NCBI RefSeq assembly: GCF_002215215.1
Contig: NZ_CP018632.1
Span: forward strand, 6,196,501-6,260,500
From: Granulosicoccus antarcticus IMCC3135
GTDB lineage: Bacteria > Pseudomonadota > Gammaproteobacteria > Granulosicoccales > Granulosicoccaceae
DNA: 64,000 bases
Reading direction: 5' to 3'
Shown in pieces: positions 1 to 64,000 of this stretch (position 1 is the stretch's first letter; each line of letters begins with the position of its first letter). Below the pieces are notes generated by a model. It was not told where the DNA came from. It worked only from the letters and a program-made list of their open reading frames with translations, and did no database searches. Made by a program: the position numbers and the translations under genes.

Positions 1-349
1 CGGGCGCAACTCGGTTGCATTTCACGCCACCCTCAGCTTGCTGCGATTCCTCAGGCACGGGTTCATCCACAGGCATTGAGTTACCTGCGATGATCTGGCC
101 CTCTGAGCTAACGACTTCAAGCCGTGCAATCAGCGTCCCTCTGGAGACAACATCTCCTTCCACCAAAAGCAGTTCAACAATCTTGCCCCCCGATAAAGCA
201 GGTACGTCGAGCGTTGCCTTGTCACCTTCCAACACCATCACCGTGTCGTTTTCCTGAATACTGTCGCCGACCGATAGCTGTAGCTCTATGACAGGAACAT
301 CGTTGAAATCCCCGATATCAGGAACACGCAATTCAATCAAGGCTGTCAT
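1..349 (-). CDS. Dihydrolipoamide acyltransferase (E2) N-terminal lipoyl domain, partial
   Basis: The gene runs off the left edge, so only about 116 N-terminal residues are visible. They form one biotinyl/lipoyl-attachment domain that begins MTALIELRVPDIGDF and carries the lipoylation motif EGDKATLDVPA, whose lysine would carry lipoate. An acidic, proline-containing linker starts near residue 98. E2 transfers the acyl group from E1 to coenzyme A. It lies 12 bp after the E1 gene on the same strand, so it is almost certainly co-transcribed with E1 and methionine gamma-lyase. The catalytic domain is outside the window, so acetyl versus propionyl preference cannot be judged. Confidence 0.88.
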   Translation of the reverse strand, partial: MTALIELRVPDIGDFNDVPVIELQLSVGDSIQENDTVMVLEGDKATLDVPALSGGKIVELLLVEGDVVSRGTLIARLEVVSSEGQIIAGNSMPVDEPVPEESQQAEGGVKCNRVAP

Positions 350-361
350 TTCATAAACTCC

Positions 362-3049
362 TCATAGCGTCCAGGGCGCAGGCTTGCCCGCCGAGAGACC
401 GAGTGTCTTGATTGCTCTCGTTTGAACGCCAGCAGGTATCTTGCCCTCACGTTCCAGCGCTTCGATGGCGGCCAGCGCAATGCTATGGCGATCCATCTCG
501 AAGAAAGATCTCAGGACACTTCGCTGGTCGCTACGCCCAAACCCATCTGTGCCCAGTGCGATAAATCGTTGCGTCAGGTACGATGCGATCATTTGCGGAA
601 CTGCACGCACATAATCAGTCGCCGCAATCACAGCAGCTTCAGACCCAAGACATTTCTGCACATAGGTTTCACGCGGAATTACCTGTGGGTCAAGTCGGTT
701 CTGGCGTTCGGTCTCTTCCGCCTCGCGGGCCAGTTCGCAGAAACTGGTAGCACTGAATACATCCGAAGCGATATCAAATTCCTGTTCGAGGATCTTTGCG
801 GCAGCTCTGACTTCCATCAGGATTGTGCCTGAGCCGATCAGATTGACTATCGCTTTGCCGGTGCCGCAACTTTCCATTCGGTACAGCCCTTTGACAATAC
901 CCTCCTCAGTGCCTGGAGGTAGCGATGGTTGGGGATAATTCTCATTCATCACTGTCAGATAATAGAACTCGTCGATCTGATCCGTCATCATCCGACGGGT
1001 ACCGTAATCCATGATGACTGCCAACTCGTAGGCAAAGGCTGGGTCATAACTGCGACAGTTCGGGACGGTTGCGGCAATCAGTTGACTGGTCCCATCCTGG
1101 TGTTGCAAACCTTCACCAGACAGCGTGGTGCGGCCCGCTGTAGCCCCCAGAAGAAAGCCGCGCGCACGCTGATCAGCAGCAGCCCAGATCAGATCACCGA
1201 CACGCTGAAAGCCAAACATGGAATAGTAGATATAGATTGGCAGCATGGGCATACCATGAATCGAATACGAAGTTGCGGCAGCCGTCCAGGACGACAGTGC
1301 TCCAGCCTCCGTGATGCCCTCTTCCAGAAGCTGACCAGCTTCTGCCTCCTTGTAATACATCATCGAGCCTGCGTCTTCGGGCGTGTAAAGTTGCCCGTCC
1401 GGCGCGTAGATTCCGATTTGTCGAAACAGGTTATCCATGCCGAAAGTGCGGGCTTCATCCGCCACAATGGGCACGATACGCGGGCCAAAGGACTTGTCCT
1501 TGAGCAACCCGCCCATCATTCGTACGGCTGCCATCGTGGTGGACATCTGCTTGCCGTTCGCCTCCAGTGCAAATTTTCCGTACTGACTTACCGGAGGTAC
1601 GGCAACTACCGACGCTTGTGGAGCTTTACGGACACGCTTAGGTAGATACCCACCCAGGGCGGCACGCCGCTCGTGCAGATATTCCATTTCCTCGCTGTTG
1701 GGATCGGGCACGAAGATATCGAAATCTTCGACAGCCTTGTCAGACATCGGTAAATCAAATCGGTCACGGAATTGATACAGCGCCTGGGTATCAAGCTTCT
1801 TGGCCTGATGGGCAATCATCCTGGATTCTCCAGCCCCGCCCATTCCATAACCCTTCTTGGTTTTTGCCAGGATGACCGTGGGACGCCCTTTTTCCGCTTT
1901 GGCAGCAGTGAAAGCAGCATGGAGCTTGCGCATATCGTGACCACCACGCTTGAGATTGTTGATCTCGGCGTCGCTCATGTGGCTGACAAGCGCCGCTGAG
2001 CGTGGATCGGCATTGAAGAACTTCTCACGGTTGTAGTCACCATCCTTGGCACCCAGGTTCTGGTACTCGCCATCAACGGTTTCAGCAAACCGGCTGAGTA
2101 ATACATTGTCCTTGTCACGGGCGAATAGCTCATCCCACTCAGTCCCCCAGAGCACCTTGATGACATTCCAGCCTGCGCCGATGAAAAGCGATTCCAGCTC
2201 TTGAATCACCTGTCCATTTCCGCGTACCGGACCATCCAGACGTTGCAGGTTGCAGTTGACAATAAAGGTCAGATTGTCGAGCCGTTCACGGGCAGCGAGC
2301 GTCAACCCGGCAATCGATTCTGGCTCATCCATTTCGCCGTCCCCAAAAACACCCCAGACATGACGTTCTTGCGTGTCGCTCAAGCCTCGCGCCTCCAGGT
2401 AGCGCATGTAGCGGGCCTGATAGACCGCACTAAGAGGGCCAATGCCCATGGAGCCAGTTGGAACCTGCCAGAAATCCGGCATCAACCAGGGGTGTGGGTA
2501 GGAGCAGAGCCCGTTACCTGCAACTTCCTGTCGGTAGTTATCCAGCTGATCGCGACTCAAACGCCCTTCCAGATAAGCACGCGAATAGATACCGGGAGCT
2601 GAGTGTGGTTGAAAATAAACCAGATCTCCTCCGAAATCCTCGGTGCGTGCGCGAAAGAAATGATTGAAGCCAGTCTCGAAGATCTCGGCCGCCGAGGCAT
2701 AGCTGGCGACGTGCCCTCCCAGCCCTCCATAGGCCTCGTTGGCCCGTACGACCATGGCCAGAGCATTCCATCGCATGATCGATGTCAATCGAGATTCGAT
2801 CGCCAGGTTCCCCGGGTAAGCACCTTGCGCCTCAATGGGGACGGTGTTGCGGTACGATGAATAAGATTGTTCATCTTTCAAAAGCCCCTCAAGCCGGGCC
2901 GTATTCCTCAACTGTTTCAGAAGGAACTGCGCACGCTCATCTCCCGCCGATTGCTTGACACTCAGAAGAGACTCCACCCACTCACGGGTCTCCTCCGGAT
3001 CCGCATCAACGAACCGGGTTGCCCAGTTCGGATTCTCTTGCATGTTCAT
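362..3049 (-). CDS. aceE: Homodimeric 2-oxoacid dehydrogenase E1 (pyruvate / 2-ketobutyrate dehydrogenase)
   Basis: This is a full-length (895 aa) thiamine-diphosphate E1 of the AceE type. The ThDP/Mg motif is visible as GDGEMDEPES at about residues 236-245, ending with NCNLQRLDG near 265. A longer frame reaches 3079, but ATG at 3049 has a strong GAGGAGGGAGAG ribosome site and leaves 26 bp after the upstream gene. The family decarboxylates pyruvate and passes the acyl group to lipoyl-E2. Directly downstream of methionine gamma-lyase, as in the Pseudomonas putida mdeAB operon, the likely physiological substrate is 2-ketobutyrate, giving propionyl-CoA. That specificity is inference; a housekeeping pyruvate dehydrogenase role cannot be excluded. 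Confidence 0.93.
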   Translation of the reverse strand: MNMQENPNWATRFVDADPEETREWVESLLSVKQSAGDERAQFLLKQLRNTARLEGLLKDEQSYSSYRNTVPIEAQGAYPGNLAIESRLTSIMRWNALAMVVRANEAYGGLGGHVASYASAAEIFETGFNHFFRARTEDFGGDLVYFQPHSAPGIYSRAYLEGRLSRDQLDNYRQEVAGNGLCSYPHPWLMPDFWQVPTGSMGIGPLSAVYQARYMRYLEARGLSDTQERHVWGVFGDGEMDEPESIAGLTLAARERLDNLTFIVNCNLQRLDGPVRGNGQVIQELESLFIGAGWNVIKVLWGTEWDELFARDKDNVLLSRFAETVDGEYQNLGAKDGDYNREKFFNADPRSAALVSHMSDAEINNLKRGGHDMRKLHAAFTAAKAEKGRPTVILAKTKKGYGMGGAGESRMIAHQAKKLDTQALYQFRDRFDLPMSDKAVEDFDIFVPDPNSEEMEYLHERRAALGGYLPKRVRKAPQASVVAVPPVSQYGKFALEANGKQMSTTMAAVRMMGGLLKDKSFGPRIVPIVADEARTFGMDNLFRQIGIYAPDGQLYTPEDAGSMMYYKEAEAGQLLEEGITEAGALSSWTAAATSYSIHGMPMLPIYIYYSMFGFQRVGDLIWAAADQRARGFLLGATAGRTTLSGEGLQHQDGTSQLIAATVPNCRSYDPAFAYELAVIMDYGTRRMMTDQIDEFYYLTVMNENYPQPSLPPGTEEGIVKGLYRMESCGTGKAIVNLIGSGTILMEVRAAAKILEQEFDIASDVFSATSFCELAREAEETERQNRLDPQVIPRETYVQKCLGSEAAVIAATDYVRAVPQMIASYLTQRFIALGTDGFGRSDQRSVLRSFFEMDRHSIALAAIEALEREGKIPAGVQTRAIKTLGLSAGKPAPWTL

Positions 3050-3075
3050 GCTCTCCCTCCTCGTTGTGTCGCGAA

Positions 3076-4281
3076 TCAAGCGCTCTTGCTGTATTTCACG
3101 GGTGGTAATGCTTGTGTCAGATCAGCCAGAATGTCATCGATGCCTTCCAGCCCTACTGACAAACGGATCAAGCCGTCGCTGATACCGTACACGGCACGTT
3201 CTTCGGGGGTGTAGGTTGAGTGGGTCATGCTGGCAGGGTGCTGAATCAGAGTCTCTGCATCTCCCAGTGATACCGCCCGCCCAATCATTGTCAGCCGGTT
3301 CATCATGGCGCGCCCCGCCGCAATCCCACCGTGCAGTTCAAACGCGATCATGCCGCCATACCCTGGCATCTGTTTTTGAGCAAGCGAGTGCTGGGGAAAA
3401 CTCTCCAGACCTGGGAAGTACACCTCTGGCACCGCCGGATGCTCTTCCAGCATCCGGGCGATAGTCATTGCACTCTGGCAGTGGCGGTCCATCCGCAAAG
3501 CAAGTGTCTTGATTCCACGCATTACCAGCATCGCATTGAAGGGTGACATAACGGCTCCAGTCATGTCTTTCATGCCGATCAGGCGTATCTGCTTGACCAT
3601 CTCGCCGCTGCCGACAACAAGGCCGGCTACCAGATCGCCATGCCCGCCCAGGTATTTGGTCGCTGAGTGCACGACTATATCTGCACCAAATTCCAGCGGT
3701 CTGGTAAGAAAGGGTGTTGCATACGTATTATCGACAACAACCGTTGCACCGTAAGATCTGGCAATAGTCGAAACCGCTTCTATATCTACCAGCCGCATGT
3801 TGGGATTGGCTGGTGTTTCAAAATAGATTACGCGAGTCTTTTCGCTGATAGCCTCTTTCAGATTCTGAGGCTCGGTCATGTCGATCGGTGTGACAGTAAT
3901 TCCAAATTTTGTCAGCCCATGTTGCATGAAGGAAAAAGTGCAGCCATAAAGAGTTTTATCGATGATCAGCTCATCTCCTGGCGCTAACAATGTCCATAGC
4001 GTGGAGGTGATCGCGCCCATGCCTGAAGCGAGGGCCAGACCGGCCTCTGCCCCTTCAAGGCTTGCAATCCGACGCTCCAGAAGGTCGTTTGTCGGATTCG
4101 AGATGCGCGAGTAGAAATGTCCCGACCGTTCGCCAGCAAACATTTCTGCACCCACCTCGGCACTTTCAAATACGAAGGTCGACGTCAAATGCAAAGGCGG
4201 AGTGAGTGCCCCTTCGTTCTGTCTTGGATCGTACCCGTGGTGTATAGCGCGGGTAGCGAAATCGGATTGAGAGTCGTTCAT
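3076..4281 (-). CDS. mdeA: Methionine gamma-lyase
   Basis: A 401-residue PLP enzyme of the Cys/Met-metabolism family. It should cleave L-methionine to methanethiol, ammonia and 2-ketobutyrate. The PLP lysine lies in SATKYLGGHGD (Lys about 209). The segment LYGCT (Tyr112, Cys114) carries the active-site cysteine typical of true methionine gamma-lyases and missing from cystathionine lyases/synthases. An upstream TTG at 4314 is possible, but ATG at 4281 is preceded by GGAG. It heads the operon with E1 and E2, which would turn the 2-ketobutyrate product into propionyl-CoA. Related gamma-family enzymes such as O-acetylhomoserine sulfhydrylase are less likely given the Cys. Confidence 0.92.
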   Translation of the reverse strand: MNDSQSDFATRAIHHGYDPRQNEGALTPPLHLTSTFVFESAEVGAEMFAGERSGHFYSRISNPTNDLLERRIASLEGAEAGLALASGMGAITSTLWTLLAPGDELIIDKTLYGCTFSFMQHGLTKFGITVTPIDMTEPQNLKEAISEKTRVIYFETPANPNMRLVDIEAVSTIARSYGATVVVDNTYATPFLTRPLEFGADIVVHSATKYLGGHGDLVAGLVVGSGEMVKQIRLIGMKDMTGAVMSPFNAMLVMRGIKTLALRMDRHCQSAMTIARMLEEHPAVPEVYFPGLESFPQHSLAQKQMPGYGGMIAFELHGGIAAGRAMMNRLTMIGRAVSLGDAETLIQHPASMTHSTYTPEERAVYGISDGLIRLSVGLEGIDDILADLTQALPPVKYSKSA

Positions 4282-4762
4282 CGGCGGATCTCCATTGCTT
4301 GCAGCAATATTCAAGGAGATGAACGGGTGTTTTTCACCAAATACGACGGGGTAATTATTGATTATTGGCAGATTATGCTGCCATCGGTCTGTTTTTGACC
4401 GGTTTCTACCTTTACCCCAGCACCTTGAACAGGCTCATGTCGATGCGCTGTCCACTGAGCGATGGTTACCTTGTTTGCAGGCTGTTTCAATAATTCTTGC
4501 CAAGTTTCAGAAAATGTGTCACATTTTTCCATAGGGAAGCCTACGGTTAAAAAATCAATACTTTTCCGCCACCTGCCAATCGACAGAGCCTTATGAGCAC
4601 ATCTTAAGTCCTGGCCTACCATCAGCACCGTTCTACCGATCTGTATCGCACCTCCTGGAGTTCAGCCAACCTTGAACCCCGCATCCAGCATTGTCGGGAT
4701 ATTGAAGTGGCCGCCCAATTCCGGCTGCCTGAAATCGAACAGCAAGACCATAAGGAAACAAA
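4282..4762. other. 481-bp divergent intergenic region
   Basis: Separates the minus-strand mdeA operon from the plus-strand sox operon and must hold both promoters. The only clear structure is a perfect 17-bp palindrome at 4511-4527 (listed separately). The soxB ribosome site AAGGAAAC lies at 4752-4759. No convincing gene or RNA was found here. Confidence 0.6.
4511..4527. promoter_or_regulatory. Perfect 17-bp palindrome, candidate operator
   Basis: AAAATGTG-T-CACATTTT is perfectly symmetrical around a single central base and sits about 230 bp from mdeA and 236 bp from soxB. Its size and symmetry fit a dimeric helix-turn-helix repressor or activator site. The cognate regulator is not evident; the Lrp-family gene at 10390 or a TetR in this window are candidates only by proximity. 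Confidence 0.5.
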
Positions 4763-6016
4763 ATGATGCGCTCCTATTCCGCACTCAAAGTCCTGCGTGA
4801 GGGACTACGAGGACATACAGGCTGGCAACCTCTCTGGCGTAGTCCTGAACCACAAACCAACTATGATGTGATCATCATCGGTGGTGGTGGCCACGGATTG
4901 GCTACTGCGTATTATCTGGCAAAAAACCATAACGTACGCCGTATTGCCGTGATTGAAAAAGGCTGGCTCGGTGGTGGCAATACCGGTCGCAACACCACGA
5001 TCATCCGCTCGAACTACTTCTATCCTGAGAGCACGAGGCTGTATGACCTTTCGGTTCGGCTCTACGAAAACCTTGCACGTGAGATCAACTACAACGTGAT
5101 GTTCTCGCAGCGCGGAATGCTGGTTTTGTCTCATTCCGAAGCCGAAATGGAAATTGCTGCGCGAACAGTCAACGCCATGCAGTTGAATGGGGCCGATGCC
5201 GAATTGCTCGACGCCAGAGATGTACAGAAAAAAGCTCCTATCTTGAATTTTCGCGATGACGCGCGTTATCCGATTCATGGTGCCATCTGGCAGGGTCGAG
5301 CCGGCACAGCACGCCATGATGCGGTGGCATGGGGCTACGCCCGCGCTGCGGATGAGTTGGGAGTCGACATCATCCAGAACTGCGAAGTCACCGGTTTTTC
5401 GATCCAGGGCGGTCGTTGTAATGGCGTAGAGACTACCAAGGGCAAAATTCATGCAGATCGAGTCGGCGTCGCAGTGGCCGGACACTCCTCTGTATTGGCC
5501 GAGATGGGAGGCTACACACTCCCGATCCATTCCTATGCACTTCAAGCATTCGTGACTGAAGCGGTCAAGCCGGTAATGGATACGGTTGCGTTTTCGCCGA
5601 TGACGGGAAGTTATTTCAGCCAGTCCGACAAGGGTGGTCTTGTGATCGGCGGGGCGCTTGATCGCATCCCCTCCTACGCGCAACGAGGTAACACCCCCAT
5701 GCAGGAAACAGTGCTGTCGGGAATTATCGAAATGGCACCAGCACTCGCTAAAGTCAAATTGCTTCGCCATTGGGCAGGTAACGTTGATGTCAGCCCCGAC
5801 AGTTCGCCCTTGATCGGACCGTCAGGGACCGACGGCATTTATGTCAACTGCGGCTGGGGAACAGGTGGTTTCAAAGCTATTCCTGCTGGTGGCTATCTGT
5901 TTGCACACCTCCTGGCAACAGGCAGTCACCATGAAATCAGCCGTCCCTTCGATCTCGACAGGTTTAGTACCGGTCGCATGCTTGACGAAGCGGCCGGATC
6001 CGGCATCGCACACTGA
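4763..6016 (+). CDS. soxB: Sarcosine oxidase beta subunit
   Basis: A 417-residue FAD-binding subunit of heterotetrameric sarcosine oxidase, which oxidatively demethylates sarcosine to glycine with transfer of the methyl carbon to tetrahydrofolate. The Rossmann motif GGGGHG is at about residues 40-45. ARHDAVAWGY contains His185, matching the histidine that carries covalent FMN in characterised beta subunits. The N-terminal stretch before the FAD motif is the usual one for this subunit. It is the first gene of soxBDAG, with 16 bp to soxD. The start has a good AAGGA site; a second ATG directly follows. Confidence 0.95.
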   Translation: MMRSYSALKVLREGLRGHTGWQPLWRSPEPQTNYDVIIIGGGGHGLATAYYLAKNHNVRRIAVIEKGWLGGGNTGRNTTIIRSNYFYPESTRLYDLSVRLYENLAREINYNVMFSQRGMLVLSHSEAEMEIAARTVNAMQLNGADAELLDARDVQKKAPILNFRDDARYPIHGAIWQGRAGTARHDAVAWGYARAADELGVDIIQNCEVTGFSIQGGRCNGVETTKGKIHADRVGVAVAGHSSVLAEMGGYTLPIHSYALQAFVTEAVKPVMDTVAFSPMTGSYFSQSDKGGLVIGGALDRIPSYAQRGNTPMQETVLSGIIEMAPALAKVKLLRHWAGNVDVSPDSSPLIGPSGTDGIYVNCGWGTGGFKAIPAGGYLFAHLLATGSHHEISRPFDLDRFSTGRMLDEAAGSGIAH

Positions 6017-6032
6017 TACAAGGAAACCAGAC

Positions 6033-6299
6033 ATGCAAAGCTTCCCATGTCCTTTTTGTGGCCCTCGCGACGAGCGCGAATTCCACTTCGCGGGAGAGGC
6101 GGACAAGATTCGCCCGGACACAACTCAAACGATAAGTGATGCTGAATGGGCAGATTACCTGTTCAATCTCAAAAACTCCAGAGGACCGACTCGTGAAATC
6201 TGGGTCCATACACCTTGCCAGGAATACTTCGTCATGGAGCGCGATACTGCAACCATGGATGTCATTGGAGCGCACAGCCTCAGAAAGGACATTGCATGA
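6033..6299 (+). CDS. soxD: Sarcosine oxidase delta subunit
   Basis: Small 88-residue subunit that binds a structural zinc. The metal ligands expected for the family are visible: Cys6-x-x-Cys9 (MQSFPCPFCG) and HTPC near 59-62. The frame is open upstream to 5841, but that part overlaps soxB; ATG 6033 after AAGGAAACCAG gives the conserved SoxD N terminus. Its stop overlaps the soxA start in an ATGA arrangement, so delta and alpha are translationally coupled. Confidence 0.94.
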   Translation: MQSFPCPFCGPRDEREFHFAGEADKIRPDTTQTISDAEWADYLFNLKNSRGPTREIWVHTPCQEYFVMERDTATMDVIGAHSLRKDIA

Positions 6300-9091
6300 G
6301 CGCACAACGTCTTGAAGGCCGCGGGATAATTGATCCCACGAGCAAGCTGTGCTTTCGTTTCGACGGACAGTCCTACACAGGCTTTAGTGGCGACACCGTG
6401 GCCTCTGCGTTATTGGCCTCTGGTGTTCGGATATTTGCACGTAGCTTCAAGTATCACCGCCCTCGAGGGGTCTGGGGTAGTTGGAATGATGATCCCAATG
6501 CGATCGTGGATATTCGCGTCGATGAGGTCACTTTTCCTAATTGCCAGGCGACGACGACACAGTTGATCGACGGCATGGATGTGCGATCGATCAATGCATG
6601 GCCCAACGCTTCATTTGACGTGAAAGCGATGCTGGACTTGGGTAGCCGCTTTTTGCCTGCAGGCTTCTACTACAAAATGTTCATGTGGCCCGACTGGCAC
6701 CTGTTCGAACCAATGATTCGCAAAATGGCTGGCATGGGCACATTGAGCGACGAGGTTGTCGAAGGCTATGATGCAGTCATTCTGCACGAAAGCTGCGAGC
6801 TATTGATCATAGGTGGTGGCGCTGCAGGATTGGCCGCCGCACGCACCGCAGCCGAAGGCGGGCGCTCTGTGTTGATTGTCGAAGATCACGCAGACTTCGG
6901 GGGCAGAATACTAGCCAGAGCGGATCTGATCGATGGACAGAATCCAGTCGACTGGGTCAACGATCAAATTTCCGCCATCCGAGCCGCGGGCGGGCGAGCT
7001 CTTTCACGCACGACAGCAATTGGCATCTACGATCATCGGGCTATCTCCTTGATCGAGGATCGCGGTGTTGGTGTCGCCCCGGTTGTACGCAAGGTACGCC
7101 CCGATTCCGTAATTCTTGCAAGCGGTGCTATCGACCGGCCTGTCACGTTTACCAACAATGATCGACCGGGAGTGATGTCTCTGGAAGGAGCTGCCGATTT
7201 TCTGGCCAGGTACGGCGTGCTTGTAGGCGAGCGAATTGCAGTCTTATCCAACAGACCCGATAAACAGTTAATGGCACAGCTGTTCCGCGACGCCGGAGCA
7301 CACGTTCAGGAATTCGACGCAACCCGAGAGACAGCTGAAATAAAGGGACGACGCGGCGTCAAGGCCTTGCAAATCGGCAGTGAGATATACCCTTGCGATA
7401 CCGTTCTGGCCTCTGGTGGGCTGACTCCAGCAATACATCTTTGGCGGCATGCAGGAGGCAAACTCGATTGGGACGAGCCACGCCAGGCGTTCCTTCCCGG
7501 CAAGGGACCAGACTGGTTGCAGGCCATAGGTGCGGCAAACGGTACCTATGACCTGGAAACAGCGATCGACGAGGCAAAGTCTGTAGCACTCGGTATGCGT
7601 GTACACAGGCGTGCAAGCTATACACTTCCGCCTCTTTGGCCCGATCTGTCGGCAAAGGGTCGGCAATGGCTTGATTTTCAGCATGATGTTACGGTCAAGG
7701 ACATTGCCCTCGCTAAACAGGAAAACATGGTGTCGGTCGAACACCTGAAGCGCTATACCACACTGGGCATGGCTGGCGATCAGGGCAAGATATCGAACAT
7801 GCCAGCGTTGGCGACAATGGCGAAATTGCAGGGAAAACCCATTCCCGAAGTGGGCACAACCACATTCCGCCCGCCGTTTGTCCCAGTACCTCTTGAAACC
7901 TATAGTGGCGCTCATAAAGGCACGCGAATGGGGCCATTGAAGCGTCTAGCGCTAGAACCCGATCACCGGAAGCTTGACGCGGCCATGGGCGAATACGGCG
8001 GCTGGCTCAGACCCGCCTGGTATGGCGGCTCCGATGAGAAAACGGCAGTGCTTCGTGAATGCTGCATTGCCCGTAACGCAGCTGCCATCATGGATGGCTC
8101 AGCACTGGGTACGATCGAGGTTGTTGGCCCGGATGCGCGTGATCTGGTCAATTTCGTGTACTACAATACAATGTCGAATCTGCAACCCGGCCGTATTCGC
8201 TATGGGTTCATGCTGACCGAATCAGGGTTGGTTTTTGATGATGGCGTCATGGCTTGTGTCAACGACAATCGGTTCATCATCTCGTGCTCTTCATCGCACG
8301 CAGACAGTGTCATGGCTCACCTGGAGAACTGGCGCCAGGACAAGTTTGATCCCTCACGAGTATTCATTCATGACACCACGCAAAACTGGTCGACTGTCAC
8401 CGTAGCCGGCCCCAAGGCAAGAGATATAGTAGCGGCACTGAACGTCCTGGATGAGCTGACCAACTTTGCGCACATGTCGCTGAAGATGGGTAGTTTCAAT
8501 GGAAGACCCGCCCGTGTGGCACGAGTCAGTTTCACCGGTGATACCAGTTATGAAATTTCGGTCCGTAATGACTACGTCAAAGAACTTTGGGCAGCAGCAT
8601 TGGAAATGGGGAAACCATTCGGGGCAGGCCCTGTTGGGGCCGAAGCGCTTACCGTGCTGCGTGCCGAGAAAGGATATATCCTCGTTGGCAAGGATACTGA
8701 TGGAGAAACCATGCCGCATGATCTTGGCTTTACCGTACCGCGCCTGAAGAAAAAGGCGGCATTTGCAGGAGATCGTAGCTTGCACAACCAAAACGCCAAT
8801 CGAACGGATCGCAAGCAGCTAGTCGGACTGCAAGTTGATCCTGGAGCCTGCATGCTGCCTGTCGGAGCTCATATTGTCGATGCTCGAAACGGTAGAAAGG
8901 TGTCGTTGGGCTATGTCACATCAAGCCATGAGAGCCCGACACTTGAACGTCCGATTGCGTTGGCATTAGTGAGTTCCGGAGCTGACTTGATGGGTCAGAA
9001 TGTCAGTGTCTGGCATATGGGGGAAAGCTCAACAGCGCATGTCACCCTCCCCTGTGCCTTTGATCAGGAAGGAGAACGTCTCGATGCGTGA
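6296..9091 (+). CDS. soxA: Sarcosine oxidase alpha subunit
   Basis: Large (931 aa) subunit of tetrameric sarcosine oxidase. An N-terminal ferredoxin-like segment (about 15-95, including RSFKYHRPRG) lacks the cluster cysteines, as is normal here. A dinucleotide-binding Rossmann domain follows with GGGAAG at 173-178, and the C-terminal third (about 560-920) is a GcvT-like folate domain that captures formaldehyde as methylene-tetrahydrofolate. Start at 6296 overlaps the soxD stop by 4 bp. The 3' end overlaps soxG by 8 bp. No glyA, purU or folD sits next to the operon, unlike many sox loci. Confidence 0.95.
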   Translation: MSAQRLEGRGIIDPTSKLCFRFDGQSYTGFSGDTVASALLASGVRIFARSFKYHRPRGVWGSWNDDPNAIVDIRVDEVTFPNCQATTTQLIDGMDVRSINAWPNASFDVKAMLDLGSRFLPAGFYYKMFMWPDWHLFEPMIRKMAGMGTLSDEVVEGYDAVILHESCELLIIGGGAAGLAAARTAAEGGRSVLIVEDHADFGGRILARADLIDGQNPVDWVNDQISAIRAAGGRALSRTTAIGIYDHRAISLIEDRGVGVAPVVRKVRPDSVILASGAIDRPVTFTNNDRPGVMSLEGAADFLARYGVLVGERIAVLSNRPDKQLMAQLFRDAGAHVQEFDATRETAEIKGRRGVKALQIGSEIYPCDTVLASGGLTPAIHLWRHAGGKLDWDEPRQAFLPGKGPDWLQAIGAANGTYDLETAIDEAKSVALGMRVHRRASYTLPPLWPDLSAKGRQWLDFQHDVTVKDIALAKQENMVSVEHLKRYTTLGMAGDQGKISNMPALATMAKLQGKPIPEVGTTTFRPPFVPVPLETYSGAHKGTRMGPLKRLALEPDHRKLDAAMGEYGGWLRPAWYGGSDEKTAVLRECCIARNAAAIMDGSALGTIEVVGPDARDLVNFVYYNTMSNLQPGRIRYGFMLTESGLVFDDGVMACVNDNRFIISCSSSHADSVMAHLENWRQDKFDPSRVFIHDTTQNWSTVTVAGPKARDIVAALNVLDELTNFAHMSLKMGSFNGRPARVARVSFTGDTSYEISVRNDYVKELWAAALEMGKPFGAGPVGAEALTVLRAEKGYILVGKDTDGETMPHDLGFTVPRLKKKAAFAGDRSLHNQNANRTDRKQLVGLQVDPGACMLPVGAHIVDARNGRKVSLGYVTSSHESPTLERPIALALVSSGADLMGQNVSVWHMGESSTAHVTLPCAFDQEGERLDA

Positions 9092-9641
9092 CGATCGCAA
9101 CCGATGGGCTGCGGCCCCATCAGAAGCAAGGCCAGAGCTGGTCGCTCAGGCAGTAACTGCACGGATTGTTGCAATAGAACGTCAAACGGTTCTGAGCGGC
9201 GATTATTCTTCTTGTCTTGAGCTTGCCGGTATGTGCCAGCCCGCGGTAGGAAGCCATGAGGTTGCCAATGGAGACAGCTATGCCATTCGACAACGTAGAG
9301 ATCGAATTCTGATCATCAACGGCGTGCAGCTAGAGGATGGCTGGCATGAAGGTACCGGTGTCGCAATTGCCGATATGTCATCGGCCTACTGCGTCATTGA
9401 AATTTCCGGGACAGATGCCGAACGTATCATTGCCACCGGGACCGAGTATTCTGCAGCCACCTCTAGCCCATCGGCCGCACGCCTGTGGCATGGATTTTCT
9501 TGCCTGATTTACCGGCACGAGAACAAGTACCGCCTGCATATCCGATCAGCATATCTCGAAGCCGCTTGGGACATGCTTCAACAGCAGTTCGTGTTGGTAG
9601 CGCAACTTCAACGGGCGAACGCTGAGTCCTATAACCCTTAG
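9084..9641 (+). CDS. soxG: Sarcosine oxidase gamma subunit
   Basis: A 185-residue subunit of the sarcosine oxidase complex; GcvT-related fold that helps close the folate domain. ATG at 9084 follows AGGAAGGAGAA and overlaps the soxA stop, completing the canonical B-D-A-G order. The sequence contains the family's weakly conserved ADMSSAYCVIEISG strand and an LWHGFSC segment. It ends 9 bp before a TetR regulator, which is therefore probably the last or next-to-last gene of the same transcript. Confidence 0.9.
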   Translation: MRDDRNRWAAAPSEARPELVAQAVTARIVAIERQTVLSGDYSSCLELAGMCQPAVGSHEVANGDSYAIRQRRDRILIINGVQLEDGWHEGTGVAIADMSSAYCVIEISGTDAERIIATGTEYSAATSSPSAARLWHGFSCLIYRHENKYRLHIRSAYLEAAWDMLQQQFVLVAQLQRANAESYNP

Positions 9642-9650
9642 GCGCCCACT

Positions 9651-10331
9651 ATGACAAAAAAAAAGAGAGCCTCTAGAGCAGGAACCATATCTGCTGCTGA
9701 CTGGGTGGCAGCATCGCGAAAGCGGCTGATCGCAGAAGGAATTTCAAGTGTGAAAGTCGAACCCTTGGCTCGGGAACTTGGTGTGACACCTGGCAGCTTC
9801 TACTGGCATTTCAAAAATCGCCAAAGCTTGCATCGGGCCTTGCTTCGTGATTGGTTGAATTCGAATGTCAAACCTTTTTTTTCAACATTTGAGTTGGCCG
9901 AAAAGAGTCCCAGAGAACAATATCTTGCGCTTGCTTATGTCTGGGTTCTAAGCCCGGATTTTAATCCCGGTTTAGATGTCGCGATCAGAGAATGGAGCAA
10001 GACATCCAGCCTGGTCGGTCGGATTATGCGACGTGTAGATGTTAGCCGGATCGGTCTTTACCAGGGAATTTTCGAAGACTTCGGACACGAGCCCATTGCA
10101 GCTCTGGTTCGAGCGCGCATGATGTACTATCACCAGATTGGCTATTACACAATGAAGGTCGAAGAGGATTTAGCGAGTCGGCTGATGCACTTGCCGCATT
10201 ACGCCGCAGCCATGTCCGGGGATACCTGGCTGCTCGACTGTACTAAGCCTGAAGAGGTGCGTGCGGCCTTGACTGGCTTCCGTCACCGAGTAAACGTCGG
10301 GGCCGTACAGGCTTGCCGCAAGGCGCCATGA
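9651..10331 (+). CDS. TetR/AcrR-family transcriptional regulator
   Basis: 226 residues with an N-terminal TetR helix-turn-helix (about 18-65; ARELGVTPGSFYWHFKNR is the recognition region). The C-terminal ligand domain contains AIREWSKTSS followed by VGRIMRRVDVSR, then HQIGYY. The same motifs occur in the minus-strand TetR at 13701-14393, so the two are paralogues. It lies 9 bp after soxG and probably controls the sox genes or the dehydrogenase downstream, responding to a betaine-pathway intermediate. Ligand is unknown. Confidence 0.85.
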   Translation: MTKKKRASRAGTISAADWVAASRKRLIAEGISSVKVEPLARELGVTPGSFYWHFKNRQSLHRALLRDWLNSNVKPFFSTFELAEKSPREQYLALAYVWVLSPDFNPGLDVAIREWSKTSSLVGRIMRRVDVSRIGLYQGIFEDFGHEPIAALVRARMMYYHQIGYYTMKVEEDLASRLMHLPHYAAAMSGDTWLLDCTKPEEVRAALTGFRHRVNVGAVQACRKAP

Positions 10332-10389
10332 AGGCCTTTCTTAGACTGTGCCCTGGCCTGTGTTGCGAGCAACAACCGAACCGAGAACG

Positions 10390-10848
10390 ATGATGGATTC
10401 AAAGGATCGACAAATAGTGCGTGCGCTGCAACGTGATGGCAGGATCACCAATCAAGCCCTTGCACAGAAGGTAAACCTCTCTCCTTCCCCTTGCCTGCGC
10501 CGTCTTCGTAATCTTGAGGAAAGCAATGTAATCCGCGGATACAGTGCCGAGATCGATCCCAGAAAATACGGCCTGTCTTTGCTGGCCTTCATTTCTGTTC
10601 GACTGACAAATCACACAAAAGAGACCGTTACAAACTTTGAAAGCCAAGTCAGATTAATCGATGAAATCCTGGCTTGTTATTTATTGACCGGAGTGCAGGA
10701 CTACCTGCTCCATGTAGTTGTCAAAGATCTGGACGGGTACGATGACTTTATCAGAAACCGCTTGCATTCTATCGGCTGTATAGCCTCGATCGATACAAGC
10801 ATTTCTTACAGTATCGTGAAGCATACAGCTGTTTATCCGGAAATATGA
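10390..10848 (+). CDS. Lrp/AsnC-family transcriptional regulator
   Basis: 152 residues: N-terminal winged helix-turn-helix (about 1-55, QALAQKVNLSPSPCLRRLRNLE) and a C-terminal RAM/effector domain ending with a conserved ISYSIVKHT strand. The frame opens at 10348, but ATG 10390 (GAGAACG before it, a second ATG adjacent) gives the standard Lrp start MDSKDRQIVRALQRDGR. Such proteins sense amino acids. Position between sox and the dehydrogenase suggests control of methylated-glycine catabolism. In Pseudomonas putida mdeAB is regulated by an Lrp-family protein, so control of the mde operon 6 kb away is an alternative. Confidence 0.88.
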   Translation: MMDSKDRQIVRALQRDGRITNQALAQKVNLSPSPCLRRLRNLEESNVIRGYSAEIDPRKYGLSLLAFISVRLTNHTKETVTNFESQVRLIDEILACYLLTGVQDYLLHVVVKDLDGYDDFIRNRLHSIGCIASIDTSISYSIVKHTAVYPEI

Positions 10849-11103
10849 AGCGTTTTCCAATTAAAGAAAAAGACTCTGGCAAAGTGCATTAGCCATAGAT
10901 AATACTGCGTACGTTGAATTAAAGAGTAGAGAGCTCACTCCGTAAATTGAAGCAAAGTGAAACCATCCCAAGCCCTGGTTCGGAAATACAAAAGTTTCAC
11001 TGGATAAATACTGCGTTGGGCTTGCTGATCTCAGAAGGCAGGCAAAACGTCAAACTGCTCAGTTTTGAACCGATCAGCCCTGTTGTATTCAGGAGAATAA
11101 TCA
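10849..11103. other. Leader/promoter region of the DMGDH-like gene
   Basis: 255 bp between the Lrp gene and the flavoprotein. It contains an 8-bp inverted repeat, AGTGAAAC at 10956-10963 and GTTTCACT at 10994-11001, with an inner AACCA/TGGTT pairing, and the ribosome site AGGAG at 11090-11094. I compared it by eye with the glycine-riboswitch layout and found no match. Confidence 0.4.
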
Positions 11104-13506
11104 ATGAAAAGCTCTTATCAGACGGTCGTTATAGGTGGCGGAGTCGTCGGTGTTTCCGTGCTGTACCATCTTGCAAAATTTGGATGGACTGACGTCGCCC
11201 TCGTTGAGCGTGCTGAACTGACAGCTGGCTCCACCTGGCACGCAGCAGCAGGATACTTTTCTCTGAATGCAGATCCGAATATCGCGGCGCTCCAGGCCTA
11301 CACCATCAATCTTTATAAAGAGATCGAGGCAGCAAGCGGCCAGAGCGTCGGTATGCACGAAACCGGTGGGTTGATGCTGGCCAGTGACCCGCGCCGCTGG
11401 GAGATGCTCAAGGCGAGCCTGTCGACTTTTGAGGCTATTGGCATTGACACTGCGCGTTTGGTGACGCCTGACGAAGTACGAGAAATGACCGGGGGTTTTA
11501 TCGTTACCGATGATCTTCAAGGTGCATTGTATGACCACAACGAAGGGTATCTTGATCCGAATGGTGTGACCTATGCTTATGCGGGCGCTGCGAAAAAACT
11601 GGGTGCTGAAGTTATCCTCCGCAACCGCGTTCTTGATTTGAACCAGCGGACTGACGGTAGTTGGGATATCGTTACCGAACACGGTACGATCCATACAGAA
11701 CACGTCGTCAATGCAGCAGGCCTCTGGGCAAAGCAGTGTGGGCTGATGGCCGGTGTCGATCTGCCAGTCACGCCGATGGAGCACCACTATCTGGTAACTG
11801 AGGGTATTCCAGAACTGCGTAAGCGTGACGGCGAATTGCCGGTCATCATAGACTTGGACGGATTCACGTATTCTCGCCAAGAGCGCGATGGTCTGCTGCT
11901 AGGTGTTTACGAACGCAACTTCAAGCATTGGATGATGGATGGCGCGCCCTGGGACTATGGGATGGATCTGATCCAACCGGACATAGATCGCATCATGCCC
12001 GAGCTTGAAGTGGGCTTCGAACGTTACCCATCCCTGGCTGACACTGGGATTCGGAAATGGATCAATGGTGGATTCACATTCGCGCCAGACGGTAACCCAT
12101 TGGTAGGACCGGTTGGGCCGCGTGGATATTGGGTCGCCTGCGGAGTAATGGCCGGTTTCAGCCAGGGCGGCGGTGTCGGCAAGGCTTTGGCTGAATGGAT
12201 GATTCATGGCCAACCAGAAGGTGATATTTACGGAATGGATGTAGCGCGTTTCGGTCTGCACCAATCGAATCGTGAATATATTCGCCAAACCACTGGGCAG
12301 TTCTATGCACGGCGCTTCATGATCACTTATCCGAATGAAGAGCTACCTGCAGGACGGCCTTTGCGCACACCGGGAGCCTATGTCGACATGAGCGAAGCAG
12401 GTTGTCGCTGGACACAAAGCTGGGGCATGGAAGCGCCAGCTTATTTTGCTCCCTCCAGTAACTTTGTCGAACCTGGTACATTGCGCCGCAATGCAGCTTT
12501 CGATATCGTGGCAAAGGAGTGCGAGGCGGTGCAAAATGCCGCTGGTCTGATGGATATTTCAGCCTACGCACGCTACGAAATCACGGGCCCGAATGCGGAA
12601 GCATACCTCGACAAACTATTGTCCTGCCTGCTTCCCGAACCGGGCAAGGTCAAACTTGCTCCCATGTTGGCAGAAGATGGCCGACTCAAAGGTGACTTGA
12701 CCGTTTTCAACTGGGGCGGTGGCATCTATTGGCTGATGGGAAGTTACTACCTGCGTAGCTGGCACATGCGGTGGTTCGAGGATCACCAGATTGAAGAAGC
12801 CATTATCCGGGACATGTCCGACTACATTGGCGGATTCTCGCTCAATGGCCCGAAGGCGCGCGAACTTCTCCAATCACTGACAGCTACCGATCTCACCTCT
12901 CTGAATATGATGAGTTGCAGGTCGGTGGATCTGGGCCTTTACCGGATCAAGCTTGCTCGCCTCTCACTGTCGGGCGAACTGGCCTATGAAATCAATTGCT
13001 CGGCGGTTGAACACGCAGGGTTACGCAAATGCCTGCTTGAGGCGGGCACACCCATGGGTATTCGTGAAATCGGGTTCCGCGCCATGTCGTCGCTACGATT
13101 GGAAAAGTCCATAGGTATCTGGAATGGAGAATTCACTCAAGCCTATACCCCGTCAATGACCGGGTTTGACCGCTGGATCGCTTGGGACAAGGGCAATTTC
13201 ATCGGACGGGAAGCCGCAAGGAAAGCCTCCGCACCTACCCAGGTCTTGCGGATGATCGAAATCGATGCCAGTGACGCTGACGCCAGGGGGTTCGAGCCCG
13301 TTCGCAAAGATGGATGCGTTATAGGCATGACCACCAGCGGCGGGTATGGTTACAGAATGCAAGCGTCTTATGCAATGGCATTAGTCAACGTAGAGCATGC
13401 AGATATCGGCAACGATATTATTGTTGATATTGTTGGTGAACAACGCCCCGCCACTATTATTGAATTGTCTCCCTACGATCCAACAGGCGGTCGCATGCGC
13501 AAGTGA
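11104..13506 (+). CDS. Dimethylglycine/sarcosine dehydrogenase-like FAD protein with GcvT domain
   Basis: 800 residues. The N-terminal DAO-type FAD domain has GGGVVG at 11-16 and STWHAAAG at 43-50; His46 is the position of covalent FAD attachment in dimethylglycine and sarcosine dehydrogenases. An FAO_M-like linker (about 375-430) is followed by GcvT aminomethyl-folate domains (about 435-795). The family demethylates N-methylated glycines and passes the one-carbon unit to tetrahydrofolate. With soxBDAG it could complete the route dimethylglycine to sarcosine to glycine. Exact substrate is not fixed by sequence; related proteins act on other N-methyl compounds. Confidence 0.85.
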   Translation: MKSSYQTVVIGGGVVGVSVLYHLAKFGWTDVALVERAELTAGSTWHAAAGYFSLNADPNIAALQAYTINLYKEIEAASGQSVGMHETGGLMLASDPRRWEMLKASLSTFEAIGIDTARLVTPDEVREMTGGFIVTDDLQGALYDHNEGYLDPNGVTYAYAGAAKKLGAEVILRNRVLDLNQRTDGSWDIVTEHGTIHTEHVVNAAGLWAKQCGLMAGVDLPVTPMEHHYLVTEGIPELRKRDGELPVIIDLDGFTYSRQERDGLLLGVYERNFKHWMMDGAPWDYGMDLIQPDIDRIMPELEVGFERYPSLADTGIRKWINGGFTFAPDGNPLVGPVGPRGYWVACGVMAGFSQGGGVGKALAEWMIHGQPEGDIYGMDVARFGLHQSNREYIRQTTGQFYARRFMITYPNEELPAGRPLRTPGAYVDMSEAGCRWTQSWGMEAPAYFAPSSNFVEPGTLRRNAAFDIVAKECEAVQNAAGLMDISAYARYEITGPNAEAYLDKLLSCLLPEPGKVKLAPMLAEDGRLKGDLTVFNWGGGIYWLMGSYYLRSWHMRWFEDHQIEEAIIRDMSDYIGGFSLNGPKARELLQSLTATDLTSLNMMSCRSVDLGLYRIKLARLSLSGELAYEINCSAVEHAGLRKCLLEAGTPMGIREIGFRAMSSLRLEKSIGIWNGEFTQAYTPSMTGFDRWIAWDKGNFIGREAARKASAPTQVLRMIEIDASDADARGFEPVRKDGCVIGMTTSGGYGYRMQASYAMALVNVEHADIGNDIIVDIVGEQRPATIIELSPYDPTGGRMRK

Positions 13507-13582
13507 GAATATGGAATATATCCGTGAAATAGATTTTTACACGAGATTATGTTCCTTTTCCGTAACTATCCCAATAAAGGAC

Positions 13583-13614
13583 ATCAGCCGCGGATGAAAA
13601 TATCTGTGGCTGAT
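13583..13614. other. Stem-loop between convergent genes
   Basis: ATCAGCC at 13583-13589 pairs with GGCTGAT at 13608-13614. It lies 77 bp after the dehydrogenase stop and before the convergent TetR gene. Neither strand has a good T run after it, so it is at best a weak terminator. A second hairpin, GCGCCA/TGGCGC, lies at 13675-13690. Confidence 0.3.
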
Positions 13615-13700
13615 AAAAAACGGGATCATCACGAACATTATCAGGTATAGAGCAAGCCCGGAAGACGGCAACGAGCGCCATCACTGGCGCACAAATCACA

Positions 13701-14393
13701 TTAGTCCATATCTCCAAGAATAATTTTTTCCAACTCCCTGACTCCGATATCTATCGGTATCAAACCTGGACAAAAAAGCTCGGCATAGTAAGGAATTCGC
13801 TTCAGACGTTCCTTTCTCGTTTCGGAATATTCAACCAGGTAGTAGCCGATTTGATGGAAGTAAATAAGATGCGCCCTAACCTCGGCTGCTGTCTCGCTGA
13901 GTCCCAAATCCAGGAATAATTCGAAGAACTGCTGCAGCCTGAGTGCATCAACTCTTTTCAAGGCTCGCGAAACATCCTCTGATGATCGCGCCCATTCGCG
14001 AATCGCTCCATCGTAGGACGGATCCAACAACTCGTTATTAAACAGGATTCGCACATAGGACAGATACCGCTCCTCTGCGCTCAGTTGCTTGTTTTTCAGG
14101 ACGTTACCGACTTCACAGCCGTTGGTTTCCTCCCAGTGCTGCAAAACCGCGGCGTGCAATTCCTCAAAGTTCTTGAACTGATAATAGAACGCGCCCGTCG
14201 TGACATTCAATGTAGTAGCCAGTCGCCTCAAACCGAGATCGCGAATGCCTTTGGATACAAGAATTGCTTTTGCAGCTTCTATCCAGTCATTTCGAGTCAG
14301 CGTACCCGCTTTTCTTTCGCCGTTTCTTTCTACCCCAATACCCATGCCTGATATTTTCTTATTCCAGTGAATGCCACACATCAACGCGACCAT
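13701..14393 (-). CDS. TetR/AcrR-family transcriptional regulator
   Basis: Up to 230 residues; a start at 14345 (MGIGVERNG) is also plausible, since no strong ribosome site marks either. The helix-turn-helix region reads LATTLNVTTGAFYYQFKNF. The ligand domain repeats the AIREWARSSEDVSRALKRVDALR and HQIGYY motifs of the TetR at 9651, so they are duplicated paralogues. It is divergent from the TRAP operon, whose promoter contains a palindrome at 14730-14743, the obvious candidate for repression by this protein. Confidence 0.85.
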   Translation of the reverse strand: MVALMCGIHWNKKISGMGIGVERNGERKAGTLTRNDWIEAAKAILVSKGIRDLGLRRLATTLNVTTGAFYYQFKNFEELHAAVLQHWEETNGCEVGNVLKNKQLSAEERYLSYVRILFNNELLDPSYDGAIREWARSSEDVSRALKRVDALRLQQFFELFLDLGLSETAAEVRAHLIYFHQIGYYLVEYSETRKERLKRIPYYAELFCPGLIPIDIGVRELEKIILGDMD

Positions 14394-14802
14394 AGCGATC
14401 GACAGCGTCTAATGCCGATCCCCGACTCATTTCAAATGATTAACGTAACCTGAGTCAAAAGACTGTTGGTTAGTGCTAATGCGGCACATATTGACCTGAA
14501 AGAGAAGGCCTGTACAAGCCGCGAGTAATGAGCGCAGACGCTCCGCAAGGCGTGCATCTTATCATTCGAGTCTTCTCGATGTTTTTAAAGATAATCACGT
14601 TTCCAGCGACGGAAACGATTGCCGACGTACAACACATGACAAGTTATCAAAAGCTATCAGACATCGATGATATTTGCACTTTATAACGATATTAAATAAC
14701 AAGCGCCTGAATAAGGGTATTGACATAACATAACAGTCGTTATCTAATGCTACCTAGAAAAACGTGCGGCAATTCTGCTGCCCTGAAACAGAGAGGAATC
14801 CA
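14394..14802. other. Divergent control region tetR / TRAP operon
   Basis: About 410 bp, AT-rich near the TRAP side, with repeated GTTAT/ATAAC half-sites. It includes the strong promoter and palindrome listed separately. No gene is evident. Confidence 0.5.
14720..14748 (+). promoter_or_regulatory. Sigma-70 promoter with embedded palindrome for the TRAP operon
   Basis: A perfect TTGACA at 14720-14725, a 17-bp spacer and TCTAAT at 14743-14748 form a near-consensus promoter 55 bp before the dctP start. Inside the spacer, ATAAC-AGTC-GTTAT (14730-14743) is a perfect dyad overlapping the edge of the -10 element, positioned to block RNA polymerase. The divergent TetR gene is the likely binder (inference). 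Confidence 0.65.
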
Positions 14803-15786
14803 ATGAGAACTATTTTACTTGGCACTTCTGCCGCACTGATAATGTCTGCGTCCAACGTTATGGCAGATATTGAGTTGAAAATCGCAACTGACTCCGGAAC
14901 GGCAGATGCGCCTTCAGGGTTGGCAATCGCAAAATGGGCCGAACGGATCGAAGAGGGATCCAACGGCGAGATCGATGTCAAAGTCTTTTACCAAGACGAA
15001 CTCGGCGGCCAGCTTGAGGTTTTTGACCTCTTTGTCGCTGGGGAAGTCGATCTGATGTTGAGCTGGCCGTCGACCTCCTATGACAAGCGTATCGGGGTTG
15101 TCAACACACCGTTCATGGTCTCAAGCTGGGAAGAAGCTAACGAGGCGTTCCACTATGAGGGATGGGCAAGCACTATCATGAACGAGGTTTTCAGCGGCAT
15201 TGGATTAAAGTATCTGGGCGCCTGGCCTGAAGGTTTTGCAGGGGTTGCGACGAAAGGTAAATACGCAACCAATATGAAAGATGCAGGCGATATCAAAGTT
15301 CGCGTTCAGCCGTTTTTTCCAATTCCCAATACCATGCAGGCTATGGGATATCAAACCGAGGCTCTAGAATGGGGTGAAGTATTTACCTCGATCCAGACGG
15401 GTGTCGTGAATGGTGATTCGGGCAATGTCATTTATTGGGACTATGAATATTTTGGCGAATTGCTCGATTACTTTGTCCACACGCGCCACGACTTTGTGAC
15501 CGGTAATATTCTGGCAAACGAAGAATCGTTTGATGGACTCTCGGATGAACATCAAAAGCTGATCATCGAGACTTCCAACATGATGATGGACGAACGTTTT
15601 GCCAACGCAAAAACCGAGGATGAAGCCAATATCGCTCGAGCAGTGGCGGGTGGAATGGAATACATTGAACCCTCCACCGAAGAGGTCGCGGCAATGAAAG
15701 AAGCCGTTCGCAGCACTGTCTGGCCTCTTATGGAAGAACAAATTGGTGCAGATATCATGGCCAAAATCAGAGCTCAGGCGAACTGA
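14803..15786 (+). CDS. TRAP transporter solute-binding protein (DctP family)
   Basis: 327 residues. The N terminus MRTILLGTSAALIMSASNVMA is a signal peptide with likely cleavage after the final alanine, so the mature protein is periplasmic. It captures an organic anion and delivers it to the DctQM membrane complex. The family fold is visible in the KVFYQDELGGQLE strand-helix and the VRVQPFFPIPNTMQAMG region, where the usual substrate-binding arginine of DctP proteins sits. ATG 14803 with AGAGAGGA upstream is preferred over an earlier in-frame TTG/GTG. Substrate unknown; neighbours suggest a methylated amine acid or related carboxylate. Confidence 0.9.
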   Translation: MRTILLGTSAALIMSASNVMADIELKIATDSGTADAPSGLAIAKWAERIEEGSNGEIDVKVFYQDELGGQLEVFDLFVAGEVDLMLSWPSTSYDKRIGVVNTPFMVSSWEEANEAFHYEGWASTIMNEVFSGIGLKYLGAWPEGFAGVATKGKYATNMKDAGDIKVRVQPFFPIPNTMQAMGYQTEALEWGEVFTSIQTGVVNGDSGNVIYWDYEYFGELLDYFVHTRHDFVTGNILANEESFDGLSDEHQKLIIETSNMMMDERFANAKTEDEANIARAVAGGMEYIEPSTEEVAAMKEAVRSTVWPLMEEQIGADIMAKIRAQAN

Positions 15787-15880
15787 TAAAAAGTGGTCGT
15801 AGAAAACCTGCTGCGGCCGTCTTTACGGGAGAGAAACCATCAAACTACTTCACGAAATAGACCACTATATTCACGCAGCC

Positions 15881-16348
15881 GTGAGCGTGCTCATAGTCGT
15901 TTCAAGCATGGTCATGTCGGGACTGATTTTCTTCCTTGTGTTGTCGCGATATTTCTTTGGATCCTCAATGATCGGAATACTGGAGTTGGCAACAATATTT
16001 GCCCTCTGGCTCTATATGCTGGGCGCCATATCGACATCTCGGAACAAGGAACACTTGACGGTCGATCTCATTGAAACTTTTCTGACCAACCCGCGTGCGC
16101 GAGCATTCTACGAAGTAACCCGCTCGGTGATTGTGCTTTTAATAACACTTTTCATGCTCTCACTGGCCTATCACATGCTGGGTTGGTCACTGAAACGTCC
16201 GCAAACGACTCCAGCACTTTCCCTACCATTATTATGGCAGCAGGCCCCGATGCTGGCCGCTTCTGTATTTTTCGTCGCCTATGCCGTGCGAGATATTCTG
16301 CGTGCACTCGCAGGCTTGAACAAAACCCAAGAAACAGCTGAGGGATAA
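15881..16348 (+). CDS. TRAP transporter small permease (DctQ family)
   Basis: At least 155 residues with four predicted membrane helices (first VSVLIVVSSMVMSGLIFFLV, last in the PMLAASVFFVAYAVRDIL region). It is the small membrane subunit joining DctP to DctM. The only canonical start is GTG 15881, which has no ribosome site and begins at the first helix. The frame is open back to 15803, and GGGAGAG at 15827-15833 is ideally spaced before an ATC codon at 15839, which would add IKLLHEIDHYIHAA, a typical DctQ N terminus. The true start may therefore be the non-canonical ATC. The stop abuts the dctM start. Confidence 0.85.
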   Translation: MSVLIVVSSMVMSGLIFFLVLSRYFFGSSMIGILELATIFALWLYMLGAISTSRNKEHLTVDLIETFLTNPRARAFYEVTRSVIVLLITLFMLSLAYHMLGWSLKRPQTTPALSLPLLWQQAPMLAASVFFVAYAVRDILRALAGLNKTQETAEG

Positions 16349-17674
16349 ATGGAACCAATAATCGGAATTATTATTTTAGTTCTGTTGATGATCTTTGGCA
16401 TACCCGTCGCCTGGTCGTTCGCGGGTGTCCTGGCCTATTTCGTCTGGGCATATGATACGAATACAAGCACACTACTTCTACAGGGTTTTCGCGGGCTGAA
16501 CTCCGTAATTTTGCTTGCTCTTCCCTTGTTTATCCTGGCCGGCTACCTGATGGAATCGGGGGGAATCGCAAGGCGGCTTATCAACTTCATGGAAGCATCT
16601 GTTCGAGGCAAAAAATCTGGCTTGGGAGCCGCGATGGTCATGTCCTCCGCAGTATTCGGAGCTATCTCCGGAACAGCTACTGCAGCCGTCGCCTCGATTG
16701 GGACTATCATGATAGATCCTCTAGCGGCGCGTGGCTATCCTCGGGCTTACTCCAGCTCCCTACTGGGCATATCATCGCTGTTGGGTATCCTTATTCCCCC
16801 GTCAATCACGCTCATCTTGTTCGGCGTCATTACACGCCAATCAATCACTGCCTTGTTCGCCGCCACGATTGGACCCGCCATAATCCTGATAGTGGGATTG
16901 ATAATCTACAATCAGATTGCCAGTCGAAAATTCATTCAAAAATTCGAAGAAGAACAGCTAGCGCTGGGACAGGATTCCAGTATCGAGAAAACTCAGGCCG
17001 AAATAGATGGATTCGTAAAATCAACCCTGAAAGCGATTCCGGCCTTGATGATGCCGATTGTTATTCTAGGCGGTATCTATGGTGGCTTCGCTACGCCTAC
17101 CGAAGCGGCCTCTATCGCCGTTTTCCTGTCTATATTTATCGGTTTTTTTGTTTATAAAAACCTCACACTCAAAACCCTCTATCAAAGTCTGTTGAGCGCA
17201 GGTGAGACGACAGGTACGATAATCCTGATTCTGCTTTTTTCAATCATGATCGGTCGAATAATGGTTGCGGAGAGCGTGCCACAGGACTTAACTGTTTTTG
17301 TCACATCGCTGACAGATAACAAGATTGCGATTCTCCTGATTGTGAATGCATTTCTAATTTTTGTCGGCATGATCATGGATGACGTATCAGTCACGGTTGT
17401 AATTGCCCCCCTATTCATGTCCCTGATGGTGTCTGCTGGTGTCGATCCCATCCATTTCGGATCAATTGTTGCCTGCTCGGTCGTTATTGGGGCAAATAGC
17501 CCACCGATGGCTCCTATCCTGTATATGGCATGCAAAATTGGCAAGGCATCGATACATAGTGCGATAGCTCCTGCTCTGCGATTGATCTTTTATGTCGCAT
17601 TGCCGGTCATGCTAATCGTCACATTTGTCCCGCAAGTCTCGCTCTTTCTGCCGAAGCTGTTTGGCGTCTACTGA
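16349..17674 (+). CDS. TRAP transporter large permease (DctM family)
   Basis: 441 residues, highly hydrophobic with about 12 predicted membrane segments. It is the ion-coupled translocation subunit. Recognisable DctM signatures are GAISGTATAAVASIGTIM (about 107-124), the SSLLGILIPPSITLILFG stretch, and GGFATPTEAAS in the second half. The start ATG directly follows the dctQ stop, so dctPQM is one operon. It ends 6 bp before the convergent PfkB gene with no obvious terminator between them. Confidence 0.94.
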   Translation: MEPIIGIIILVLLMIFGIPVAWSFAGVLAYFVWAYDTNTSTLLLQGFRGLNSVILLALPLFILAGYLMESGGIARRLINFMEASVRGKKSGLGAAMVMSSAVFGAISGTATAAVASIGTIMIDPLAARGYPRAYSSSLLGISSLLGILIPPSITLILFGVITRQSITALFAATIGPAIILIVGLIIYNQIASRKFIQKFEEEQLALGQDSSIEKTQAEIDGFVKSTLKAIPALMMPIVILGGIYGGFATPTEAASIAVFLSIFIGFFVYKNLTLKTLYQSLLSAGETTGTIILILLFSIMIGRIMVAESVPQDLTVFVTSLTDNKIAILLIVNAFLIFVGMIMDDVSVTVVIAPLFMSLMVSAGVDPIHFGSIVACSVVIGANSPPMAPILYMACKIGKASIHSAIAPALRLIFYVALPVMLIVTFVPQVSLFLPKLFGVY

Positions 17675-17680
17675 TCACAC

Positions 17681-18565
17681 CTACAACAGATACTGCAAAT
17701 CGGGCAAATCACTGGCACCGCCACGCCGGGTTACCGCTAATGCTCCACAGGCATTTCCCAATGACAGACAGGCGACCAGGTCGCGCTTCTGTAGCCAGGC
17801 TGTGATAAACCCGGCGTTGAACGCATCTCCTGCGCCAATGGTATCAACGACAGGAACTGGCTCCGCGGAGCCAGTAACACTGCGGCCTTTCACATGGGCT
17901 GTCGCCCCGGCAGCACCTTGCTTGACGACCGTCAGGGCTGCACAGTATTCATCGATGCCGTTGGCGCGAAGTTGCTCCATCTCGATCTCATTGGGCAGGA
18001 AAATATCTACCTGCGCGATGAGTTCACCAATGTGCGAATGCTCCAGACAAGCATCATCCCAGGCACAATCCAGCGACACGCTCAGGCCAGCGGCTTGTGC
18101 CAGCTCTACCAGTTGCGGATACTCCAGCAGAGTGGATAATTCGCCGATATGAAGATGTCTTATACCGGATCCGCCTATTGATGACTGAAGTATATCGGCA
18201 TGATTGTCCGGTAATGCGGCACCCTGACGACTGGTCAGAAATGCCCGCTCTCCCGCCATCGACATGGCGACCGTCAGCTGCGGTGCTGCCTGTGTCGGCA
18301 TTGAGCAATAGTGCAGACCAACACCGCGCTGCACCGCTTCGTGCTCGATTATACTGGCGAAGGGTTGCACCGGTAGTGTTCCCATCAGCACCGATGCACG
18401 ACCCAGCGCTGCCACATAGGCCGCTGTGATAAACGCACCACCCCCAGCATGCAATGACAGTTCGTCGGCAAATACTTCCTGCCCCAGTACAGGCATTCGC
18501 TCGATGCCCGAAAAATTGAGGTCGCAATAAATACGACCTGCTGACAGGACACCCGTGTTACTCAC
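17681..18565 (-). CDS. PfkB-family carbohydrate kinase
   Basis: 294 residues of the ribokinase/PfkB fold. The C-terminal signature DTIGAGDAFNAGF carries the catalytic base Asp247, and GGGAFITAAYVAALG near the N terminus matches the substrate-side PfkB motif. It phosphorylates a sugar or sugar-like alcohol in the cytoplasm. Start is GTG 18565, overlapping the ABC ATPase stop by 4 bp, so it is the last gene of the importer operon. In this setting it likely phosphorylates the sugar freed from the imported conjugate. The specific sugar cannot be told. Confidence 0.88.
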   Translation of the reverse strand: MSNTGVLSAGRIYCDLNFSGIERMPVLGQEVFADELSLHAGGGAFITAAYVAALGRASVLMGTLPVQPFASIIEHEAVQRGVGLHYCSMPTQAAPQLTVAMSMAGERAFLTSRQGAALPDNHADILQSSIGGSGIRHLHIGELSTLLEYPQLVELAQAAGLSVSLDCAWDDACLEHSHIGELIAQVDIFLPNEIEMEQLRANGIDEYCAALTVVKQGAAGATAHVKGRSVTGSAEPVPVVDTIGAGDAFNAGFITAWLQKRDLVACLSLGNACGALAVTRRGGASDLPDLQYLL

Positions 18566-19623
18566 CTCAATGCTACGCCACTGTCCTTGTCGAACAGATG
18601 CATGGTCTCGGCAGCAGCCCCCAAAAACAGGCGACTACCCGGCTCTGGAGCCTGTCTGCCCGGTCCGGAGGCAATAAACTCCATCCCGTCGACCTCGACA
18701 TACAGCAGTGTTTCAGAGCCAAGTGGCTCGACAACCGTGATGACCCCACTCAACATGGCTTCGGATTCGTCTACCGGTATCAGATCCTCCGGACGAATAC
18801 CCAGAATCACATCGTGCGAATGCTCTGTCGATGCCACATTCCACGGCACACGCGTACCGTTCCACAAGGTCAGCCCTTGTTCGTCGAGACTGCCTGGCAA
18901 CATATTCATGGACGGTGCACCGATGAATTGCGCCACGAAAGTGTTGACCGGATTGTGATACGCCTCTGCCGGGGTGCCGACTTGCTGGATATGACCATCC
19001 TTCATGATCACGATCCGATCAGCCATCGTCATGGCCTCAACCTGATCATGGGTGACGAATACAATGGTTGTACCGACACGTTGATGCAGTTTCTTGATCT
19101 CCAGGCGCATCTGTGTGCGTAGCTGCGCATCCAGATTGGACAGCGGCTCATCGAACAGGAATACCGCCGGATCTCGTACCAGAGCTCGTCCGATAGCCAC
19201 ACGCTGACGTTGACCACCTGACAAAGCTCCCGGTTTGCGATCCAGATAGTCTTCCATGCCCAGAAGCGCTGCCACCTCAACAATGCGTGCCGCCTTTTCG
19301 CTCTTCGACAGTTTTGCCGTACGGAGTCCGAAACCGATATTCTTGCGCACGCTCATATGCGGATAGATAGCGTAGTTCTGGAAAACCATCGCGATATTGC
19401 GCTGCTTGGGTTCCAGGTTGTTGACCTGAGCTCCATTGATTTCGATACTGCCCGAACTCACCTCCTCCAGCCCTGCAATCATGCGCAAAGTGGTTGACTT
19501 CCCACAACCCGAAGGACCCACGAACACGATGAACTCACCGTCCTCAACCTCCAGATTGATCCCGTGGAGCACTTGCGTCTTGCCGTAGCGCTTGACCAGA
19601 TCTCTTAGTGCCAGACTTGCCAT
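18562..19623 (-). CDS. ABC sugar importer ATP-binding protein (MalK/UgpC type)
   Basis: 353 residues. Walker A GPSGCGKST at 36-44, signature LSGGQRQR from 134, Walker B FLFDEP at 155-160, H-loop FVTHDQ. A C-terminal TOBE/OB regulatory region (about 240-350, LGIRPEDLIPVD) is typical of carbohydrate (CUT1) importers. It powers the two permeases encoded upstream in the same operon. There is only a 3-bp gap after the lyase gene, and a GTGA overlap with the kinase. Confidence 0.94.
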   Translation of the reverse strand: MASLALRDLVKRYGKTQVLHGINLEVEDGEFIVFVGPSGCGKSTTLRMIAGLEEVSSGSIEINGAQVNNLEPKQRNIAMVFQNYAIYPHMSVRKNIGFGLRTAKLSKSEKAARIVEVAALLGMEDYLDRKPGALSGGQRQRVAIGRALVRDPAVFLFDEPLSNLDAQLRTQMRLEIKKLHQRVGTTIVFVTHDQVEAMTMADRIVIMKDGHIQQVGTPAEAYHNPVNTFVAQFIGAPSMNMLPGSLDEQGLTLWNGTRVPWNVASTEHSHDVILGIRPEDLIPVDESEAMLSGVITVVEPLGSETLLYVEVDGMEFIASGPGRQAPEPGSRLFLGAAAETMHLFDKDSGVALR

Positions 19624-19626
19624 TTG

Positions 19627-21117
19627 TCAGACCTCCAGCAATGCATCAAAGGCATCGCCTCGTCGCTGTGTTGCGGCCGCCAGTCTTGTCTGACTGTCAG
19701 TTGCCACCTCCAGCAGTTCTGCCATCTGTGTGCCGTAATGCCCCAGTGCTTCATCCATCGCAGCGGGTGCGGGACCACCAAATCGATCGCGGACCGTGAC
19801 AAAGTTGCGTAATGACACTGCCTGCATGAATTGCTCTTCCGATAGTTGGGATGCACGGGATGTCTCTGTCTTGAAGGCCTCGGAGAACGCGGCAAATCCC
19901 TGTTGTAAAGCCAGGCCTTCGGCAATCACCGTATTGGCCGTGGCCGCTGCAATCTCATGTGCCTGACGAAAAGAGAGTGCCTCCTGTCGCACCAGCGAAT
20001 CAGCCAGCTCGGTTATCGTAATGCAGGCTGCATCAGCATTGCTCGCAACACGCACCTCATTGATGGACACCGATGCCATGAAGGCACTGAGCAGATCCAC
20101 CACTCGGGTTCCACTGTCAAAAGCAGCGTAACCCGCTGACTGGACTTCACCCTCACTGTCATTCATGTCAGTGAAGGGGGTGTTGTGCATGGTATTGACA
20201 ATCATGTCGCAGCGCCCGGCAGTCAGGCTCGACAAGTGACGCATATGTTCAATAGGTACAGGGTTGCGTTTTTGCGGCATGATCGATGATATCTGCACCA
20301 GAGAATTGGGGACATAGAGCTGCCCCACTTCGAAGGCCGACCAGAACGCCATGTCCTGAATGACTCGCCCCAGATGCACGAAGATCAGCTTGATGGCCGA
20401 GTACAGGCCGGTGACATAATCTACCGAGGCAATACAACCGTAGCTGTTGCGCTTGGGAGCGGTGAAGCCCAACAGATCTGCCATGCAATCCCGGTCGATG
20501 GGAAAACCGGATGTGGTGATGGCCGCAGCTCCCATCGGACACAGATCCAGCGCCTTGCGTGCTTGCTGCAAGCGTGTGATATCAGCCAGCAGTACTTCCA
20601 GCACGGCACTCAGGTAGTGACCGAAGGTGCTGGGCTGAGCCGGTTGTCCATGAGTGTAGGCCACGATCAGAGTATCGCGCTCAAGCAAAGCTTTCTCATG
20701 GATAACTCCTGCCAGCTGCAAACACTGAGCCTCAAGCTGATCGCAGCGTTCACGCAGTACCATCTTGAAAACCGTATGATCCATATCGTTACGCGATCGG
20801 GCGGTATGCAGCATGCCGCCCATATCCGGTCCCAGACGCTTTTTCAGCTGTGATTCCACCAGGAAAAAGTAATCCTCATATTCACCGGTGTAGTTCAAGT
20901 CGGCAACGTTCACCTCATTGTCTATTGCCCGCAGTGCCTGGGCGATGGCCTGCACCGACTGACCCTCCAGAATGCCCGTGCGCGCAAGCATGAGCAAATG
21001 TGCCTGATTGATGGCCGCCATGGAGCCAGCGTAGTGTTGTTTGACGCCGTCGAACAACGGCGCAAGCACCGTATCCCGATAGACAGGGTCTGGAAATACC
21101 GATTTGTCCGGACTCAT
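19627..21117 (-). CDS. Argininosuccinate-lyase-superfamily enzyme
   Basis: 496 residues of the aspartase/fumarase superfamily, closest in layout to ArgH. Three conserved regions are visible: LHTARSRNDMDH (103-114), YTHGQPAQPSTFGHY (154-168) and the signature SSIMPQKRNP (277-286) containing the catalytic serine. Family members eliminate fumarate from N-succinyl or O-malyl type substrates. It is buried in a sugar ABC operon (start overlaps the permease stop as ATGA; longer frame to 21228 rejected), with no other arginine genes, so an arginine role is unlikely. Cleavage of a dicarboxylate-conjugated sugar or amine (compare EDDS lyase) is proposed; substrate unknown. Confidence 0.82.
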   Translation of the reverse strand: MSPDKSVFPDPVYRDTVLAPLFDGVKQHYAGSMAAINQAHLLMLARTGILEGQSVQAIAQALRAIDNEVNVADLNYTGEYEDYFFLVESQLKKRLGPDMGGMLHTARSRNDMDHTVFKMVLRERCDQLEAQCLQLAGVIHEKALLERDTLIVAYTHGQPAQPSTFGHYLSAVLEVLLADITRLQQARKALDLCPMGAAAITTSGFPIDRDCMADLLGFTAPKRNSYGCIASVDYVTGLYSAIKLIFVHLGRVIQDMAFWSAFEVGQLYVPNSLVQISSIMPQKRNPVPIEHMRHLSSLTAGRCDMIVNTMHNTPFTDMNDSEGEVQSAGYAAFDSGTRVVDLLSAFMASVSINEVRVASNADAACITITELADSLVRQEALSFRQAHEIAAATANTVIAEGLALQQGFAAFSEAFKTETSRASQLSEEQFMQAVSLRNFVTVRDRFGGPAPAAMDEALGHYGTQMAELLEVATDSQTRLAAATQRRGDAFDALLEV

Positions 21118-22001
21118 CCCTTCAACCCTGCCATGACTACTCCTCGAATGATGAATCGCTGAAAGATCAGAAAAACCACTAATGTGGGCAACACGGAGAT
21201 GGCGGCACCCGTCATGACCAGTTCCCACTCCACCGCCTGTTCGACGCTGAATGTTGTCAGCCCGACAGGCAGGGTGTACATCTCCTGACTGTTGGTGACA
21301 ATCAGCGGCCAGATGAATGCCGTCCAGTTACCCAGAAACACGAAGATGGCCAGGGCCGCCAGAGCTGGCTTGACCAGTGGCATGGCCACAATCCACCAGA
21401 TCTGCAACTCATTGAGACCGTCGATTCTGGCCGCTTCAATGAAGTCGTCCGGCACTGTTTCAAAAAACTGCTTCATGAGAAACACACCGAATGCGGTCAT
21501 AAGGCCGGGAAACATGATGCCCCAGGTAGTATCCAGCCAGCCAAACTGCTGCGCCATCAGATACCAGGGAATAACCAGCATCTCAGTGGGAATCATGAGC
21601 GTCGACAGGATGGCTATGAATACGATATAACGCCCCCTGAAACGGAACTTGCACAAGGTATAGCCGACCAGAGAATCGAATAGCACACTGGATATGGTCG
21701 TCAGTGTCGCCACGATCAAAGAGTTCACGAACCACTGCATGAAGCGTCCGTCACGCAGCACATACTCATAGTTCTCGAGCGTAGGCTCCTCGGGAATCAG
21801 GTTCAGATTGTAGACCTCGAAGGAATACTTGAACGAGGTGGACATCATATAAGCCAGCGGCATGACCATCAGCACGCCACCTGCGAATAGCAGAATCCAG
21901 CGAACGTATTGTCCCCAGCTGCGCTTTACGGGCGCCGAGCTGCCTTTTAGCAGGCTTTGCGCACTGGCGCGCACCTTGAGTTCTTCTGCAGTTGCTGACA
22001 T
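21114..22001 (-). CDS. ABC sugar importer permease (MalG type)
   Basis: 295 residues with six predicted membrane helices, the first at about 32-55 (YVRWILLFAGGVLMVMPLAY). The cytoplasmic EAA loop, EAARIDGLNELQIWWIVAMP, is followed by the conserved LVKPALAAL, where it docks with the ATPase. The C terminus FQRFIIRGVVMAGLKG is characteristic of MalG-type subunits. It begins 3 bp after the MalF-type gene and overlaps the lyase start by 4 bp, so all are co-translated. Confidence 0.94.
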   Translation of the reverse strand: MSATAEELKVRASAQSLLKGSSAPVKRSWGQYVRWILLFAGGVLMVMPLAYMMSTSFKYSFEVYNLNLIPEEPTLENYEYVLRDGRFMQWFVNSLIVATLTTISSVLFDSLVGYTLCKFRFRGRYIVFIAILSTLMIPTEMLVIPWYLMAQQFGWLDTTWGIMFPGLMTAFGVFLMKQFFETVPDDFIEAARIDGLNELQIWWIVAMPLVKPALAALAIFVFLGNWTAFIWPLIVTNSQEMYTLPVGLTTFSVEQAVEWELVMTGAAISVLPTLVVFLIFQRFIIRGVVMAGLKG

Positions 22002-22004
22002 GGT

Positions 22005-22898
22005 CTACCGGTCCTGCAACAGGCGCAGCTGCAGCAAGCTGACGATCAGAAGGATGACGAACAGCACGACTGTCTGCGCAGCCGCATATCCCATATCGAA
22101 TGAATTGAAAGCGGTATCGTAGATCATCAGCACCAGTGGCTTGGTGGAATTGAGCGGCCCACCCGGATTGTTGGTCGTCATGTTGAAAACATGATCGAAG
22201 ATACGCAGGAAACCGATGGAGGAAAACACCACCAGAAAGACAATGGTTGGTTTCAGCAAGGGCAAGGTGATCTCGGACATGATGGTCCAGCCAGAGACAC
22301 CGTCAATATGCGCGGCTTCGTAATACGTCTTGGGGATGGCACGCAGCCCTGCCATGAAGATGATGATCTGAAAACCCAGACCTGCCCAGATGGCCGGTGC
22401 CAGCACCGCAGGCAGAGCATTAGTGGTGGAATTCAGGAAGGCGATTTGCGAGATGCCGAACGTTGCCAGCATATTGTTGAACAAACCAATGGGGACAGGC
22501 TGGTAGAACCAGCGCCAAACCCAGGCCATTGCAACTGCACTGGTCATGAATGGCAGAAAATACAGGGCACGAATGGTGCCGTGAAGAAATCTGACCCGAT
22601 CCAGGTGATAGGCAATGATAAACGCCAGCACAAGACTCAGAGGTGTACCGATCAACAGATAGACGAAGGTATTGCGGAACACCTGCCAGAACACCGGATC
22701 ATGATACAGAGTGATGTAATTGTCGAACCCTGCCCAGGTTCTGGCACCGAGCAGATTCCATTCCTGGAACGAAAGAATAATGGCATTGACGGTCGGGTAG
22801 AAGCGAACCACCACATAAAAGATAATGGGGATCGCCAGGAAACCCCACGCCCAGACTGTCTGCTTCTGCCTGACCGACAGTTTTTCGTAGAAGCTCAT
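22005..22898 (-). CDS. ABC sugar importer permease (MalF type)
   Basis: 297 residues, six predicted membrane helices (first WAWGFLAIPIIFYVVVRFYP). The EAA motif is YYEAAHIDGVSGWTIMSEIT with LPLLKPT after it. It forms the importer channel with the MalG-type partner. A 35-bp gap separates it from the upstream binding-protein gene; such gaps often allow more binding protein than permease to be made. Confidence 0.93.
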   Translation of the reverse strand: MSFYEKLSVRQKQTVWAWGFLAIPIIFYVVVRFYPTVNAIILSFQEWNLLGARTWAGFDNYITLYHDPVFWQVFRNTFVYLLIGTPLSLVLAFIIAYHLDRVRFLHGTIRALYFLPFMTSAVAMAWVWRWFYQPVPIGLFNNMLATFGISQIAFLNSTTNALPAVLAPAIWAGLGFQIIIFMAGLRAIPKTYYEAAHIDGVSGWTIMSEITLPLLKPTIVFLVVFSSIGFLRIFDHVFNMTTNNPGGPLNSTKPLVLMIYDTAFNSFDMGYAAAQTVVLFVILLIVSLLQLRLLQDR

Positions 22899-22933
22899 GG
22901 GCGCAGGTTTCCGATGCGATTTATCACAGATCC

Positions 22934-24202
22934 TTATTTGTAGAAGTCATCCAGTATGGCTTGTTCGCCCGCAGCGGCCTCACTCAGGCTCTCTGGTATC
23001 GATTGCCCTTCCAGTTCGATTCGACTGACCATATCTGTCATCAATTGACGCTGACCACTTTCGTCAACAAAGACGGTTGACTGCGCATAACCGAGCCCCT
23101 TCACAAAAGGCCCATAAATGGGGTCAGACTGATTTTTCTCTGTCAGTGCGGCAGAAGGTTTGGCAGGCAACTCACCCACCGTATCCAGCCAGATCTGCAT
23201 GGCCTCATCCGATGTCAGGTAAGCCATGAACTTCAGCGCCGCATCGAATTTCTCACCCTTGGCCTTGCTGGTAACCGCGTTAACCCAATAGGATGAGTAG
23301 TTGGATTGTGTACCGTCCGGTCCCACTGGCAATTCTGCCACCCCCCATTTCAAGCCTCGCGTCTCATCCAGAGCGCCGATCCGAAACGAGCCATCAATGT
23401 GCATGCCAGCACGTCCGGCCTTGAACGCTGCCTGCGGCTCATCCATGAAAGTGCTGTCAGTCACACCGTGCTCCTGATCCAGAGCGACATACCATTCAAG
23501 CGCTTTCAGGCCTGCCTCCGAATCATAAGCTATCGATTTGAGGTCATCCGAATAGGGCTTGCCGCCAAATTGTCTGACCAGTACTTCACGCCACCAGTGG
23601 TGATCCTGCGCTGTCATTCCAGAGGTAATTCCCACCTGAGTCAGATTCCCGGCGCCATCCCGCTTGGTCAGCTTCTTTGCAATTTCGACCAGTTCATCCA
23701 GATTGGCAGGCGGTGCTTCGATGCCCGCCTCGTCAAACAGACGTTGGTTATAGAACAACGCCAATGAGCGAACAGCCGTCGGTAGAGCCATATACTGATC
23801 GTCGCGCTTCATGGCCTGCACCATCGGAAAAAATTCCTTGTCGATAGTCTCTACCGGGAAGATATCTGCAGGCAACGGTTGAATCAATTCAGCATCGACG
23901 TAGTCGTTCAACCAACCATAAAACAGTTGCACCACATCAGGGCCTTCACCTGCCGGAATGGCCGCAGCCACCTTGGTGCGGTAATCGGCATAGGGAAACT
24001 GGTTGGTCTTGACCGTGATACCCGGATTCGCTGCTTCGAAATTACTGATCAGCGTGTCCATGGCCGTAACACGTGCCTCGAAGAAGTATTGCCAATATTC
24101 GATTTCCACATCGGCCCGTACAACATTGGCCGCCATGCTGGAGCCCAACGCCAATACACCCGCCATGATGCCGGATGAGAATACCCGTCTGCCCTTGATC
24201 AT
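22934..24202 (-). CDS. ABC transporter extracellular sugar-binding protein
   Basis: 422 residues of the family-1 extracellular solute-binding group (UgpB/MalE-like). A positively charged signal peptide (first about 30 residues, cleaved near VVRADVEIE) exports it to the periplasm. The typical FEAANPGITVKTNQFPYADY strand-helix and the C-terminal FDAALKFMAYLTSDEAMQIW helix are present. First gene of the minus-strand importer operon, divergent from the ROK repressor. The ligand is unknown, probably a glycan or sugar conjugate. Confidence 0.92.
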   Translation of the reverse strand: MIKGRRVFSSGIMAGVLALGSSMAANVVRADVEIEYWQYFFEARVTAMDTLISNFEAANPGITVKTNQFPYADYRTKVAAAIPAGEGPDVVQLFYGWLNDYVDAELIQPLPADIFPVETIDKEFFPMVQAMKRDDQYMALPTAVRSLALFYNQRLFDEAGIEAPPANLDELVEIAKKLTKRDGAGNLTQVGITSGMTAQDHHWWREVLVRQFGGKPYSDDLKSIAYDSEAGLKALEWYVALDQEHGVTDSTFMDEPQAAFKAGRAGMHIDGSFRIGALDETRGLKWGVAELPVGPDGTQSNYSSYWVNAVTSKAKGEKFDAALKFMAYLTSDEAMQIWLDTVGELPAKPSAALTEKNQSDPIYGPFVKGLGYAQSTVFVDESGQRQLMTDMVSRIELEGQSIPESLSEAAAGEQAILDDFYK

Positions 24203-24335
24203 TTGTGCTTCCTCTTCGGATTAGAGACTGGTCTGCGAACAATTATTAACTCAATCAAGTTGAACTTACAAGCGATTTGAGTTTATATCTATCCCTGAGA
24301 AGAATCCGCTTCTCGCTGACTATTGAATCCTGCCA
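24203..24335. promoter_or_regulatory. Divergent promoter/operator region of importer operon and ROK gene
   Basis: 133 bp, AT-rich. AACTCAA at 24248-24254 and TTGAGTT at 24277-24283 form an inverted repeat, and between them lies a perfect 11-bp palindrome AAGTT-G-AACTT at 24257-24267. This nested symmetry is what a ROK dimer/tetramer would recognise, and would let the repressor control both directions at once. Confidence 0.5.
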
Positions 24336-25523
24336 TTGAAATCCTCACTTTTCACCGGGTCCAATGCCGAACAGACACGTCGTCATAATCGGCGCGTCGT
24401 GCTGGGTCAGATCCGCACCTCCCGACGAATGGGCCGCGCAGAAATAGCGCGCATCAGCGGGCTCTCGGTGCAGGCTGTCAGTAATATCATTGCCAGCCTG
24501 CTGAGCGAAGGGTTGCTGATAGAGGACGGTCAGATCTGCCATGGACGTGGCCTGCCCGCCACCCAATACAAACTCAACCCCGAAGGTGGCTATGCCCTGG
24601 GCTTCGAGATCAGCCCGCGCTCAATCAGTGCCGCACTGTTGAATATCACGGGCGATCTGTATCTGAAAAAACGTCTGAAAATGGATAACTGCGAACCTGC
24701 CGCCATCAGCCAGCGCGTGCACAACCTGATGCACTCAATGCTCGAAGAGACTGGCGTACAGCAGGAACAGTTGCTGGGTGCAGGTATTGTCATGCCTGGC
24801 CCTTTCATACCCACAGGTCTTGCCAATACTTCGTCGGTACTGGCAGGTTGGGAAAACATTGATCCGGTACAACTGTTCTCGCACACATTGTCCGTACCTG
24901 TACTGGTGGAGAACGATGCAAATGCTGCCGCTGTCGGTGAACAGGTGTCCGGCTGTGCGGCGAAACTGCGCAACTATGCATTCATCTATTTCGGCACCGG
25001 GCTGGGCCTGGGCATTGTTCAGGACGGGGACCTGTTTCGCGGATGCAACGGCAATGCCGGAGAACTGGGACATATTCTGGTACCACAACCAGCGAGCCGG
25101 GCAACGATGCCGACCACAGAGCTGGTACCACTGGAAACGGTGGCCAGCCGTATCGCCATGCAACATAGCCTGAAACAAGTGGGCATCCAGGTGGACAGTA
25201 TCCAGGATATCGAACAACTGGCCATCAGCCAGAGCCCTGAGCTGGATCACTGGCTATCTGACGCAGCCTCGGCACTGTCACATGCCATTCATGTCGTCGA
25301 GAATCTGTTCGATCCGGATACCGTCGTCATTGGTGGCGCCCTGCCCGATATCGTTCTGTCAGTCCTCATTGATCGTATCGCTCTGGCGCAGCAATCCATT
25401 GCTCATCGTGAAAACAGACAATACCCCCGAATAATGCAAGGCCAATCAGGCTGGCTATCGGCAGCACAGGGAGGTGCAGCACTTGTCATCAACCAACTAT
25501 TTACACCTCGTAGCCTCTCGTGA
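24336..25523 (+). CDS. ROK-family transcriptional repressor (NagC/Mlc/XylR type)
   Basis: 395 residues: N-terminal winged helix-turn-helix (about 22-75, GRAEIARISGLSVQAVSNIIASL), then an actin-like ROK domain. The sugar-binding/ROK elements are visible at LVENDANAAAVGE and the glycine-rich FGTGLGLGI, then GNAGELGHI. The usual zinc-site CxCGxxGC cluster downstream of GELGH is absent here (PQPASRATMPTTE instead), which is unusual. It probably senses a (phosphorylated) sugar from the adjacent pathway and represses both divergent operons. Confidence 0.88.
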   Translation: MKSSLFTGSNAEQTRRHNRRVVLGQIRTSRRMGRAEIARISGLSVQAVSNIIASLLSEGLLIEDGQICHGRGLPATQYKLNPEGGYALGFEISPRSISAALLNITGDLYLKKRLKMDNCEPAAISQRVHNLMHSMLEETGVQQEQLLGAGIVMPGPFIPTGLANTSSVLAGWENIDPVQLFSHTLSVPVLVENDANAAAVGEQVSGCAAKLRNYAFIYFGTGLGLGIVQDGDLFRGCNGNAGELGHILVPQPASRATMPTTELVPLETVASRIAMQHSLKQVGIQVDSIQDIEQLAISQSPELDHWLSDAASALSHAIHVVENLFDPDTVVIGGALPDIVLSVLIDRIALAQQSIAHRENRQYPRIMQGQSGWLSAAQGGAALVINQLFTPRSLS

Positions 25524-25539
25524 ACCAGGGATCTGAACC

Positions 25540-27954
25540 ATGCCATTAGCTGATGTCGATCGATTGGATGCAGAACGCGCACAGCCGCGTATTGTCGCAC
25601 TGCATTTTGCACTGACAAAACTGCGTTCCTGCGTCTCATTCATGAATTCGGGAGCACACCCTGATGACGAGGTCTCCTCCATGCTGGCCGCACTGGGCTT
25701 TCGCGATGGTCTGGATATCTCCTATGCCTGCGCCAATCGAGGCGAAGGTGGTCAGAATGACATCGGCACCGAGTCACTGGCAGCTCTGGGCACCTTGCGT
25801 ACGGCAGAGATGGAAGAAGCGGCCAGGGTTCTGGACTTGCGTCTGTACTGGTTGTCGCAAACTGCCGATGACAGCATCTTTGATTTCGGGTTTTCCAAAA
25901 GTGGCGAAGAAACGCTGGAACACTGGCAGTATCAGCGCACACTGCATCGATTCGTCAGCATTGTCAGGCAGGAAAAACCCGACATCCTGTGCCCTACGTT
26001 TCTTGACATACCCGGTCAGCACGGACATCACCGTGCCATGACGGCATTGGCGCATGAGGTCATGGATGTTGCTGCCGATGCAAGCTATTCATGTGACTCT
26101 TTGGATCCCTGGCAGATCAGCAAGCTCTATCTGCCAGCCTGGGGCGGTGGTGGCACCGCCTATGATGATGAAGAGCCACCTCCGCCAGCAACCCTGCTGA
26201 TACAGTCCGACGCTCACGACTCTGTGACTGGCTGGACCTGGGAGAACATCGGCCAACAATCAAGACGCTTCCACCAGACACAGGCGATGGGCAGGTGGGT
26301 AGAGTCAGGCACCGAGCGTAACTGGCCACTACACCTGGCGCGTAGTCGCCTCGCTGAGCCTGACACCTCGATATTCAGTGGTTTGGCATCAACGCTGGGC
26401 CAACTGGCTGAACAGATTACCGATTCGCCTCGGACCCAGGAAGCACTGCAAGCCACACATCTCTCAATCGAAGCATGTCTAGAGGCCTTTCCCGATTTCA
26501 GAACCATCGCGCAACAAGCCTCTCAGGCACTTGTCCACTTGCGTGCAGCGATGAAACTCTGCCCGGATCAGCATCGCAAGAACATGATGCACCGCCTGGA
26601 ACGCAAGCAGAATCAACTCTCAACGGTCATTCGTCTGGCACTGGGCATTCGTGTACACACTCATCTGAACGGCTCCACAGCTTCCAGTCTGAGTCCGGAT
26701 TTCTGGCAACCGGGCGAACAACACCCCTACAGCCTGGAAATAGATTCACGCGAATCAGAAGCTCTGGGGAATTGCCAGGTCCAGGCGACGCTGCGAACCG
26801 AGGCACCCTGGAGTGTCATGACGGATACTCTGGTACTGGATAGCTCAGCTGAACCATCCAATGCCTATCCTGATACCTGGCTGCCGGATCAACCAGCCAG
26901 CCCCTGTGTGCAAATAGACGTCAGCTTCAATGGCGTAGACAGCAGCACGCTGCAATCACTGGACAGTACGCCTGTTGTATTACCGGCGGTCAGGGCGAGC
27001 CTTTCTCCGGCACAAATACTAGTCAATACGGCATTACCCCTTACCTCACAGGTCCTGTCGATCGCAAGCAGAATTCCCGACAAAGCCCGTGCCCAACTGA
27101 ATGCACCGTCACGATGGCAGGTCGCAGAACATGAGGATGGCTTGCAAATAGATTATCCAGAAAATCTGGAAGATGGGTTGTACGAGCTCCCCTTGAGCCT
27201 GGATGCTCTGGCTGCAAGTCAGGTAAGAACCATTGCCTACCCACACGTCAGCTCTCGTGTACTTAGCACACCCGCCATCGTGCGTATACGCGCTCTGAAC
27301 ATAAAACTCCCCGATGTACGAATTGCCTACGCAGGCGGCGGCAATGATGATGTTGCAAGCTGGTTGTCTGCCATGGGTCTGCCGGTAAAAATTCTGACAG
27401 AGACCGATCTGGAAGATGCCAGTAGCCTTGCCAGAGCCCTGGCAACGGTAGACACACTGGTGATCGGCCTCTTCGCCTATCGTAGCCGACCTCAACTGAG
27501 CTCATTGAGCAAGACGATCAACCTCTGGGTTGAACAAGGAGGCCATTTACTGACCTTGTATCATCGTCCCTGGGATAACTGGGATCCAGAACTCATCCCA
27601 CCACGCAGACTGGAAATCGGCCAACCTTCGTTACGTTACCGAGTCACGAACCAGAATGCAGCAGTGAGCCACCTTCAGCCCGAACATCCGTTGCTGAACA
27701 CGCCTAACCGGATCGGCCCCGCAGACTGGGTCGACTGGAAAAAGGAGCGCGGCTTGTATTTTGCAAAATCCTGGGACGACGCTTATACCCCACTGCTCTC
27801 CATGGCAGACCCTGGTGAAGAGCCTCATACGGGTGCTTTACTCAGTGCCGATATCGGTCAGGGCCGTCATATACATACTTCGTTGATACTGCATCATCAG
27901 CTTGATCAGCTGGTACCCGGAAGCTTTCGGCTCATGGCAAATCTTGTCAGTTGA
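25540..27954 (+). CDS. Large PIG-L (LmbE-like) deacetylase family protein
   Basis: 804 residues. The N-terminal quarter is a PIG-L/LmbE zinc hydrolase: the metal-binding motif AHPDDE is at 39-44 and the third ligand region GQHGHHRAM at about 162-170. The family removes N-acetyl groups from GlcNAc-type sugars (PIG-L, MshB, BshB). The remaining 550 residues hold beta-rich domains and a final alpha/beta domain like that of large hypothetical PIG-L proteins. No signal peptide is seen, so it is cytoplasmic. It follows the ROK gene by 16 bp and overlaps the EamA gene by 4 bp. Likely deacetylates the imported amino-sugar conjugate (inference). Confidence 0.85.
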   Translation: MPLADVDRLDAERAQPRIVALHFALTKLRSCVSFMNSGAHPDDEVSSMLAALGFRDGLDISYACANRGEGGQNDIGTESLAALGTLRTAEMEEAARVLDLRLYWLSQTADDSIFDFGFSKSGEETLEHWQYQRTLHRFVSIVRQEKPDILCPTFLDIPGQHGHHRAMTALAHEVMDVAADASYSCDSLDPWQISKLYLPAWGGGGTAYDDEEPPPPATLLIQSDAHDSVTGWTWENIGQQSRRFHQTQAMGRWVESGTERNWPLHLARSRLAEPDTSIFSGLASTLGQLAEQITDSPRTQEALQATHLSIEACLEAFPDFRTIAQQASQALVHLRAAMKLCPDQHRKNMMHRLERKQNQLSTVIRLALGIRVHTHLNGSTASSLSPDFWQPGEQHPYSLEIDSRESEALGNCQVQATLRTEAPWSVMTDTLVLDSSAEPSNAYPDTWLPDQPASPCVQIDVSFNGVDSSTLQSLDSTPVVLPAVRASLSPAQILVNTALPLTSQVLSIASRIPDKARAQLNAPSRWQVAEHEDGLQIDYPENLEDGLYELPLSLDALAASQVRTIAYPHVSSRVLSTPAIVRIRALNIKLPDVRIAYAGGGNDDVASWLSAMGLPVKILTETDLEDASSLARALATVDTLVIGLFAYRSRPQLSSLSKTINLWVEQGGHLLTLYHRPWDNWDPELIPPRRLEIGQPSLRYRVTNQNAAVSHLQPEHPLLNTPNRIGPADWVDWKKERGLYFAKSWDDAYTPLLSMADPGEEPHTGALLSADIGQGRHIHTSLILHHQLDQLVPGSFRLMANLVS

Positions 27955-28829
27955 CACCCAACCCTTCTATCACAACCGAGAAGCGACACAATGGCGTGGC
28001 CGGTGCATGGCTGATCACGGACATGTTTCTGAACATCTCGACACTGACCCTTGTCAAATTGATAGGTGTCGAGCTACCGGCTTCGCAGCTGGTTTTCATC
28101 AGAGCCATTACCGGCTTGGTGCTGATACTGCCCTGGGTGATTCGCGAGCGTGCAGCGTTCTCGAAAATCCTGCACCCGGCACTGCATATAATACGAATAT
28201 TGTTATCAGTAACGGCTTTGACTGCCAGCTATTTTGCCGTAGCCCGCCTGCCACTAGCACTGTTTACTGCTATCAATTTCACGCGCCCTCTGCTACTCAT
28301 GATAATGGCAGCCTGGATCCTCAAGGAGTCCATTTCACGCAGCCGATGGCTATTGGCCATCATTGGCTTGTCGGGAGTCGGCATCGCCCTTAACCCGGGT
28401 AGTATTCAATGGTCATGGGGCATTCCTGCCCTGCTACTGACGATATTCAGCAGTACCCTTGCCACTATTGCAACACGTTACCTGAAAGGCACGCCAGCCG
28501 TTGTCATGATGCTTCTCTATACCGCAGGCCTGTCACTACTCACGCTTCCCATGGTCCTGTTCAACTGGCAACCGGTACCCAAGGAATTGATCTGGCCTCT
28601 GCTTTTTATCGGCGTGTTTGCGCAAGCAGGACAGTACTGCTTTATCAAGGCGCACTGGCTGGGAGAAGCCAGTATTCTGGGCCCTTTGGGCTATGTCAGC
28701 TTGCTCTTGTCGATCACCGCCGGCTACCTCGTGTTTGCCGAGGTACCAGATGCCTCCATGATGGTTGGCTCGGCGATCATTCTGCTGGCAACACTCGCCT
28801 TGTCGTTTACCAAAAACAACAGACACTGA
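27951..28829 (+). CDS. EamA/DMT-family membrane transporter
   Basis: 292 residues with ten predicted membrane helices in two EamA repeats (about 15-140 and 155-288). The start is TTG 27951, overlapping the PIG-L stop as TTGA, so it is translationally coupled. Members export or import small metabolites such as amino acids, nucleotides or pathway intermediates. Here it may remove a by-product of the deacetylase/lyase pathway. It ends 8 bp from the convergent lipoprotein gene. Confidence 0.88.
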   Translation: MTPNPSITTEKRHNGVAGAWLITDMFLNISTLTLVKLIGVELPASQLVFIRAITGLVLILPWVIRERAAFSKILHPALHIIRILLSVTALTASYFAVARLPLALFTAINFTRPLLLMIMAAWILKESISRSRWLLAIIGLSGVGIALNPGSIQWSWGIPALLLTIFSSTLATIATRYLKGTPAVVMMLLYTAGLSLLTLPMVLFNWQPVPKELIWPLLFIGVFAQAGQYCFIKAHWLGEASILGPLGYVSLLLSITAGYLVFAEVPDASMMVGSAIILLATLALSFTKNNRH

Positions 28830-28837
28830 TCCCCGGC

Positions 28838-29635
28838 TCAGTGAATCATGTATTCGCTGGGCGTATTTTCAACAATGTACTTGGTCGCCTCATAGATACA
28901 GCTGCGAATTGCTTTTTCCATGGGCGTCTTTGCATATCCACCCAATGCACCGGACAAATTACCTGCTCCCGTCAATGCTCCCAGTGCGGCACCTACATTG
29001 ACATCCTTGGCAATGCCTTCAACGCGTGTGGCTGCCAGCACCTCCGTGGTTGCCGCGTCCACGATGCGTATATCCATAGCCATCGTCGATTTACTATAAC
29101 CACCAGAAACGGCTCCCATCAGCGCCGAAGCCCTCTTGCCCAGTAGCCCACTGACCTTGCCCGATGTGCCTGAGGTACCCGGGTCAAAGCCGGTTACAGA
29201 TGCAATGACGGCAATATCAGCGCCTTTCACCGCACCACGCTTGACCCCAGTTGCATCGGTAAAACCATCTTCCTGCAGGCCGATTTCACTTTTCACCGAA
29301 TCTATATTCTGCCTTTCCAGCACCCGATATCGCTTGCTCTGCACCAGGGCCGTTGTCAGCATGTCCTTCAAGCCATCAGAGATACCCGCATATTCACTGG
29401 AGGCAAATGAAATATCTGTCCCACCAATGCCTATCGTTGTCCGGTTGGAACCTATATTCCAGTCAAAATCGGTCACCGCCACCTTGGCACGTGGGCCGTT
29501 ATAAGGAGGCAATTGAGTTTCCAGGCCCGTATCCACTGTTGCTTCCGGCTTGACCATGCTCTCGAGACAGCCTGCAAGTGAAAACGTGATTGGCAGAAGG
29601 AGCAGCAACACTTTCAATAAACCGTACATTCTCAT
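28838..29635 (-). CDS. CsgG/HfaB-like outer-membrane lipoprotein
   Basis: 265 residues with a lipoprotein signal ending in LAGC (Cys23). The body has the CsgG-type AVTDFDWNIG strand, the helix GLKDMLTTALVQSKRYRVLERQNID, and a glycine-rich central region (SGLLGKRASALMGAVSGGYSKSTMAMDIRIVDA). CsgG proteins form oligomeric secretion channels for curli-type fibres, but many homologues (holdfast anchors, stress lipoproteins) are unassigned. No curli genes are nearby, so its cargo is unknown. Confidence 0.8.
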   Translation of the reverse strand: MRMYGLLKVLLLLLPITFSLAGCLESMVKPEATVDTGLETQLPPYNGPRAKVAVTDFDWNIGSNRTTIGIGGTDISFASSEYAGISDGLKDMLTTALVQSKRYRVLERQNIDSVKSEIGLQEDGFTDATGVKRGAVKGADIAVIASVTGFDPGTSGTSGKVSGLLGKRASALMGAVSGGYSKSTMAMDIRIVDAATTEVLAATRVEGIAKDVNVGAALGALTGAGNLSGALGGYAKTPMEKAIRSCIYEATKYIVENTPSEYMIH

Positions 29636-30009
29636 CGCCTCATAATCATTCTATTAAGCTGGCAATAAAACACGGAAAATGATCGTAATACAGCTAATTC
29701 AATGCTTTTAATACCAAGGGCTAGTAGTCCAGCCTCTCGAGCACAAGTTTCTACCGTGCAGGCTCTTGGAGTGCCAGAAAAAGGGTTTGAACACGGCCAA
29801 CAGTACGCACAGTCAACCTTGGTACTCCAGCCCCTGCACATCCTATCTAACTGAATTATTATGCGTCAGATGCGACGTCAGATTGCAGATTTAGTCTTCT
29901 CAGGTGAACACCAGCTATTTGTGATGCAATTCACGTTATTGCCACAATCAGATTATTCCTACAAAAGAAGAAGCGCTTTCCGATTGTCAGGAGCGCTGTA
30001 ATTTTCAAC
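29636..30009. other. Intergenic region upstream of the sRNA
   Basis: About 375 bp between the start of the CsgG-like gene and the sRNA. It must contain the lipoprotein promoter (minus) and the sRNA promoter (plus). An inverted repeat AGCGCT (29972-29977 and 29992-29997) and a possible -35/-10 pair next to the RNA are listed separately. No open frame here is convincing. Confidence 0.5.
29972..30004 (+). promoter_or_regulatory. Candidate sRNA promoter and flanking inverted repeat
   Basis: TTTCCG (29977-29982), a 16-bp spacer and TAATTT (29999-30004) could form a weak promoter starting transcription at about 30010-30012, just before the first hairpin. AGCGCT at 29972-29977 and again at 29992-29997, a 26-bp dyad, flanks the -35 and may bind an activator. 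No TGTAAG/CTTACA GacA box was found. Confidence 0.35.
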
Positions 30010-30238
30010 AATGCACCTGCGGTTAAGGAAGACCGCAGCAATGAACAGGGAAGTCGGACGGCCTATCGCAGCAAGGTCACAATGACAAGGAAAGTCAGTA
30101 CATTGCAGGTGGTTCTGGTTGCAAGGATGCAGTAGCAAGGCTCAGGGATCGAGCCAGGGGAGCATGGATGCTCACCGCCATAACCACCACTGCCAAGGAC
30201 GGCACGACCCTCGGTTATCTTGCCGAGGGTCTTTTTTT
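30010..30238 (+). ncRNA. CsrB/RsmZ-type CsrA-sequestering small RNA
   Basis: About 230 nt with nine GGA motifs. Six lie in loops of short perfect hairpins: 30017-30038 (7-bp stem, loop TAAGGAAG), 30083-30097 (loop AAGGAAA), 30120-30131 (loop AGGA), 30139-30155 (loop AGGGATC), 30160-30173 (loop TGGA) and 30191-30204 (loop AAGGAC). It ends in a 9-bp terminator with seven Ts. Repeated GGA in hairpin loops is the defining architecture of RNAs that titrate CsrA/RsmA. Length is close to E. coli CsrC. Exact 5' end is uncertain. No protein-coding frame explains the pattern. Confidence 0.85.
30206..30238 (+). terminator. Rho-independent terminator of the sRNA
   Basis: GACCCTCGG (30206-30214) pairs perfectly with CCGAGGGTC (30223-30231) around an 8-nt loop and is followed by seven Ts (30232-30238). 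Textbook intrinsic terminator on the plus strand. Confidence 0.92.
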
Positions 30239-30330
30239 GCATAAAATACAGGACATTGATTTTCCTGTTTGTCGGAGTCGATGAACTGACATGCAAAATG
30301 ACTGACTCACGGTAGGTTTTACGACTATCT

Positions 30331-30516
30331 GTGATTCTTCAGAACATAAGACCTCAGGCAGACGATATCCCACGAGCCGTTGTCAGCATGATTGCTGGCA
30401 TCTCTTTGATGGATGCCGTATTCATCGCCTCGACCGGCAATATCCCATGGATGCTGCTATGCACCCTCGACTTTCTGGCAACGCTGACATTCCAGAAGTG
30501 GATAGCAGGGAGCTGA
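30331..30516 (+). pseudogene. Possible UbiA-like prenyltransferase C-terminal fragment
   Basis: A 61-codon frame from GTG 30331 encodes two hydrophobic stretches (AVVSMIAGISLMDAVFIAS and WMLLCTLDFLATLTFQ) ending KWIAGS. This resembles, from memory, the C terminus of UbiA-family membrane prenyltransferases. No upstream part of such a gene is present and there is a stop just before the GTG. It may be a decayed remnant or a small membrane protein. There is no good ribosome site. Identity is tentative. Confidence 0.3.
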
Positions 30517-30675
30517 CAATTTCACCAACGCAACTTGAGAAGCATCACGAGATATCTGTCAAAATCCGATGAAATAGACGTGTAGCGTGAACTGAATCCA
30601 TCAATTTCAGACGCATTGGGCGCTATCAACAACAGCCCGGGTACAAAGGGCTCGTGAAAAATTATTTCACACCCC

Positions 30676-30679
30676 CTAA
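30676..30679. repeat. Target-site duplication CTAA, left copy
   Basis: CTAA directly precedes the left inverted repeat; the partner is at 32262-32265. Matching copies argue for a single, fairly recent insertion without later rearrangement. Confidence 0.8.
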
Positions 30680-32261
30680 CCTGAATATTTCATCGGCCTC
30701 AAGTAATGCAACTACGTCACCTTGTTGAGCATAAATCAGTGCCGATAGCACCAAAAGTGACTATTTTTTTGAGTTTCGGGTACAGGCCCCCTTTCCCCCA
30801 TCTCGGCTGGCCAGAGATTTCATAGCCAATGGCTACGCTGCTTCTAGACGTTGCAACGCAATCAGAAAATTCTCTTTTTCTAACGCCGCGCTACTCAGCT
30901 TTATCACAATCCGTCGCGTGTTTCTGATCACCACGGCACCGATATGGACCAGGCGCTGGCGCAACGTCCATACCTGGGCCCTGGCCAGTGAGGTTCCTGC
31001 CAATCCTTTCTCTCGCACCGTCTGCCATAACACATACCCCAGTGAGGAGAACATCACGCGCAGCTGGTTGCTCCACCAAGCTGTGCAACTTGTACGGTCA
31101 GCAAATAGACCCATCTGCAGCTCTTTGTGCCGATTTTCCATGGTCCCACGTTCGCAATAGACCTCGCTATAGAGCTGTTCAGCTTCGCCAACCAGATCCG
31201 TGACGATAAAGCGTTGATTGGGTCCTATCTCGTTGTATTCCATTTTGGCAATGACTCGGCGGGGGCGAACCCAGCTACCCGCCTGGTAGTCAATATCCTT
31301 GAATACCTTGAGTGCAGGAATATCCACATCCTTGTGCTCGAACCACAGCCAGCAACTGCTCAGTGTCTCCCGGCTGACCTGACACTCGCTCATCAGCACC
31401 TTGTTGGTTGTATAACCCACAATATAGCGAACATCATGACGCTCACACCAGCTCAGCAATAGCGGCCGGTAAAAGCCCCCATCGCCACGAAAAACGATGT
31501 TCACCTGCGGCCAATGGGCTCGAATGCCTTTAACCAGCAGCGACAGCACCGCTGCCGAATGAGTGGCGTCAGGGCGATTGATGGGGCGTAGGTAACTGAC
31601 CAACAGCTTCTCTCCACAGTACACGTAGAGCGGCAGAAAGCCATAGCCATCGTAGTGTGTGTTGTATGCCCGACCTTGCTGTTCACCGTGAACACGATCA
31701 TCAGTGCCATCAAAGTCGAGAATCAAAGACTTGGGAGGCTCATCAAACGAGGCGATGAATCGCTCCAGAATCAATCGATGCATCTCAAACACCGTTTTTC
31801 TCGCTTGTACCGTTGAATGCTGAGCGATAGCAGCTTCCATTCGGCAGAGTGTGGGAGCGCTACCCATGGGCTCAAGCACTCCGACCGCACTTTGCAAAGC
31901 GGCGTCATGACGCAACTGTTGATGGTCATTCAAATCGGCAAAGCCTGCCGCTATAGCGAAAATACGTTGACGCACAAGCGCATCCCACTGGTGTGTCACG
32001 CCACTCTGATCGCGAGGGTCGTGCATAAGCCTGGAAGCCGCCTTGCACAGTCCGAGGCGATCATCGGCTGCCCGCAGCAGTTCAACCCCTCCAATGCCAC
32101 TGACATCTCCACCGCTGAAATCCAGTTGGATGCTACGTTTTTTCAGCTTGCGTTTGAGGGTACAATTTGACACTGGCGGGGCGCTCCTGTTTTTGATTGT
32201 AAAGCTTTGATCGGCCTACAATTTTACAGGTGCTCCGCCAACTCTTGGTGAAATATTCAGG
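30680..32261. mobile_element. Complete IS1380-family insertion sequence (1582 bp)
   Basis: Ends are 13-bp perfect inverted repeats: CCTGAATATTTCA at 30680-30692 and its complement at 32249-32261. They are flanked by a direct repeat CTAA at 30676-30679 and 32262-32265, a 4-bp target duplication as expected for IS1380. The element holds one intact transposase gene on the minus strand. It sits 42 bp before the MBOAT gene, so it separates that gene from its original upstream sequence. Confidence 0.93.
30833..32173 (-). CDS. IS1380-family transposase
   Basis: 446 residues, intact, starting with GTG. The DDE core is visible: SLILDFDGTDDRVHGEQQG contains the first catalytic Asp region, NIVFRGDGGFYRP the second, and CERGTMENRHKE the glutamate region of the IS1380 family. 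A basic N terminus (KRKLKKR) likely contributes to end binding. It catalyses cut-and-paste movement of the surrounding element. The gene is undamaged, so the copy may still be active. Confidence 0.95.
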   Translation of the reverse strand: MSNCTLKRKLKKRSIQLDFSGGDVSGIGGVELLRAADDRLGLCKAASRLMHDPRDQSGVTHQWDALVRQRIFAIAAGFADLNDHQQLRHDAALQSAVGVLEPMGSAPTLCRMEAAIAQHSTVQARKTVFEMHRLILERFIASFDEPPKSLILDFDGTDDRVHGEQQGRAYNTHYDGYGFLPLYVYCGEKLLVSYLRPINRPDATHSAAVLSLLVKGIRAHWPQVNIVFRGDGGFYRPLLLSWCERHDVRYIVGYTTNKVLMSECQVSRETLSSCWLWFEHKDVDIPALKVFKDIDYQAGSWVRPRRVIAKMEYNEIGPNQRFIVTDLVGEAEQLYSEVYCERGTMENRHKELQMGLFADRTSCTAWWSNQLRVMFSSLGYVLWQTVREKGLAGTSLARAQVWTLRQRLVHIGAVVIRNTRRIVIKLSSAALEKENFLIALQRLEAA

Positions 32262-32265
32262 CTAA
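32262..32265. repeat. Target-site duplication CTAA, right copy
   Basis: CTAA directly follows the right inverted repeat and matches the copy at 30676-30679. Confidence 0.8.
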
Positions 32266-32303
32266 CCGGTGCAACCTGGCACCAGAGACGCACGACCAAC
32301 CCG

Positions 32304-33932
32304 ATGCTTTTCAACTCTTCATTATTTCTGTTTGTCTTTCTGCCGATTGTGCTCGGCCTCTTTTACTGGCTGCTCTGGCGCAATAGTTTCCGTCTCGCCA
32401 TTGCCGCGCTCACCGCCTGTTCTCTGTTTTTCTACGGATTCTGGAACCCGGCCTACCTGCCCCTGCTGCTCATCTCGATCGTCTGCAATTATGCGATTGG
32501 CCGAAGCCTGTACTTACAACCCTCCCGCATCCTGTTATCGCTGGGGATTGCCTTCAATCTGAGTCTGATTGCCTACTTCAAGTATGCGCACTTCATGGTC
32601 TCAATCGCCAACGAGGTGACAGGCAATAGCTGGGTGATGCATCAGATACTGCTGCCACTGGGTATCTCCTTCTTCACCTTTCAACAGATCACCTGGCTGG
32701 TTGATGTCAACAAAGGCGGCAGCGAACGTCCGCGTTTCATCGACTACGTGCTATTTGTGTCCTTCTTCCCGCAGCTCATTGCAGGTCCCATCGTGCATCA
32801 TCAGGAAATGATGCCGCAGTTCAAACGACTACAAAGCCAGAATGACACGCTGGGTACGTCGGGCGCATCGGGCCAACCAGGCATTTTCAGCGCTAACTTC
32901 ATTGCCGGTAATATCAGTGTCGGACTCACCATCCTGTGCATCGGTCTGTTCAAGAAAGTCATCATCGCCGATTCACTCGCCCTGTATGCCTCCCCCATAT
33001 TCCAGGCAGCAGAGCTGGGAATCACGCTGACAAGCTACGAGGCCTGGCTTGGCGCACTGGCCTATAGCCTACAGCTGTATTTCGACTTCTCCGGCTATTC
33101 GGACATGGCCATCGGCATTGCTCGTCTGTTCGGCATTACCCTGCCGATGAACTTCAACTCACCCTACAAATCACGTTCAATTATCGAGTTCTGGCGACGC
33201 TGGCACATGACGCTATCGCGTTTCCTGCGCGATTATCTGTACATACCATTGGGCGGAAGCCGGACCGGCAGCAGCCAGCGCTATCGCAACCTGGCCATCA
33301 CCATGGTATTGGGAGGACTCTGGCATGGTGCGGGCTGGACCTTTGTTGTCTGGGGTGCATTACACGGGACATTTCTCATCATCAACCAGTGCTGGCGTGC
33401 TCGTACCAATGACAAGGATGAGCGTCATATGGCCAGCACCTTGGGGAGACGCCTGTGCGGGCATCTGACAAAACTGGCGGCGCAGGCATTGACTCTGATC
33501 TGCATCGTTTGCGCATGGGTGGTGTTTCGAGCCGTTGATATCGATGCGGCAATCGCACAGCTGGCCTCCATGGCAGGACTCAATGGCATCGCCCTGCCCG
33601 TACAGCTCGCTAGCCTCCTGCAAGGTAACCCCTGGCTGATATCCTTTGCAGACATCAGTTTCGGCAAGCTATTCGTCAACGAATTGATCCCACCCCTGAC
33701 GGCCATCAGCTGGATTGCAGGCTCTGTCTGCATCGTCCTGTTCATGCCCAATACGCAGCAAATCATGCATCGATTCACGCCTGTTCTCGAACCGGTCAGC
33801 CCGGCCAGCGGCATCAGTCGACATATTCAATGGTCACCGAGCTGGCCGTGGTTTCTGGTCATCCAGCTGATGAGCCTCTACACATTGCTGCACCTATCCC
33901 GGGTCAGCGAATTTCTCTACTTTCAGTTCTGA
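32304..33932 (+). CDS. MBOAT-family O-acyltransferase (AlgI/DltB-like)
   Basis: 542 residues with about ten or more membrane helices. It starts MLFNSSLFLFVFLPIVLG, the standard AlgI-type opening. Diagnostic MBOAT motifs are FWRRWHMTLSRFLRDYLYIPLGG (about 296-318) and GGLWHGAGWTFVVWGALHG (about 335-353), which contains the invariant catalytic histidine. The family moves acyl (usually acetyl) groups across the inner membrane to modify secreted polysaccharides. It is paired with an SGNH-like gene overlapping by one base. The IS1380 insertion lies just upstream. No alginate genes are present, so the glycan target is unknown. Confidence 0.92.
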   Translation: MLFNSSLFLFVFLPIVLGLFYWLLWRNSFRLAIAALTACSLFFYGFWNPAYLPLLLISIVCNYAIGRSLYLQPSRILLSLGIAFNLSLIAYFKYAHFMVSIANEVTGNSWVMHQILLPLGISFFTFQQITWLVDVNKGGSERPRFIDYVLFVSFFPQLIAGPIVHHQEMMPQFKRLQSQNDTLGTSGASGQPGIFSANFIAGNISVGLTILCIGLFKKVIIADSLALYASPIFQAAELGITLTSYEAWLGALAYSLQLYFDFSGYSDMAIGIARLFGITLPMNFNSPYKSRSIIEFWRRWHMTLSRFLRDYLYIPLGGSRTGSSQRYRNLAITMVLGGLWHGAGWTFVVWGALHGTFLIINQCWRARTNDKDERHMASTLGRRLCGHLTKLAAQALTLICIVCAWVVFRAVDIDAAIAQLASMAGLNGIALPVQLASLLQGNPWLISFADISFGKLFVNELIPPLTAISWIAGSVCIVLFMPNTQQIMHRFTPVLEPVSPASGISRHIQWSPSWPWFLVIQLMSLYTLLHLSRVSEFLYFQF

Positions 33933-35233
33933 TGAAAATGCATCGCTATGCCAGCCTGAGCGTCATGGTGCCTCTCGTGGTGCTATTGGCGGTCGCTGCG
34001 TGCAACAGAGTGATAGACCCTTATCAGATCTTCAGCGCTCATCGTGAAGCTGTCTATAGCGACAAACCGGCACTACATCCGAATATTCGTCTGCACAAGG
34101 CCTATCAAGTCAGATTACAGGCACCCGATGCCCTGATTCTGGGCTCCTCGAAAGCCATCCAGGGCATCCCCGCCGATCACGATTATTTTGCCGGGAAGCG
34201 TGTCTACAATCTGGCAGCACCTCTGGCCAGCATGAAAGAACTAACGCTGCTGCTGCGCCATGCGCAGGCTGTTCATCCGATCACGGATGTTGTCCTGGCT
34301 CTGGACTTTCTCTCGTTCAATACCCTGGCACGTAGCGATGGTCCAGCCTCTGGCTTCATGCCAGAGCGATTACTGGGCAATGAGGATTCACAGAATATCC
34401 ACTGGCAGGACTACCAGAGCGCACTCATATCAGCCGATGCCCTGAGTGCAAGTCTGGCCGTAGGCCGCACCCGGACGGCCATTCGGCATGCCCTTGAATC
34501 AGGCGCTGCAACAAGCTATACCGAGGATGCCGAAGGCGTACTTGGGCCTATACCGGCAATAGGCACTCACCAGATACTGACAGGCCTGGGAGCTCGTAAC
34601 GATGCGGAAATTCGTTCTCGACTCAGTGATGGAGGACACCGCAGCAATACGCTGAAGATCGAAGAATTTTTCACCAGCGCAGTTTACCTGCCAGCCCCTC
34701 TACGCCAGTTTCAGTTTGCCACCGCCGGCGAGGATAGCCTCTACTGGTATGAGCAATTTGTTCGTGAACTGCATGAACATGACATCCGGGCCTCACTGGT
34801 CATCAGCCCCAGCCATGCCAGGCTGAACGAGCTGATCGACGTCGCAGGCTTGTGGCCACAGTGGGAATACTGGAAGCGAAGCCTGCTCGCAATCAACCTG
34901 AAACTGGCCGATGAATACGGCCAAACACCTTACACCCTATTCGATTTCAGCCTGCCCGGCAGCATAACGACTGAGCCCTTCCCGGAAGCTGGCGATAGCG
35001 ATTACCGCATGCGCTACTACTTCGAATCCATCCATTTCAACCAGCATACCGGCGCCCTCATGCTTGATCGGCTGATGTCTCGGACTACGACTGAGTCCGA
35101 GTCATTCGGCACGCCCTTGACGGCTCAGAATCTGGAGGCAAGCTTGCGAGAAATACGTGAAAAGCAGGCCGATTTCCGAGACCTCCACCCTGATTATCGA
35201 ATAGAGCTGGAAGCCATCGTCGCCGAACGTTAA
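33932..35233 (+). CDS. SGNH-hydrolase-like (AlgX/AlgJ-type) partner of the MBOAT protein
   Basis: 433 residues. ATG 33932 overlaps the MBOAT stop (TGATG), which favours it over the longer frame from 33830. A single N-terminal membrane segment (LSVMVPLVVLLAVAACN) anchors it facing the periplasm. LILGSSKAIQG carries the block-I-like serine of SGNH folds, and YYFESIHFNQHTGALML near the C terminus resembles the catalytic His block. Such proteins take the acyl group exported by MBOAT and attach it to polysaccharide. Overall similarity is low and the Asp is not assigned, so the chemistry is inferred. Confidence 0.7.
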   Translation: MKMHRYASLSVMVPLVVLLAVAACNRVIDPYQIFSAHREAVYSDKPALHPNIRLHKAYQVRLQAPDALILGSSKAIQGIPADHDYFAGKRVYNLAAPLASMKELTLLLRHAQAVHPITDVVLALDFLSFNTLARSDGPASGFMPERLLGNEDSQNIHWQDYQSALISADALSASLAVGRTRTAIRHALESGAATSYTEDAEGVLGPIPAIGTHQILTGLGARNDAEIRSRLSDGGHRSNTLKIEEFFTSAVYLPAPLRQFQFATAGEDSLYWYEQFVRELHEHDIRASLVISPSHARLNELIDVAGLWPQWEYWKRSLLAINLKLADEYGQTPYTLFDFSLPGSITTEPFPEAGDSDYRMRYYFESIHFNQHTGALMLDRLMSRTTTESESFGTPLTAQNLEASLREIREKQADFRDLHPDYRIELEAIVAER

Positions 35234-35237
35234 TAGC

Positions 35238-36008
35238 TCAACGCTTGAAATCAGGCGTTCTCTTGTCAATAAATGCCTGCATACCCTCTCGCTGATCTTC
35301 AGTGCCGAACAGTGAGAAGAACGAGCGCCTCTCCAGGTGCAAGCCTTGATCAAGCGTGGTTGTCAAAGCCGCATCGACTGACTCGCGAGCCAGTTGCACA
35401 GCAGTTGCCGAAAAGGATGCAATCTGCAAGGCAGCCTTGCGAGCTTCGTCCAGCAGCTCTGCCTGTGGGACGATACGCGATACAAGCCCGGCCCGTTCAG
35501 CCTCTTCGGCATCCATCATACGACCCGTCAGGCACATGTCCATGGCCTTGGACTTGCCGACCAGACGCGTCAGACGCTGCGTGCCACCCAGGCCAGGCAA
35601 GGTACCGATTCGCACTTCGGGCTGACCAAAACGAGCGTTGTCAGCAGCCAGAATGAAATCGCACATCATTGCCACTTCGCAGCCACCACCCAGGGCATAA
35701 CCTGCCACCGCGGCAATGGTGGGTTTACTACTGTTGGCAATGCATTCCCATTCACCCAGAAAATCACCCTGCAAGGCATCAAGATATTCAACGCTCTGCA
35801 TCTCCTTGATATCAGCACCTGCAGCAAAAGCCTTGTCGGAGCCGGTGATGATAATGGCGCGAATGGACTCGTCCTGATCCCAATTCTGCATCACCTCGCT
35901 GACCTCAAGCATCATTTGCCGATTGAGGGCATTCATGGCGGCAGGTCGATTCAGCGTCAGTGTGGCGACGTGCTCTTCCACGTGAGTCAGAATTGTTTCA
36001 TAGCTCAT
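35238..36008 (-). CDS. Enoyl-CoA hydratase
   Basis: 256 residues of the crotonase superfamily. It has the oxyanion-hole motifs AFAAGADIKEM (about 60-70) and GYALGGGCEVAMMCD, and both catalytic glutamates: one in the FGQPEVRIGTLPGLGGTQRL segment and the other near 114-134. It hydrates trans-2-enoyl-CoA in beta-oxidation. Convergent with the SGNH-like gene (4-bp gap). Length and motifs fit PaaF/EchA8-type monofunctional hydratases. It is part of a fatty-acid block with the acyl-CoA dehydrogenase and ETF genes. Confidence 0.93.
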   Translation of the reverse strand: MSYETILTHVEEHVATLTLNRPAAMNALNRQMMLEVSEVMQNWDQDESIRAIIITGSDKAFAAGADIKEMQSVEYLDALQGDFLGEWECIANSSKPTIAAVAGYALGGGCEVAMMCDFILAADNARFGQPEVRIGTLPGLGGTQRLTRLVGKSKAMDMCLTGRMMDAEEAERAGLVSRIVPQAELLDEARKAALQIASFSATAVQLARESVDAALTTTLDQGLHLERRSFFSLFGTEDQREGMQAFIDKRTPDFKR

Positions 36009-36073
36009 CTTTTAGTGCTCCTGGATAGTCAATGTTGAATGCTTGCAGGCATTTGATAAGGTAGAGTACCGGC

Positions 36074-36418
36074 ATGTCTGAAATAGCCCGTATATTCCAT
36101 ATAGCCCAGTCGGCCGATATCCTCCCTCTTGATCAGGGTAAGGACTATCGATGCGCCTCCCTGGATACCGAAGGTTTCATCCATTGCTGCGATCAGCGCC
36201 AGCTCTCAGGCGTGGTCAGCAGATACTACAATGAGAACGATGCGGTACAACTCATGATCATTGAGGTCGACAAGATCGAGGCTCCACTCATTCTGGAAAA
36301 TACCGTCGGAGGAGCCGAATTGTTTCCGCATATCTACGGCCCGATCAATGCATCCTGCATTATCGATGTCGTGCCATTCGGTATCCATTCAGACGAACGC
36401 ATGGGTTTGTTTGAATAG
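36074..36418 (+). CDS. DUF952 family protein
   Basis: 114 residues recognised by family motifs FIHCCDQRQL (about 36-45) and AELFPHIYGPIN. The fold is small, cytoplasmic and of unknown biochemical role; relatives are often described as glutathione-S-transferase-domain-associated proteins. It is the only plus-strand gene between two minus-strand beta-oxidation genes, with its own short upstream region (about 65 bp). Confidence 0.85.
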   Translation: MSEIARIFHIAQSADILPLDQGKDYRCASLDTEGFIHCCDQRQLSGVVSRYYNENDAVQLMIIEVDKIEAPLILENTVGGAELFPHIYGPINASCIIDVVPFGIHSDERMGLFE

Positions 36419-36427
36419 ACGCCGCAG

Positions 36428-36449
36428 CTGCCCTGCGGGATAAGGGCAG
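36428..36449. other. Hairpin between convergent DUF952 and acyl-CoA dehydrogenase genes
   Basis: CTGCCCT (36428-36434) pairs with AGGGCAG (36443-36449) around an 8-nt loop, 10 bp past the DUF952 stop. It has no following T run on either strand, so terminator function is uncertain. Confidence 0.35.
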
Positions 36450-36532
36450 GAACCGCAATTCGAATAGAACAAGAGTTCGTGCAACAGTCGATCATACTGA
36501 TTGCCTGCTGCACGCCCCCTTGACCGGATCGT

Positions 36533-38317
36533 TTACAGCTGTGCGGTATCCAGAGCGATAGTAGACTCTGCGCCTTCGATGATAATCGTTGCGGCAGATT
36601 CAACCAACGGCAATGTGCGTTCTGCGTAATAGCGTGCAACCGCGATCCGCGCATTCAGATAATCGACATCAGCATCAGCATTCTGCTTGAGTCCAGTCGC
36701 TGCCAGTGCTCCGCGAGCCAGCATCCAGCCACCTGCCAATCGCCCCTGCATCATCAGGAATTCGACCGACACCGCCGCTGGCAGTGAGGCATCTTTCTGC
36801 TCCAGTAACCAGGCCGTCGCGCTTTCGGCCGCGCTAATGGCAGTCTCCAGACGCTTCATGACAGACTGCAGCTCGACATCGTCCAGCGCCTTGAGCTCTG
36901 CAACCGTTGTGCGCATATCGCTCATCAGTTCACCCAGTCCCTTGCCACCATCACGCGCCGTCTTGCGACCGATCAGATCGTTGGCCTGAATAGCTGTCGT
37001 ACCTTCGTAAATAGTAACGATGCGTGAATCACGTAAATACTGCGCAGCACCCGTCTCCTCGATGTACCCCATGCCGCCATGAACCTGAACACCCAGAGAG
37101 CACAGCTCGACTCCCATTTCGGTAGACCAGCCCTTGACCAGCGGCGTCAACAACTCACCACGACGCAACATACGCTCTCTAACGGCCTCATCAGGATCAC
37201 GGCGAGCCTGATCAAACGCCGCAGCGCATTCCAGTCCCAGGCCACGCATGGCTTCTATTGTCGATCGCATCGTCATCAGCATGCGACGCACATCAGGATG
37301 ATTGATGATGCCCTGATCATCTTCACTCTGCCCCAATAGTGTCTTGCCCTGCTTGCGATCACGCGCATAGGACAGCGCCTGCTGATAGGCACGCTCGGCG
37401 ATACCATAACCTTCAACACCAACCGCATGACGCGCCTGATTCATCATCGTGAACATATAGGCAAGACCATGGTTCTCCTTGCCTACCAGGTAACCGATCG
37501 CACCGCCTTTGTCACCGTATGACATCACGCAGGTGGGACTGGCATGGATGCCCAACTTGTGTTCGATGGACACACACGTCACATCGTTACGCTCACCCAG
37601 AGAACCATCATCGTTTATCAGAAACTTGGGAACGATGAACAGTGAAATCCCCTTCACACCTGCTGGTGCATCCGGCAATCGTGCCAGCACCAGATGGATG
37701 ATGTTCTCAGTCAGGTCATGTTCACCGTAGGTGATATATATTTTCTGCCCGCTGACCAGGTAGTGATCCCCGGCAGGTTCGGCCTTGGTACGTACGGCGG
37801 CCAGATCGGAGCCTGCTTGCGGCTCTGTCAGGTTCATGGTGCCCGACCAGACGCCTTCTACCATTTTAGGCAGATAGCGCTGTCGCAGCTCCTCGGAGGC
37901 GTGATGTTCAATAGCATCAACGGCACCTTGCGTCAGCAATGGGCACAAGCCGAATGACATATTGGCGCTGTGCCACATTTCCTGCACGGCCGCAGCCACG
38001 GTCATCGGCAGACCCTGACCACCAAACTCCGGTGGAAAGGCCAGACTGCCCCAGCCACTTTCAATAAACTGGTTGTACGCATCACGCCAACCATCCGGGG
38101 TGGTAACTTCCCCGTCTTGCCATTGACTGCCTTGCTGGTCACCGCTCCAATTCAAAGGCGCCAGAACATCAGCCGTGAATTTTGCAGATTCTTCCAGAAT
38201 GGCAGCAATGAGATCCGGCGTTGCATCTTCGAAGCCTTCAAGCTTCGCCAGACCAGCCAGATCTACAACGTGATTGAGAACGAAGGCAATATCCTTCACA
38301 GGCGCTGTATAAGTCAT
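36533..38317 (-). CDS. Acyl-CoA dehydrogenase (long form with C-terminal domain)
   Basis: 594 residues. N-terminal (about 40-155), middle beta (MNLTEPQAGSDLAAVRTKAEP, near 165-275) and C-terminal FAD domains of the acyl-CoA dehydrogenase family are present, followed by the extra C-terminal domain typical of ~600-residue bacterial members (FadE5/DmdC-like). The YIEETGAAQYLRDSRIVTIYEGTTAIQ stretch holds the conserved catalytic-base region. It would oxidise acyl-CoA to enoyl-CoA and pass electrons to the ETF encoded upstream. DmdC (methylmercaptopropionyl-CoA dehydrogenase) belongs to this same subfamily, so a sulfur substrate is possible. Confidence 0.92.
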   Translation of the reverse strand: MTYTAPVKDIAFVLNHVVDLAGLAKLEGFEDATPDLIAAILEESAKFTADVLAPLNWSGDQQGSQWQDGEVTTPDGWRDAYNQFIESGWGSLAFPPEFGGQGLPMTVAAAVQEMWHSANMSFGLCPLLTQGAVDAIEHHASEELRQRYLPKMVEGVWSGTMNLTEPQAGSDLAAVRTKAEPAGDHYLVSGQKIYITYGEHDLTENIIHLVLARLPDAPAGVKGISLFIVPKFLINDDGSLGERNDVTCVSIEHKLGIHASPTCVMSYGDKGGAIGYLVGKENHGLAYMFTMMNQARHAVGVEGYGIAERAYQQALSYARDRKQGKTLLGQSEDDQGIINHPDVRRMLMTMRSTIEAMRGLGLECAAAFDQARRDPDEAVRERMLRRGELLTPLVKGWSTEMGVELCSLGVQVHGGMGYIEETGAAQYLRDSRIVTIYEGTTAIQANDLIGRKTARDGGKGLGELMSDMRTTVAELKALDDVELQSVMKRLETAISAAESATAWLLEQKDASLPAAVSVEFLMMQGRLAGGWMLARGALAATGLKQNADADVDYLNARIAVARYYAERTLPLVESAATIIIEGAESTIALDTAQL

Positions 38318-38419
38318 TTTTATTTATTCCGAGAGGCCGGTGGGGAACCGGGAACCAAATGGTGACCCCGGTTTGCCGCAAAGCGTAACGACGGTAAGTC
38401 TTTAACCGTTAGCGGACTT

Positions 38420-38917
38420 CTACTTTTTGTTCTTGAATTGATCGTTCCAGCTTTCAAAAGCCGTTTGCATATCGCTCATGGCCTTTTCGGCAAAGCTTTG
38501 CATCTTGGCTGTTGATTCCTTGAACTCTTCGGTGAGGCTGGCTCCCCGTTTTTCCCAGAAGTCCTGAGCTTCCATCATGGCCAGGTGTCGCTTCAATTCG
38601 ACTTCATCAAGAAATTTCTTCGATTCATCAGTCGTGCGTGCAATGACATCGTCAACCACAGCGCGTGATGCTTCCAGCTTGTCTTGTGCTTCCATCAAAC
38701 CCAGATGCGCTTGTAACTGGGCCTCATCGGCCTGGTCACCGGCTTGTTGCATGGCCTTGCTCAGAAGTGCATTGATCTGGCCCAACGCTTTCTTCGTTGT
38801 CTGCTTTATTTCCTGAGTATCGTCAGGTAAATCGTCGATGAAGTCGTCAACCTTATCCTGAACAACTTTCAGCTCTTCCAGTGAACGATCAATCGCTTCG
38901 CGAATTTTCTTTTCCAT
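38420..38917 (-). CDS. Hypothetical coiled-coil protein with duplicated HLxxMEAQD module
   Basis: 165 residues, almost wholly helical and charged, with no signal peptide or membrane segment. The motif HLGLMEAQD near 90-98 recurs as HLAMMEAQD near 131-139, each starting a ~40-residue module. The N-terminal third (EEIKQ-type heptads) is a coiled coil. I do not recognise a named family. It sits between etfA and the acyl-CoA dehydrogenase on the same strand, so a role tied to lipid or envelope metabolism is possible, but nothing in the sequence shows one. Confidence 0.7.
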   Translation of the reverse strand: MEKKIREAIDRSLEELKVVQDKVDDFIDDLPDDTQEIKQTTKKALGQINALLSKAMQQAGDQADEAQLQAHLGLMEAQDKLEASRAVVDDVIARTTDESKKFLDEVELKRHLAMMEAQDFWEKRGASLTEEFKESTAKMQSFAEKAMSDMQTAFESWNDQFKNKK

Positions 38918-39050
38918 TAGCAGCTCCTGTGGTTAAACGAGTATTCAGTATAGACCGAACCGGGACCGCAGCTGCAAACTGGCAATATGGTAACCGGCGG
39001 AGCAACAGCAGCTCCGCCGGATCTACGCGTTACATCAGAGAGAAAACCGC

Positions 39051-39986
39051 TTAGCTATCGAGAGCGGCTGACAGCTCGGGTAATGCATCAAACAGATCTG
39101 CCACCAGACCATAATCAGCTACCTGGAAAATAGGCGCTTCTTCGTCTTTGTTGATAGCGACAATAACCTTGCTGTCTTTCATACCCGCCAAATGCTGGAT
39201 AGCACCGGAGATACCAACCGCCAGGTACAGATCGGGAGCGACCACTTTGCCCGTCTGGCCAACCTGATATTCGTTGGGTACGAAGCCTGCGTCAACAGCA
39301 GCACGAGATGCACCGACAGCCGCATTGAGCTTGCCCGCGATGTCATCCAGCATGGAGAAGTTTTCACCACTTTGCATGCCACGACCACCGGAGACGACGA
39401 TGTCGGCACTGGTCAGTTCAGGCCGATCCGACTGGGACAGCTCCTGACCAACAAACGAGACCTTATCGCTGATATCACCTGCATCAACAGTTTCAACGCT
39501 CGCTGATCCGCCTTCTTCTGCCACTGCATCAAAGGCCGTCGTTCGAACGCCTACAACCTTCACAGCATCGCTGCTCTTGACGGTAGCCAGTGCATTACCC
39601 GCATAGATCGGCCGGACAAATGTATCTTCGCTCTTCACTTCAATGATGTCGGAAATACCTGATACATCCAGCAAGGCGGCGACTCGTGGCATGACGTTCT
39701 TGCCCGCAGCAGTTGCTGCAAACAGAATGTGACTGTAGCCGCCGGCGTGCTTGACAACCAGTGCTGACAGATTCTCTGCCAACTCGTGAGCGTAAGCTGC
39801 GTTGTCAGCCAGCATGACTTTGTTGACGCCTGCAATAGCGGCCGCCTTCTGGGCAACACCACTGGCATCACTGCCTGCTACCAGCAAATCGACGTCTCCA
39901 CCAATTTTGGCGGCTGCAGCGATGACACTGAATGTAGCCGGACGAATCTCGCCGTCTTCATGTTCAACCAGAACAAGTGTACTCAT
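39051..39986 (-). CDS. etfA: Electron transfer flavoprotein alpha subunit
   Basis: 311 residues starting [16 protein letters not shown]. The C-terminal FAD-binding half contains [41 protein letters not shown] and the closing [22 protein letters not shown], all ETF-alpha hallmarks. With EtfB it shuttles electrons from acyl-CoA and, notably here, dimethylglycine/sarcosine-type dehydrogenases to ETF-quinone oxidoreductase. It follows etfB by 26 bp. Confidence 0.97.
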
Positions 39987-40012
39987 GATTGTGATCTCCT
40001 GTTATCGTCAGT

Positions 40013-40762
40013 TCAGATGACTTTGGCTTCGTTGCGCAGCTTGTCAACCAGCTCTGCAACACTCTTGACGATGACGCCGGCTTCACGCTTGGGCGGCTCA
40101 TTGACTTCTACAACAGAAAGTCCGCTAGAGACGTCCACACCGGTATCAGCAACAGCAATGACTTCCAGTGGCTTTTTCTTGGCTTTCATGATGTTGGGCA
40201 GTTTTGCATAGCGAGGCTCATTCAAGCGCAGATCTGCCGTAACAATTGCGGGCATGGCAACCTTGATGGACTCCAGTCCAGCATCCACTTCACGAGTCAC
40301 TTTCAGGTGATCACCGTCGAATTCGACCTTGGAGGCAAACGTTGCCTGTGACATGCCAGTCAGTGCGGATAGCATCTGCCCTGTCTGGTTGGCATCATCA
40401 TCGATAGCCTGCTTCCCCAGCACAACCAATCCAGGCTCTTCCTTCTCAACCAGATGCTTGAACAATTTGGCGATGGCCAATGGTTCCAGCAACTCGTCTG
40501 TCTCGATCAGAATGCCGCGATCGGCTCCCATAGCCAAGGCCGTACGGATGGTCTCTTGGCTCTGCGAAGATCCAATGGAAACTGCAATGACTTCATCCGC
40601 ATTGCCCGCCTCCTTGATTCGCAGCGCCTCTTCAACGGCAATTTCGTCAAAGGGGTTCATCGACATCTTGACGTTTGCCAGTTCGATTCCGGATTTGTCC
40701 GCCTTTACGCGAGCCTTGACGTTGTAGTCGAGAACGCGTTTGACGCCTACGATAATTTTCAT
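40013..40762 (-). CDS. etfB: Electron transfer flavoprotein beta subunit
   Basis: 249 residues starting [20 protein letters not shown]. It carries the AMP-binding ETF-beta elements ([19 protein letters not shown], and the signature [27 protein letters not shown]). It pairs with EtfA encoded directly downstream. A hairpin lies 130 bp upstream after the deaminase gene, so etfBA probably has its own promoter. Confidence 0.97.
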
Positions 40763-40893
40763 GGGCAGCTGCCTGTGTGATTCTCAGATGAATAATGGCG
40801 CAATATTAACCGCTTAAAGGTCTCTACCGCGTAGCGTTAGGTTGAATTCTGGCGTAAATACGGCGCTTGGTAGTCGCATGCAGTGCATTCCAA

Positions 40894-40913
40894 GTCGGCA
40901 CCAGCGTGCCGAC
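40894..40913. other. Perfect stem-loop between deaminase and etfB genes
   Basis: GTCGGCAC (40894-40901), loop CAGC, GTGCCGAC (40906-40913): an 8-bp perfect, GC-rich hairpin 32 bp past the deaminase stop. No T run follows on the minus strand, so it may stabilise mRNA ends or be a binding dyad, not a classical terminator. Confidence 0.45.
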
Positions 40914-40945
40914 CAGGAGCGACTAGTGCAACTCACTCACTGAAA

Positions 40946-41392
40946 CTACTCGCCGATATCCTCATTCCAGAGGGTTGGTTCTGCCTCGATGAACTCTTCC
41001 ATCATGGCAATGCATTCTGCATCATCCAGAACCTCGACATTGACACCGCGACTGCGAACGTAGTCCTCGGGGCCTTGAAAGGTCTTGTTTTCACCCACCA
41101 CTACGTGTGGAATGCCGTACAACAGCACAGCACCGCTGCACATATCGCACGGTGACAACGTGGAATACAACGTGGATCGCTGATAGGTGCTGGCAGGCAA
41201 TCTACCAGCTTCCTCGAAGCAATCCATTTCAGCATGACGAATGGTACTGCCCTTCTGGACTCGTTGATTGTGCCCACGGCCAATGATTTCGCCATCAAGT
41301 ACCAATACGGAACCGATGGGTATTCCGCCGGCGGCTCGACCTTTGCGTGCCTCTTCAATGGCAGCCTGCATGAACGGAGCGTGATCCACCAT
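40946..41392 (-). CDS. Cytosine deaminase, eukaryotic (yeast FCY1) type
   Basis: 148 residues of the zinc-dependent CDA/tRNA-deaminase fold. Zinc ligands and the catalytic Glu are in HAEMD (about 61-65) and SPCDMCSGA (about 89-97). It shares the yeast FCY1 hallmarks, including GRGHNQRVQKGS, STLYSTLSPCDMC, YGIPHVVVGEN, and a C terminus ending LWNEDIGE, very like the yeast FIDERPxDWxEDIGE tail that closes over the active site. It should deaminate cytosine to uracil for pyrimidine salvage. It is not related to the bacterial CodA amidohydrolase. Guanine deaminase is a less likely alternative. Confidence 0.85.
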   Translation of the reverse strand: MVDHAPFMQAAIEEARKGRAAGGIPIGSVLVLDGEIIGRGHNQRVQKGSTIRHAEMDCFEEAGRLPASTYQRSTLYSTLSPCDMCSGAVLLYGIPHVVVGENKTFQGPEDYVRSRGVNVEVLDDAECIAMMEEFIEAEPTLWNEDIGE

Positions 41393-41492
41393 TAACCTTT
41401 TCCTCAGCTTATCGAAACGTTAGTGTACCCAGTTCGGCACCCGCTTCGCAGCTTATACGAGGATGCCTATGAATACAGATATGTGTTGCGTA

Positions 41493-42224
41493 TCAGTCCA
41501 GTTGCACCCGACCAAAGACCTGCACGCTTACACGGCTGGTTCCGGGCTCCACCACCGGTTCTGAGGCAACCGAACTTCGCATCACATCAGCCATTTCAGC
41601 TCGGGCGTTGAGCATCGGAACATTGCTCTGACCCGTCTGTATATTCACATCCAGAATTCTGTAACCGCTTGATCCCATGTTCTCCTGTACCAGGAGTGCT
41701 CGATCCTTGAATGCATCGAGCGCCTCGCCAATCAACTGATCAGACGCTTTTTCACGGGTAGAATCCTTGGTCATCAGGCGAATCCCCTGCACCTGAAGCT
41801 TTTCCTGCAATTGCTGGATAGCCTGCCCGGCAGCACCAAAGTCTTCCGTCTCCAACTGCAGAGTCTGAGTGGCGCGCCAACCGATCAGACGTCGCACCTG
41901 GCTGGTGTCGTAACGCGGGTAGGTCTGATAATCACGGGTCTTGACGTTCAGAGTCTTGAAGGGGCGCAGCAAATCAACGGCCCATGCCATTGTCGAATTG
42001 ATCTTGTCCGCCAATACAGCCGGATCCCTGTGCTCCTGCTGCACGACCAAAGTGGCCATCATCAGGTCGTTATCAATTTCGGTCGTGGCCTCACTGGTGA
42101 GATTGAACACGTTGTATAGCGTCTCGCCCGAAGACTGCGCCTGGACAGGCAAGCCTGTCTGTAGACCGAACAAACCAGCCAATACCAACCACCGAGCTTT
42201 CACAATAAATGACTTCATGTTCAC
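41493..42224 (-). CDS. SIMPL-domain (DUF541) periplasmic protein
   Basis: 243 residues with a signal peptide (about 1-29, cleaved after VQAQ). The body is a SIMPL/DUF541 domain (YNVFNLTSEATTEIDNDLMMATLVVQQEHRD through the C-terminal RVSVQVFGRVQL strand). The family, including E. coli YggE, makes ring-like periplasmic or secreted oligomers linked to oxidative and envelope stress, with no known catalysis. It stands between the MITE-like element and the deaminase gene, with no operon evidence. Confidence 0.85.
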   Translation of the reverse strand: MNMKSFIVKARWLVLAGLFGLQTGLPVQAQSSGETLYNVFNLTSEATTEIDNDLMMATLVVQQEHRDPAVLADKINSTMAWAVDLLRPFKTLNVKTRDYQTYPRYDTSQVRRLIGWRATQTLQLETEDFGAAGQAIQQLQEKLQVQGIRLMTKDSTREKASDQLIGEALDAFKDRALLVQENMGSSGYRILDVNIQTGQSNVPMLNARAEMADVMRSSVASEPVVEPGTSRVSVQVFGRVQLD

Positions 42225-42256
42225 TGTCCTACGTTCTCTATAAAAACAAACACTTA

Positions 42257-42386
42257 CCGGGGTCGGACCACGACGCCCACTAAATGGCCCTTTTCACCCC
42301 CAAGCAGGGCTGTTTAGTGATGTTTCCAGCTCAATATGGCATACAAAACATCTGGTAATCAAACAGTTACGATGGTCCGACCCGGT
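42257..42386. repeat. MITE-like palindromic element
   Basis: A 130-bp stretch bounded by inverted repeats GGGTCGGACCA (42260-42270) and TGGTCCGACCC (42373-42383). Inside is a hairpin: CACTAAATGGCCCT (42278-42291) against AGGGCTGTTTAGTG (42306-42319). It contains no gene and ends at the fadI stop codon. The layout fits a small non-autonomous element or REP/RAYT-type palindrome. No second copy is seen in this window. Confidence 0.5.
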
Positions 42387-43663
42387 TATTTTTCGAGGAT
42401 GGCGGTGACGCCCATGCCGCCTGCGGTGCAGATGGAGATGAGGCCTCGGCCGGAGCCCTTTTGATCAAGTTGTTTGGCGAGTGTGCCCAGAATACGGGCT
42501 CCGGTCGCAGCAAAAGGATGACCGACGGCAAGGCTTGAACCAACCACATTCATGCGTGTGCGATCGATACTGCCCATCGCGGTATCACGACCCAGCTCTT
42601 TGCGGCAATACTCAGGGTCTTCCCAGGCTTTCAAGGTGCACAGCACCTGAGCAGCAAAGGCTTCATGAATTTCATATAGCTCAAAATCCTGCAGTGTCAG
42701 TTCGGCTCGCTTCAACATATCGCTGACAGCGACCGTTGGTGCCATCAGCAACCCGGCTCCACCTACAAAATCAACAGCCGCTGTCGCCGAATGTGTCAGA
42801 TAAGCCTGAATAGGCAGTCCACGTTCGCGCGCCCATTCTTCGGAGCACAGCAATACGCCTGCCGCGCCATCAGTCAATGGGGTGCTGTTACCTGCCGTCA
42901 ACGTGCCGGCCTCGGTCTTGTCATAGACAGTGCGTAGTTTTCCCAGAGATTCCAGACTGGCATCGGCACGCAGGTTGTTATCGCGCAGAACACCTTCGCA
43001 CTGAATCAACAGATCGTCGAAGAAGCCTGAGTCATAGGCTGCAGCCGTATTCTGGTGCGATAGCAATGCCAGCTCATCCTGTGCCTGTCGTGAAATGGAC
43101 CAGGTCTTGGCCATCATCTCGCAATGCTGCCCCATGCTCATCAGGGTACGCGGCTCGTTGACGGACGGTGGCACTGGTGCCAGCTCCTTGGGACCAAAGC
43201 CCTTGAAGACTCCCAGACGCGATTTGATATCTCGCGCCTTGCCCAACGCCACCAGACGCTTCGAAAACTTGTTGTTAAAGACGATAGGCACATCGCTGAC
43301 GGTGTCGCTACCGGCTGCAATGGCTGAGTCAATCTGTCCCGTGGCAATCTTGGCGGCGGCCGTCATTGCCGCCTGCAAGGAGGTACCGCATGCCTGTTGC
43401 ATGGTCAGCCCGGGCGTCGTAGGTGACAACTTGGTGCTGAGTACCACTTCACGCGCCAGGTTCCAGTCACGCGAATGCGTGATGACAGCGCCTGCATTCA
43501 CCTCACCGATATGTTGGCCTTCCAGAGCGTACCGCTGCACCATACCATTCAGAACCGTGCTCAACATTTTCTTGTTGGACAGCTCTGCATAGGAGGTGTT
43601 TGATCGGCAGAAGGGGATTCGAAGTCCGCCTACGATGACGACCGGCTTGAGTGTTTGAGCCAT
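42386..43663 (-). CDS. fadI: Acetyl-CoA C-acyltransferase (3-ketoacyl-CoA thiolase, FadI type)
   Basis: 425 residues. The thiolase nucleophile is in MQQACGTSLQAA (Cys about 98), the second active-site segment is EIHEAFAAQ (His near 375), and the C-terminal CTAGGMGVTA supplies the final cysteine. SSLAVGHPFAATGAR is the family signature. Length and motifs match FadI more than FadA. It cleaves 3-ketoacyl-CoA to acetyl-CoA. Its start overlaps the fadJ stop by one base (TGATG), so both subunits of the trifunctional complex are co-translated. Confidence 0.95.
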   Translation of the reverse strand: MAQTLKPVVIVGGLRIPFCRSNTSYAELSNKKMLSTVLNGMVQRYALEGQHIGEVNAGAVITHSRDWNLAREVVLSTKLSPTTPGLTMQQACGTSLQAAMTAAAKIATGQIDSAIAAGSDTVSDVPIVFNNKFSKRLVALGKARDIKSRLGVFKGFGPKELAPVPPSVNEPRTLMSMGQHCEMMAKTWSISRQAQDELALLSHQNTAAAYDSGFFDDLLIQCEGVLRDNNLRADASLESLGKLRTVYDKTEAGTLTAGNSTPLTDGAAGVLLCSEEWARERGLPIQAYLTHSATAAVDFVGGAGLLMAPTVAVSDMLKRAELTLQDFELYEIHEAFAAQVLCTLKAWEDPEYCRKELGRDTAMGSIDRTRMNVVGSSLAVGHPFAATGARILGTLAKQLDQKGSGRGLISICTAGGMGVTAILEK

Positions 43664-45627
43664 CAGGCATTTGCCTCCTGTTGTTCCAGATAATGCATCG
43701 GTCCGCCAAGAAAAGGCGCAAAACCGGTTCCGAATATAATTCCAGCGTCCAGAAGCTCATCGTCTGCAACGATGCCTTCGGCAGAGGCTGCCTGGCACTC
43801 GGCCAGAAATGGCTTCATCAGACGAGCAGCTATCTGATCGCCGTAAGGACTATCGACATTGAGCTTACGCCGGTTAGCCCGCCCCTTGGCCCAGACGTAG
43901 AACCCCTGCCCTGACTTCTTGCCCAGATGCCCTTCATCAAGTTTTTTCTGCAACAGCTCTCGCTGCGCCTCCACATCGCCGCTTGCCAGAGTCTCTGCCA
44001 CTTTCATGCACACATCCAGACCGACCACATCGGCCAGCTCAATGGGTCCCATAGGCATGCCAAAACGAATGGCAGATGCGTCAATAAGCTCCTTGTCCAG
44101 ACCTTCCAGCATCAGCGTGAAAGCCTCCATCAGATAAGGAGCCAGTACCCGGTTCACCAGAAAACCCGGCGAGCTCTTGGTCGGCAAGGGGAAACGATTG
44201 ATCTGTGCGCTGAATGCGCAACCTCGGGCAATCCAGCTCTTTGCCGTCTGTTCACCATGCACCACCTCAACCAGTGGCATCTTGGCAACCGGGTTGAAAA
44301 AATGCAGTCCAATCAGTCGCTCTGGAGCCGCCATATCCCTGGTCAGTGATTCCAGCGGCAATGCTGAGGTATTTGTCGCCAGAATGGCATGGGCTGCCAT
44401 ACGTGGCTCGATCGAAGCATACAGGGCTCGTTTGGCGTCGGCATCTTCATAAATGGCTTCAATGATGACATCCGCACGCGGCACACCGTCACCCTCGACA
44501 TCCGCCATCAGCCGCGACAAGGCAGCGCTGACAGCAGGCTTTTTGCGAAGACGTTTCCGGAACAGAGCCTTGGCCCGTTTCAAGGCAGGCTCAATATGCT
44601 TCAACTCGCGATCCTGAAGCGTGACCTCCATGCCCTGCAAGACACACCAGGCGGCGATGTCGCCCCCCATGACGCCGGCGCCCACTACATGCACACGCCG
44701 GACCTTGAAATCCTCGCCTTTACCAAGCGATTTCATTCGCTCTGTCATGAAAAAGACACGTCGTAGATTTCTTGCCGTATCGCTGACCATCAACTGGCCA
44801 ACCTGCTCGGCTTCCGCCTCGAACATGCGGCGGCGATTATCACGATTTTCTGCCCACATATCGATCATCCGGAAAGGGGCCGGATAATGCTCAGGATTAG
44901 CCTTCTCGGCGGTCTTGCGCCGCAGTACCTGCGCCAGAACACTGCGTGCAGGCTGACGATTGGTCAGCGCGGCGGCAGCGGATGGCGTGTGTTTTTTGCG
45001 CTTTTGCAAAATGGCCCGTCTTGCCGCCCAGTGCAGCGAACTGAATTCATCCACCAGCTCGTCAATGACCCCGGCCTTGCGAGCGGCAGGTGCGCGCAAC
45101 ATGCGAGCAGTCAGCATCAGTTGCATACCTTCCAGCCCGCCCACGCGCTCTGTCAATCTTGTGGTGCCACCCAGGCCCGGGAAGATCCCCAGCTTGACTT
45201 CCGGAAAGCCAACTCGCGTTTCCGGCACATTCAACGCAACGATGTAATCACAACACAACGCCAGCTCAAGACCTCCGCCCAGCGCAAAGCCATGAATGGC
45301 CGCCACGGTAGGGCATGGCAGGTTCTCCAGGCGGGCGAAAACCTCATGGCCAGCCTTGATCATATTGGTGACGTCGGCGGCCTGCGTGAAACGATCGAAC
45401 TCACGGATGTCAGCACCGAGTATGAAGCTTGCAGGCTTGGCGGAACCCACCACAACGCCTACCGGGTTCAATGACTCGATTTCTTCGACGATACCCCCCA
45501 ATTCCCGAATCACAGCCTCGGACAGGGAGTTACTTCCCTCGCCTTGACGATCGCACAATAGCCACACGATGTTTTCGACATCGATGTCTATCTGCCAGTG
45601 ATCATATGAGCCAAATCTAGTCGTCAT
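43663..45627 (-). CDS. fadJ: Multifunctional fatty-acid oxidation alpha subunit (FadJ type)
   Basis: 654 residues. The N-terminal crotonase domain (about 1-190) has ASFILGADIREF and HGFALGGGLELALCCDYI, with glutamates in the FPEVKLGIFPGLGGTTRL segment. The 3-hydroxyacyl-CoA dehydrogenase half starts with the NAD motif VHVVGAGVMGGDIAAWC, and contains LIGLHFFNPVAKMPLVEVV and the C-terminal 3HCDH domain. It hydrates enoyl-CoA and oxidises 3-hydroxyacyl-CoA. ATG 45627 is used because the longer frame to 45681 depends on TTG and lacks a ribosome site. It is co-translated with fadI. Confidence 0.95.
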   Translation of the reverse strand: MTTRFGSYDHWQIDIDVENIVWLLCDRQGEGSNSLSEAVIRELGGIVEEIESLNPVGVVVGSAKPASFILGADIREFDRFTQAADVTNMIKAGHEVFARLENLPCPTVAAIHGFALGGGLELALCCDYIVALNVPETRVGFPEVKLGIFPGLGGTTRLTERVGGLEGMQLMLTARMLRAPAARKAGVIDELVDEFSSLHWAARRAILQKRKKHTPSAAAALTNRQPARSVLAQVLRRKTAEKANPEHYPAPFRMIDMWAENRDNRRRMFEAEAEQVGQLMVSDTARNLRRVFFMTERMKSLGKGEDFKVRRVHVVGAGVMGGDIAAWCVLQGMEVTLQDRELKHIEPALKRAKALFRKRLRKKPAVSAALSRLMADVEGDGVPRADVIIEAIYEDADAKRALYASIEPRMAAHAILATNTSALPLESLTRDMAAPERLIGLHFFNPVAKMPLVEVVHGEQTAKSWIARGCAFSAQINRFPLPTKSSPGFLVNRVLAPYLMEAFTLMLEGLDKELIDASAIRFGMPMGPIELADVVGLDVCMKVAETLASGDVEAQRELLQKKLDEGHLGKKSGQGFYVWAKGRANRRKLNVDSPYGDQIAARLMKPFLAECQAASAEGIVADDELLDAGIIFGTGFAPFLGGPMHYLEQQEANA

Positions 45628-45732
45628 GAGCAGTGCTCGTCGTAAGAATTGATAGTGAACGGCAGGAACAGATTTGTTCAAGCTGTTGCGGCTAGAAGAC
45701 TATCAGACTTGAGACGCTAGCGAAGATGAGAG

Positions 45733-47055
45733 TCAGAAGGTAAGACTGGTGGATAGATAAGGTTTCACCTTGCCTTCAACCGGATCCCAGGCAAGATCCA
45801 GCCGCAGATCAGCATTGGTCAGAGCCTCAACCTTTCTGCGCAGCCCAACACCACCGCGCACGTGTTGTCTGAACAGATCGACATCACTTTGCAGGTAAAC
45901 GTTCCCCGCATCCATGAACACTAACCAGCGCCAGGCAGGATAGGCAAAGAAACCAGAGAGATACTCAACGTTCAGCAACGTCAAGATGTTGCCGGAGTGA
46001 GCACCAGACTCCATGCCCCGTAGCAGCTCTCCCCCACCGATCTGATAGGAGCGTTCCCCGAATGGTGCCGAATCGCTCCATCGCAATCTTGCTCGAATAT
46101 TGAAATTTGTCTGCGGCTTTTGCAAGGCCAGATACCAACGCCCCTCAGCTTCCAGACGCACATAACGAAAGTCTGCCCCCAGAACCTTGTCTGCAAAGGC
46201 CAGTGAGCCACCGTAGTAGTGACCTCGCCGACGATACGGCTCCTGATGTACTCGCTGAATACCAAAACCTGCCTCCAGTGCCAGATTTTCTCCATCACTA
46301 AAAGGGCCTTTGACGCCTGAGCGCATTTGGTAGTCACGAATCTCGAACCCGGCACCGCCAAAATAGCTCAGACCGCTGATGCCCAGGCTGTCATTGGCCC
46401 AACGTGTCAGTCTCAAACTTGCACGTCGCGACTTACGTAACGTTTCTCCATAGATCTCATCATCACGGGACAGTTCAGCATTACGCCGCTCTACAGAGGC
46501 ATCGACACTCATGCCGTAACGACTGCCGAAAAAACGGGGCACGTTATATTCCAGACTATGCACATAGCCAGCTCTGCCACGGCCGTCATCTTCCTGTCTT
46601 TTCTCACTGGTCAGTTTTAGCTGATGCAGGCGGCCCATGAAATTATCCCAGCGTAGCTGTGCCCCCAAGCGCAATTCACCATCCGAGGTCCGGCTGATGC
46701 GTGGCAGCGGCAGAAAGAATATTTTCTCAACAACCAGGTAGCTCAAGATCAGTTGACCTTCAGCAAGATCCAGCTCTGCCCGAATCGATTTGAACAGCCC
46801 CAGATCCATTATGTTCTGCATGCCATCGATGATGTCATCAAGCGAACAGTACTGCCCTGGCTTCTGCATCAGCTCGCGTTCGATAACCTGTGCTCGTGTC
46901 ACCTTGTTACCCACGAACCGTATATCGTCTACTGGCCGATCACACCACTGCTCACCGGGAACTGCATCCGCAGCTTGGGCATTACCCATTGATACACTCA
47001 AGCTTGCAAACAGCATCAGACTCAGAGCTGCAAAGCGCGTGTATCCAGCGCTCAT
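45733..47055 (-). CDS. Omp85/BamA-superfamily outer-membrane protein with one POTRA domain
   Basis: 440 residues from ATG 47055 (a frame to 47097 uses TTG). Signal peptide, then one POTRA-like domain (IRFVGNKVTRAQVIERELMQKPGQYCSLDDIIDGMQNIMDLGLF, about 45-120), then a 16-strand-type barrel that ends in an aromatic residue (STSLTF). The conserved Omp85 barrel loop region appears as GGGELLRGMESGAHSGN. Single-POTRA members are unlike BamA (five) or TamA (three) and are thought to insert or secrete specific partners. Substrate unknown; no partner is adjacent. Confidence 0.82.
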   Translation of the reverse strand: MSAGYTRFAALSLMLFASLSVSMGNAQAADAVPGEQWCDRPVDDIRFVGNKVTRAQVIERELMQKPGQYCSLDDIIDGMQNIMDLGLFKSIRAELDLAEGQLILSYLVVEKIFFLPLPRISRTSDGELRLGAQLRWDNFMGRLHQLKLTSEKRQEDDGRGRAGYVHSLEYNVPRFFGSRYGMSVDASVERRNAELSRDDEIYGETLRKSRRASLRLTRWANDSLGISGLSYFGGAGFEIRDYQMRSGVKGPFSDGENLALEAGFGIQRVHQEPYRRRGHYYGGSLAFADKVLGADFRYVRLEAEGRWYLALQKPQTNFNIRARLRWSDSAPFGERSYQIGGGELLRGMESGAHSGNILTLLNVEYLSGFFAYPAWRWLVFMDAGNVYLQSDVDLFRQHVRGGVGLRRKVEALTNADLRLDLAWDPVEGKVKPYLSTSLTF

Positions 47056-47349
47056 GGACTTTTTCGGATCACGGTGATTCGCAAGAATCGCAGACAAGCA
47101 GAATCCTGAAGCCAGTAAGGCATTGCCGTTGAGCAGTCTGGCAACTGGTTGGATACACCTGTGTTCACTGACCTCGTAACTGATGCTGCGAGCCTGTTAG
47201 CGACTCTCCTGATCATCAGCACTCAAGGATCATGCCGAGCAGGCTGTTTAATCTGCCATCAGTACGGCACTGTCTACAGCACGCAGCTCGAGCCTGTCGC
47301 CCTCAGCATCGTTAAGTAGCACTAAGGGCGTCCGACAACTGACACGACA
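47056..47349. other. Intergenic region upstream of the Omp85 gene
   Basis: About 294 bp between batD and the Omp85 gene, presumably containing the latter's promoter. I see no clear terminator, repeat or gene. Confidence 0.4.
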
Positions 47350-49314
47350 TCAAAGCTCTGGCAAGCCTCGCCCGGCCTTGTCTGACAAAGCCTGCGTATG
47401 AGGGTATTTCTCTGCCTTGATCAGCCGCTTCTTGCCAGCCTGGGCCTTGGCCATATGTCCCGGTAATTCGCCCAAGCGCGATATCAGGTCGGTATTTGCC
47501 GACGCCCCCTGCGCACGACTGTAGAGCGAAGCATCCAGAGCTTTGATCAACTCGCGGGCTGCGCCTCCTTCATCAAACCTTGACGCCAATGCGGTGAGCG
47601 TCGCGGGTGATTGCTCCGGCCATTGTCGTGCGGCCCATTCCAATAGCGCCCCACGTACGGCAGCAGGATCTGATCCTGTACAGGCGGCCTCGACAGCGGC
47701 CAGGGGTGCCAGTGACTGATAAGCCGCATTCGCATGCTTGCGAACGGCTCCCAGCCTTTTACCGGCCACTTTTTCACGTCTGATCAAATCTCTTTTTCGC
47801 CACCAGACAAACGCAAGACTGGTGACCCAGAGTCCCAGTAACGTCAGCGCAGTGAGCTTCCATCGATTGCTTACAGTTTGCAAACTGGCGATCTGCGCCT
47901 GCAGTGCATCGGTACCGGAGATCAGCTGAGAACCCTCAGGATTACCGTTTTCAATCGACAGTGCTGTATCAGTCCTCTCTGCTTCTGTAACAGTCTTATC
48001 AGGCTGGGATGTTGAGCGCTCAGAGGTGATGGCCGCCAGTGTCGAATCCGGCAACTCGGCAGTCGTATCGACGGATAAGGGTGGTACAGACTCACCCGAA
48101 CCTTCACTCAATGGTGCGGCTTGTGCCTCTTCAGTGCCGGAGCCGCTCAGCGCCGATGAAGCGTGCCCGGTATCGACAGCGGGTCCGACGCTTACGATTT
48201 CTTCTGGCAGCATTGCCGTTTCAGTTTTGCCGGTCTCCGTATTGAACCATTCGACACTAACCGCAGGCAAGACCAGCTCACCCTCTCGCTGTGGAATCAG
48301 AGCCCACTTGATGGTCTGCTCTGCCTGTAACCCAAGCTCATCGACGACCATGGCCTTGACGGGCTCCTCGGCATAAAGGCTGACCCCATCAATGGCCGGG
48401 ATGCTGATATCCGGAAGCTGCGAATCCAGTATTCCAACACCTCGCATGGTGACGGTACGCGTCAGTGGTTGATCCACACGGGCATCCGTATTACCACCGG
48501 CCCAATTGCTTGCCAGCGTCAAACTTCTCGCAGGTAACCACCAAGCAGTACCCGTCGAGGGTCTGGCTTGCACCTCCAGCTGAAGGCTATCGGTACGCCG
48601 GGTGAGCTTTCGAGTCGATGAAAAAATGCCGCGCTGCCCAGCGTTCGCAGGCACGGACACGCTCAGGACAACCGGATCAATTTGCAGTGAACCACTTTTC
48701 TGCGGAAACAAGGCGAAGCGTCGTTCAGTCACGCTGTATCGGCGCCCATCACGCTCTTCGTTTGTATACACATCCTTGCCTATGCGTTCAACCTGAATGT
48801 CCTTGCCTGCCGGATCTGACAAACCGCCATCCACGATCTCGATACCCTGAAAAACACGAACTGACATCAGCACCTGGGACTGTACCCAGGGCGTTCGTGT
48901 ATCCACCGTCGCCTCGACAAACACATCTCGCCTGGCACTGGCCGAAATTTCGTTCACCGTAAGACTCAGCAGTTCACTGGACATGCCACCAACAGTGACC
49001 GCAGGCACCGTAAACACACCGGCCTTGCGTGGCATCAACTCCAGCGTCCAGGTAACCACGCTGCTCACTGTCGATTGATTGTTACTACCGCCTATCGAAT
49101 TGATCTGACGGGAACTGGAGCGCCCGACAATGTCAAAATCCTGATCCAGGGCCGACGTGTCAAGCTCACCCTCCACACCGATGGCAAAAATGGATAGCGT
49201 GACTGACTCATCTAGAGTCACGCTCGACGCGCTGAGCTCACTCTTGACGGTACCCTGCTGCGCTGACAGCGACGAAGTCATCGCCAGCAATACACTGAAT
49301 AGAAGCCATCTCAT
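47350..49314 (-). CDS. batD: BatD-like protein
   Basis: 654 residues from ATG 49314, which starts a signal peptide (MRWLLFSVLLAMTSSLSAQ); the frame opens further upstream but overlaps the TPR gene. The periplasmic region has repeated beta-sandwich domains (VKSELSASSVTLDESVTLSIFAIG first), a low-complexity linker, then a membrane helix (LTALTLLGLWVTSLAFVWWRKR, about 490-512) and a cytoplasmic helical tail. BatD proteins are part of the Bacteroides aerotolerance-type MoxR/VWA systems, probably scaffolding envelope complexes. It is the last gene of the operon. Confidence 0.85.
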   Translation of the reverse strand: MRWLLFSVLLAMTSSLSAQQGTVKSELSASSVTLDESVTLSIFAIGVEGELDTSALDQDFDIVGRSSSRQINSIGGSNNQSTVSSVVTWTLELMPRKAGVFTVPAVTVGGMSSELLSLTVNEISASARRDVFVEATVDTRTPWVQSQVLMSVRVFQGIEIVDGGLSDPAGKDIQVERIGKDVYTNEERDGRRYSVTERRFALFPQKSGSLQIDPVVLSVSVPANAGQRGIFSSTRKLTRRTDSLQLEVQARPSTGTAWWLPARSLTLASNWAGGNTDARVDQPLTRTVTMRGVGILDSQLPDISIPAIDGVSLYAEEPVKAMVVDELGLQAEQTIKWALIPQREGELVLPAVSVEWFNTETGKTETAMLPEEIVSVGPAVDTGHASSALSGSGTEEAQAAPLSEGSGESVPPLSVDTTAELPDSTLAAITSERSTSQPDKTVTEAERTDTALSIENGNPEGSQLISGTDALQAQIASLQTVSNRWKLTALTLLGLWVTSLAFVWWRKRDLIRREKVAGKRLGAVRKHANAAYQSLAPLAAVEAACTGSDPAAVRGALLEWAARQWPEQSPATLTALASRFDEGGAARELIKALDASLYSRAQGASANTDLISRLGELPGHMAKAQAGKKRLIKAEKYPHTQALSDKAGRGLPEL

Positions 49315-49339
49315 GAGAGTGTCACGCCAACAATCGTTA

Positions 49340-50236
49340 TTACCATGGTTCAAGCGCATCTCGCACCTCCGGATACTCACTTCGATGACTCTGCTCCAGT
49401 TTGCGACGCAGTAGCCCAGCCGGGTCATCCGGAATTCGGCGCAGGAGCTGTTCAGTTGCCTGCTCATTTTCTGTCAGTGGCCGCTCGGGCGCCTCGTTAG
49501 CGCCTTGCTGTGGCCCCTCTTCCGGATCACCATCCGGTTCATTACCTTGCTGTCGAGCTTCTGCAGCCAGCGCTTCGCGCGCAGCATTTTCGGCGGCCTG
49601 CTCATCAGCCTCACTCTGTCCGGGCGGAGTTGCATTGTCTTCGCTACCTGCCGTGGACTCACCCTCCTCGCCGCCACTCCCCGGCTCACCATCAGAAGGT
49701 TGATCACCTTCCTGATCACCTTCCTGGTCGCCTTCCTGGTCGCCTTCCTGATCACCTTCCTGATCACCTTCCTGGTCACCTTGTTGATCCTGTTCTTGCT
49801 GTTCCTGCTCAGCCAACTGCTTCAGCTGTTCTGCAATATTTCGATTGCCTACCGCATTCGTGAACTCCGGATCATTCTCCAGCACTTCATCAAACTGATT
49901 GATTGCCTCATCATAACGACCTGCTTTGACTTCACTCACACCCTGGTTATAGCGCATGCGATTCGCAGCATCGATATCACCCTCCTTCAACTGCTGTTCC
50001 ACTTGCTGTGCAAAGGATGCAGCCGCCGCCTCGTAATCCCCCGCGCCATGCTGAGCCAAGCCGCTCCAGCCAGCATCCGGCGCCTTCTCCAGCAGCGTCT
50101 CGTAATCACCGTTTTCAAAAGCCTGCGCCGCTTGCTGCTCAGGTGTCTGCCACCACTCATCCCACGCAGCCTGTACGCTTGCAGCAGGTAGCAATACACA
50201 GGATGCAAACAGCCATATAGCTGAGAGCCGTTTCAT
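49340..50236 (-). CDS. batC: TPR protein of the Bat operon with GDQE tandem repeats
   Basis: 298 residues from ATG 50236, which overlaps the batB stop (ATGA). Signal peptide (about 1-23), then a TPR region (about 27-135; DAANRMRYNQGVSEVKAGRYDEAINQFDEVLENDPEF is one clear unit). Next comes a very acidic, glutamine-rich stretch with seven GDQ(E) repeats, encoded by 12-bp DNA repeats at 49700-49788, and a charged C terminus. TPR members (BatC/BatE) sit in the same place in other Bat operons. They probably hold the VWA proteins together in the periplasm. Confidence 0.8.
   Translation of the reverse strand: MKRLSAIWLFASCVLLPAASVQAAWDEWWQTPEQQAAQAFENGDYETLLEKAPDAGWSGLAQHGAGDYEAAAASFAQQVEQQLKEGDIDAANRMRYNQGVSEVKAGRYDEAINQFDEVLENDPEFTNAVGNRNIAEQLKQLAEQEQQEQDQQGDQEGDQEGDQEGDQEGDQEGDQEGDQPSDGEPGSGGEEGESTAGSEDNATPPGQSEADEQAAENAAREALAAEARQQGNEPDGDPEEGPQQGANEAPERPLTENEQATEQLLRRIPDDPAGLLRRKLEQSHRSEYPEVRDALEPW
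49700..49788. repeat. 12-bp tandem repeat array inside the TPR gene
   Basis: About seven near-identical 12-bp units (CCTTCCTGATCA or CCTTCCTGGTCG forms on the plus strand) encode GDQE repeats in frame. Since the unit is a multiple of 3, copy-number change would lengthen or shorten the linker without a frameshift. Confidence 0.85.
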
Positions 50237-51228
50237 GCAATCACTCCACGGCGAAAGGCAAACAACAGCGCGCCCAATAGCGGCCACAGCAACCAGGGCG
50301 AATACTCTACCCAATACACTTTAAGTGCAGTCGATTCCTCATCTTGAGCCGTGATGCCCAAGCTTCGTCTGACACTATCAAGAGCATCCAGATCCTTGCC
50401 CGATGTTGTAAGACTGACTGTCTTGCCGCCACCTGCGGCGGACAATCTGTTCAATGAATCAATATCCAGTTGTGAAACCACAATGGCCCCATCGGAGTAT
50501 TGGAAAAACTGTCCATCTTCGGCACGCAAAGGCGCACCTGCAGCCGTACCGATTGCCAGCACTGACACGCGGTGACCCGCGGTCCTGGCATTCGCAGCAG
50601 CATCCAGATCCTGCTGGCTGGCAGCAGCATCCGTGATAAGCAATATATGTCCCGACCCCACACTGGCCTGCTTCAGCAATTGTACGGCCTGTTCAATGGC
50701 AAGATCCGGGCGACTACCCTGAGCCGGCATGATCTCAGGTTCCAGTGAGGGTACGAATGCCTCGATGGTATTCGCATCATCAGTCAATGGACTGATGACA
50801 TAAGGCCGCTGTGCAAAGGCGATCAGTCCCGACTGCATGCCATCGCTACGCTGCAAGAGGTCGATCAGTTTGAAACGGGCACGCGTCAGTCGATCCGGTT
50901 TGACATCGTCAGCGCGCATGGAGAGCGACAGATCAAAAACGATGACTTCGGCTTTCTCGGCTTCAAATACCGGCACTTCTCGTTGTTGCCAGACAGGTCC
51001 CGCCAGCATCAGCAGGGCCAGAGCCCACGCAGCAAACATCAGTATCGGAGCGCCGTGTGTCGACGTTGACTGACCTTCAATCACATACGGTTGCAACGCT
51101 GGATCGACAAACGATTCCCAGGCTCCATTATTCGAACGCAAACGGAACCAGAAAAAAATCACCACCAACAGCGGCACAAATCCCCAAAGCCATTCTGGAC
51201 GCATCCACTCGAGTGCAGTATCCATCAT
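50233..51228 (-). CDS. batB: BatB-like von Willebrand factor A membrane protein
   Basis: 331 residues. Two N-terminal hydrophobic segments, then a VWA domain whose metal-ion-dependent adhesion site begins DLSLSMRADD (about 97) and continues with the RPYVISPLTDD threonine-type ligand region. A C-terminal membrane helix (YSPWLLWPLLGALLFAFRRG) completes the BatB topology. VWA domains bind partners through the metal. Start overlaps batA (4 bp) and stop overlaps the TPR gene, so stoichiometric synthesis is likely. Confidence 0.9.
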   Translation of the reverse strand: MMDTALEWMRPEWLWGFVPLLVVIFFWFRLRSNNGAWESFVDPALQPYVIEGQSTSTHGAPILMFAAWALALLMLAGPVWQQREVPVFEAEKAEVIVFDLSLSMRADDVKPDRLTRARFKLIDLLQRSDGMQSGLIAFAQRPYVISPLTDDANTIEAFVPSLEPEIMPAQGSRPDLAIEQAVQLLKQASVGSGHILLITDAAASQQDLDAAANARTAGHRVSVLAIGTAAGAPLRAEDGQFFQYSDGAIVVSQLDIDSLNRLSAAGGGKTVSLTTSGKDLDALDSVRRSLGITAQDEESTALKVYWVEYSPWLLWPLLGALLFAFRRGVIA

Positions 51229-52247
51229 GGCCTCATGACCGCTCGTCGTGCCCCGTGAGGCAAACTACCCGCCAGGACCCACAAGATGGACAAGAACAGT
51301 GCCGCACTCAATGGCCAGAAAAACAGTTCCTGCAAAGGCCTGAAATCATTGCCTTCTTCATCAGTGGGCTCCAGACGATCAATCTGGCGATAGATGCTAG
51401 TGAGCTCCTGTTGGTTGCGAGCTCGGAAATACTGTCCGCCCGTTGCATCGCTAATGGCCCGCAGAGTGGTTTCATCGAGCTCACTGCGGGCACCACCAAA
51501 CGGTGCATTGAAAAGATTGGCCTGCGCATCAGCACCCACGCCGATAGAGTGAATACGAATATTGTTCTGCGCCGCCAGACTGGCCGCCTCCAGTGGCTCG
51601 ATAACACCGGCAGAGTTCTCACCATCAGTCAGCAAAATAATGACTCGAGCCGCTTCTGGCCTGTCTCTGAGACGTTTTACAGCTAGACCTATTGCATCAC
51701 CGATGGCCGTCGAACGCCCTGCCAGCCCCACCGCGGCCTCTGCAAGAAAATGCTGCACAGTGTCATGATCACGGGTCAAGGGCGTCTGTAAATAGGCTTG
51801 CGAGCCGAACATCACCAGCCCGATCCGATCACCGGTGCGTCGAGCAACAAAATCGCGCGCCACCTGCTTTACAACAGACATTCTTGTCGCCCGCGTATTG
51901 CCAGCGTACAAATCCGCCTCGCGCATACTGCCCGAGATATCAATGCACAACATCAAATCCCTGCCACTCACCGGTATACCCACAGGTTCACCATAGCTTT
52001 GCGGCCGAGCCGTCGCCAATAACAAGGCAATCCACGCGAGTGTCAATAGCAGGATGCGTAACCCCTGACGCAGCCCACCACGCACCTGCTCCGTACTGAG
52101 ATTCTCATACAAGGTCGCATCGGGAACCCGCAGTGCACGACCCTGAGTCACTTGCCGGACAGGTGCCAGGAAGTAGACCAGCAGAGGCAAGGGCAGCAAC
52201 CAGAAAACCCATGGCATCAGCCAGATAATATCTTGCAGCCAGCTCAT
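51225..52247 (-). CDS. batA: BatA-like von Willebrand factor A membrane protein
   Basis: 340 residues with an N-terminal membrane segment, an intact VWA domain (MIDAS DISGSMREAD at about 92, RVIILLTDGENS for the later Asp), and two further hydrophobic segments near the C terminus. Paralogue of BatB; the pair works with MoxR ATPase and DUF58 in envelope protein maturation or stress tolerance. It lies 3 bp after the DUF4381 gene and overlaps batB by 4 bp. Confidence 0.9.
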   Translation of the reverse strand: MSWLQDIIWLMPWVFWLLPLPLLVYFLAPVRQVTQGRALRVPDATLYENLSTEQVRGGLRQGLRILLLTLAWIALLLATARPQSYGEPVGIPVSGRDLMLCIDISGSMREADLYAGNTRATRMSVVKQVARDFVARRTGDRIGLVMFGSQAYLQTPLTRDHDTVQHFLAEAAVGLAGRSTAIGDAIGLAVKRLRDRPEAARVIILLTDGENSAGVIEPLEAASLAAQNNIRIHSIGVGADAQANLFNAPFGGARSELDETTLRAISDATGGQYFRARNQQELTSIYRQIDRLEPTDEEGNDFRPLQELFFWPLSAALFLSILWVLAGSLPHGARRAVMRP

Positions 52248-52249
52248 GA

Positions 52250-52753
52250 TCAGCGTGTCGTTGTTGGTTGACGGCGCGCCGCCGAGCGAACCAGTTCTTC
52301 CAGAGCATCAAACAGGGATTCCAGATCATTCTGGCTGATTTGCGGATCTCTCTGATAAGGCCCTGCCTCCAGCAAACGCCCGAAGCCCTGGGCAAAAAGC
52401 GGTTGTTGGCACACAGAATCCAGCTCCTCCAACCAGGCTTTGCCCTGCAAGTTTGCAACATCACTACGGCTGCGTACCGCCAGCAGCACTCGCCTTGCCA
52501 GTCGTGAACAATCAGCCAGCGTGCTGTTAGTCGGCTGCGATACAACCTGGTCACGCAGACGCTGCAATTCTGTGAAAGCTTCACGCTGCCAACTGCGTGC
52601 CTGATACCGCCGCCAGCTCAGCATAGCAACGATAACCAGCAATATCAGACTCAACAGTAGTAACCACCATCCGGCAGCCGGCCAGGCACTGAGCTCTGGC
52701 AACTGGACGTCATGCAACTGGTCGAGCAAGGCCTGCCTGTCTTCTTCGTTCAT
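52250..52753 (-). CDS. DUF4381 family membrane protein of the Bat operon
   Basis: 167 residues from ATG 52753, which shares a base with the DUF58 stop (TGATG); the longer frame to 52774 is rejected. A short N-terminal region, MNEEDRQALLDQLHDVQLPELS, is followed by one membrane helix (AGWWLLLLSLILLVIVAMLSW) and a cytoplasmic helical domain. DUF4381 genes occur specifically between DUF58 and VWA genes in proteobacterial Bat-type clusters. Role unknown. Confidence 0.85.
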   Translation of the reverse strand: MNEEDRQALLDQLHDVQLPELSAWPAAGWWLLLLSLILLVIVAMLSWRRYQARSWQREAFTELQRLRDQVVSQPTNSTLADCSRLARRVLLAVRSRSDVANLQGKAWLEELDSVCQQPLFAQGFGRLLEAGPYQRDPQISQNDLESLFDALEELVRSAARRQPTTTR

Positions 52754-53742
52754 CAGGCAGGTGGCAAGCCGCAACGCAGGTCAGGCTGGCGAGCGATGAT
52801 CGCAGAGACCGTCTCACGCAAGGGTCCATCCGTCATGGCAGTCGTATAAAAATGATTATGCCGGGCAAAGAGTTCACGCAGAACCTGCTGGCGCGACATG
52901 AAGACATCACGATATCTTTGCTGCTCCGACTTGCTGCCTATGGCCATGACAAAGCGTTGCAGGTGCCCACTTGCATTGGAAATCATAGGATAGCGTCCCG
53001 GCTCAGGCAGGTCCACGTCAAGTGGATCGCATATATGTACCGCCATGACGTCCAGTGACTGCAAGGCGCTTCCCAGTGCGGAGCGGGCATTCTCATCCAG
53101 ACCGTGGAAATCACTGAGCAGAACCACTGTGCTGCCGGCATGCACACCATGGCGCAATCGCTCCAGTGTTCTGGCCAGTTGTTCACCACCCTGAGTAGGA
53201 ATACGCTGCTGGCCTTGATGAATAGCACGAAACAGGCTCATGAGCCCACGCCTGCCAGCTTGCGGACGAATCTCGCTGTGCCAGTCATCGGTAAAGACAA
53301 ACCCTCCGACCCGGTCATTGCTGGCAACTGCACTCCAGCCCAACAATGCCGCCAGCCGAGCTGCCAATACCGATTTGTACATGCCACGAGTGCCAAAGCG
53401 CATGCCAACACGAAAATCCACGACCAGCAAGACGGGCCGCTCGCGCTCCTCGACAAACAGCTTGGTGTGCGCCTGACCGGTACGAGCCGTGACTTTCCAG
53501 TCAATCATGCGAACATCGTCGCCGGGCTGATATTCACGTACCTCGGCAAAGTCCAGACCACGACCCAGGCGCTTCGAGACGGAACCACCGTTCATGGGGG
53601 CGGCACTTTTCTTTCTGACTTGTCGCCGCATTGCCTGCGCCGTTGCACGCAAGCGCACCAGCTCATCAAGCGAGGTGCTGGCGGGCGAGGCAAAGCTTAA
53701 ATGATCCCGCTCTGCCGACTGCCGAAGCATACCGGTACTCAC
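52753..53742 (-). CDS. DUF58 domain protein
   Basis: 329 residues with the DUF58 core (RGLDFAEVREYQPGDDVRMIDWKVTAR, about 59-85), followed by a VWA-like fold with DFRVGMRFGTRG. Start codon is GTG 53742, overlapping the moxR stop (GTGA). DUF58 proteins nearly always pair with MoxR ATPases and VWA proteins and are probably substrates or adaptors of the ATPase. Confidence 0.92.
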   Translation of the reverse strand: MSTGMLRQSAERDHLSFASPASTSLDELVRLRATAQAMRRQVRKKSAAPMNGGSVSKRLGRGLDFAEVREYQPGDDVRMIDWKVTARTGQAHTKLFVEERERPVLLVVDFRVGMRFGTRGMYKSVLAARLAALLGWSAVASNDRVGGFVFTDDWHSEIRPQAGRRGLMSLFRAIHQGQQRIPTQGGEQLARTLERLRHGVHAGSTVVLLSDFHGLDENARSALGSALQSLDVMAVHICDPLDVDLPEPGRYPMISNASGHLQRFVMAIGSKSEQQRYRDVFMSRQQVLRELFARHNHFYTTAMTDGPLRETVSAIIARQPDLRCGLPPA

Positions 53743-54725
53743 GGCACCGCAATCATCCGCAACAGGCGATCAATCACATCGTCTGTTGTGATGCCATCAG
53801 CCTCCGCTTCAAACGAAAGCAGTAAACGGTGCCGCAGAACATCATGAATAATAGCCTGCACATCACCCGGAGTTACAAAGTCACGCCCATCCAGCCAGGC
53901 ATGCGCCCGTGCACAGGCATCCAGACACAAGGTTCCACGTGGACTGGCACCATATTGAAGCCAACGGGCCAGGTCCTCGTCATGACGTGCCGGTTTGCGG
54001 CTGGCTACGATCAGACGCACGATGTAGTTCTCGACATCATCGGACATGAACACTTCGAGCACTTCCCGGCGTGCCGCAAACAGATCCGTCAGAGCAAACA
54101 CTTCGTCGACCACAGCCTCCAGCTCTTCGGCCTGCTCAGCGCCACTGGCAGCCAGAGCCTCAGCTCGGACCAGCCTGAGAATCTTCAGCTCGTTCCTGCT
54201 ATCCGGGTAGTCAATGACGACCTGCATCAGAAATCGATCCAGCTGCGCTTCGGGCAAGGGATAGGTGCCTTCCTGCTCGATCGGGTTCTGTGTTGCCATC
54301 ACCATGAAAGGCGTTGGCAAGGGATAGGTCTGATGGCCGACAGAAATCTGCTGTTCGGCCATGGCTTCAAGCAGAGCAGACTGCACCTTGGCAGGCGCCC
54401 GGTTGACTTCATCCGCCAGAATCAGGTTATTGAACAAGGGGCCTTTCTGAAAGGCAAAGGTTCCATCAGCGGGTCGATAGACCTCGGTGCCGGTCAGATC
54501 CGCGGGCAACAGATCGGGGGTGAACTGGACACGCTGAAAGTCGGCCTCGATGCGATCCGCCAGAGCCTTGATGGCACGCGTCTTGGCAAGTCCGGGCGCA
54601 CCTTCGACCAGCAAATGGCCATCAACCAGCAATGCAATCAGCAGTCTGTTAACCAGCTTGGGTTGACCAACAACAGAAGCCTCAAGCTGAGACTTCAGTC
54701 GGTTAACGGTTTCCAGCACGCTCAA
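53739..54725 (-). CDS. MoxR-family AAA+ ATPase
   Basis: 328 residues. Walker A EGAPGLAKTR (41-50), Walker B NLILADEVNRAP, sensor 1 MATQNPIEQEGTYPLPEAQLDRFL, and the MoxR C-terminal helical domain (ASPRGTLCLDACARAHAWLDGRDFVTPGDV). It is the energy-using chaperone of the Bat/MoxR system. Start TTG 54725 overlaps the upstream lipoprotein stop, so it is coupled to the Ig-repeat gene, an unusual link (see findings). Confidence 0.93.
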   Translation of the reverse strand: MSVLETVNRLKSQLEASVVGQPKLVNRLLIALLVDGHLLVEGAPGLAKTRAIKALADRIEADFQRVQFTPDLLPADLTGTEVYRPADGTFAFQKGPLFNNLILADEVNRAPAKVQSALLEAMAEQQISVGHQTYPLPTPFMVMATQNPIEQEGTYPLPEAQLDRFLMQVVIDYPDSRNELKILRLVRAEALAASGAEQAEELEAVVDEVFALTDLFAARREVLEVFMSDDVENYIVRLIVASRKPARHDEDLARWLQYGASPRGTLCLDACARAHAWLDGRDFVTPGDVQAIIHDVLRHRLLLSFEAEADGITTDDVIDRLLRMIAVP

Positions 54726-55987
54726 TTATCCGTTACCTCTATAAAGATGGTTTCACTATTTCCATCTGAATCGGTCACGGTTATGGTGCCGCTACCCACT
54801 CTTAACGGATCGACCTCACCCGCATCATCACCCGTGCCATCCAGAGAGATGGCATCACTGGTGCTGCTACTTGAATCAAATTCCCAGGTGAGATCGTCAT
54901 TATCCAGAATATCGTCGGAGCTGTAACTGGAGCCGGAAGAGACATTCAGAGTAAAGGAGGCCGCATCAACGTCGACGCTAATCGAGCTACCTCGTTCAAA
55001 GGACAGTTCATCAGATGAGCTATCACTGATTGTCACGACAACAGCATCAGAAACCCGGTCAACACCGCAACTGACCGTCAGGTTGGCAACGCCGGACTCC
55101 AGGCCTGTCACCAGTCCCTTTGAACCGGTGGTGTTACTGACAGAGGCAACATCTTCGCCACCGTTGGTAATCTGCCAATCCACGGCAGAACTGACGTTGA
55201 CCGATGTGCGTTGCGTGGTGGTATCAGTACTGCCGGGAGCCGCCCCTTCGTAGGTGCCAAAGGCTGCCAGCGTCTGAGTTCCATCCACGGACAGACTGAC
55301 CGAGTCTGGTGAAATATCCAGCGCAGTCAGCGAATCGGAAATCTCAAGCGGCAACGGCAGAGTAAAGCCGGACAGTGCCGCAGTCAGCGTAATACTGGAG
55401 GCGTTGAGGCCCGTCACCTCGGCCGTGATGTCCGGATTATTCTGTATTCGAGCGTTGCTACTATCCGCGGCAGCCAATGACCAGGAGACTTCTGACAGAT
55501 CACGAGTACTACCGTCATCAAACAAACCCGTTGCCGAGTATTCCTGTGGCAGACAGCGTTCGATAATGGCTTCACCTATAACCTCTGAAACATCTATCAG
55601 ATCAGCCTGCGAAACCGTCAGATCATACTGGATAGTCTCCAACCCACCGATCGAGACGAAAACACCGACGATGCCATTGGCCTTGGCCGTCAGCAGGCCA
55701 TTGCCATCGATGCTGGCAACCGACTCATCCGTGACTTGCCACTGCCGATCGTCGCTATCCAGTGTCAGTACTTGTCCGATGACCGTATTGCCTTGCACAC
55801 CAAACTGAGCTGTATCGCCAATATTCATGAACAACGCAGGCACCGTTATGGTCGGCGGTACCACTTCTATCGAGGTCAGGTTCTCGGTACGAACCTCGAC
55901 CGCCTCTTCGAAAGGCCTGGCATTGCCATCACAGCCAGCGACGATCAGTGCCAGCACAGCAGCACTGGCAAGCTTAAAGGTTCTCAT
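54722..55987 (-). CDS. Ig-like repeat (Big-type) lipoprotein
   Basis: 421 residues, start ATG 55987 overlapping the barrel gene stop. The signal ends VAGC (Cys19), so it is a lipoprotein. The mature part is several bacterial Ig-like units: ITVPALFMNIGDTAQFGVQG...WQVTDESVASIDGNGLLTAKANG is a classic Big_2 module (about 48-125) and ALDISPDSVSLSVDGTQTLAAFG begins another. The C-terminal third is serine/aspartate-rich. It is probably on the periplasmic face or the cell surface; adhesion or scaffold roles are guesses. It heads into moxR by a 4-bp overlap. Confidence 0.8.
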   Translation of the reverse strand: MRTFKLASAAVLALIVAGCDGNARPFEEAVEVRTENLTSIEVVPPTITVPALFMNIGDTAQFGVQGNTVIGQVLTLDSDDRQWQVTDESVASIDGNGLLTAKANGIVGVFVSIGGLETIQYDLTVSQADLIDVSEVIGEAIIERCLPQEYSATGLFDDGSTRDLSEVSWSLAAADSSNARIQNNPDITAEVTGLNASSITLTAALSGFTLPLPLEISDSLTALDISPDSVSLSVDGTQTLAAFGTYEGAAPGSTDTTTQRTSVNVSSAVDWQITNGGEDVASVSNTTGSKGLVTGLESGVANLTVSCGVDRVSDAVVVTISDSSSDELSFERGSSISVDVDAASFTLNVSSGSSYSSDDILDNDDLTWEFDSSSSTSDAISLDGTGDDAGEVDPLRVGSGTITVTDSDGNSETIFIEVTDN

Positions 55988-56517
55988 GGTGCGTTCACTC
56001 TCAGTCCAAGTACCAGTGCATCCAGTCGCAGCGACTCACCCGAGTTGTAATGGCGATATTCGAAACTGACTTGCATATTCGGAATCCGCTCAAGACGTTG
56101 CATGATGCCCACGCTCACACGGGCGCCGGTAAAATCATCATTGATGGACGTCCCGGGCAGAGCACCACTGGCTTCGGAAGTCTGATCGAGCGTGTAGTTG
56201 ACAGCGCCCAGAACAATGTAACCCTGCGTGCCACGTTGTGGAGGCGATTGGAAACGCAGAGCGATTCCGTAGGCCTGCTCCATCTCCATATCAAAATCAC
56301 CTGCCTCGTCAGAGCTCAAGCCAGAGTCGGCGAACAGCTCCAGACCAATATTGGGGACCAGATACACGCCCACATTGAAGCCTGCGAAAGTGGGGTAGAA
56401 ACCCAGATCGCCGTTATCTATGCGGCCCGCACCCAGCTGTAATTCAGCGTACACAGGCCCATCCGCGGAAGCGAATGAGGAAGATACTGCCAGTACACAC
56501 GCAATAAGCCAGCGCAC
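55984..56517 (-). CDS. Small outer-membrane beta-barrel protein
   Basis: 177 residues with a signal peptide (cleaved near SFASA-DGPVY) and alternating-hydrophobicity strands with tyrosine/phenylalanine girdles (VYAELQLGAGRID, VGVYLVPNIGLELFA, MQVSFEYRHYNSGE). It resembles OmpA/opacity-type eight-stranded barrels without the peptidoglycan domain. It is the first gene of the moxR-bat operon, with its stop overlapping the lipoprotein start. I cannot name a specific family. Confidence 0.72.
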   Translation of the reverse strand: MRWLIACVLAVSSSFASADGPVYAELQLGAGRIDNGDLGFYPTFAGFNVGVYLVPNIGLELFADSGLSSDEAGDFDMEMEQAYGIALRFQSPPQRGTQGYIVLGAVNYTLDQTSEASGALPGTSINDDFTGARVSVGIMQRLERIPNMQVSFEYRHYNSGESLRLDALVLGLRVNAP

Positions 56518-56638
56518 ACGATACTCCAGAAGACTATGGTCAAGGACCGAGAAGATAGCACTGACAAGCGTAGTGCGTCATGTCGAGCAGGTCACCTGTG
56601 TTTCCTCCAGCAAGACAAGCCCGGAGGATTGTGCCCGT

Positions 56639-57403
56639 TCAGGGACATTCAGCGGCCGCCAGTACCGGCCCTGATGCACCTTGTTGCAAAATGACAACAC
56701 AGCCCTCATCTGGTGCTGGCACAGGCACCGCATAACTCAGCGGGCTTTGGGCATCAAGCGTACCCAGTGCCTCCACAGCATGCACGATGTGGTGATTGGT
56801 CAGTTTCAGGTCTTTGTTTTCACCCGCCGTAACGGGGGTTACTGCCGAGTCAATGTAACGTACCAGCGACAGGCTCGCCCCTTGTACAGCCTCTAACTGA
56901 GCGGCTGAACCCTGGACCTTGATACCAAGTTCACGCCCATTGGCTGCCGATATTTCATCAATGCCGATATCCAGTTGCTGGCTACCAACCTGCTCCAGAG
57001 CCCGCTGCAAGCGCCCCCGGTCGGAGCCTACCGTCGCAAACTGCCCGTTGACAACAACCTGAGGTGTATAGACGCCAGCCTGGCCCGCCATACCTGCAGC
57101 GAAGTAGGCGCGCTGCCTGGCCGTGAATTCAGGGCTTGAAAAAGGATCTTTCCAGCTGCCATCACCGCCATGTACCAGAGTATCCCAATAGTCAACATGG
57201 TATTCCAGTGCCATGAGCGATGAATCGTTTTCCAGTAGCTCGCCCAATAGTCGATCCGCCGGTGGACAGGAGGAACAACCGTGCGAGGTGAACAATTCGA
57301 TGAGACGCAATGGCTGTTCGGATGCCGTAGAGATGGCCGGGTGCAACATGGCGGCCACCACGGTCAAAGGCAAAATACGACGAACTGAAATCTTCATTGC
57401 CAT
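56639..57403 (-). CDS. DUF1223 thioredoxin-fold secreted protein
   Basis: 254 residues with a signal peptide (about 1-28). The body carries ELFTSHGCSSCPPADRLL (Cys43 and Cys46), the DUF1223 signature, and GVYTPQVVVNGQF, the cis-proline-like segment of a thioredoxin fold. It may act in periplasmic redox or copper handling; no activity is established. ATG 57403 has an AGGG site. It lies 39 bp after the photolyase gene and 121 bp before the barrel gene. Confidence 0.87.
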   Translation of the reverse strand: MAMKISVRRILPLTVVAAMLHPAISTASEQPLRLIELFTSHGCSSCPPADRLLGELLENDSSLMALEYHVDYWDTLVHGGDGSWKDPFSSPEFTARQRAYFAAGMAGQAGVYTPQVVVNGQFATVGSDRGRLQRALEQVGSQQLDIGIDEISAANGRELGIKVQGSAAQLEAVQGASLSLVRYIDSAVTPVTAGENKDLKLTNHHIVHAVEALGTLDAQSPLSYAVPVPAPDEGCVVILQQGASGPVLAAAECP

Positions 57404-57442
57404 GCGGCAACCCTGCTTGATGAGATGTCAATTTCGTCGCCT

Positions 57443-58891
57443 TCAGGCGGTTTTGGTTCCCTTGATAGCGGTAAAAGAGGTCAAAGCCCGTTCCCGAGAC
57501 TGCTTCAGATCGACCAGCGGCTCGGGATAATCAATGCCGCTTCGCGTCTGCGCATCCAACTCCCACGGTTTGTGAACATACTTCTTCGCAACCTCTGCCA
57601 GCTCCGGCACCCAGCGCCTGACATAGTCACCCTGCTTATCGAACTTCTCGCCCTGCAGAACCGGATTGAATATTCGGAAAAATGGCGCAGCATCAGCACC
57701 GCAACCCGCTGTCCATTGCCAGCCCATGCAATTGCTGGCCAAGTCTGCATCCACTAGCTTGTCTCTGAACCACTGCTCCCCCGCCTGCCACGGAATCAGC
57801 AGATTCTTGATCAGGTAGGAGGCGACGATCATGCGCACCCGGTTGTGCATCCAGCCCGTGGCATATAGCTCGCGCATACCGGCATCGACGATAGGCACAC
57901 CGGTCATGCCACGCTGCCAGCGTCGCAAATGCTCGTCAGTCTGCTCGGCCCACTCAAATTTGCGGAATCGCGGGTCCAGCGGTTCATCAATGGTCTGGGG
58001 AAAATGAAACAGGAGACTGTAGGCAAACTCGCGCCAGAGGATCTCCTTGGCAAACGTTGTCTCAGACTCCGATAACGCCGACAGGCGGCGTTCGAGTAAC
58101 AGTCGATTGAGTATATGGCGCGGACTCACTTCGCCAAAATGCAAGTGTGGCGACAACCGGGAGGTGCCCTGCTCCGCCGGAAGGTTACGGCCTTCGTCAT
58201 AACCATGAACAGCCGACTTCAAAAACCTCTCCACCTGAGCCTGGGCCGCATCTTCACCCACCTGCCAATCTTTCAGCATGGATTCGTGCCAGTCTCTGCA
58301 CGGCAACAGCTCAAGCTGCTCCAGAGACACACAAGCTGCCAGAGCCTGGGCAGCCACATCGCTCAACGCGGGTATGTTGCGCGGCATGTTCAGGGTCTGC
58401 AATCGATCGGGTTCCTTGCCAAGAGCTGTCGCCGCGGCACGCCAATACGGGGTATAAACGCGGTAGGGACTACCGTCGGACTTCAGGTTTTCCCACGGCT
58501 CATGTATGAGCAAGCCGTTGAAAGTGCGTGGCTGCAAATCTGACAAGGCCGTCTTGATGCTCTTGTCCCGTTCGATGGTGACTGGGTCATAACACCGATT
58601 CCAATAGATACGCTGTGCACCGGACTGGCTAATCAGCTCTTCAAGTACCTCCTGGCTTGGACCCTGTGCAAAATAAAGCTCGCTACCTTTTTTTCGCAGC
58701 GAGGCCTGCAAGGCCGTCAGACTGTGATGTAACCAGACACGACTGGCGGCCCCCAGCTGGCTGATGGTCTGATCCTGCGGGTCATCGATAAACACGCACA
58801 GTAGCTCATCACATTCCTTACTGGCGGCAGCCAGTGCGGGATTGTCACGCAGTCGCAGGTCCTGACGGAACCAGAGAATCCCTCGACTCAT
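57443..58891 (-). CDS. phrB: Deoxyribodipyrimidine photo-lyase (class I)
   Basis: 482 residues. The N-terminal antenna domain begins ILWFRQDLRLRDNPAL. The C-terminal FAD domain has ARNLPAEQGTSRLSPHLHFGEVSPR-type contacts, FAKEILWREFAYSLLFHFP, VDAGMRELYATGWMHNRVRM and WQWTAGCGADAAPFFRIFNP, all photolyase hallmarks. It uses blue light to repair pyrimidine dimers in DNA. Start overlaps the upstream AckA-PduL stop (ATGA), an unexpected operon partner. Confidence 0.95.
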   Translation of the reverse strand: MSRGILWFRQDLRLRDNPALAAASKECDELLCVFIDDPQDQTISQLGAASRVWLHHSLTALQASLRKKGSELYFAQGPSQEVLEELISQSGAQRIYWNRCYDPVTIERDKSIKTALSDLQPRTFNGLLIHEPWENLKSDGSPYRVYTPYWRAAATALGKEPDRLQTLNMPRNIPALSDVAAQALAACVSLEQLELLPCRDWHESMLKDWQVGEDAAQAQVERFLKSAVHGYDEGRNLPAEQGTSRLSPHLHFGEVSPRHILNRLLLERRLSALSESETTFAKEILWREFAYSLLFHFPQTIDEPLDPRFRKFEWAEQTDEHLRRWQRGMTGVPIVDAGMRELYATGWMHNRVRMIVASYLIKNLLIPWQAGEQWFRDKLVDADLASNCMGWQWTAGCGADAAPFFRIFNPVLQGEKFDKQGDYVRRWVPELAEVAKKYVHKPWELDAQTRSGIDYPEPLVDLKQSRERALTSFTAIKGTKTA

Positions 58892-60663
58892 TCGAGCTTG
58901 CTGACCAGGCTTGCAGCCCCGGTGGTTACTACCACGTACTGATCCACATCCACGTCTGACAATTCTCCCACTTGTTGGCGATTCAGTTCCGCCGCATTTG
59001 CCTCATCGGTATCGATATGCATCTCGAGTGCGTAACTATCCTTCACCCGAATCAAGACATCACCGAAAACCAGATCACGTCCACCACCCACTATCGCCAC
59101 CGCCACTTCATCCTTGTCACTGAGCCCAAATCGCTCCGCATCATCAGGATGCATATGTATGTGACGCCGCGCACAGATCAGACCTTCTGCCAGTGTGACG
59201 CTACCTGCAGGACCTTCCAGCGTAATAGGCGCTGAACCCTGCACATTGCCTGAATCCCGCACTGGCGCATCAATTCCCAGGCGAAACTCATCGGTACGAG
59301 AGATTTCCACCTGATTGACCGAACGCAGCGGGCCCAGCACTCTGACCCTTTCAATACGATCATGCGGGCCAATCAGATTAACTCTCTCTTCACAGGCGAA
59401 CTGTCCAGGCTGGGACAGAGGTTTGGCTATCGTTGGCGTCGCATCAGCACCAAATAAAGCTGCAAATGTTTCGCGGGTCAAATGGCAGTGCCTGCCACTG
59501 ACCGCAATGGGAATATCCATGGAAGCACTGGGCCGCGACGCACTGACCAGACGACGTGCCTGACGGGCGATCATCAGCTCCTCGTTGGTTTTGACGACAA
59601 TGGCTTCAACGCGAGAACGCGGTGTGGTAATCAAGGCGTAGTCATTATCCTTTTGTACACTGGCATCCCGGTTACGATCCTCATCCAGAACAACACCGAG
59701 AAATTCGAGTCGCTGCAGGATCCGGCCTCGCATACTGGCGCTGTTTTCACCGATACCACCCGTGAAAACGATGGCATCAACGCCTCCCATGGCCGCCGCA
59801 TAGGCACCGATATACTTGCGTGCACGATGGGCAAATACATTGATCGCCAGTCGGCAACGCTCATTGCCATCGGCGGCCGCTATTTCGATTTCACGAAGAT
59901 CATTACCCAGCCCCGAGAGTCCGGCGAGCCCGCTTTTCCGGTTCAGCAAATCATCAAGAGAGGCAACATCGTAGCCTTGCCGCAGCAGCGTTAACAGCAC
60001 ACCGGCATCCACATCTCCCGAGCGCGTCCCCATCACCAGACCTTCCAGAGGTGTGTGACCCATACTCGTTTCCGCAGAACGGCCAAATTCGACGGCACAG
60101 GCACTGGCACCGTTGCCCAGGTGCAAAGTCACGATGCGCAGTTCGTTCAGCGGTCGTTGCAGGAACTGTGCGGCAATACCGGCAGCGTACTCATGTGAAA
60201 TGCCGTGAAAGCCGTAGCGTCGGATGCCGTGCTTGAGTGCAACCTCATAATCAATGGCATAGGTGGTTGAACGACGCGGCATACGCGCGTGAAACGCTGT
60301 GTCAAACAAGGCGACGTGAGGCACACCGGGCAAGGCGGTCTGTGCGGCATGTATTGCCGCCAGGCTATAGGGGTTGTGCATGGGCGCGTCTGGTACGTGG
60401 CGCTCTATATCAGCCAGCACTTGTTCGTCAATCAGGCAAGGGGCTGCATGTTTGCTCCCTCCATGTACGACACGATGCCCCACCACATCAACAGGATATC
60501 CACTGATCTCCTGCAGTATCTGCCCGACAGCGGATTCATGCGTCTGCTCGCCCTGACTCTCCCCCAGACGCTCGTGCTTGCCTGATAGCAGCAGCTTGTC
60601 ACTACCGTCGATCAAGGCGTACTTGATGCTGGACGATCCGCAATTGATAACCAGTGTATTCAT
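58888..60663 (-). CDS. ackA: Fused acetate kinase - PduL phosphotransacylase
   Basis: 591 residues. Residues about 1-375 are an acetate/propionate kinase: N-terminal phosphate motif INCGSSSIKY, HRVVHGG, ALFDTAFHARMP, RRYGFHGISHEYAA and VFTGGIGENS. Residues about 380-590 are a complete PduL-type phosphotransacylase: SGRHCHL (about 385) and RRHIHMHPDDA (about 497) supply zinc-binding histidines; also LSQPGQFACEE and VRVLGPLR. One chain could thus convert acyl-CoA to acyl-phosphate and then acid plus ATP. Start 60663 (MNTLVI) or 60672; the longer frame is rejected. It precedes the photolyase by overlap. Confidence 0.9.
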   Translation of the reverse strand: MNTLVINCGSSSIKYALIDGSDKLLLSGKHERLGESQGEQTHESAVGQILQEISGYPVDVVGHRVVHGGSKHAAPCLIDEQVLADIERHVPDAPMHNPYSLAAIHAAQTALPGVPHVALFDTAFHARMPRRSTTYAIDYEVALKHGIRRYGFHGISHEYAAGIAAQFLQRPLNELRIVTLHLGNGASACAVEFGRSAETSMGHTPLEGLVMGTRSGDVDAGVLLTLLRQGYDVASLDDLLNRKSGLAGLSGLGNDLREIEIAAADGNERCRLAINVFAHRARKYIGAYAAAMGGVDAIVFTGGIGENSASMRGRILQRLEFLGVVLDEDRNRDASVQKDNDYALITTPRSRVEAIVVKTNEELMIARQARRLVSASRPSASMDIPIAVSGRHCHLTRETFAALFGADATPTIAKPLSQPGQFACEERVNLIGPHDRIERVRVLGPLRSVNQVEISRTDEFRLGIDAPVRDSGNVQGSAPITLEGPAGSVTLAEGLICARRHIHMHPDDAERFGLSDKDEVAVAIVGGGRDLVFGDVLIRVKDSYALEMHIDTDEANAAELNRQQVGELSDVDVDQYVVVTTGAASLVSKLE

Positions 60664-60815
60664 TCCTGCCATTTTCCCATGTGGTGCGCTGTGCCGCTCG
60701 ATAGCTCTCAACCTGACTCGCCCGGAGGTCGATAACCAGTCTATATCGAACGACTTTTCAGGCTTTAGATGATTCAGGACCAATCGATTTTCGCAACCCA
60801 CGCACAGAGCGCGCC

Positions 60816-61613
60816 ATGAGCATCGTCATACTCGTGGGCGGCAGTACTGCTGATGGTAACGCTGAGCACCGTTATCTCGTTGATGCCTTCTTGCAACATT
60901 TTGGTGATCAGATCACACGAATCGTCACCGCCGAGCCTGTCAGAAGATCCTTCGGCACCCGTCTCAAGCGGATGCTCAAGCGTGGTGACTTCGCTGAGCG
61001 ATTTGCCCGCTGGCGCTACCCGGGTGGCTATGGCCCTGATCCCGATGATCTTTTACGCCTGCTGCGCCCTGCAGAAAAAGACACTCTGATGCCAGGCGGT
61101 ACAAGGCGTGCACACCTGTCATCCCACAACGGTGAAGCCTGCGAGGCCATTCTGGATGAAGACAAACCAGACGTCATCGTTGTCTACGGCACAACCATCA
61201 TCCGGTCCAATATTTTCAGTCGGGCACGCACGATCACGCTGAACATGCACACCGGTCTGTCGCCCTGGTACCGAGGTGACAGCACCTTGTTCTGGCCTGT
61301 TTATTACAACGAGCCGGACAAGCTGGGAGTCACCGTGCATGAGCTGGTTGAATCCATCGATGGCGGAGCCATCGCCGCCACAGCACGGGTCAGCTATGAA
61401 CCGGGTGACACCGAAGCCGAGCTTTTTGCCAAGGGAGTCAGAGCAGGCACGCAGATCTATATCGACAGTGTCGAGGCGGCACTGGCAGGAACCCTCAGCT
61501 GTACTCCTCAAGACCACTCCGCAGGCCGTGAATTTCGCTGGAAAGATCGAACTGTCGCCGCCGAACACCTGGTCAAGCAACACCTGAAAGAATGGCAGGA
61601 GCGTGCCCTATGA
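60816..61613 (+). CDS. Formyltransferase-family protein
   Basis: 265 residues with a formyltransferase (Fmt/PurN/ArnA-like) fold. The catalytic region is DVIVVYGTTIIRSNIF followed by LNMHTGLSPWYRGDSTLFWP, with the Asn-His pair, and GVTVHELVESIDGGAI for the later Asp. The family uses formyl-tetrahydrofolate, often on amino sugars. It overlaps the polysaccharide deacetylase start (ATGA), so the target may be a sugar amine of a surface glycan. Acceptor unknown. Confidence 0.8.
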   Translation: MSIVILVGGSTADGNAEHRYLVDAFLQHFGDQITRIVTAEPVRRSFGTRLKRMLKRGDFAERFARWRYPGGYGPDPDDLLRLLRPAEKDTLMPGGTRRAHLSSHNGEACEAILDEDKPDVIVVYGTTIIRSNIFSRARTITLNMHTGLSPWYRGDSTLFWPVYYNEPDKLGVTVHELVESIDGGAIAATARVSYEPGDTEAELFAKGVRAGTQIYIDSVEAALAGTLSCTPQDHSAGREFRWKDRTVAAEHLVKQHLKEWQERAL

Positions 61614-62641
61614 ATTCACAACTGATTCATGTACAGCCCGAAGTGCGCACCAGAGCGCGCCCACCCTTCTTGCGCAAACTGGCACGCGCTCTACGACTCG
61701 CCCTTCGCCTGATGGGCATGCTTGCCTATCATCTGGGCCTGGCCCCTCTAGTCATCAGCCTGTCGCCAGGCCGGGTACGCACACTGTTGTATCACGCCGT
61801 CGAGGATCACCCCCTCAGCCATACAGCAGGACTGGGCATGAGCATCAGCACTCAGGTATTTCAACAACATCTGGATTACTACCAGCGCCATTATCAGGTT
61901 GTTTCAATGCACGACATCCTCGCTGGCCAGGCGGGACCGGCAGCTGCCATGCTCACGTTCGATGATGGCTATGCCAGCGTGGGAGAAAACGCGGTACCTG
62001 CCATGGAAGAGCGCGACATGCCCGCCACCATTTTTCTGATTGGCAAGGCGCTGCGCGGTGGAATGATCTGGGTTAATCAGCTCAATCATGCGCTTAACAG
62101 CTATCCACAGGTCTCCATGAGCATCATCAACAGCTTCCCGGGACTGGAACACGTCGAACGGCCCGCGGTTATCCATCATGTGCAGACCAAATTCAGTCCC
62201 CAGCTGATCGAACAACTGATCGCACGCCTGGAAGATGCCCTTCCCTTGCATACCGCTCAACAGAAACTTTTTCTGAACAAAGACGATGTCCGGCAATTGC
62301 AATCGCGAGGCATGTCATTCGGCTTTCATTCCAATGATCATTACAACTTGCAAACCTGCAATGAAGCTACTTTGCGTCAGCAGCTGGACAGCAGTGATCT
62401 GGATGAGCTACTGGACACACGAACCTTTGCCTATCCCTTTGGCTACTGTGGTGACAGGGAAGCTGACCGACTCGAGGCCAGGGGATTCCAGCGAGCCATG
62501 CTCGTCAGGAAGGACACACCTCACCCGCGAAAGACGAACATGATACGGTCCGAGCCAACGGGTCAGAGCGCCGCTGCGGTATTTTCTCAGCTGGAAGTGG
62601 AAGAGCCGCTGATGGGCTTGCTGCGCTCATTGATTCTCTAA
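61610..62641 (+). CDS. Polysaccharide deacetylase (NodB/CE4 family)
   Basis: 343 residues with an amphipathic or membrane segment at 27-55. The CE4 metal motif is MLTFDDGYAS (TFDDGY at 116-121); the second motif, FGFHSNDHYNL, supplies the two histidines; FAYPFGYCG near 270 is the third. It hydrolyses N-acetyl groups from polysaccharide sugars. ATG 61610 overlaps the formyltransferase stop. Deacetylation followed by formylation of the freed amine would make a coherent two-step pair (inference). Confidence 0.87.
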   Translation: MNSQLIHVQPEVRTRARPPFLRKLARALRLALRLMGMLAYHLGLAPLVISLSPGRVRTLLYHAVEDHPLSHTAGLGMSISTQVFQQHLDYYQRHYQVVSMHDILAGQAGPAAAMLTFDDGYASVGENAVPAMEERDMPATIFLIGKALRGGMIWVNQLNHALNSYPQVSMSIINSFPGLEHVERPAVIHHVQTKFSPQLIEQLIARLEDALPLHTAQQKLFLNKDDVRQLQSRGMSFGFHSNDHYNLQTCNEATLRQQLDSSDLDELLDTRTFAYPFGYCGDREADRLEARGFQRAMLVRKDTPHPRKTNMIRSEPTGQSAAAVFSQLEVEEPLMGLLRSLIL

Positions 62642-62670
62642 GAATCACTATTTTCAGACTTCCAGATACA

Positions 62671-62699
62671 AGAAAGCCCCGCATGTAGCGAGGCTTTCT
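62671..62699. terminator. Bidirectional terminator between deacetylase and csp
   Basis: AGAAAGCC (62671-62678) pairs with GGCTTTCT (62692-62699), with an inner CGC/GCG pair. The T-rich or A-rich flanks make it usable by both convergent genes. Confidence 0.65.
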
Positions 62700-62725
62700 C
62701 GTCAAACAATGTCAGTTGACAGAGT

Positions 62726-62929
62726 TTACATAGCAGATACGTTGACTGCCGCTGGACCTTTTTGGCCCTGCTCGATGTCGAAGCTCACTTTCTGACCTTC
62801 GTCGAGAGTTTTGTAACCGTCGCCGGTGATTGCGGTGTGATGAACGAAAACGTCCTTACCGCCATCTTCTGGAGCGATGAAACCAAAACCTTTCGCCGCG
62901 TCGAACCACTTAACTGTACCAGTACTCAA
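62726..62929 (-). CDS. CspA-family cold-shock protein
   Basis: 67 residues of a single cold-shock domain with RNP1 KGFGFIAPE and RNP2 DVFVHH. It begins [15 protein letters not shown]. No ATG precedes this conserved start; TTG at 62929 with AGGG upstream gives the standard length, and longer in-frame extension to 63031 is not conserved. It binds single-stranded RNA/DNA and prevents RNA structure. A promoter about 185 bp upstream implies a long leader. Confidence 0.93.
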
Positions 62930-63284
62930 GATAATACCCTGTATCAAAAAAACAACAATATGGACATGCCATTCAGAGAGCCAGAAGCTCTTTTGCTCCG
63001 CAAACCCTCTGCGCAGGAATGTCTCTAACAATGACCGTTCACGAATGAATTCGCTTCAAGCCGCTAACGTAAACAAGTCTTCAGAATACTCTGAGAACCG
63101 CTAACAGATTTAATATAAGTAGTTTGTCCGGCAAATACAAGCTTCGGGGAATTCAGATCTCAGCTGTAACATGACATTCAAGCTACAATTGCGTGTCAAT
63201 TCACCCAAAATCCCACCACATCACCATTCGTGAGGCCTTTCTCCGAAAAGTCCCCGCTGCACCCATCGTAAATATAAATCATCA
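62930..63284. other. Divergent region with csp leader and rapA promoter
   Basis: 355 bp. It holds the csp promoter and long leader (minus strand) and the rapA upstream region (plus). Two direct CCGCTAAC repeats at 63061-63068 and 63098-63105 and a TCAGA-ATAC-TCTGA dyad at 63081-63094 lie in the early csp leader. No gene is evident. Confidence 0.5.
63112..63140 (-). promoter_or_regulatory. Candidate csp promoter
   Basis: On the minus strand, TTGTAT (63140-63135), a 17-bp spacer, and TATATT (63117-63112) fit a sigma-70 promoter. Transcription from about 63105 would give a leader of around 175 nt before the TTG start, similar to the long thermosensing leader of cspA. Confidence 0.55.
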
Positions 63285-64000
63285 ATGAGCAACGATTTTT
63301 CCGCAGGCCAACGCTGGATAAGCGATACCGAGTCCGACCTTGGACTAGGCACCATACTTGAGGTCGAGCACCGACAGATTACTGTGGTCTTTCTGGCCAC
63401 TGGTGAAACCCGAATCTATGCCAAGGAGTCTGCGCCGCTGACACGCGTAGCCTTTCAGGCTGGCGACATCATCAGCAGTCATGAAGGCTGGCAGTTACGT
63501 GTAGAAAAGACTGACGATATCGACGGTTTGAGAATCTATAGCGGCACGCGCGAGGATACTGGCGAGAAAACCATTCTCAATGAAGCATCGCTGGATAACT
63601 TTCTGCAGTTCCGCTCTCCCAAGGACCGGCTGTTCGCTGGTCTGATTGACGGACAGCGCTGGTTCGCCCTGCGCCGCAGCGTCTTCGAATGTCGCCATCA
63701 ATATGCTCAATCACCGGTTCGTGGACTCACGGGCGCCCGCGTCAGTGTTCTTCCACATCAGATCTACATTGCAGTGGAGGCCTTGAAACGTCATCACCCG
63801 CGCTTGCTACTGGCCGATGAGGTTGGACTCGGCAAGACCATTGAAGCCGGCATGATCGTCCATGGTTCACTGGCCAACAACCAGGTTAGCCGGGTGCTTA
63901 TCGTGGTGCCTTCGGCCTTGTTGCATCAATGGCTTGTGGAAATGCTGCGCAAGTTCAATCTGAACTTCCGCATCATGGATGCCGAAAGATTTGATGAACT
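63285..64000 (+). CDS. rapA: RNA polymerase-associated helicase RapA, N-terminal part
   Basis: Partial; about 238 codons are visible and the gene runs off the right edge. ATG 63285 starts MSNDFSAGQRWISDTESDLGLG, the RapA N-terminal Tudor-like domains (to about 110). The Swi2/Snf2 motif I LLADEVGLGKTIEAG is at about 173-187, and VLIVVPSALLHQWLVEM is motif Ia. RapA recycles stalled RNA polymerase using ATP. The frame is intact throughout. Confidence 0.95.
   Translation, partial: MSNDFSAGQRWISDTESDLGLGTILEVEHRQITVVFLATGETRIYAKESAPLTRVAFQAGDIISSHEGWQLRVEKTDDIDGLRIYSGTREDTGEKTILNEASLDNFLQFRSPKDRLFAGLIDGQRWFALRRSVFECRHQYAQSPVRGLTGARVSVLPHQIYIAVEALKRHHPRLLLADEVGLGKTIEAGMIVHGSLANNQVSRVLIVVPSALLHQWLVEMLRKFNLNFRIMDAERFDE

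What the first reader, a model, noticed from the sequence alone, without database searches (positions are those of the whole stretch)
30010..30238. Csr/Rsm-type regulatory RNA with six GGA-loop hairpins
Nine GGA motifs occur in about 230 nt, six precisely in loops of short perfect stems, followed by a strong terminator. This is the signature of CsrA-titrating RNAs. Such RNAs are poorly annotated outside model genera because primary sequence drifts. It implies a BarA/UvrY (Gac)-Csr global switch in this organism.
Basis: seen in the sequence. Interest (0 to 1): 0.8.

Follow-up and report, generated by a model that had tools for sequence, protein, structure and literature searches.

The report
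Csr-type regulatory RNA in Granulosicoccus
A marine bacterium carries a small RNA gene whose row of GGA-tipped hairpins looks built to soak up the global regulator CsrA; it is a new, uncatalogued relative of a well-known type of RNA rather than a new kind of system.

Summary
Window 30017-30238 (+) has nine GGA (none antisense), six in loops of perfect 4-8 bp stems, then a strong terminator; none of 5000 dinucleotide shuffles exceeds four such hairpins. The genome has the size published for Granulosicoccus antarcticus IMCC3135.

Ten homologous RNAs occur in 8 of 27 same-genus genomes, two pairs in tandem, in at least five neighbourhoods. Stems covary (25 of 46 pairs with double changes, 0/500 shuffles) while loop GGAs mostly persist. 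A conserved promoter block (TCAGAAATTTCCTACA-N13-TTTCCGAT) lies at nearly fixed distance upstream. The genome has four csrA genes, a UvrY/GacA orthologue beside uvrC and a BarA-like kinase.

Best reading: a GacA-activated Csr/Rsm sponge RNA, matching no Rfam family at gathering score. Expression, CsrA binding and GacA control are inferred. Limits: the box is a weak match to the GacA consensus; 12 of 19 genus genomes with a clear GacA orthologue gave no detectable homologue. New member of a known kind.

The parts
29946..29963 (+). Conserved upstream box AATCAGATTATTCCTACA, proposed divergent GacA/UvrY site, centred 62 nt before hairpin 1
   Evidence: Same position (62 nt in ten, 63 in one) in 11 of 11 RNAs, G034 included; commonest base 83-86% in these 10-nt bins against 44-51% from -130 to -91. 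Only 8 of 12 matches to TGTAAGN6CTTACA, which 212 of 400 shuffles reach.
29977..29984 (+). Second conserved promoter element TTTCCGAT
   Evidence: Commonest base 88% in this 10-nt bin over 11 RNAs.
29984..30012 (+). Predicted sigma-70 promoter TTGTCA-17-AACAAT; start predicted near 30018
   Evidence: Consensus scan, 9 of 12 (three such sites found in 801 bases, 0.9 expected); -35 hexamer not conserved in relatives, -10 region partly.
30017..30238 (+). Csr/Rsm-type small RNA, about 222 nt
30017..30038 (+). GGA hairpin 1 (CTGCGGTT-AAGGAA-GACCGCAG)
   Evidence: GGA in the loop in 10 of 10 RNAs.
30039..30105 (+). Domain closed by CAATG/CATTG helix; holds GGA at 30049, 30056 and 30089
   Evidence: closing helix 91.8% of cells paired in 10 RNAs; interior not conserved.
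30083..30097 (+). Possible GGA hairpin TGAC-AAGGAAA-GTCA inside that domain
   Evidence: not formed in the minimum-energy fold and not conserved in relatives.
30108..30188 (+). Multibranch domain closed by GGTGGTT/AACCACC and TGG/CCA helices
   Evidence: helices 3 and 4, 85.4% and 95% of cells paired.
30119..30132 (+). GGA hairpin TTGCA-AGGA-TGCAG
   Evidence: GGA at this loop in 9 of 10; all five stem pairs show double changes, but only 70.8% of cells pair, in part because the window row is out of register by three.
30139..30155 (+). GGA hairpin GGCTC-AGGGATC-GAGCC
   Evidence: GGA in 8 of 10, stem 98% paired.
30160..30173 (+). GGA hairpin GAGCA-TGGA-TGCTC
   Evidence: GGA in 6 of 10, stem 97.5% paired.
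30191..30204 (+). GGA hairpin TGCC-AAGGAC-GGCA
   Evidence: GGA in 10 of 10, stem 92.5% paired.
30206..30238 (+). Rho-independent terminator
   Evidence: six of nine stem pairs with double changes.

Best explanation
A free-standing gene for a CsrA-sequestering small RNA of the Csr/Rsm type. The BarA-like kinase phosphorylates the GacA/UvrY orthologue, which binds the conserved box about 62 nt upstream and switches on transcription from a weak sigma-70 promoter. The ~222-nt RNA ends at its own terminator, presents five or six GGA loops plus further GGA sites, and binds about three or more CsrA dimers, taking CsrA away from its mRNA targets. Shown here: anatomy, conservation, covariation, promoter block, presence of csrA, uvrY and barA-like genes. 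Inferred: transcription, GacA binding, CsrA binding, stoichiometry and physiological effect.
For: Six GGA hairpins, 0/5000 shuffles. Ten RNAs of 211-233 nt with 6-13 GGA against 0-3 antisense. 46 pairs, 88.8% of cells paired, 25 pairs and 56 cells with changes on both sides, 0/500 shuffles; slid structures pair only 33-45%. GGA kept in loops in 10, 9, 8, 6 and 10 of 10 for five hairpins. Flanking genes within about 10 kb are shared only by G012, G019 and G024, so it is not a leader or 3' end of one conserved gene. Promoter block at near-fixed distance; its pattern occurs once in the 7.78-Mb genome. Four CsrA, a UvrY orthologue (42%, 93 bits above the next hit) whose ORF overlaps the start of uvrC, a BarA-like kinase. 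The model also picks up GGA-rich RNAs in other families, two of them with a good GacA box (G081 11/12 at 66 nt, 0/400 shuffles; G367 10/12 at 45 nt, 2/400).
Against: No transcript or binding data. The window's box matches the published UvrY consensus in only 8 of 12 positions, which 212 of 400 shuffles reach; in G012, G001, G026 and G034 another place in the 250 nt upstream matches better, and in G020 equally well. 12 of 19 genus genomes with a GacA orthologue of 49% identity or more show no homologue. G001 has the RNA but only a 30% GacA hit (an 84% complete assembly). The alignment for the pair counts was fitted to a structure I drew from four of the ten sequences, which favours it. G020 and G026 keep the stem but not the GGA of the 30139-30155 hairpin.
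Confidence: 0.92

Rival explanations
1. A CsrA-binding RNA as above, but not activated by GacA: the conserved upstream block binds another regulator.
For: Box is a weak match to TGTAAGN6CTTACA; a second element, TTTCCGAT, is equally conserved and unlike it.
Against: The right half (CCTACA, or CTTACA in G034) is kept in eight of eleven RNAs, G001, G020 and G026 departing in one or two bases; the position, 62-63 nt, is close to the 66 nt of G081, whose box matches 11 of 12; the GacA orthologue is found in 19 of 27 genus genomes.
Confidence: 0.2
2. A structured small RNA acting by base pairing (Hfq-type) in which GGA-rich loops serve as pairing seeds, not CsrA sites.
For: Some sRNAs use purine-rich or GGA-containing loops for pairing (recalled, no call).
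Against: Five separate loops keep little more than the GGA motif while several stems change; pairing seeds would be expected to keep longer stretches; csrA is present four times.
Confidence: 0.05
3. Chance cluster of hairpins, a coding stretch or a mobile repeat.
For: GGA count alone is within chance (303/5000); an IS transposase lies downstream (30833-32173); GGA-rich coding repeats do exist in this window (about 49640-49890).
Against: 0/5000 shuffles, covariation, homologues in seven other genomes, no sense ORF of 60 aa or more within it.
Confidence: 0.01

Closest known systems
CsrB/CsrC of Escherichia coli (Rfam RF00018, RF00084; accessions recalled)
   Same: GGA in hairpin loops, stand-alone RNA, upstream UvrY-type box, organism with CsrA, UvrY and BarA-like kinase.
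   Different: CsrB is 369 nt against ~222; its UvrY box is centred 182 nt upstream with 11/12 matches against 62 nt and 8/12 here; no Rfam match; model R2 scores E. coli CsrB only 9.8 bits. CsrC was not compared.
RsmX/RsmY/RsmZ of Pseudomonas
   Same: Stand-alone RNAs with several GGA and a palindromic upstream sequence (PMC2375449, passages); rsmX is the only Csr-type Rfam model listed at all (13.1 bits, E 5; overlapping matches of its clan are not listed).
   Different: Far below the gathering score of 56; the rsmX model is 114 nt long against ~222.
Pf1 sRNA of Pseudoalteromonas fuliginea and sRNAs of Alcanivorax (PMC9927453, PMC9788540; title and start of abstract in the listing only)
   Same: sRNAs of non-model marine bacteria; by its title the first is a new Csr small RNA.
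   Different: Other genera; sequences not compared here.

Membership tests
Csr/Rsm CsrA-sequestering RNAs (functional class) | Several GGA motifs in hairpin loops or single-stranded stretches | tested here: met
   Nine GGA, six in possible hairpin loops, six fully unpaired in the minimum-energy fold; conserved in homologues.
Csr/Rsm CsrA-sequestering RNAs (functional class) | Stand-alone non-coding gene with own promoter and Rho-independent terminator | tested here: met
   (prediction by sequence and changing neighbourhoods; no RNA data).
Csr/Rsm CsrA-sequestering RNAs (functional class) | Genome encodes CsrA | tested here: met
   Four copies over the Pfam cut-off; main copy 85% identical to E. 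coli CsrA, followed by tRNA-Arg and tRNA-Ser.
Csr/Rsm CsrA-sequestering RNAs (functional class) | Upstream GacA/UvrY inverted repeat TGTAAGN6CTTACA | tested here: inconclusive
   Conserved box at a fixed place but only 8/12 matches in the window, reached by 212 of 400 shuffles.
Csr/Rsm CsrA-sequestering RNAs (functional class) | GacA/UvrY and GacS/BarA present | tested here: met
   for the kinase 28% identity and matching domains (HAMP just below its cut-off), orthology not proven.
Csr/Rsm CsrA-sequestering RNAs (functional class) | RNA is expressed and binds several CsrA dimers, relieving CsrA targets | not testable with these tools
   Needs experiment.
Rfam CsrB, CsrC, RsmX, RsmY, PrrB_RsmZ (homology families) | Covariance-model score at or above the gathering score | tested here: not met
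   None at gathering score in the window or in the loci that hold the homologues; rsmX 13.1 of 56 bits.

The most novel reading that the evidence does not exclude
A distinct, so far uncatalogued family of Csr sponge RNAs in the family of Granulosicoccus. It has its own architecture (5' hairpin, a closed variable domain, a three-hairpin multibranch domain, 3' hairpin), is doubled in tandem in two of eight genomes, and is driven by a two-part promoter in which a divergent GacA box and a separate TTTCCGAT element, 13 nt apart, are both required, so that a second regulator is wired into the Csr switch.
Probability: 0.35. Interest if true: 0.5.

Novelty: new member of a known kind. Interest (0 to 1): 0.4.

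Why it matters
Csr RNAs change so fast in sequence that searches and Rfam can miss them, as here. This locus lays out a complete case (RNA, promoter block, csrA, uvrY, barA-like gene) in Granulosicoccus, a genus found on kelp blades at up to a million cells per square centimetre (PMC9238374, passages read). The covariance model made from it also catches GGA-rich RNAs, two with good GacA boxes, in other families, so it could help fill this gap. If true, CsrA control of surface life in kelp bacteria becomes directly testable.

Tried and rejected
Rfam at gathering threshold on the window and on 16 fetched loci: only a cspA thermoregulator elsewhere in the window. Rfam at E up to 10 or 1: nothing above a family's gathering score. 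RNAalifold on four sequences paired the terminator with the 5' domain; I drew the structure by hand instead. BLASTN found homologues in 3 of 56 other genomes, the covariance model R1 in 7 of 56. Of the seven further genomes with weak R1 matches, G018, G010 and G015 were read and rejected (2-4 GGA); the G010 stretch has TCAGAATTGCCTA about 70 nt upstream, as the true ones have a box, but lies mostly in a 488-aa ORF. G048, G027, G043 and G054 matched in part only and were not read, nor was the third G019 match. Weak R2 matches in G067, G058, G057, G061 and G065 and second matches in G000 and G020 were read and rejected (0-4 GGA, no box); those in G005 and G012 (18-28 nt) and the second in G015 were not read. 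G026:C97 (143 nt, 5 GGA, no box) is left open. Class-level matches G203 and G382 rejected, G046 (5 GGA to 0) and G392 (4 to 0) left open. The 49.7-kb GGA cluster is a coding repeat. A pattern scan of named genomes gave one Bacteroidetes contig, not followed. A LetA box recalled from memory (TNAGAAATTTCTNA) was found in no held paper and is not used as evidence. No held paper has Granulosicoccus with CsrA or with small RNA.

Full report
What is there. On the + strand, 30017-30238 is a 222-nt stretch with nine GGA and none on the other strand. Six GGA can lie in loops of perfect 4-8 bp stems, and a terminator with a 10-bp stem and seven T ends it. Five of the six hairpins are in the minimum-energy fold; the one at 30083-30097 is not. 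Of 5000 dinucleotide shuffles of 30017-30205 none has more than four such hairpins, and of 12,764 stretches of 189 nt in the window (10-nt steps) this is the only one with six. The number of GGA alone is unremarkable (303 of 5000 simple shuffles reach nine). Both strands fold well, so strand is set by GGA, terminator and promoter. No sense ORF of 60 aa or more lies within it. A sigma-70-like promoter (TTGTCA-17-AACAAT, 29984-30012) would start the RNA at about 30018.

Where it is. The window lies in a 7,783,862-bp single-contig genome, the exact size a published survey gives for Granulosicoccus antarcticus IMCC3135 (PMC10272867, one passage read). Neighbours are a CsgG-domain ORF upstream on the other strand and an IS transposase downstream.

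Relatives. BLASTN found the RNA in three of 56 other genomes. From these four sequences I drew a structure by hand and built model R1. R1 over 57 genomes (own included) found ten RNAs with E below 1e-14 in eight genomes, all of the same genus; G024 and G019 each have two in tandem. Seven further genomes had weak matches; three were read and are not such RNAs, four partial ones were not read. Model R2 from the ten confirmed 8 of 27 genus genomes. Of 40 family genomes drawn it added one shorter RNA (163 nt, six GGA, none antisense) in another genus, G034, at E 4e-5. In 19 of 27 genus genomes nothing convincing was found; ten of these are at least 90% complete.

Neighbourhoods. G012, G019 and G024 share their flanking genes; G000, G001, G014, G026 and G034 share none beyond distant matches of widespread domains; G020 lies on a 3950-bp contig with one other ORF (ORFs of 100 aa or more within about 10 kb, BLASTP E 1e-15). 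So the RNA sits in at least five settings in the genus and a further one in G034.

Conservation. Over the ten RNAs 88.8% of cells pair, 25 of 46 pairs show changes on both sides, and no shuffle of 500 reaches this; structures slid by 1-3 columns pair 33-45%. The alignment was fitted to the structure, which favours it. The hairpin at 30119-30132 changes on both sides in all five pairs (70.8% of cells paired) yet its loop keeps GGA in 9 of 10; the first and last hairpins keep GGA in 10 of 10, the others in 8 and 6. In G012, G024a and G019a the hairpin at 30160-30173 has TGA instead, and in G014 GGT, so single sites come and go, as expected if the number of sites matters more than each one.

Promoter. 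Measured from the first hairpin over eleven RNAs (G034 included), the commonest base has a share of 44-51% from -130 to -91, 58-61% from -90 to -71, 83, 86, 68 and 88% in the four 10-nt bins from -70 to -31, 46-48% from -30 to -11 and 68% from -10 to -1 (one base of G026 dropped for register; by chance this share is well above 25%, so the far upstream values serve as the baseline). The block reads TCAGAAATTTCCTACA, 13 bases (14 in G026), TTTCCGAT. Its first part is centred 62 nt before hairpin 1 in ten of eleven RNAs and 63 in one. The published UvrY consensus is TGTAAGN6CTTACA (PMC4682653, passages read). The window's box has 8 of 12 matches, reached by 212 of 400 shuffles. So the case for GacA rests on position, conservation and the mostly kept right half, not on the match itself. 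A pattern for the block, made from these RNAs, occurs once in the window's genome and 22 times in 48 family genomes; 11 of the 22 precede the eleven RNAs (by construction), and only these are followed by six or more GGA in 200 nt; the reversed pattern occurs five times.

Partners. Four CsrA genes score over the Pfam cut-off; the main one is 85% identical to E. coli CsrA and followed by tRNA-Arg and tRNA-Ser, the tRNA kinds that lie beside csrA in E. coli. The best UvrY match (42%, 169.9 bits against 76.5 for the next) is a 215-aa ORF that overlaps the start of the only uvrC (625 aa) on the same strand, the same order as in E. coli. A full-length BarA match (28%) has HisKA, HATPase, REC and Hpt domains and a HAMP match just below its cut-off. 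In the genus 19 of 27 genomes have a GacA orthologue of at least 49% identity (one of them partial); seven of these 19 have the RNA, and G001 has the RNA without a found orthologue. The six closest GacA sequences (78-100%) all come with the RNA; of the next five (72-66%) only G020 does. This suggests that the RNA drifts out of reach of the model rather than that it is absent; that is inference.

Wider. R2 over 369 class genomes (stricter filters) gave eight weak matches besides G000 and G014. Four are GGA-rich with terminator-like ends by eye: G081 (5 GGA to 1 antisense), G267 (6 to 2), G337 (10 to 1), G367 (10 to 5). G081 and G367 have good GacA boxes (11/12, 0 of 400 shuffles; 10/12, 2 of 400) at 66 and 45 nt; G337 (8/12, 136 of 400) and G267 (7/12, 393 of 400) do not. 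None matches Rfam at gathering score. G203 and G382 look like chance, G046 and G392 are open. That a model trained on the Granulosicoccus RNAs, without their promoters, picks out RNAs with GacA boxes elsewhere is modest independent support for the class.

Known or new. It works like CsrB/RsmZ by anatomy and meets most testable marks of the class, the GacA box being inconclusive. It is not a member of any Rfam Csr family by score; R2 gives E. coli CsrB 9.8 bits. The review PMC7652899 (passages read) describes single-stranded GGA in hairpin loops as CsrA sites, and a SELEX consensus RUACARGGAUGU; loops such as CAAGGATGG and CATGGATGC here resemble it. New member of a known kind.

Noticed in passing
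window 62668-63094 (-): Rfam cspA thermoregulator (108 bits, E 1e-26), the only Rfam gathering-level match in the window.
   Followed up: no
window about 49640-49890 (-): GGA-rich stretch that is a coding repeat (GDQE repeats) in a 324-aa ORF; a look-alike of a Csr RNA, explained.
   Followed up: yes
L086 1501-1675, L090 1501-1701, L089 1501-1645, L085 1501-1695: GGA-rich RNAs with terminator-like ends in four other families of the class, two with good GacA boxes, none matching Rfam at gathering score: possible further uncatalogued Csr RNAs.
   Followed up: partly
L010 9874-10500; L033 1090-1723: Tandem pairs of the RNA about 180-200 nt apart, each copy with its own promoter block.
   Followed up: partly
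L001-L004: Four CsrA paralogues in one genome (51-85% identical to E. coli CsrA), a possible division of labour.
   Followed up: no
window 29977-29984: TTTCCGAT element as conserved as the proposed GacA box; binder unknown.
   Followed up: partly
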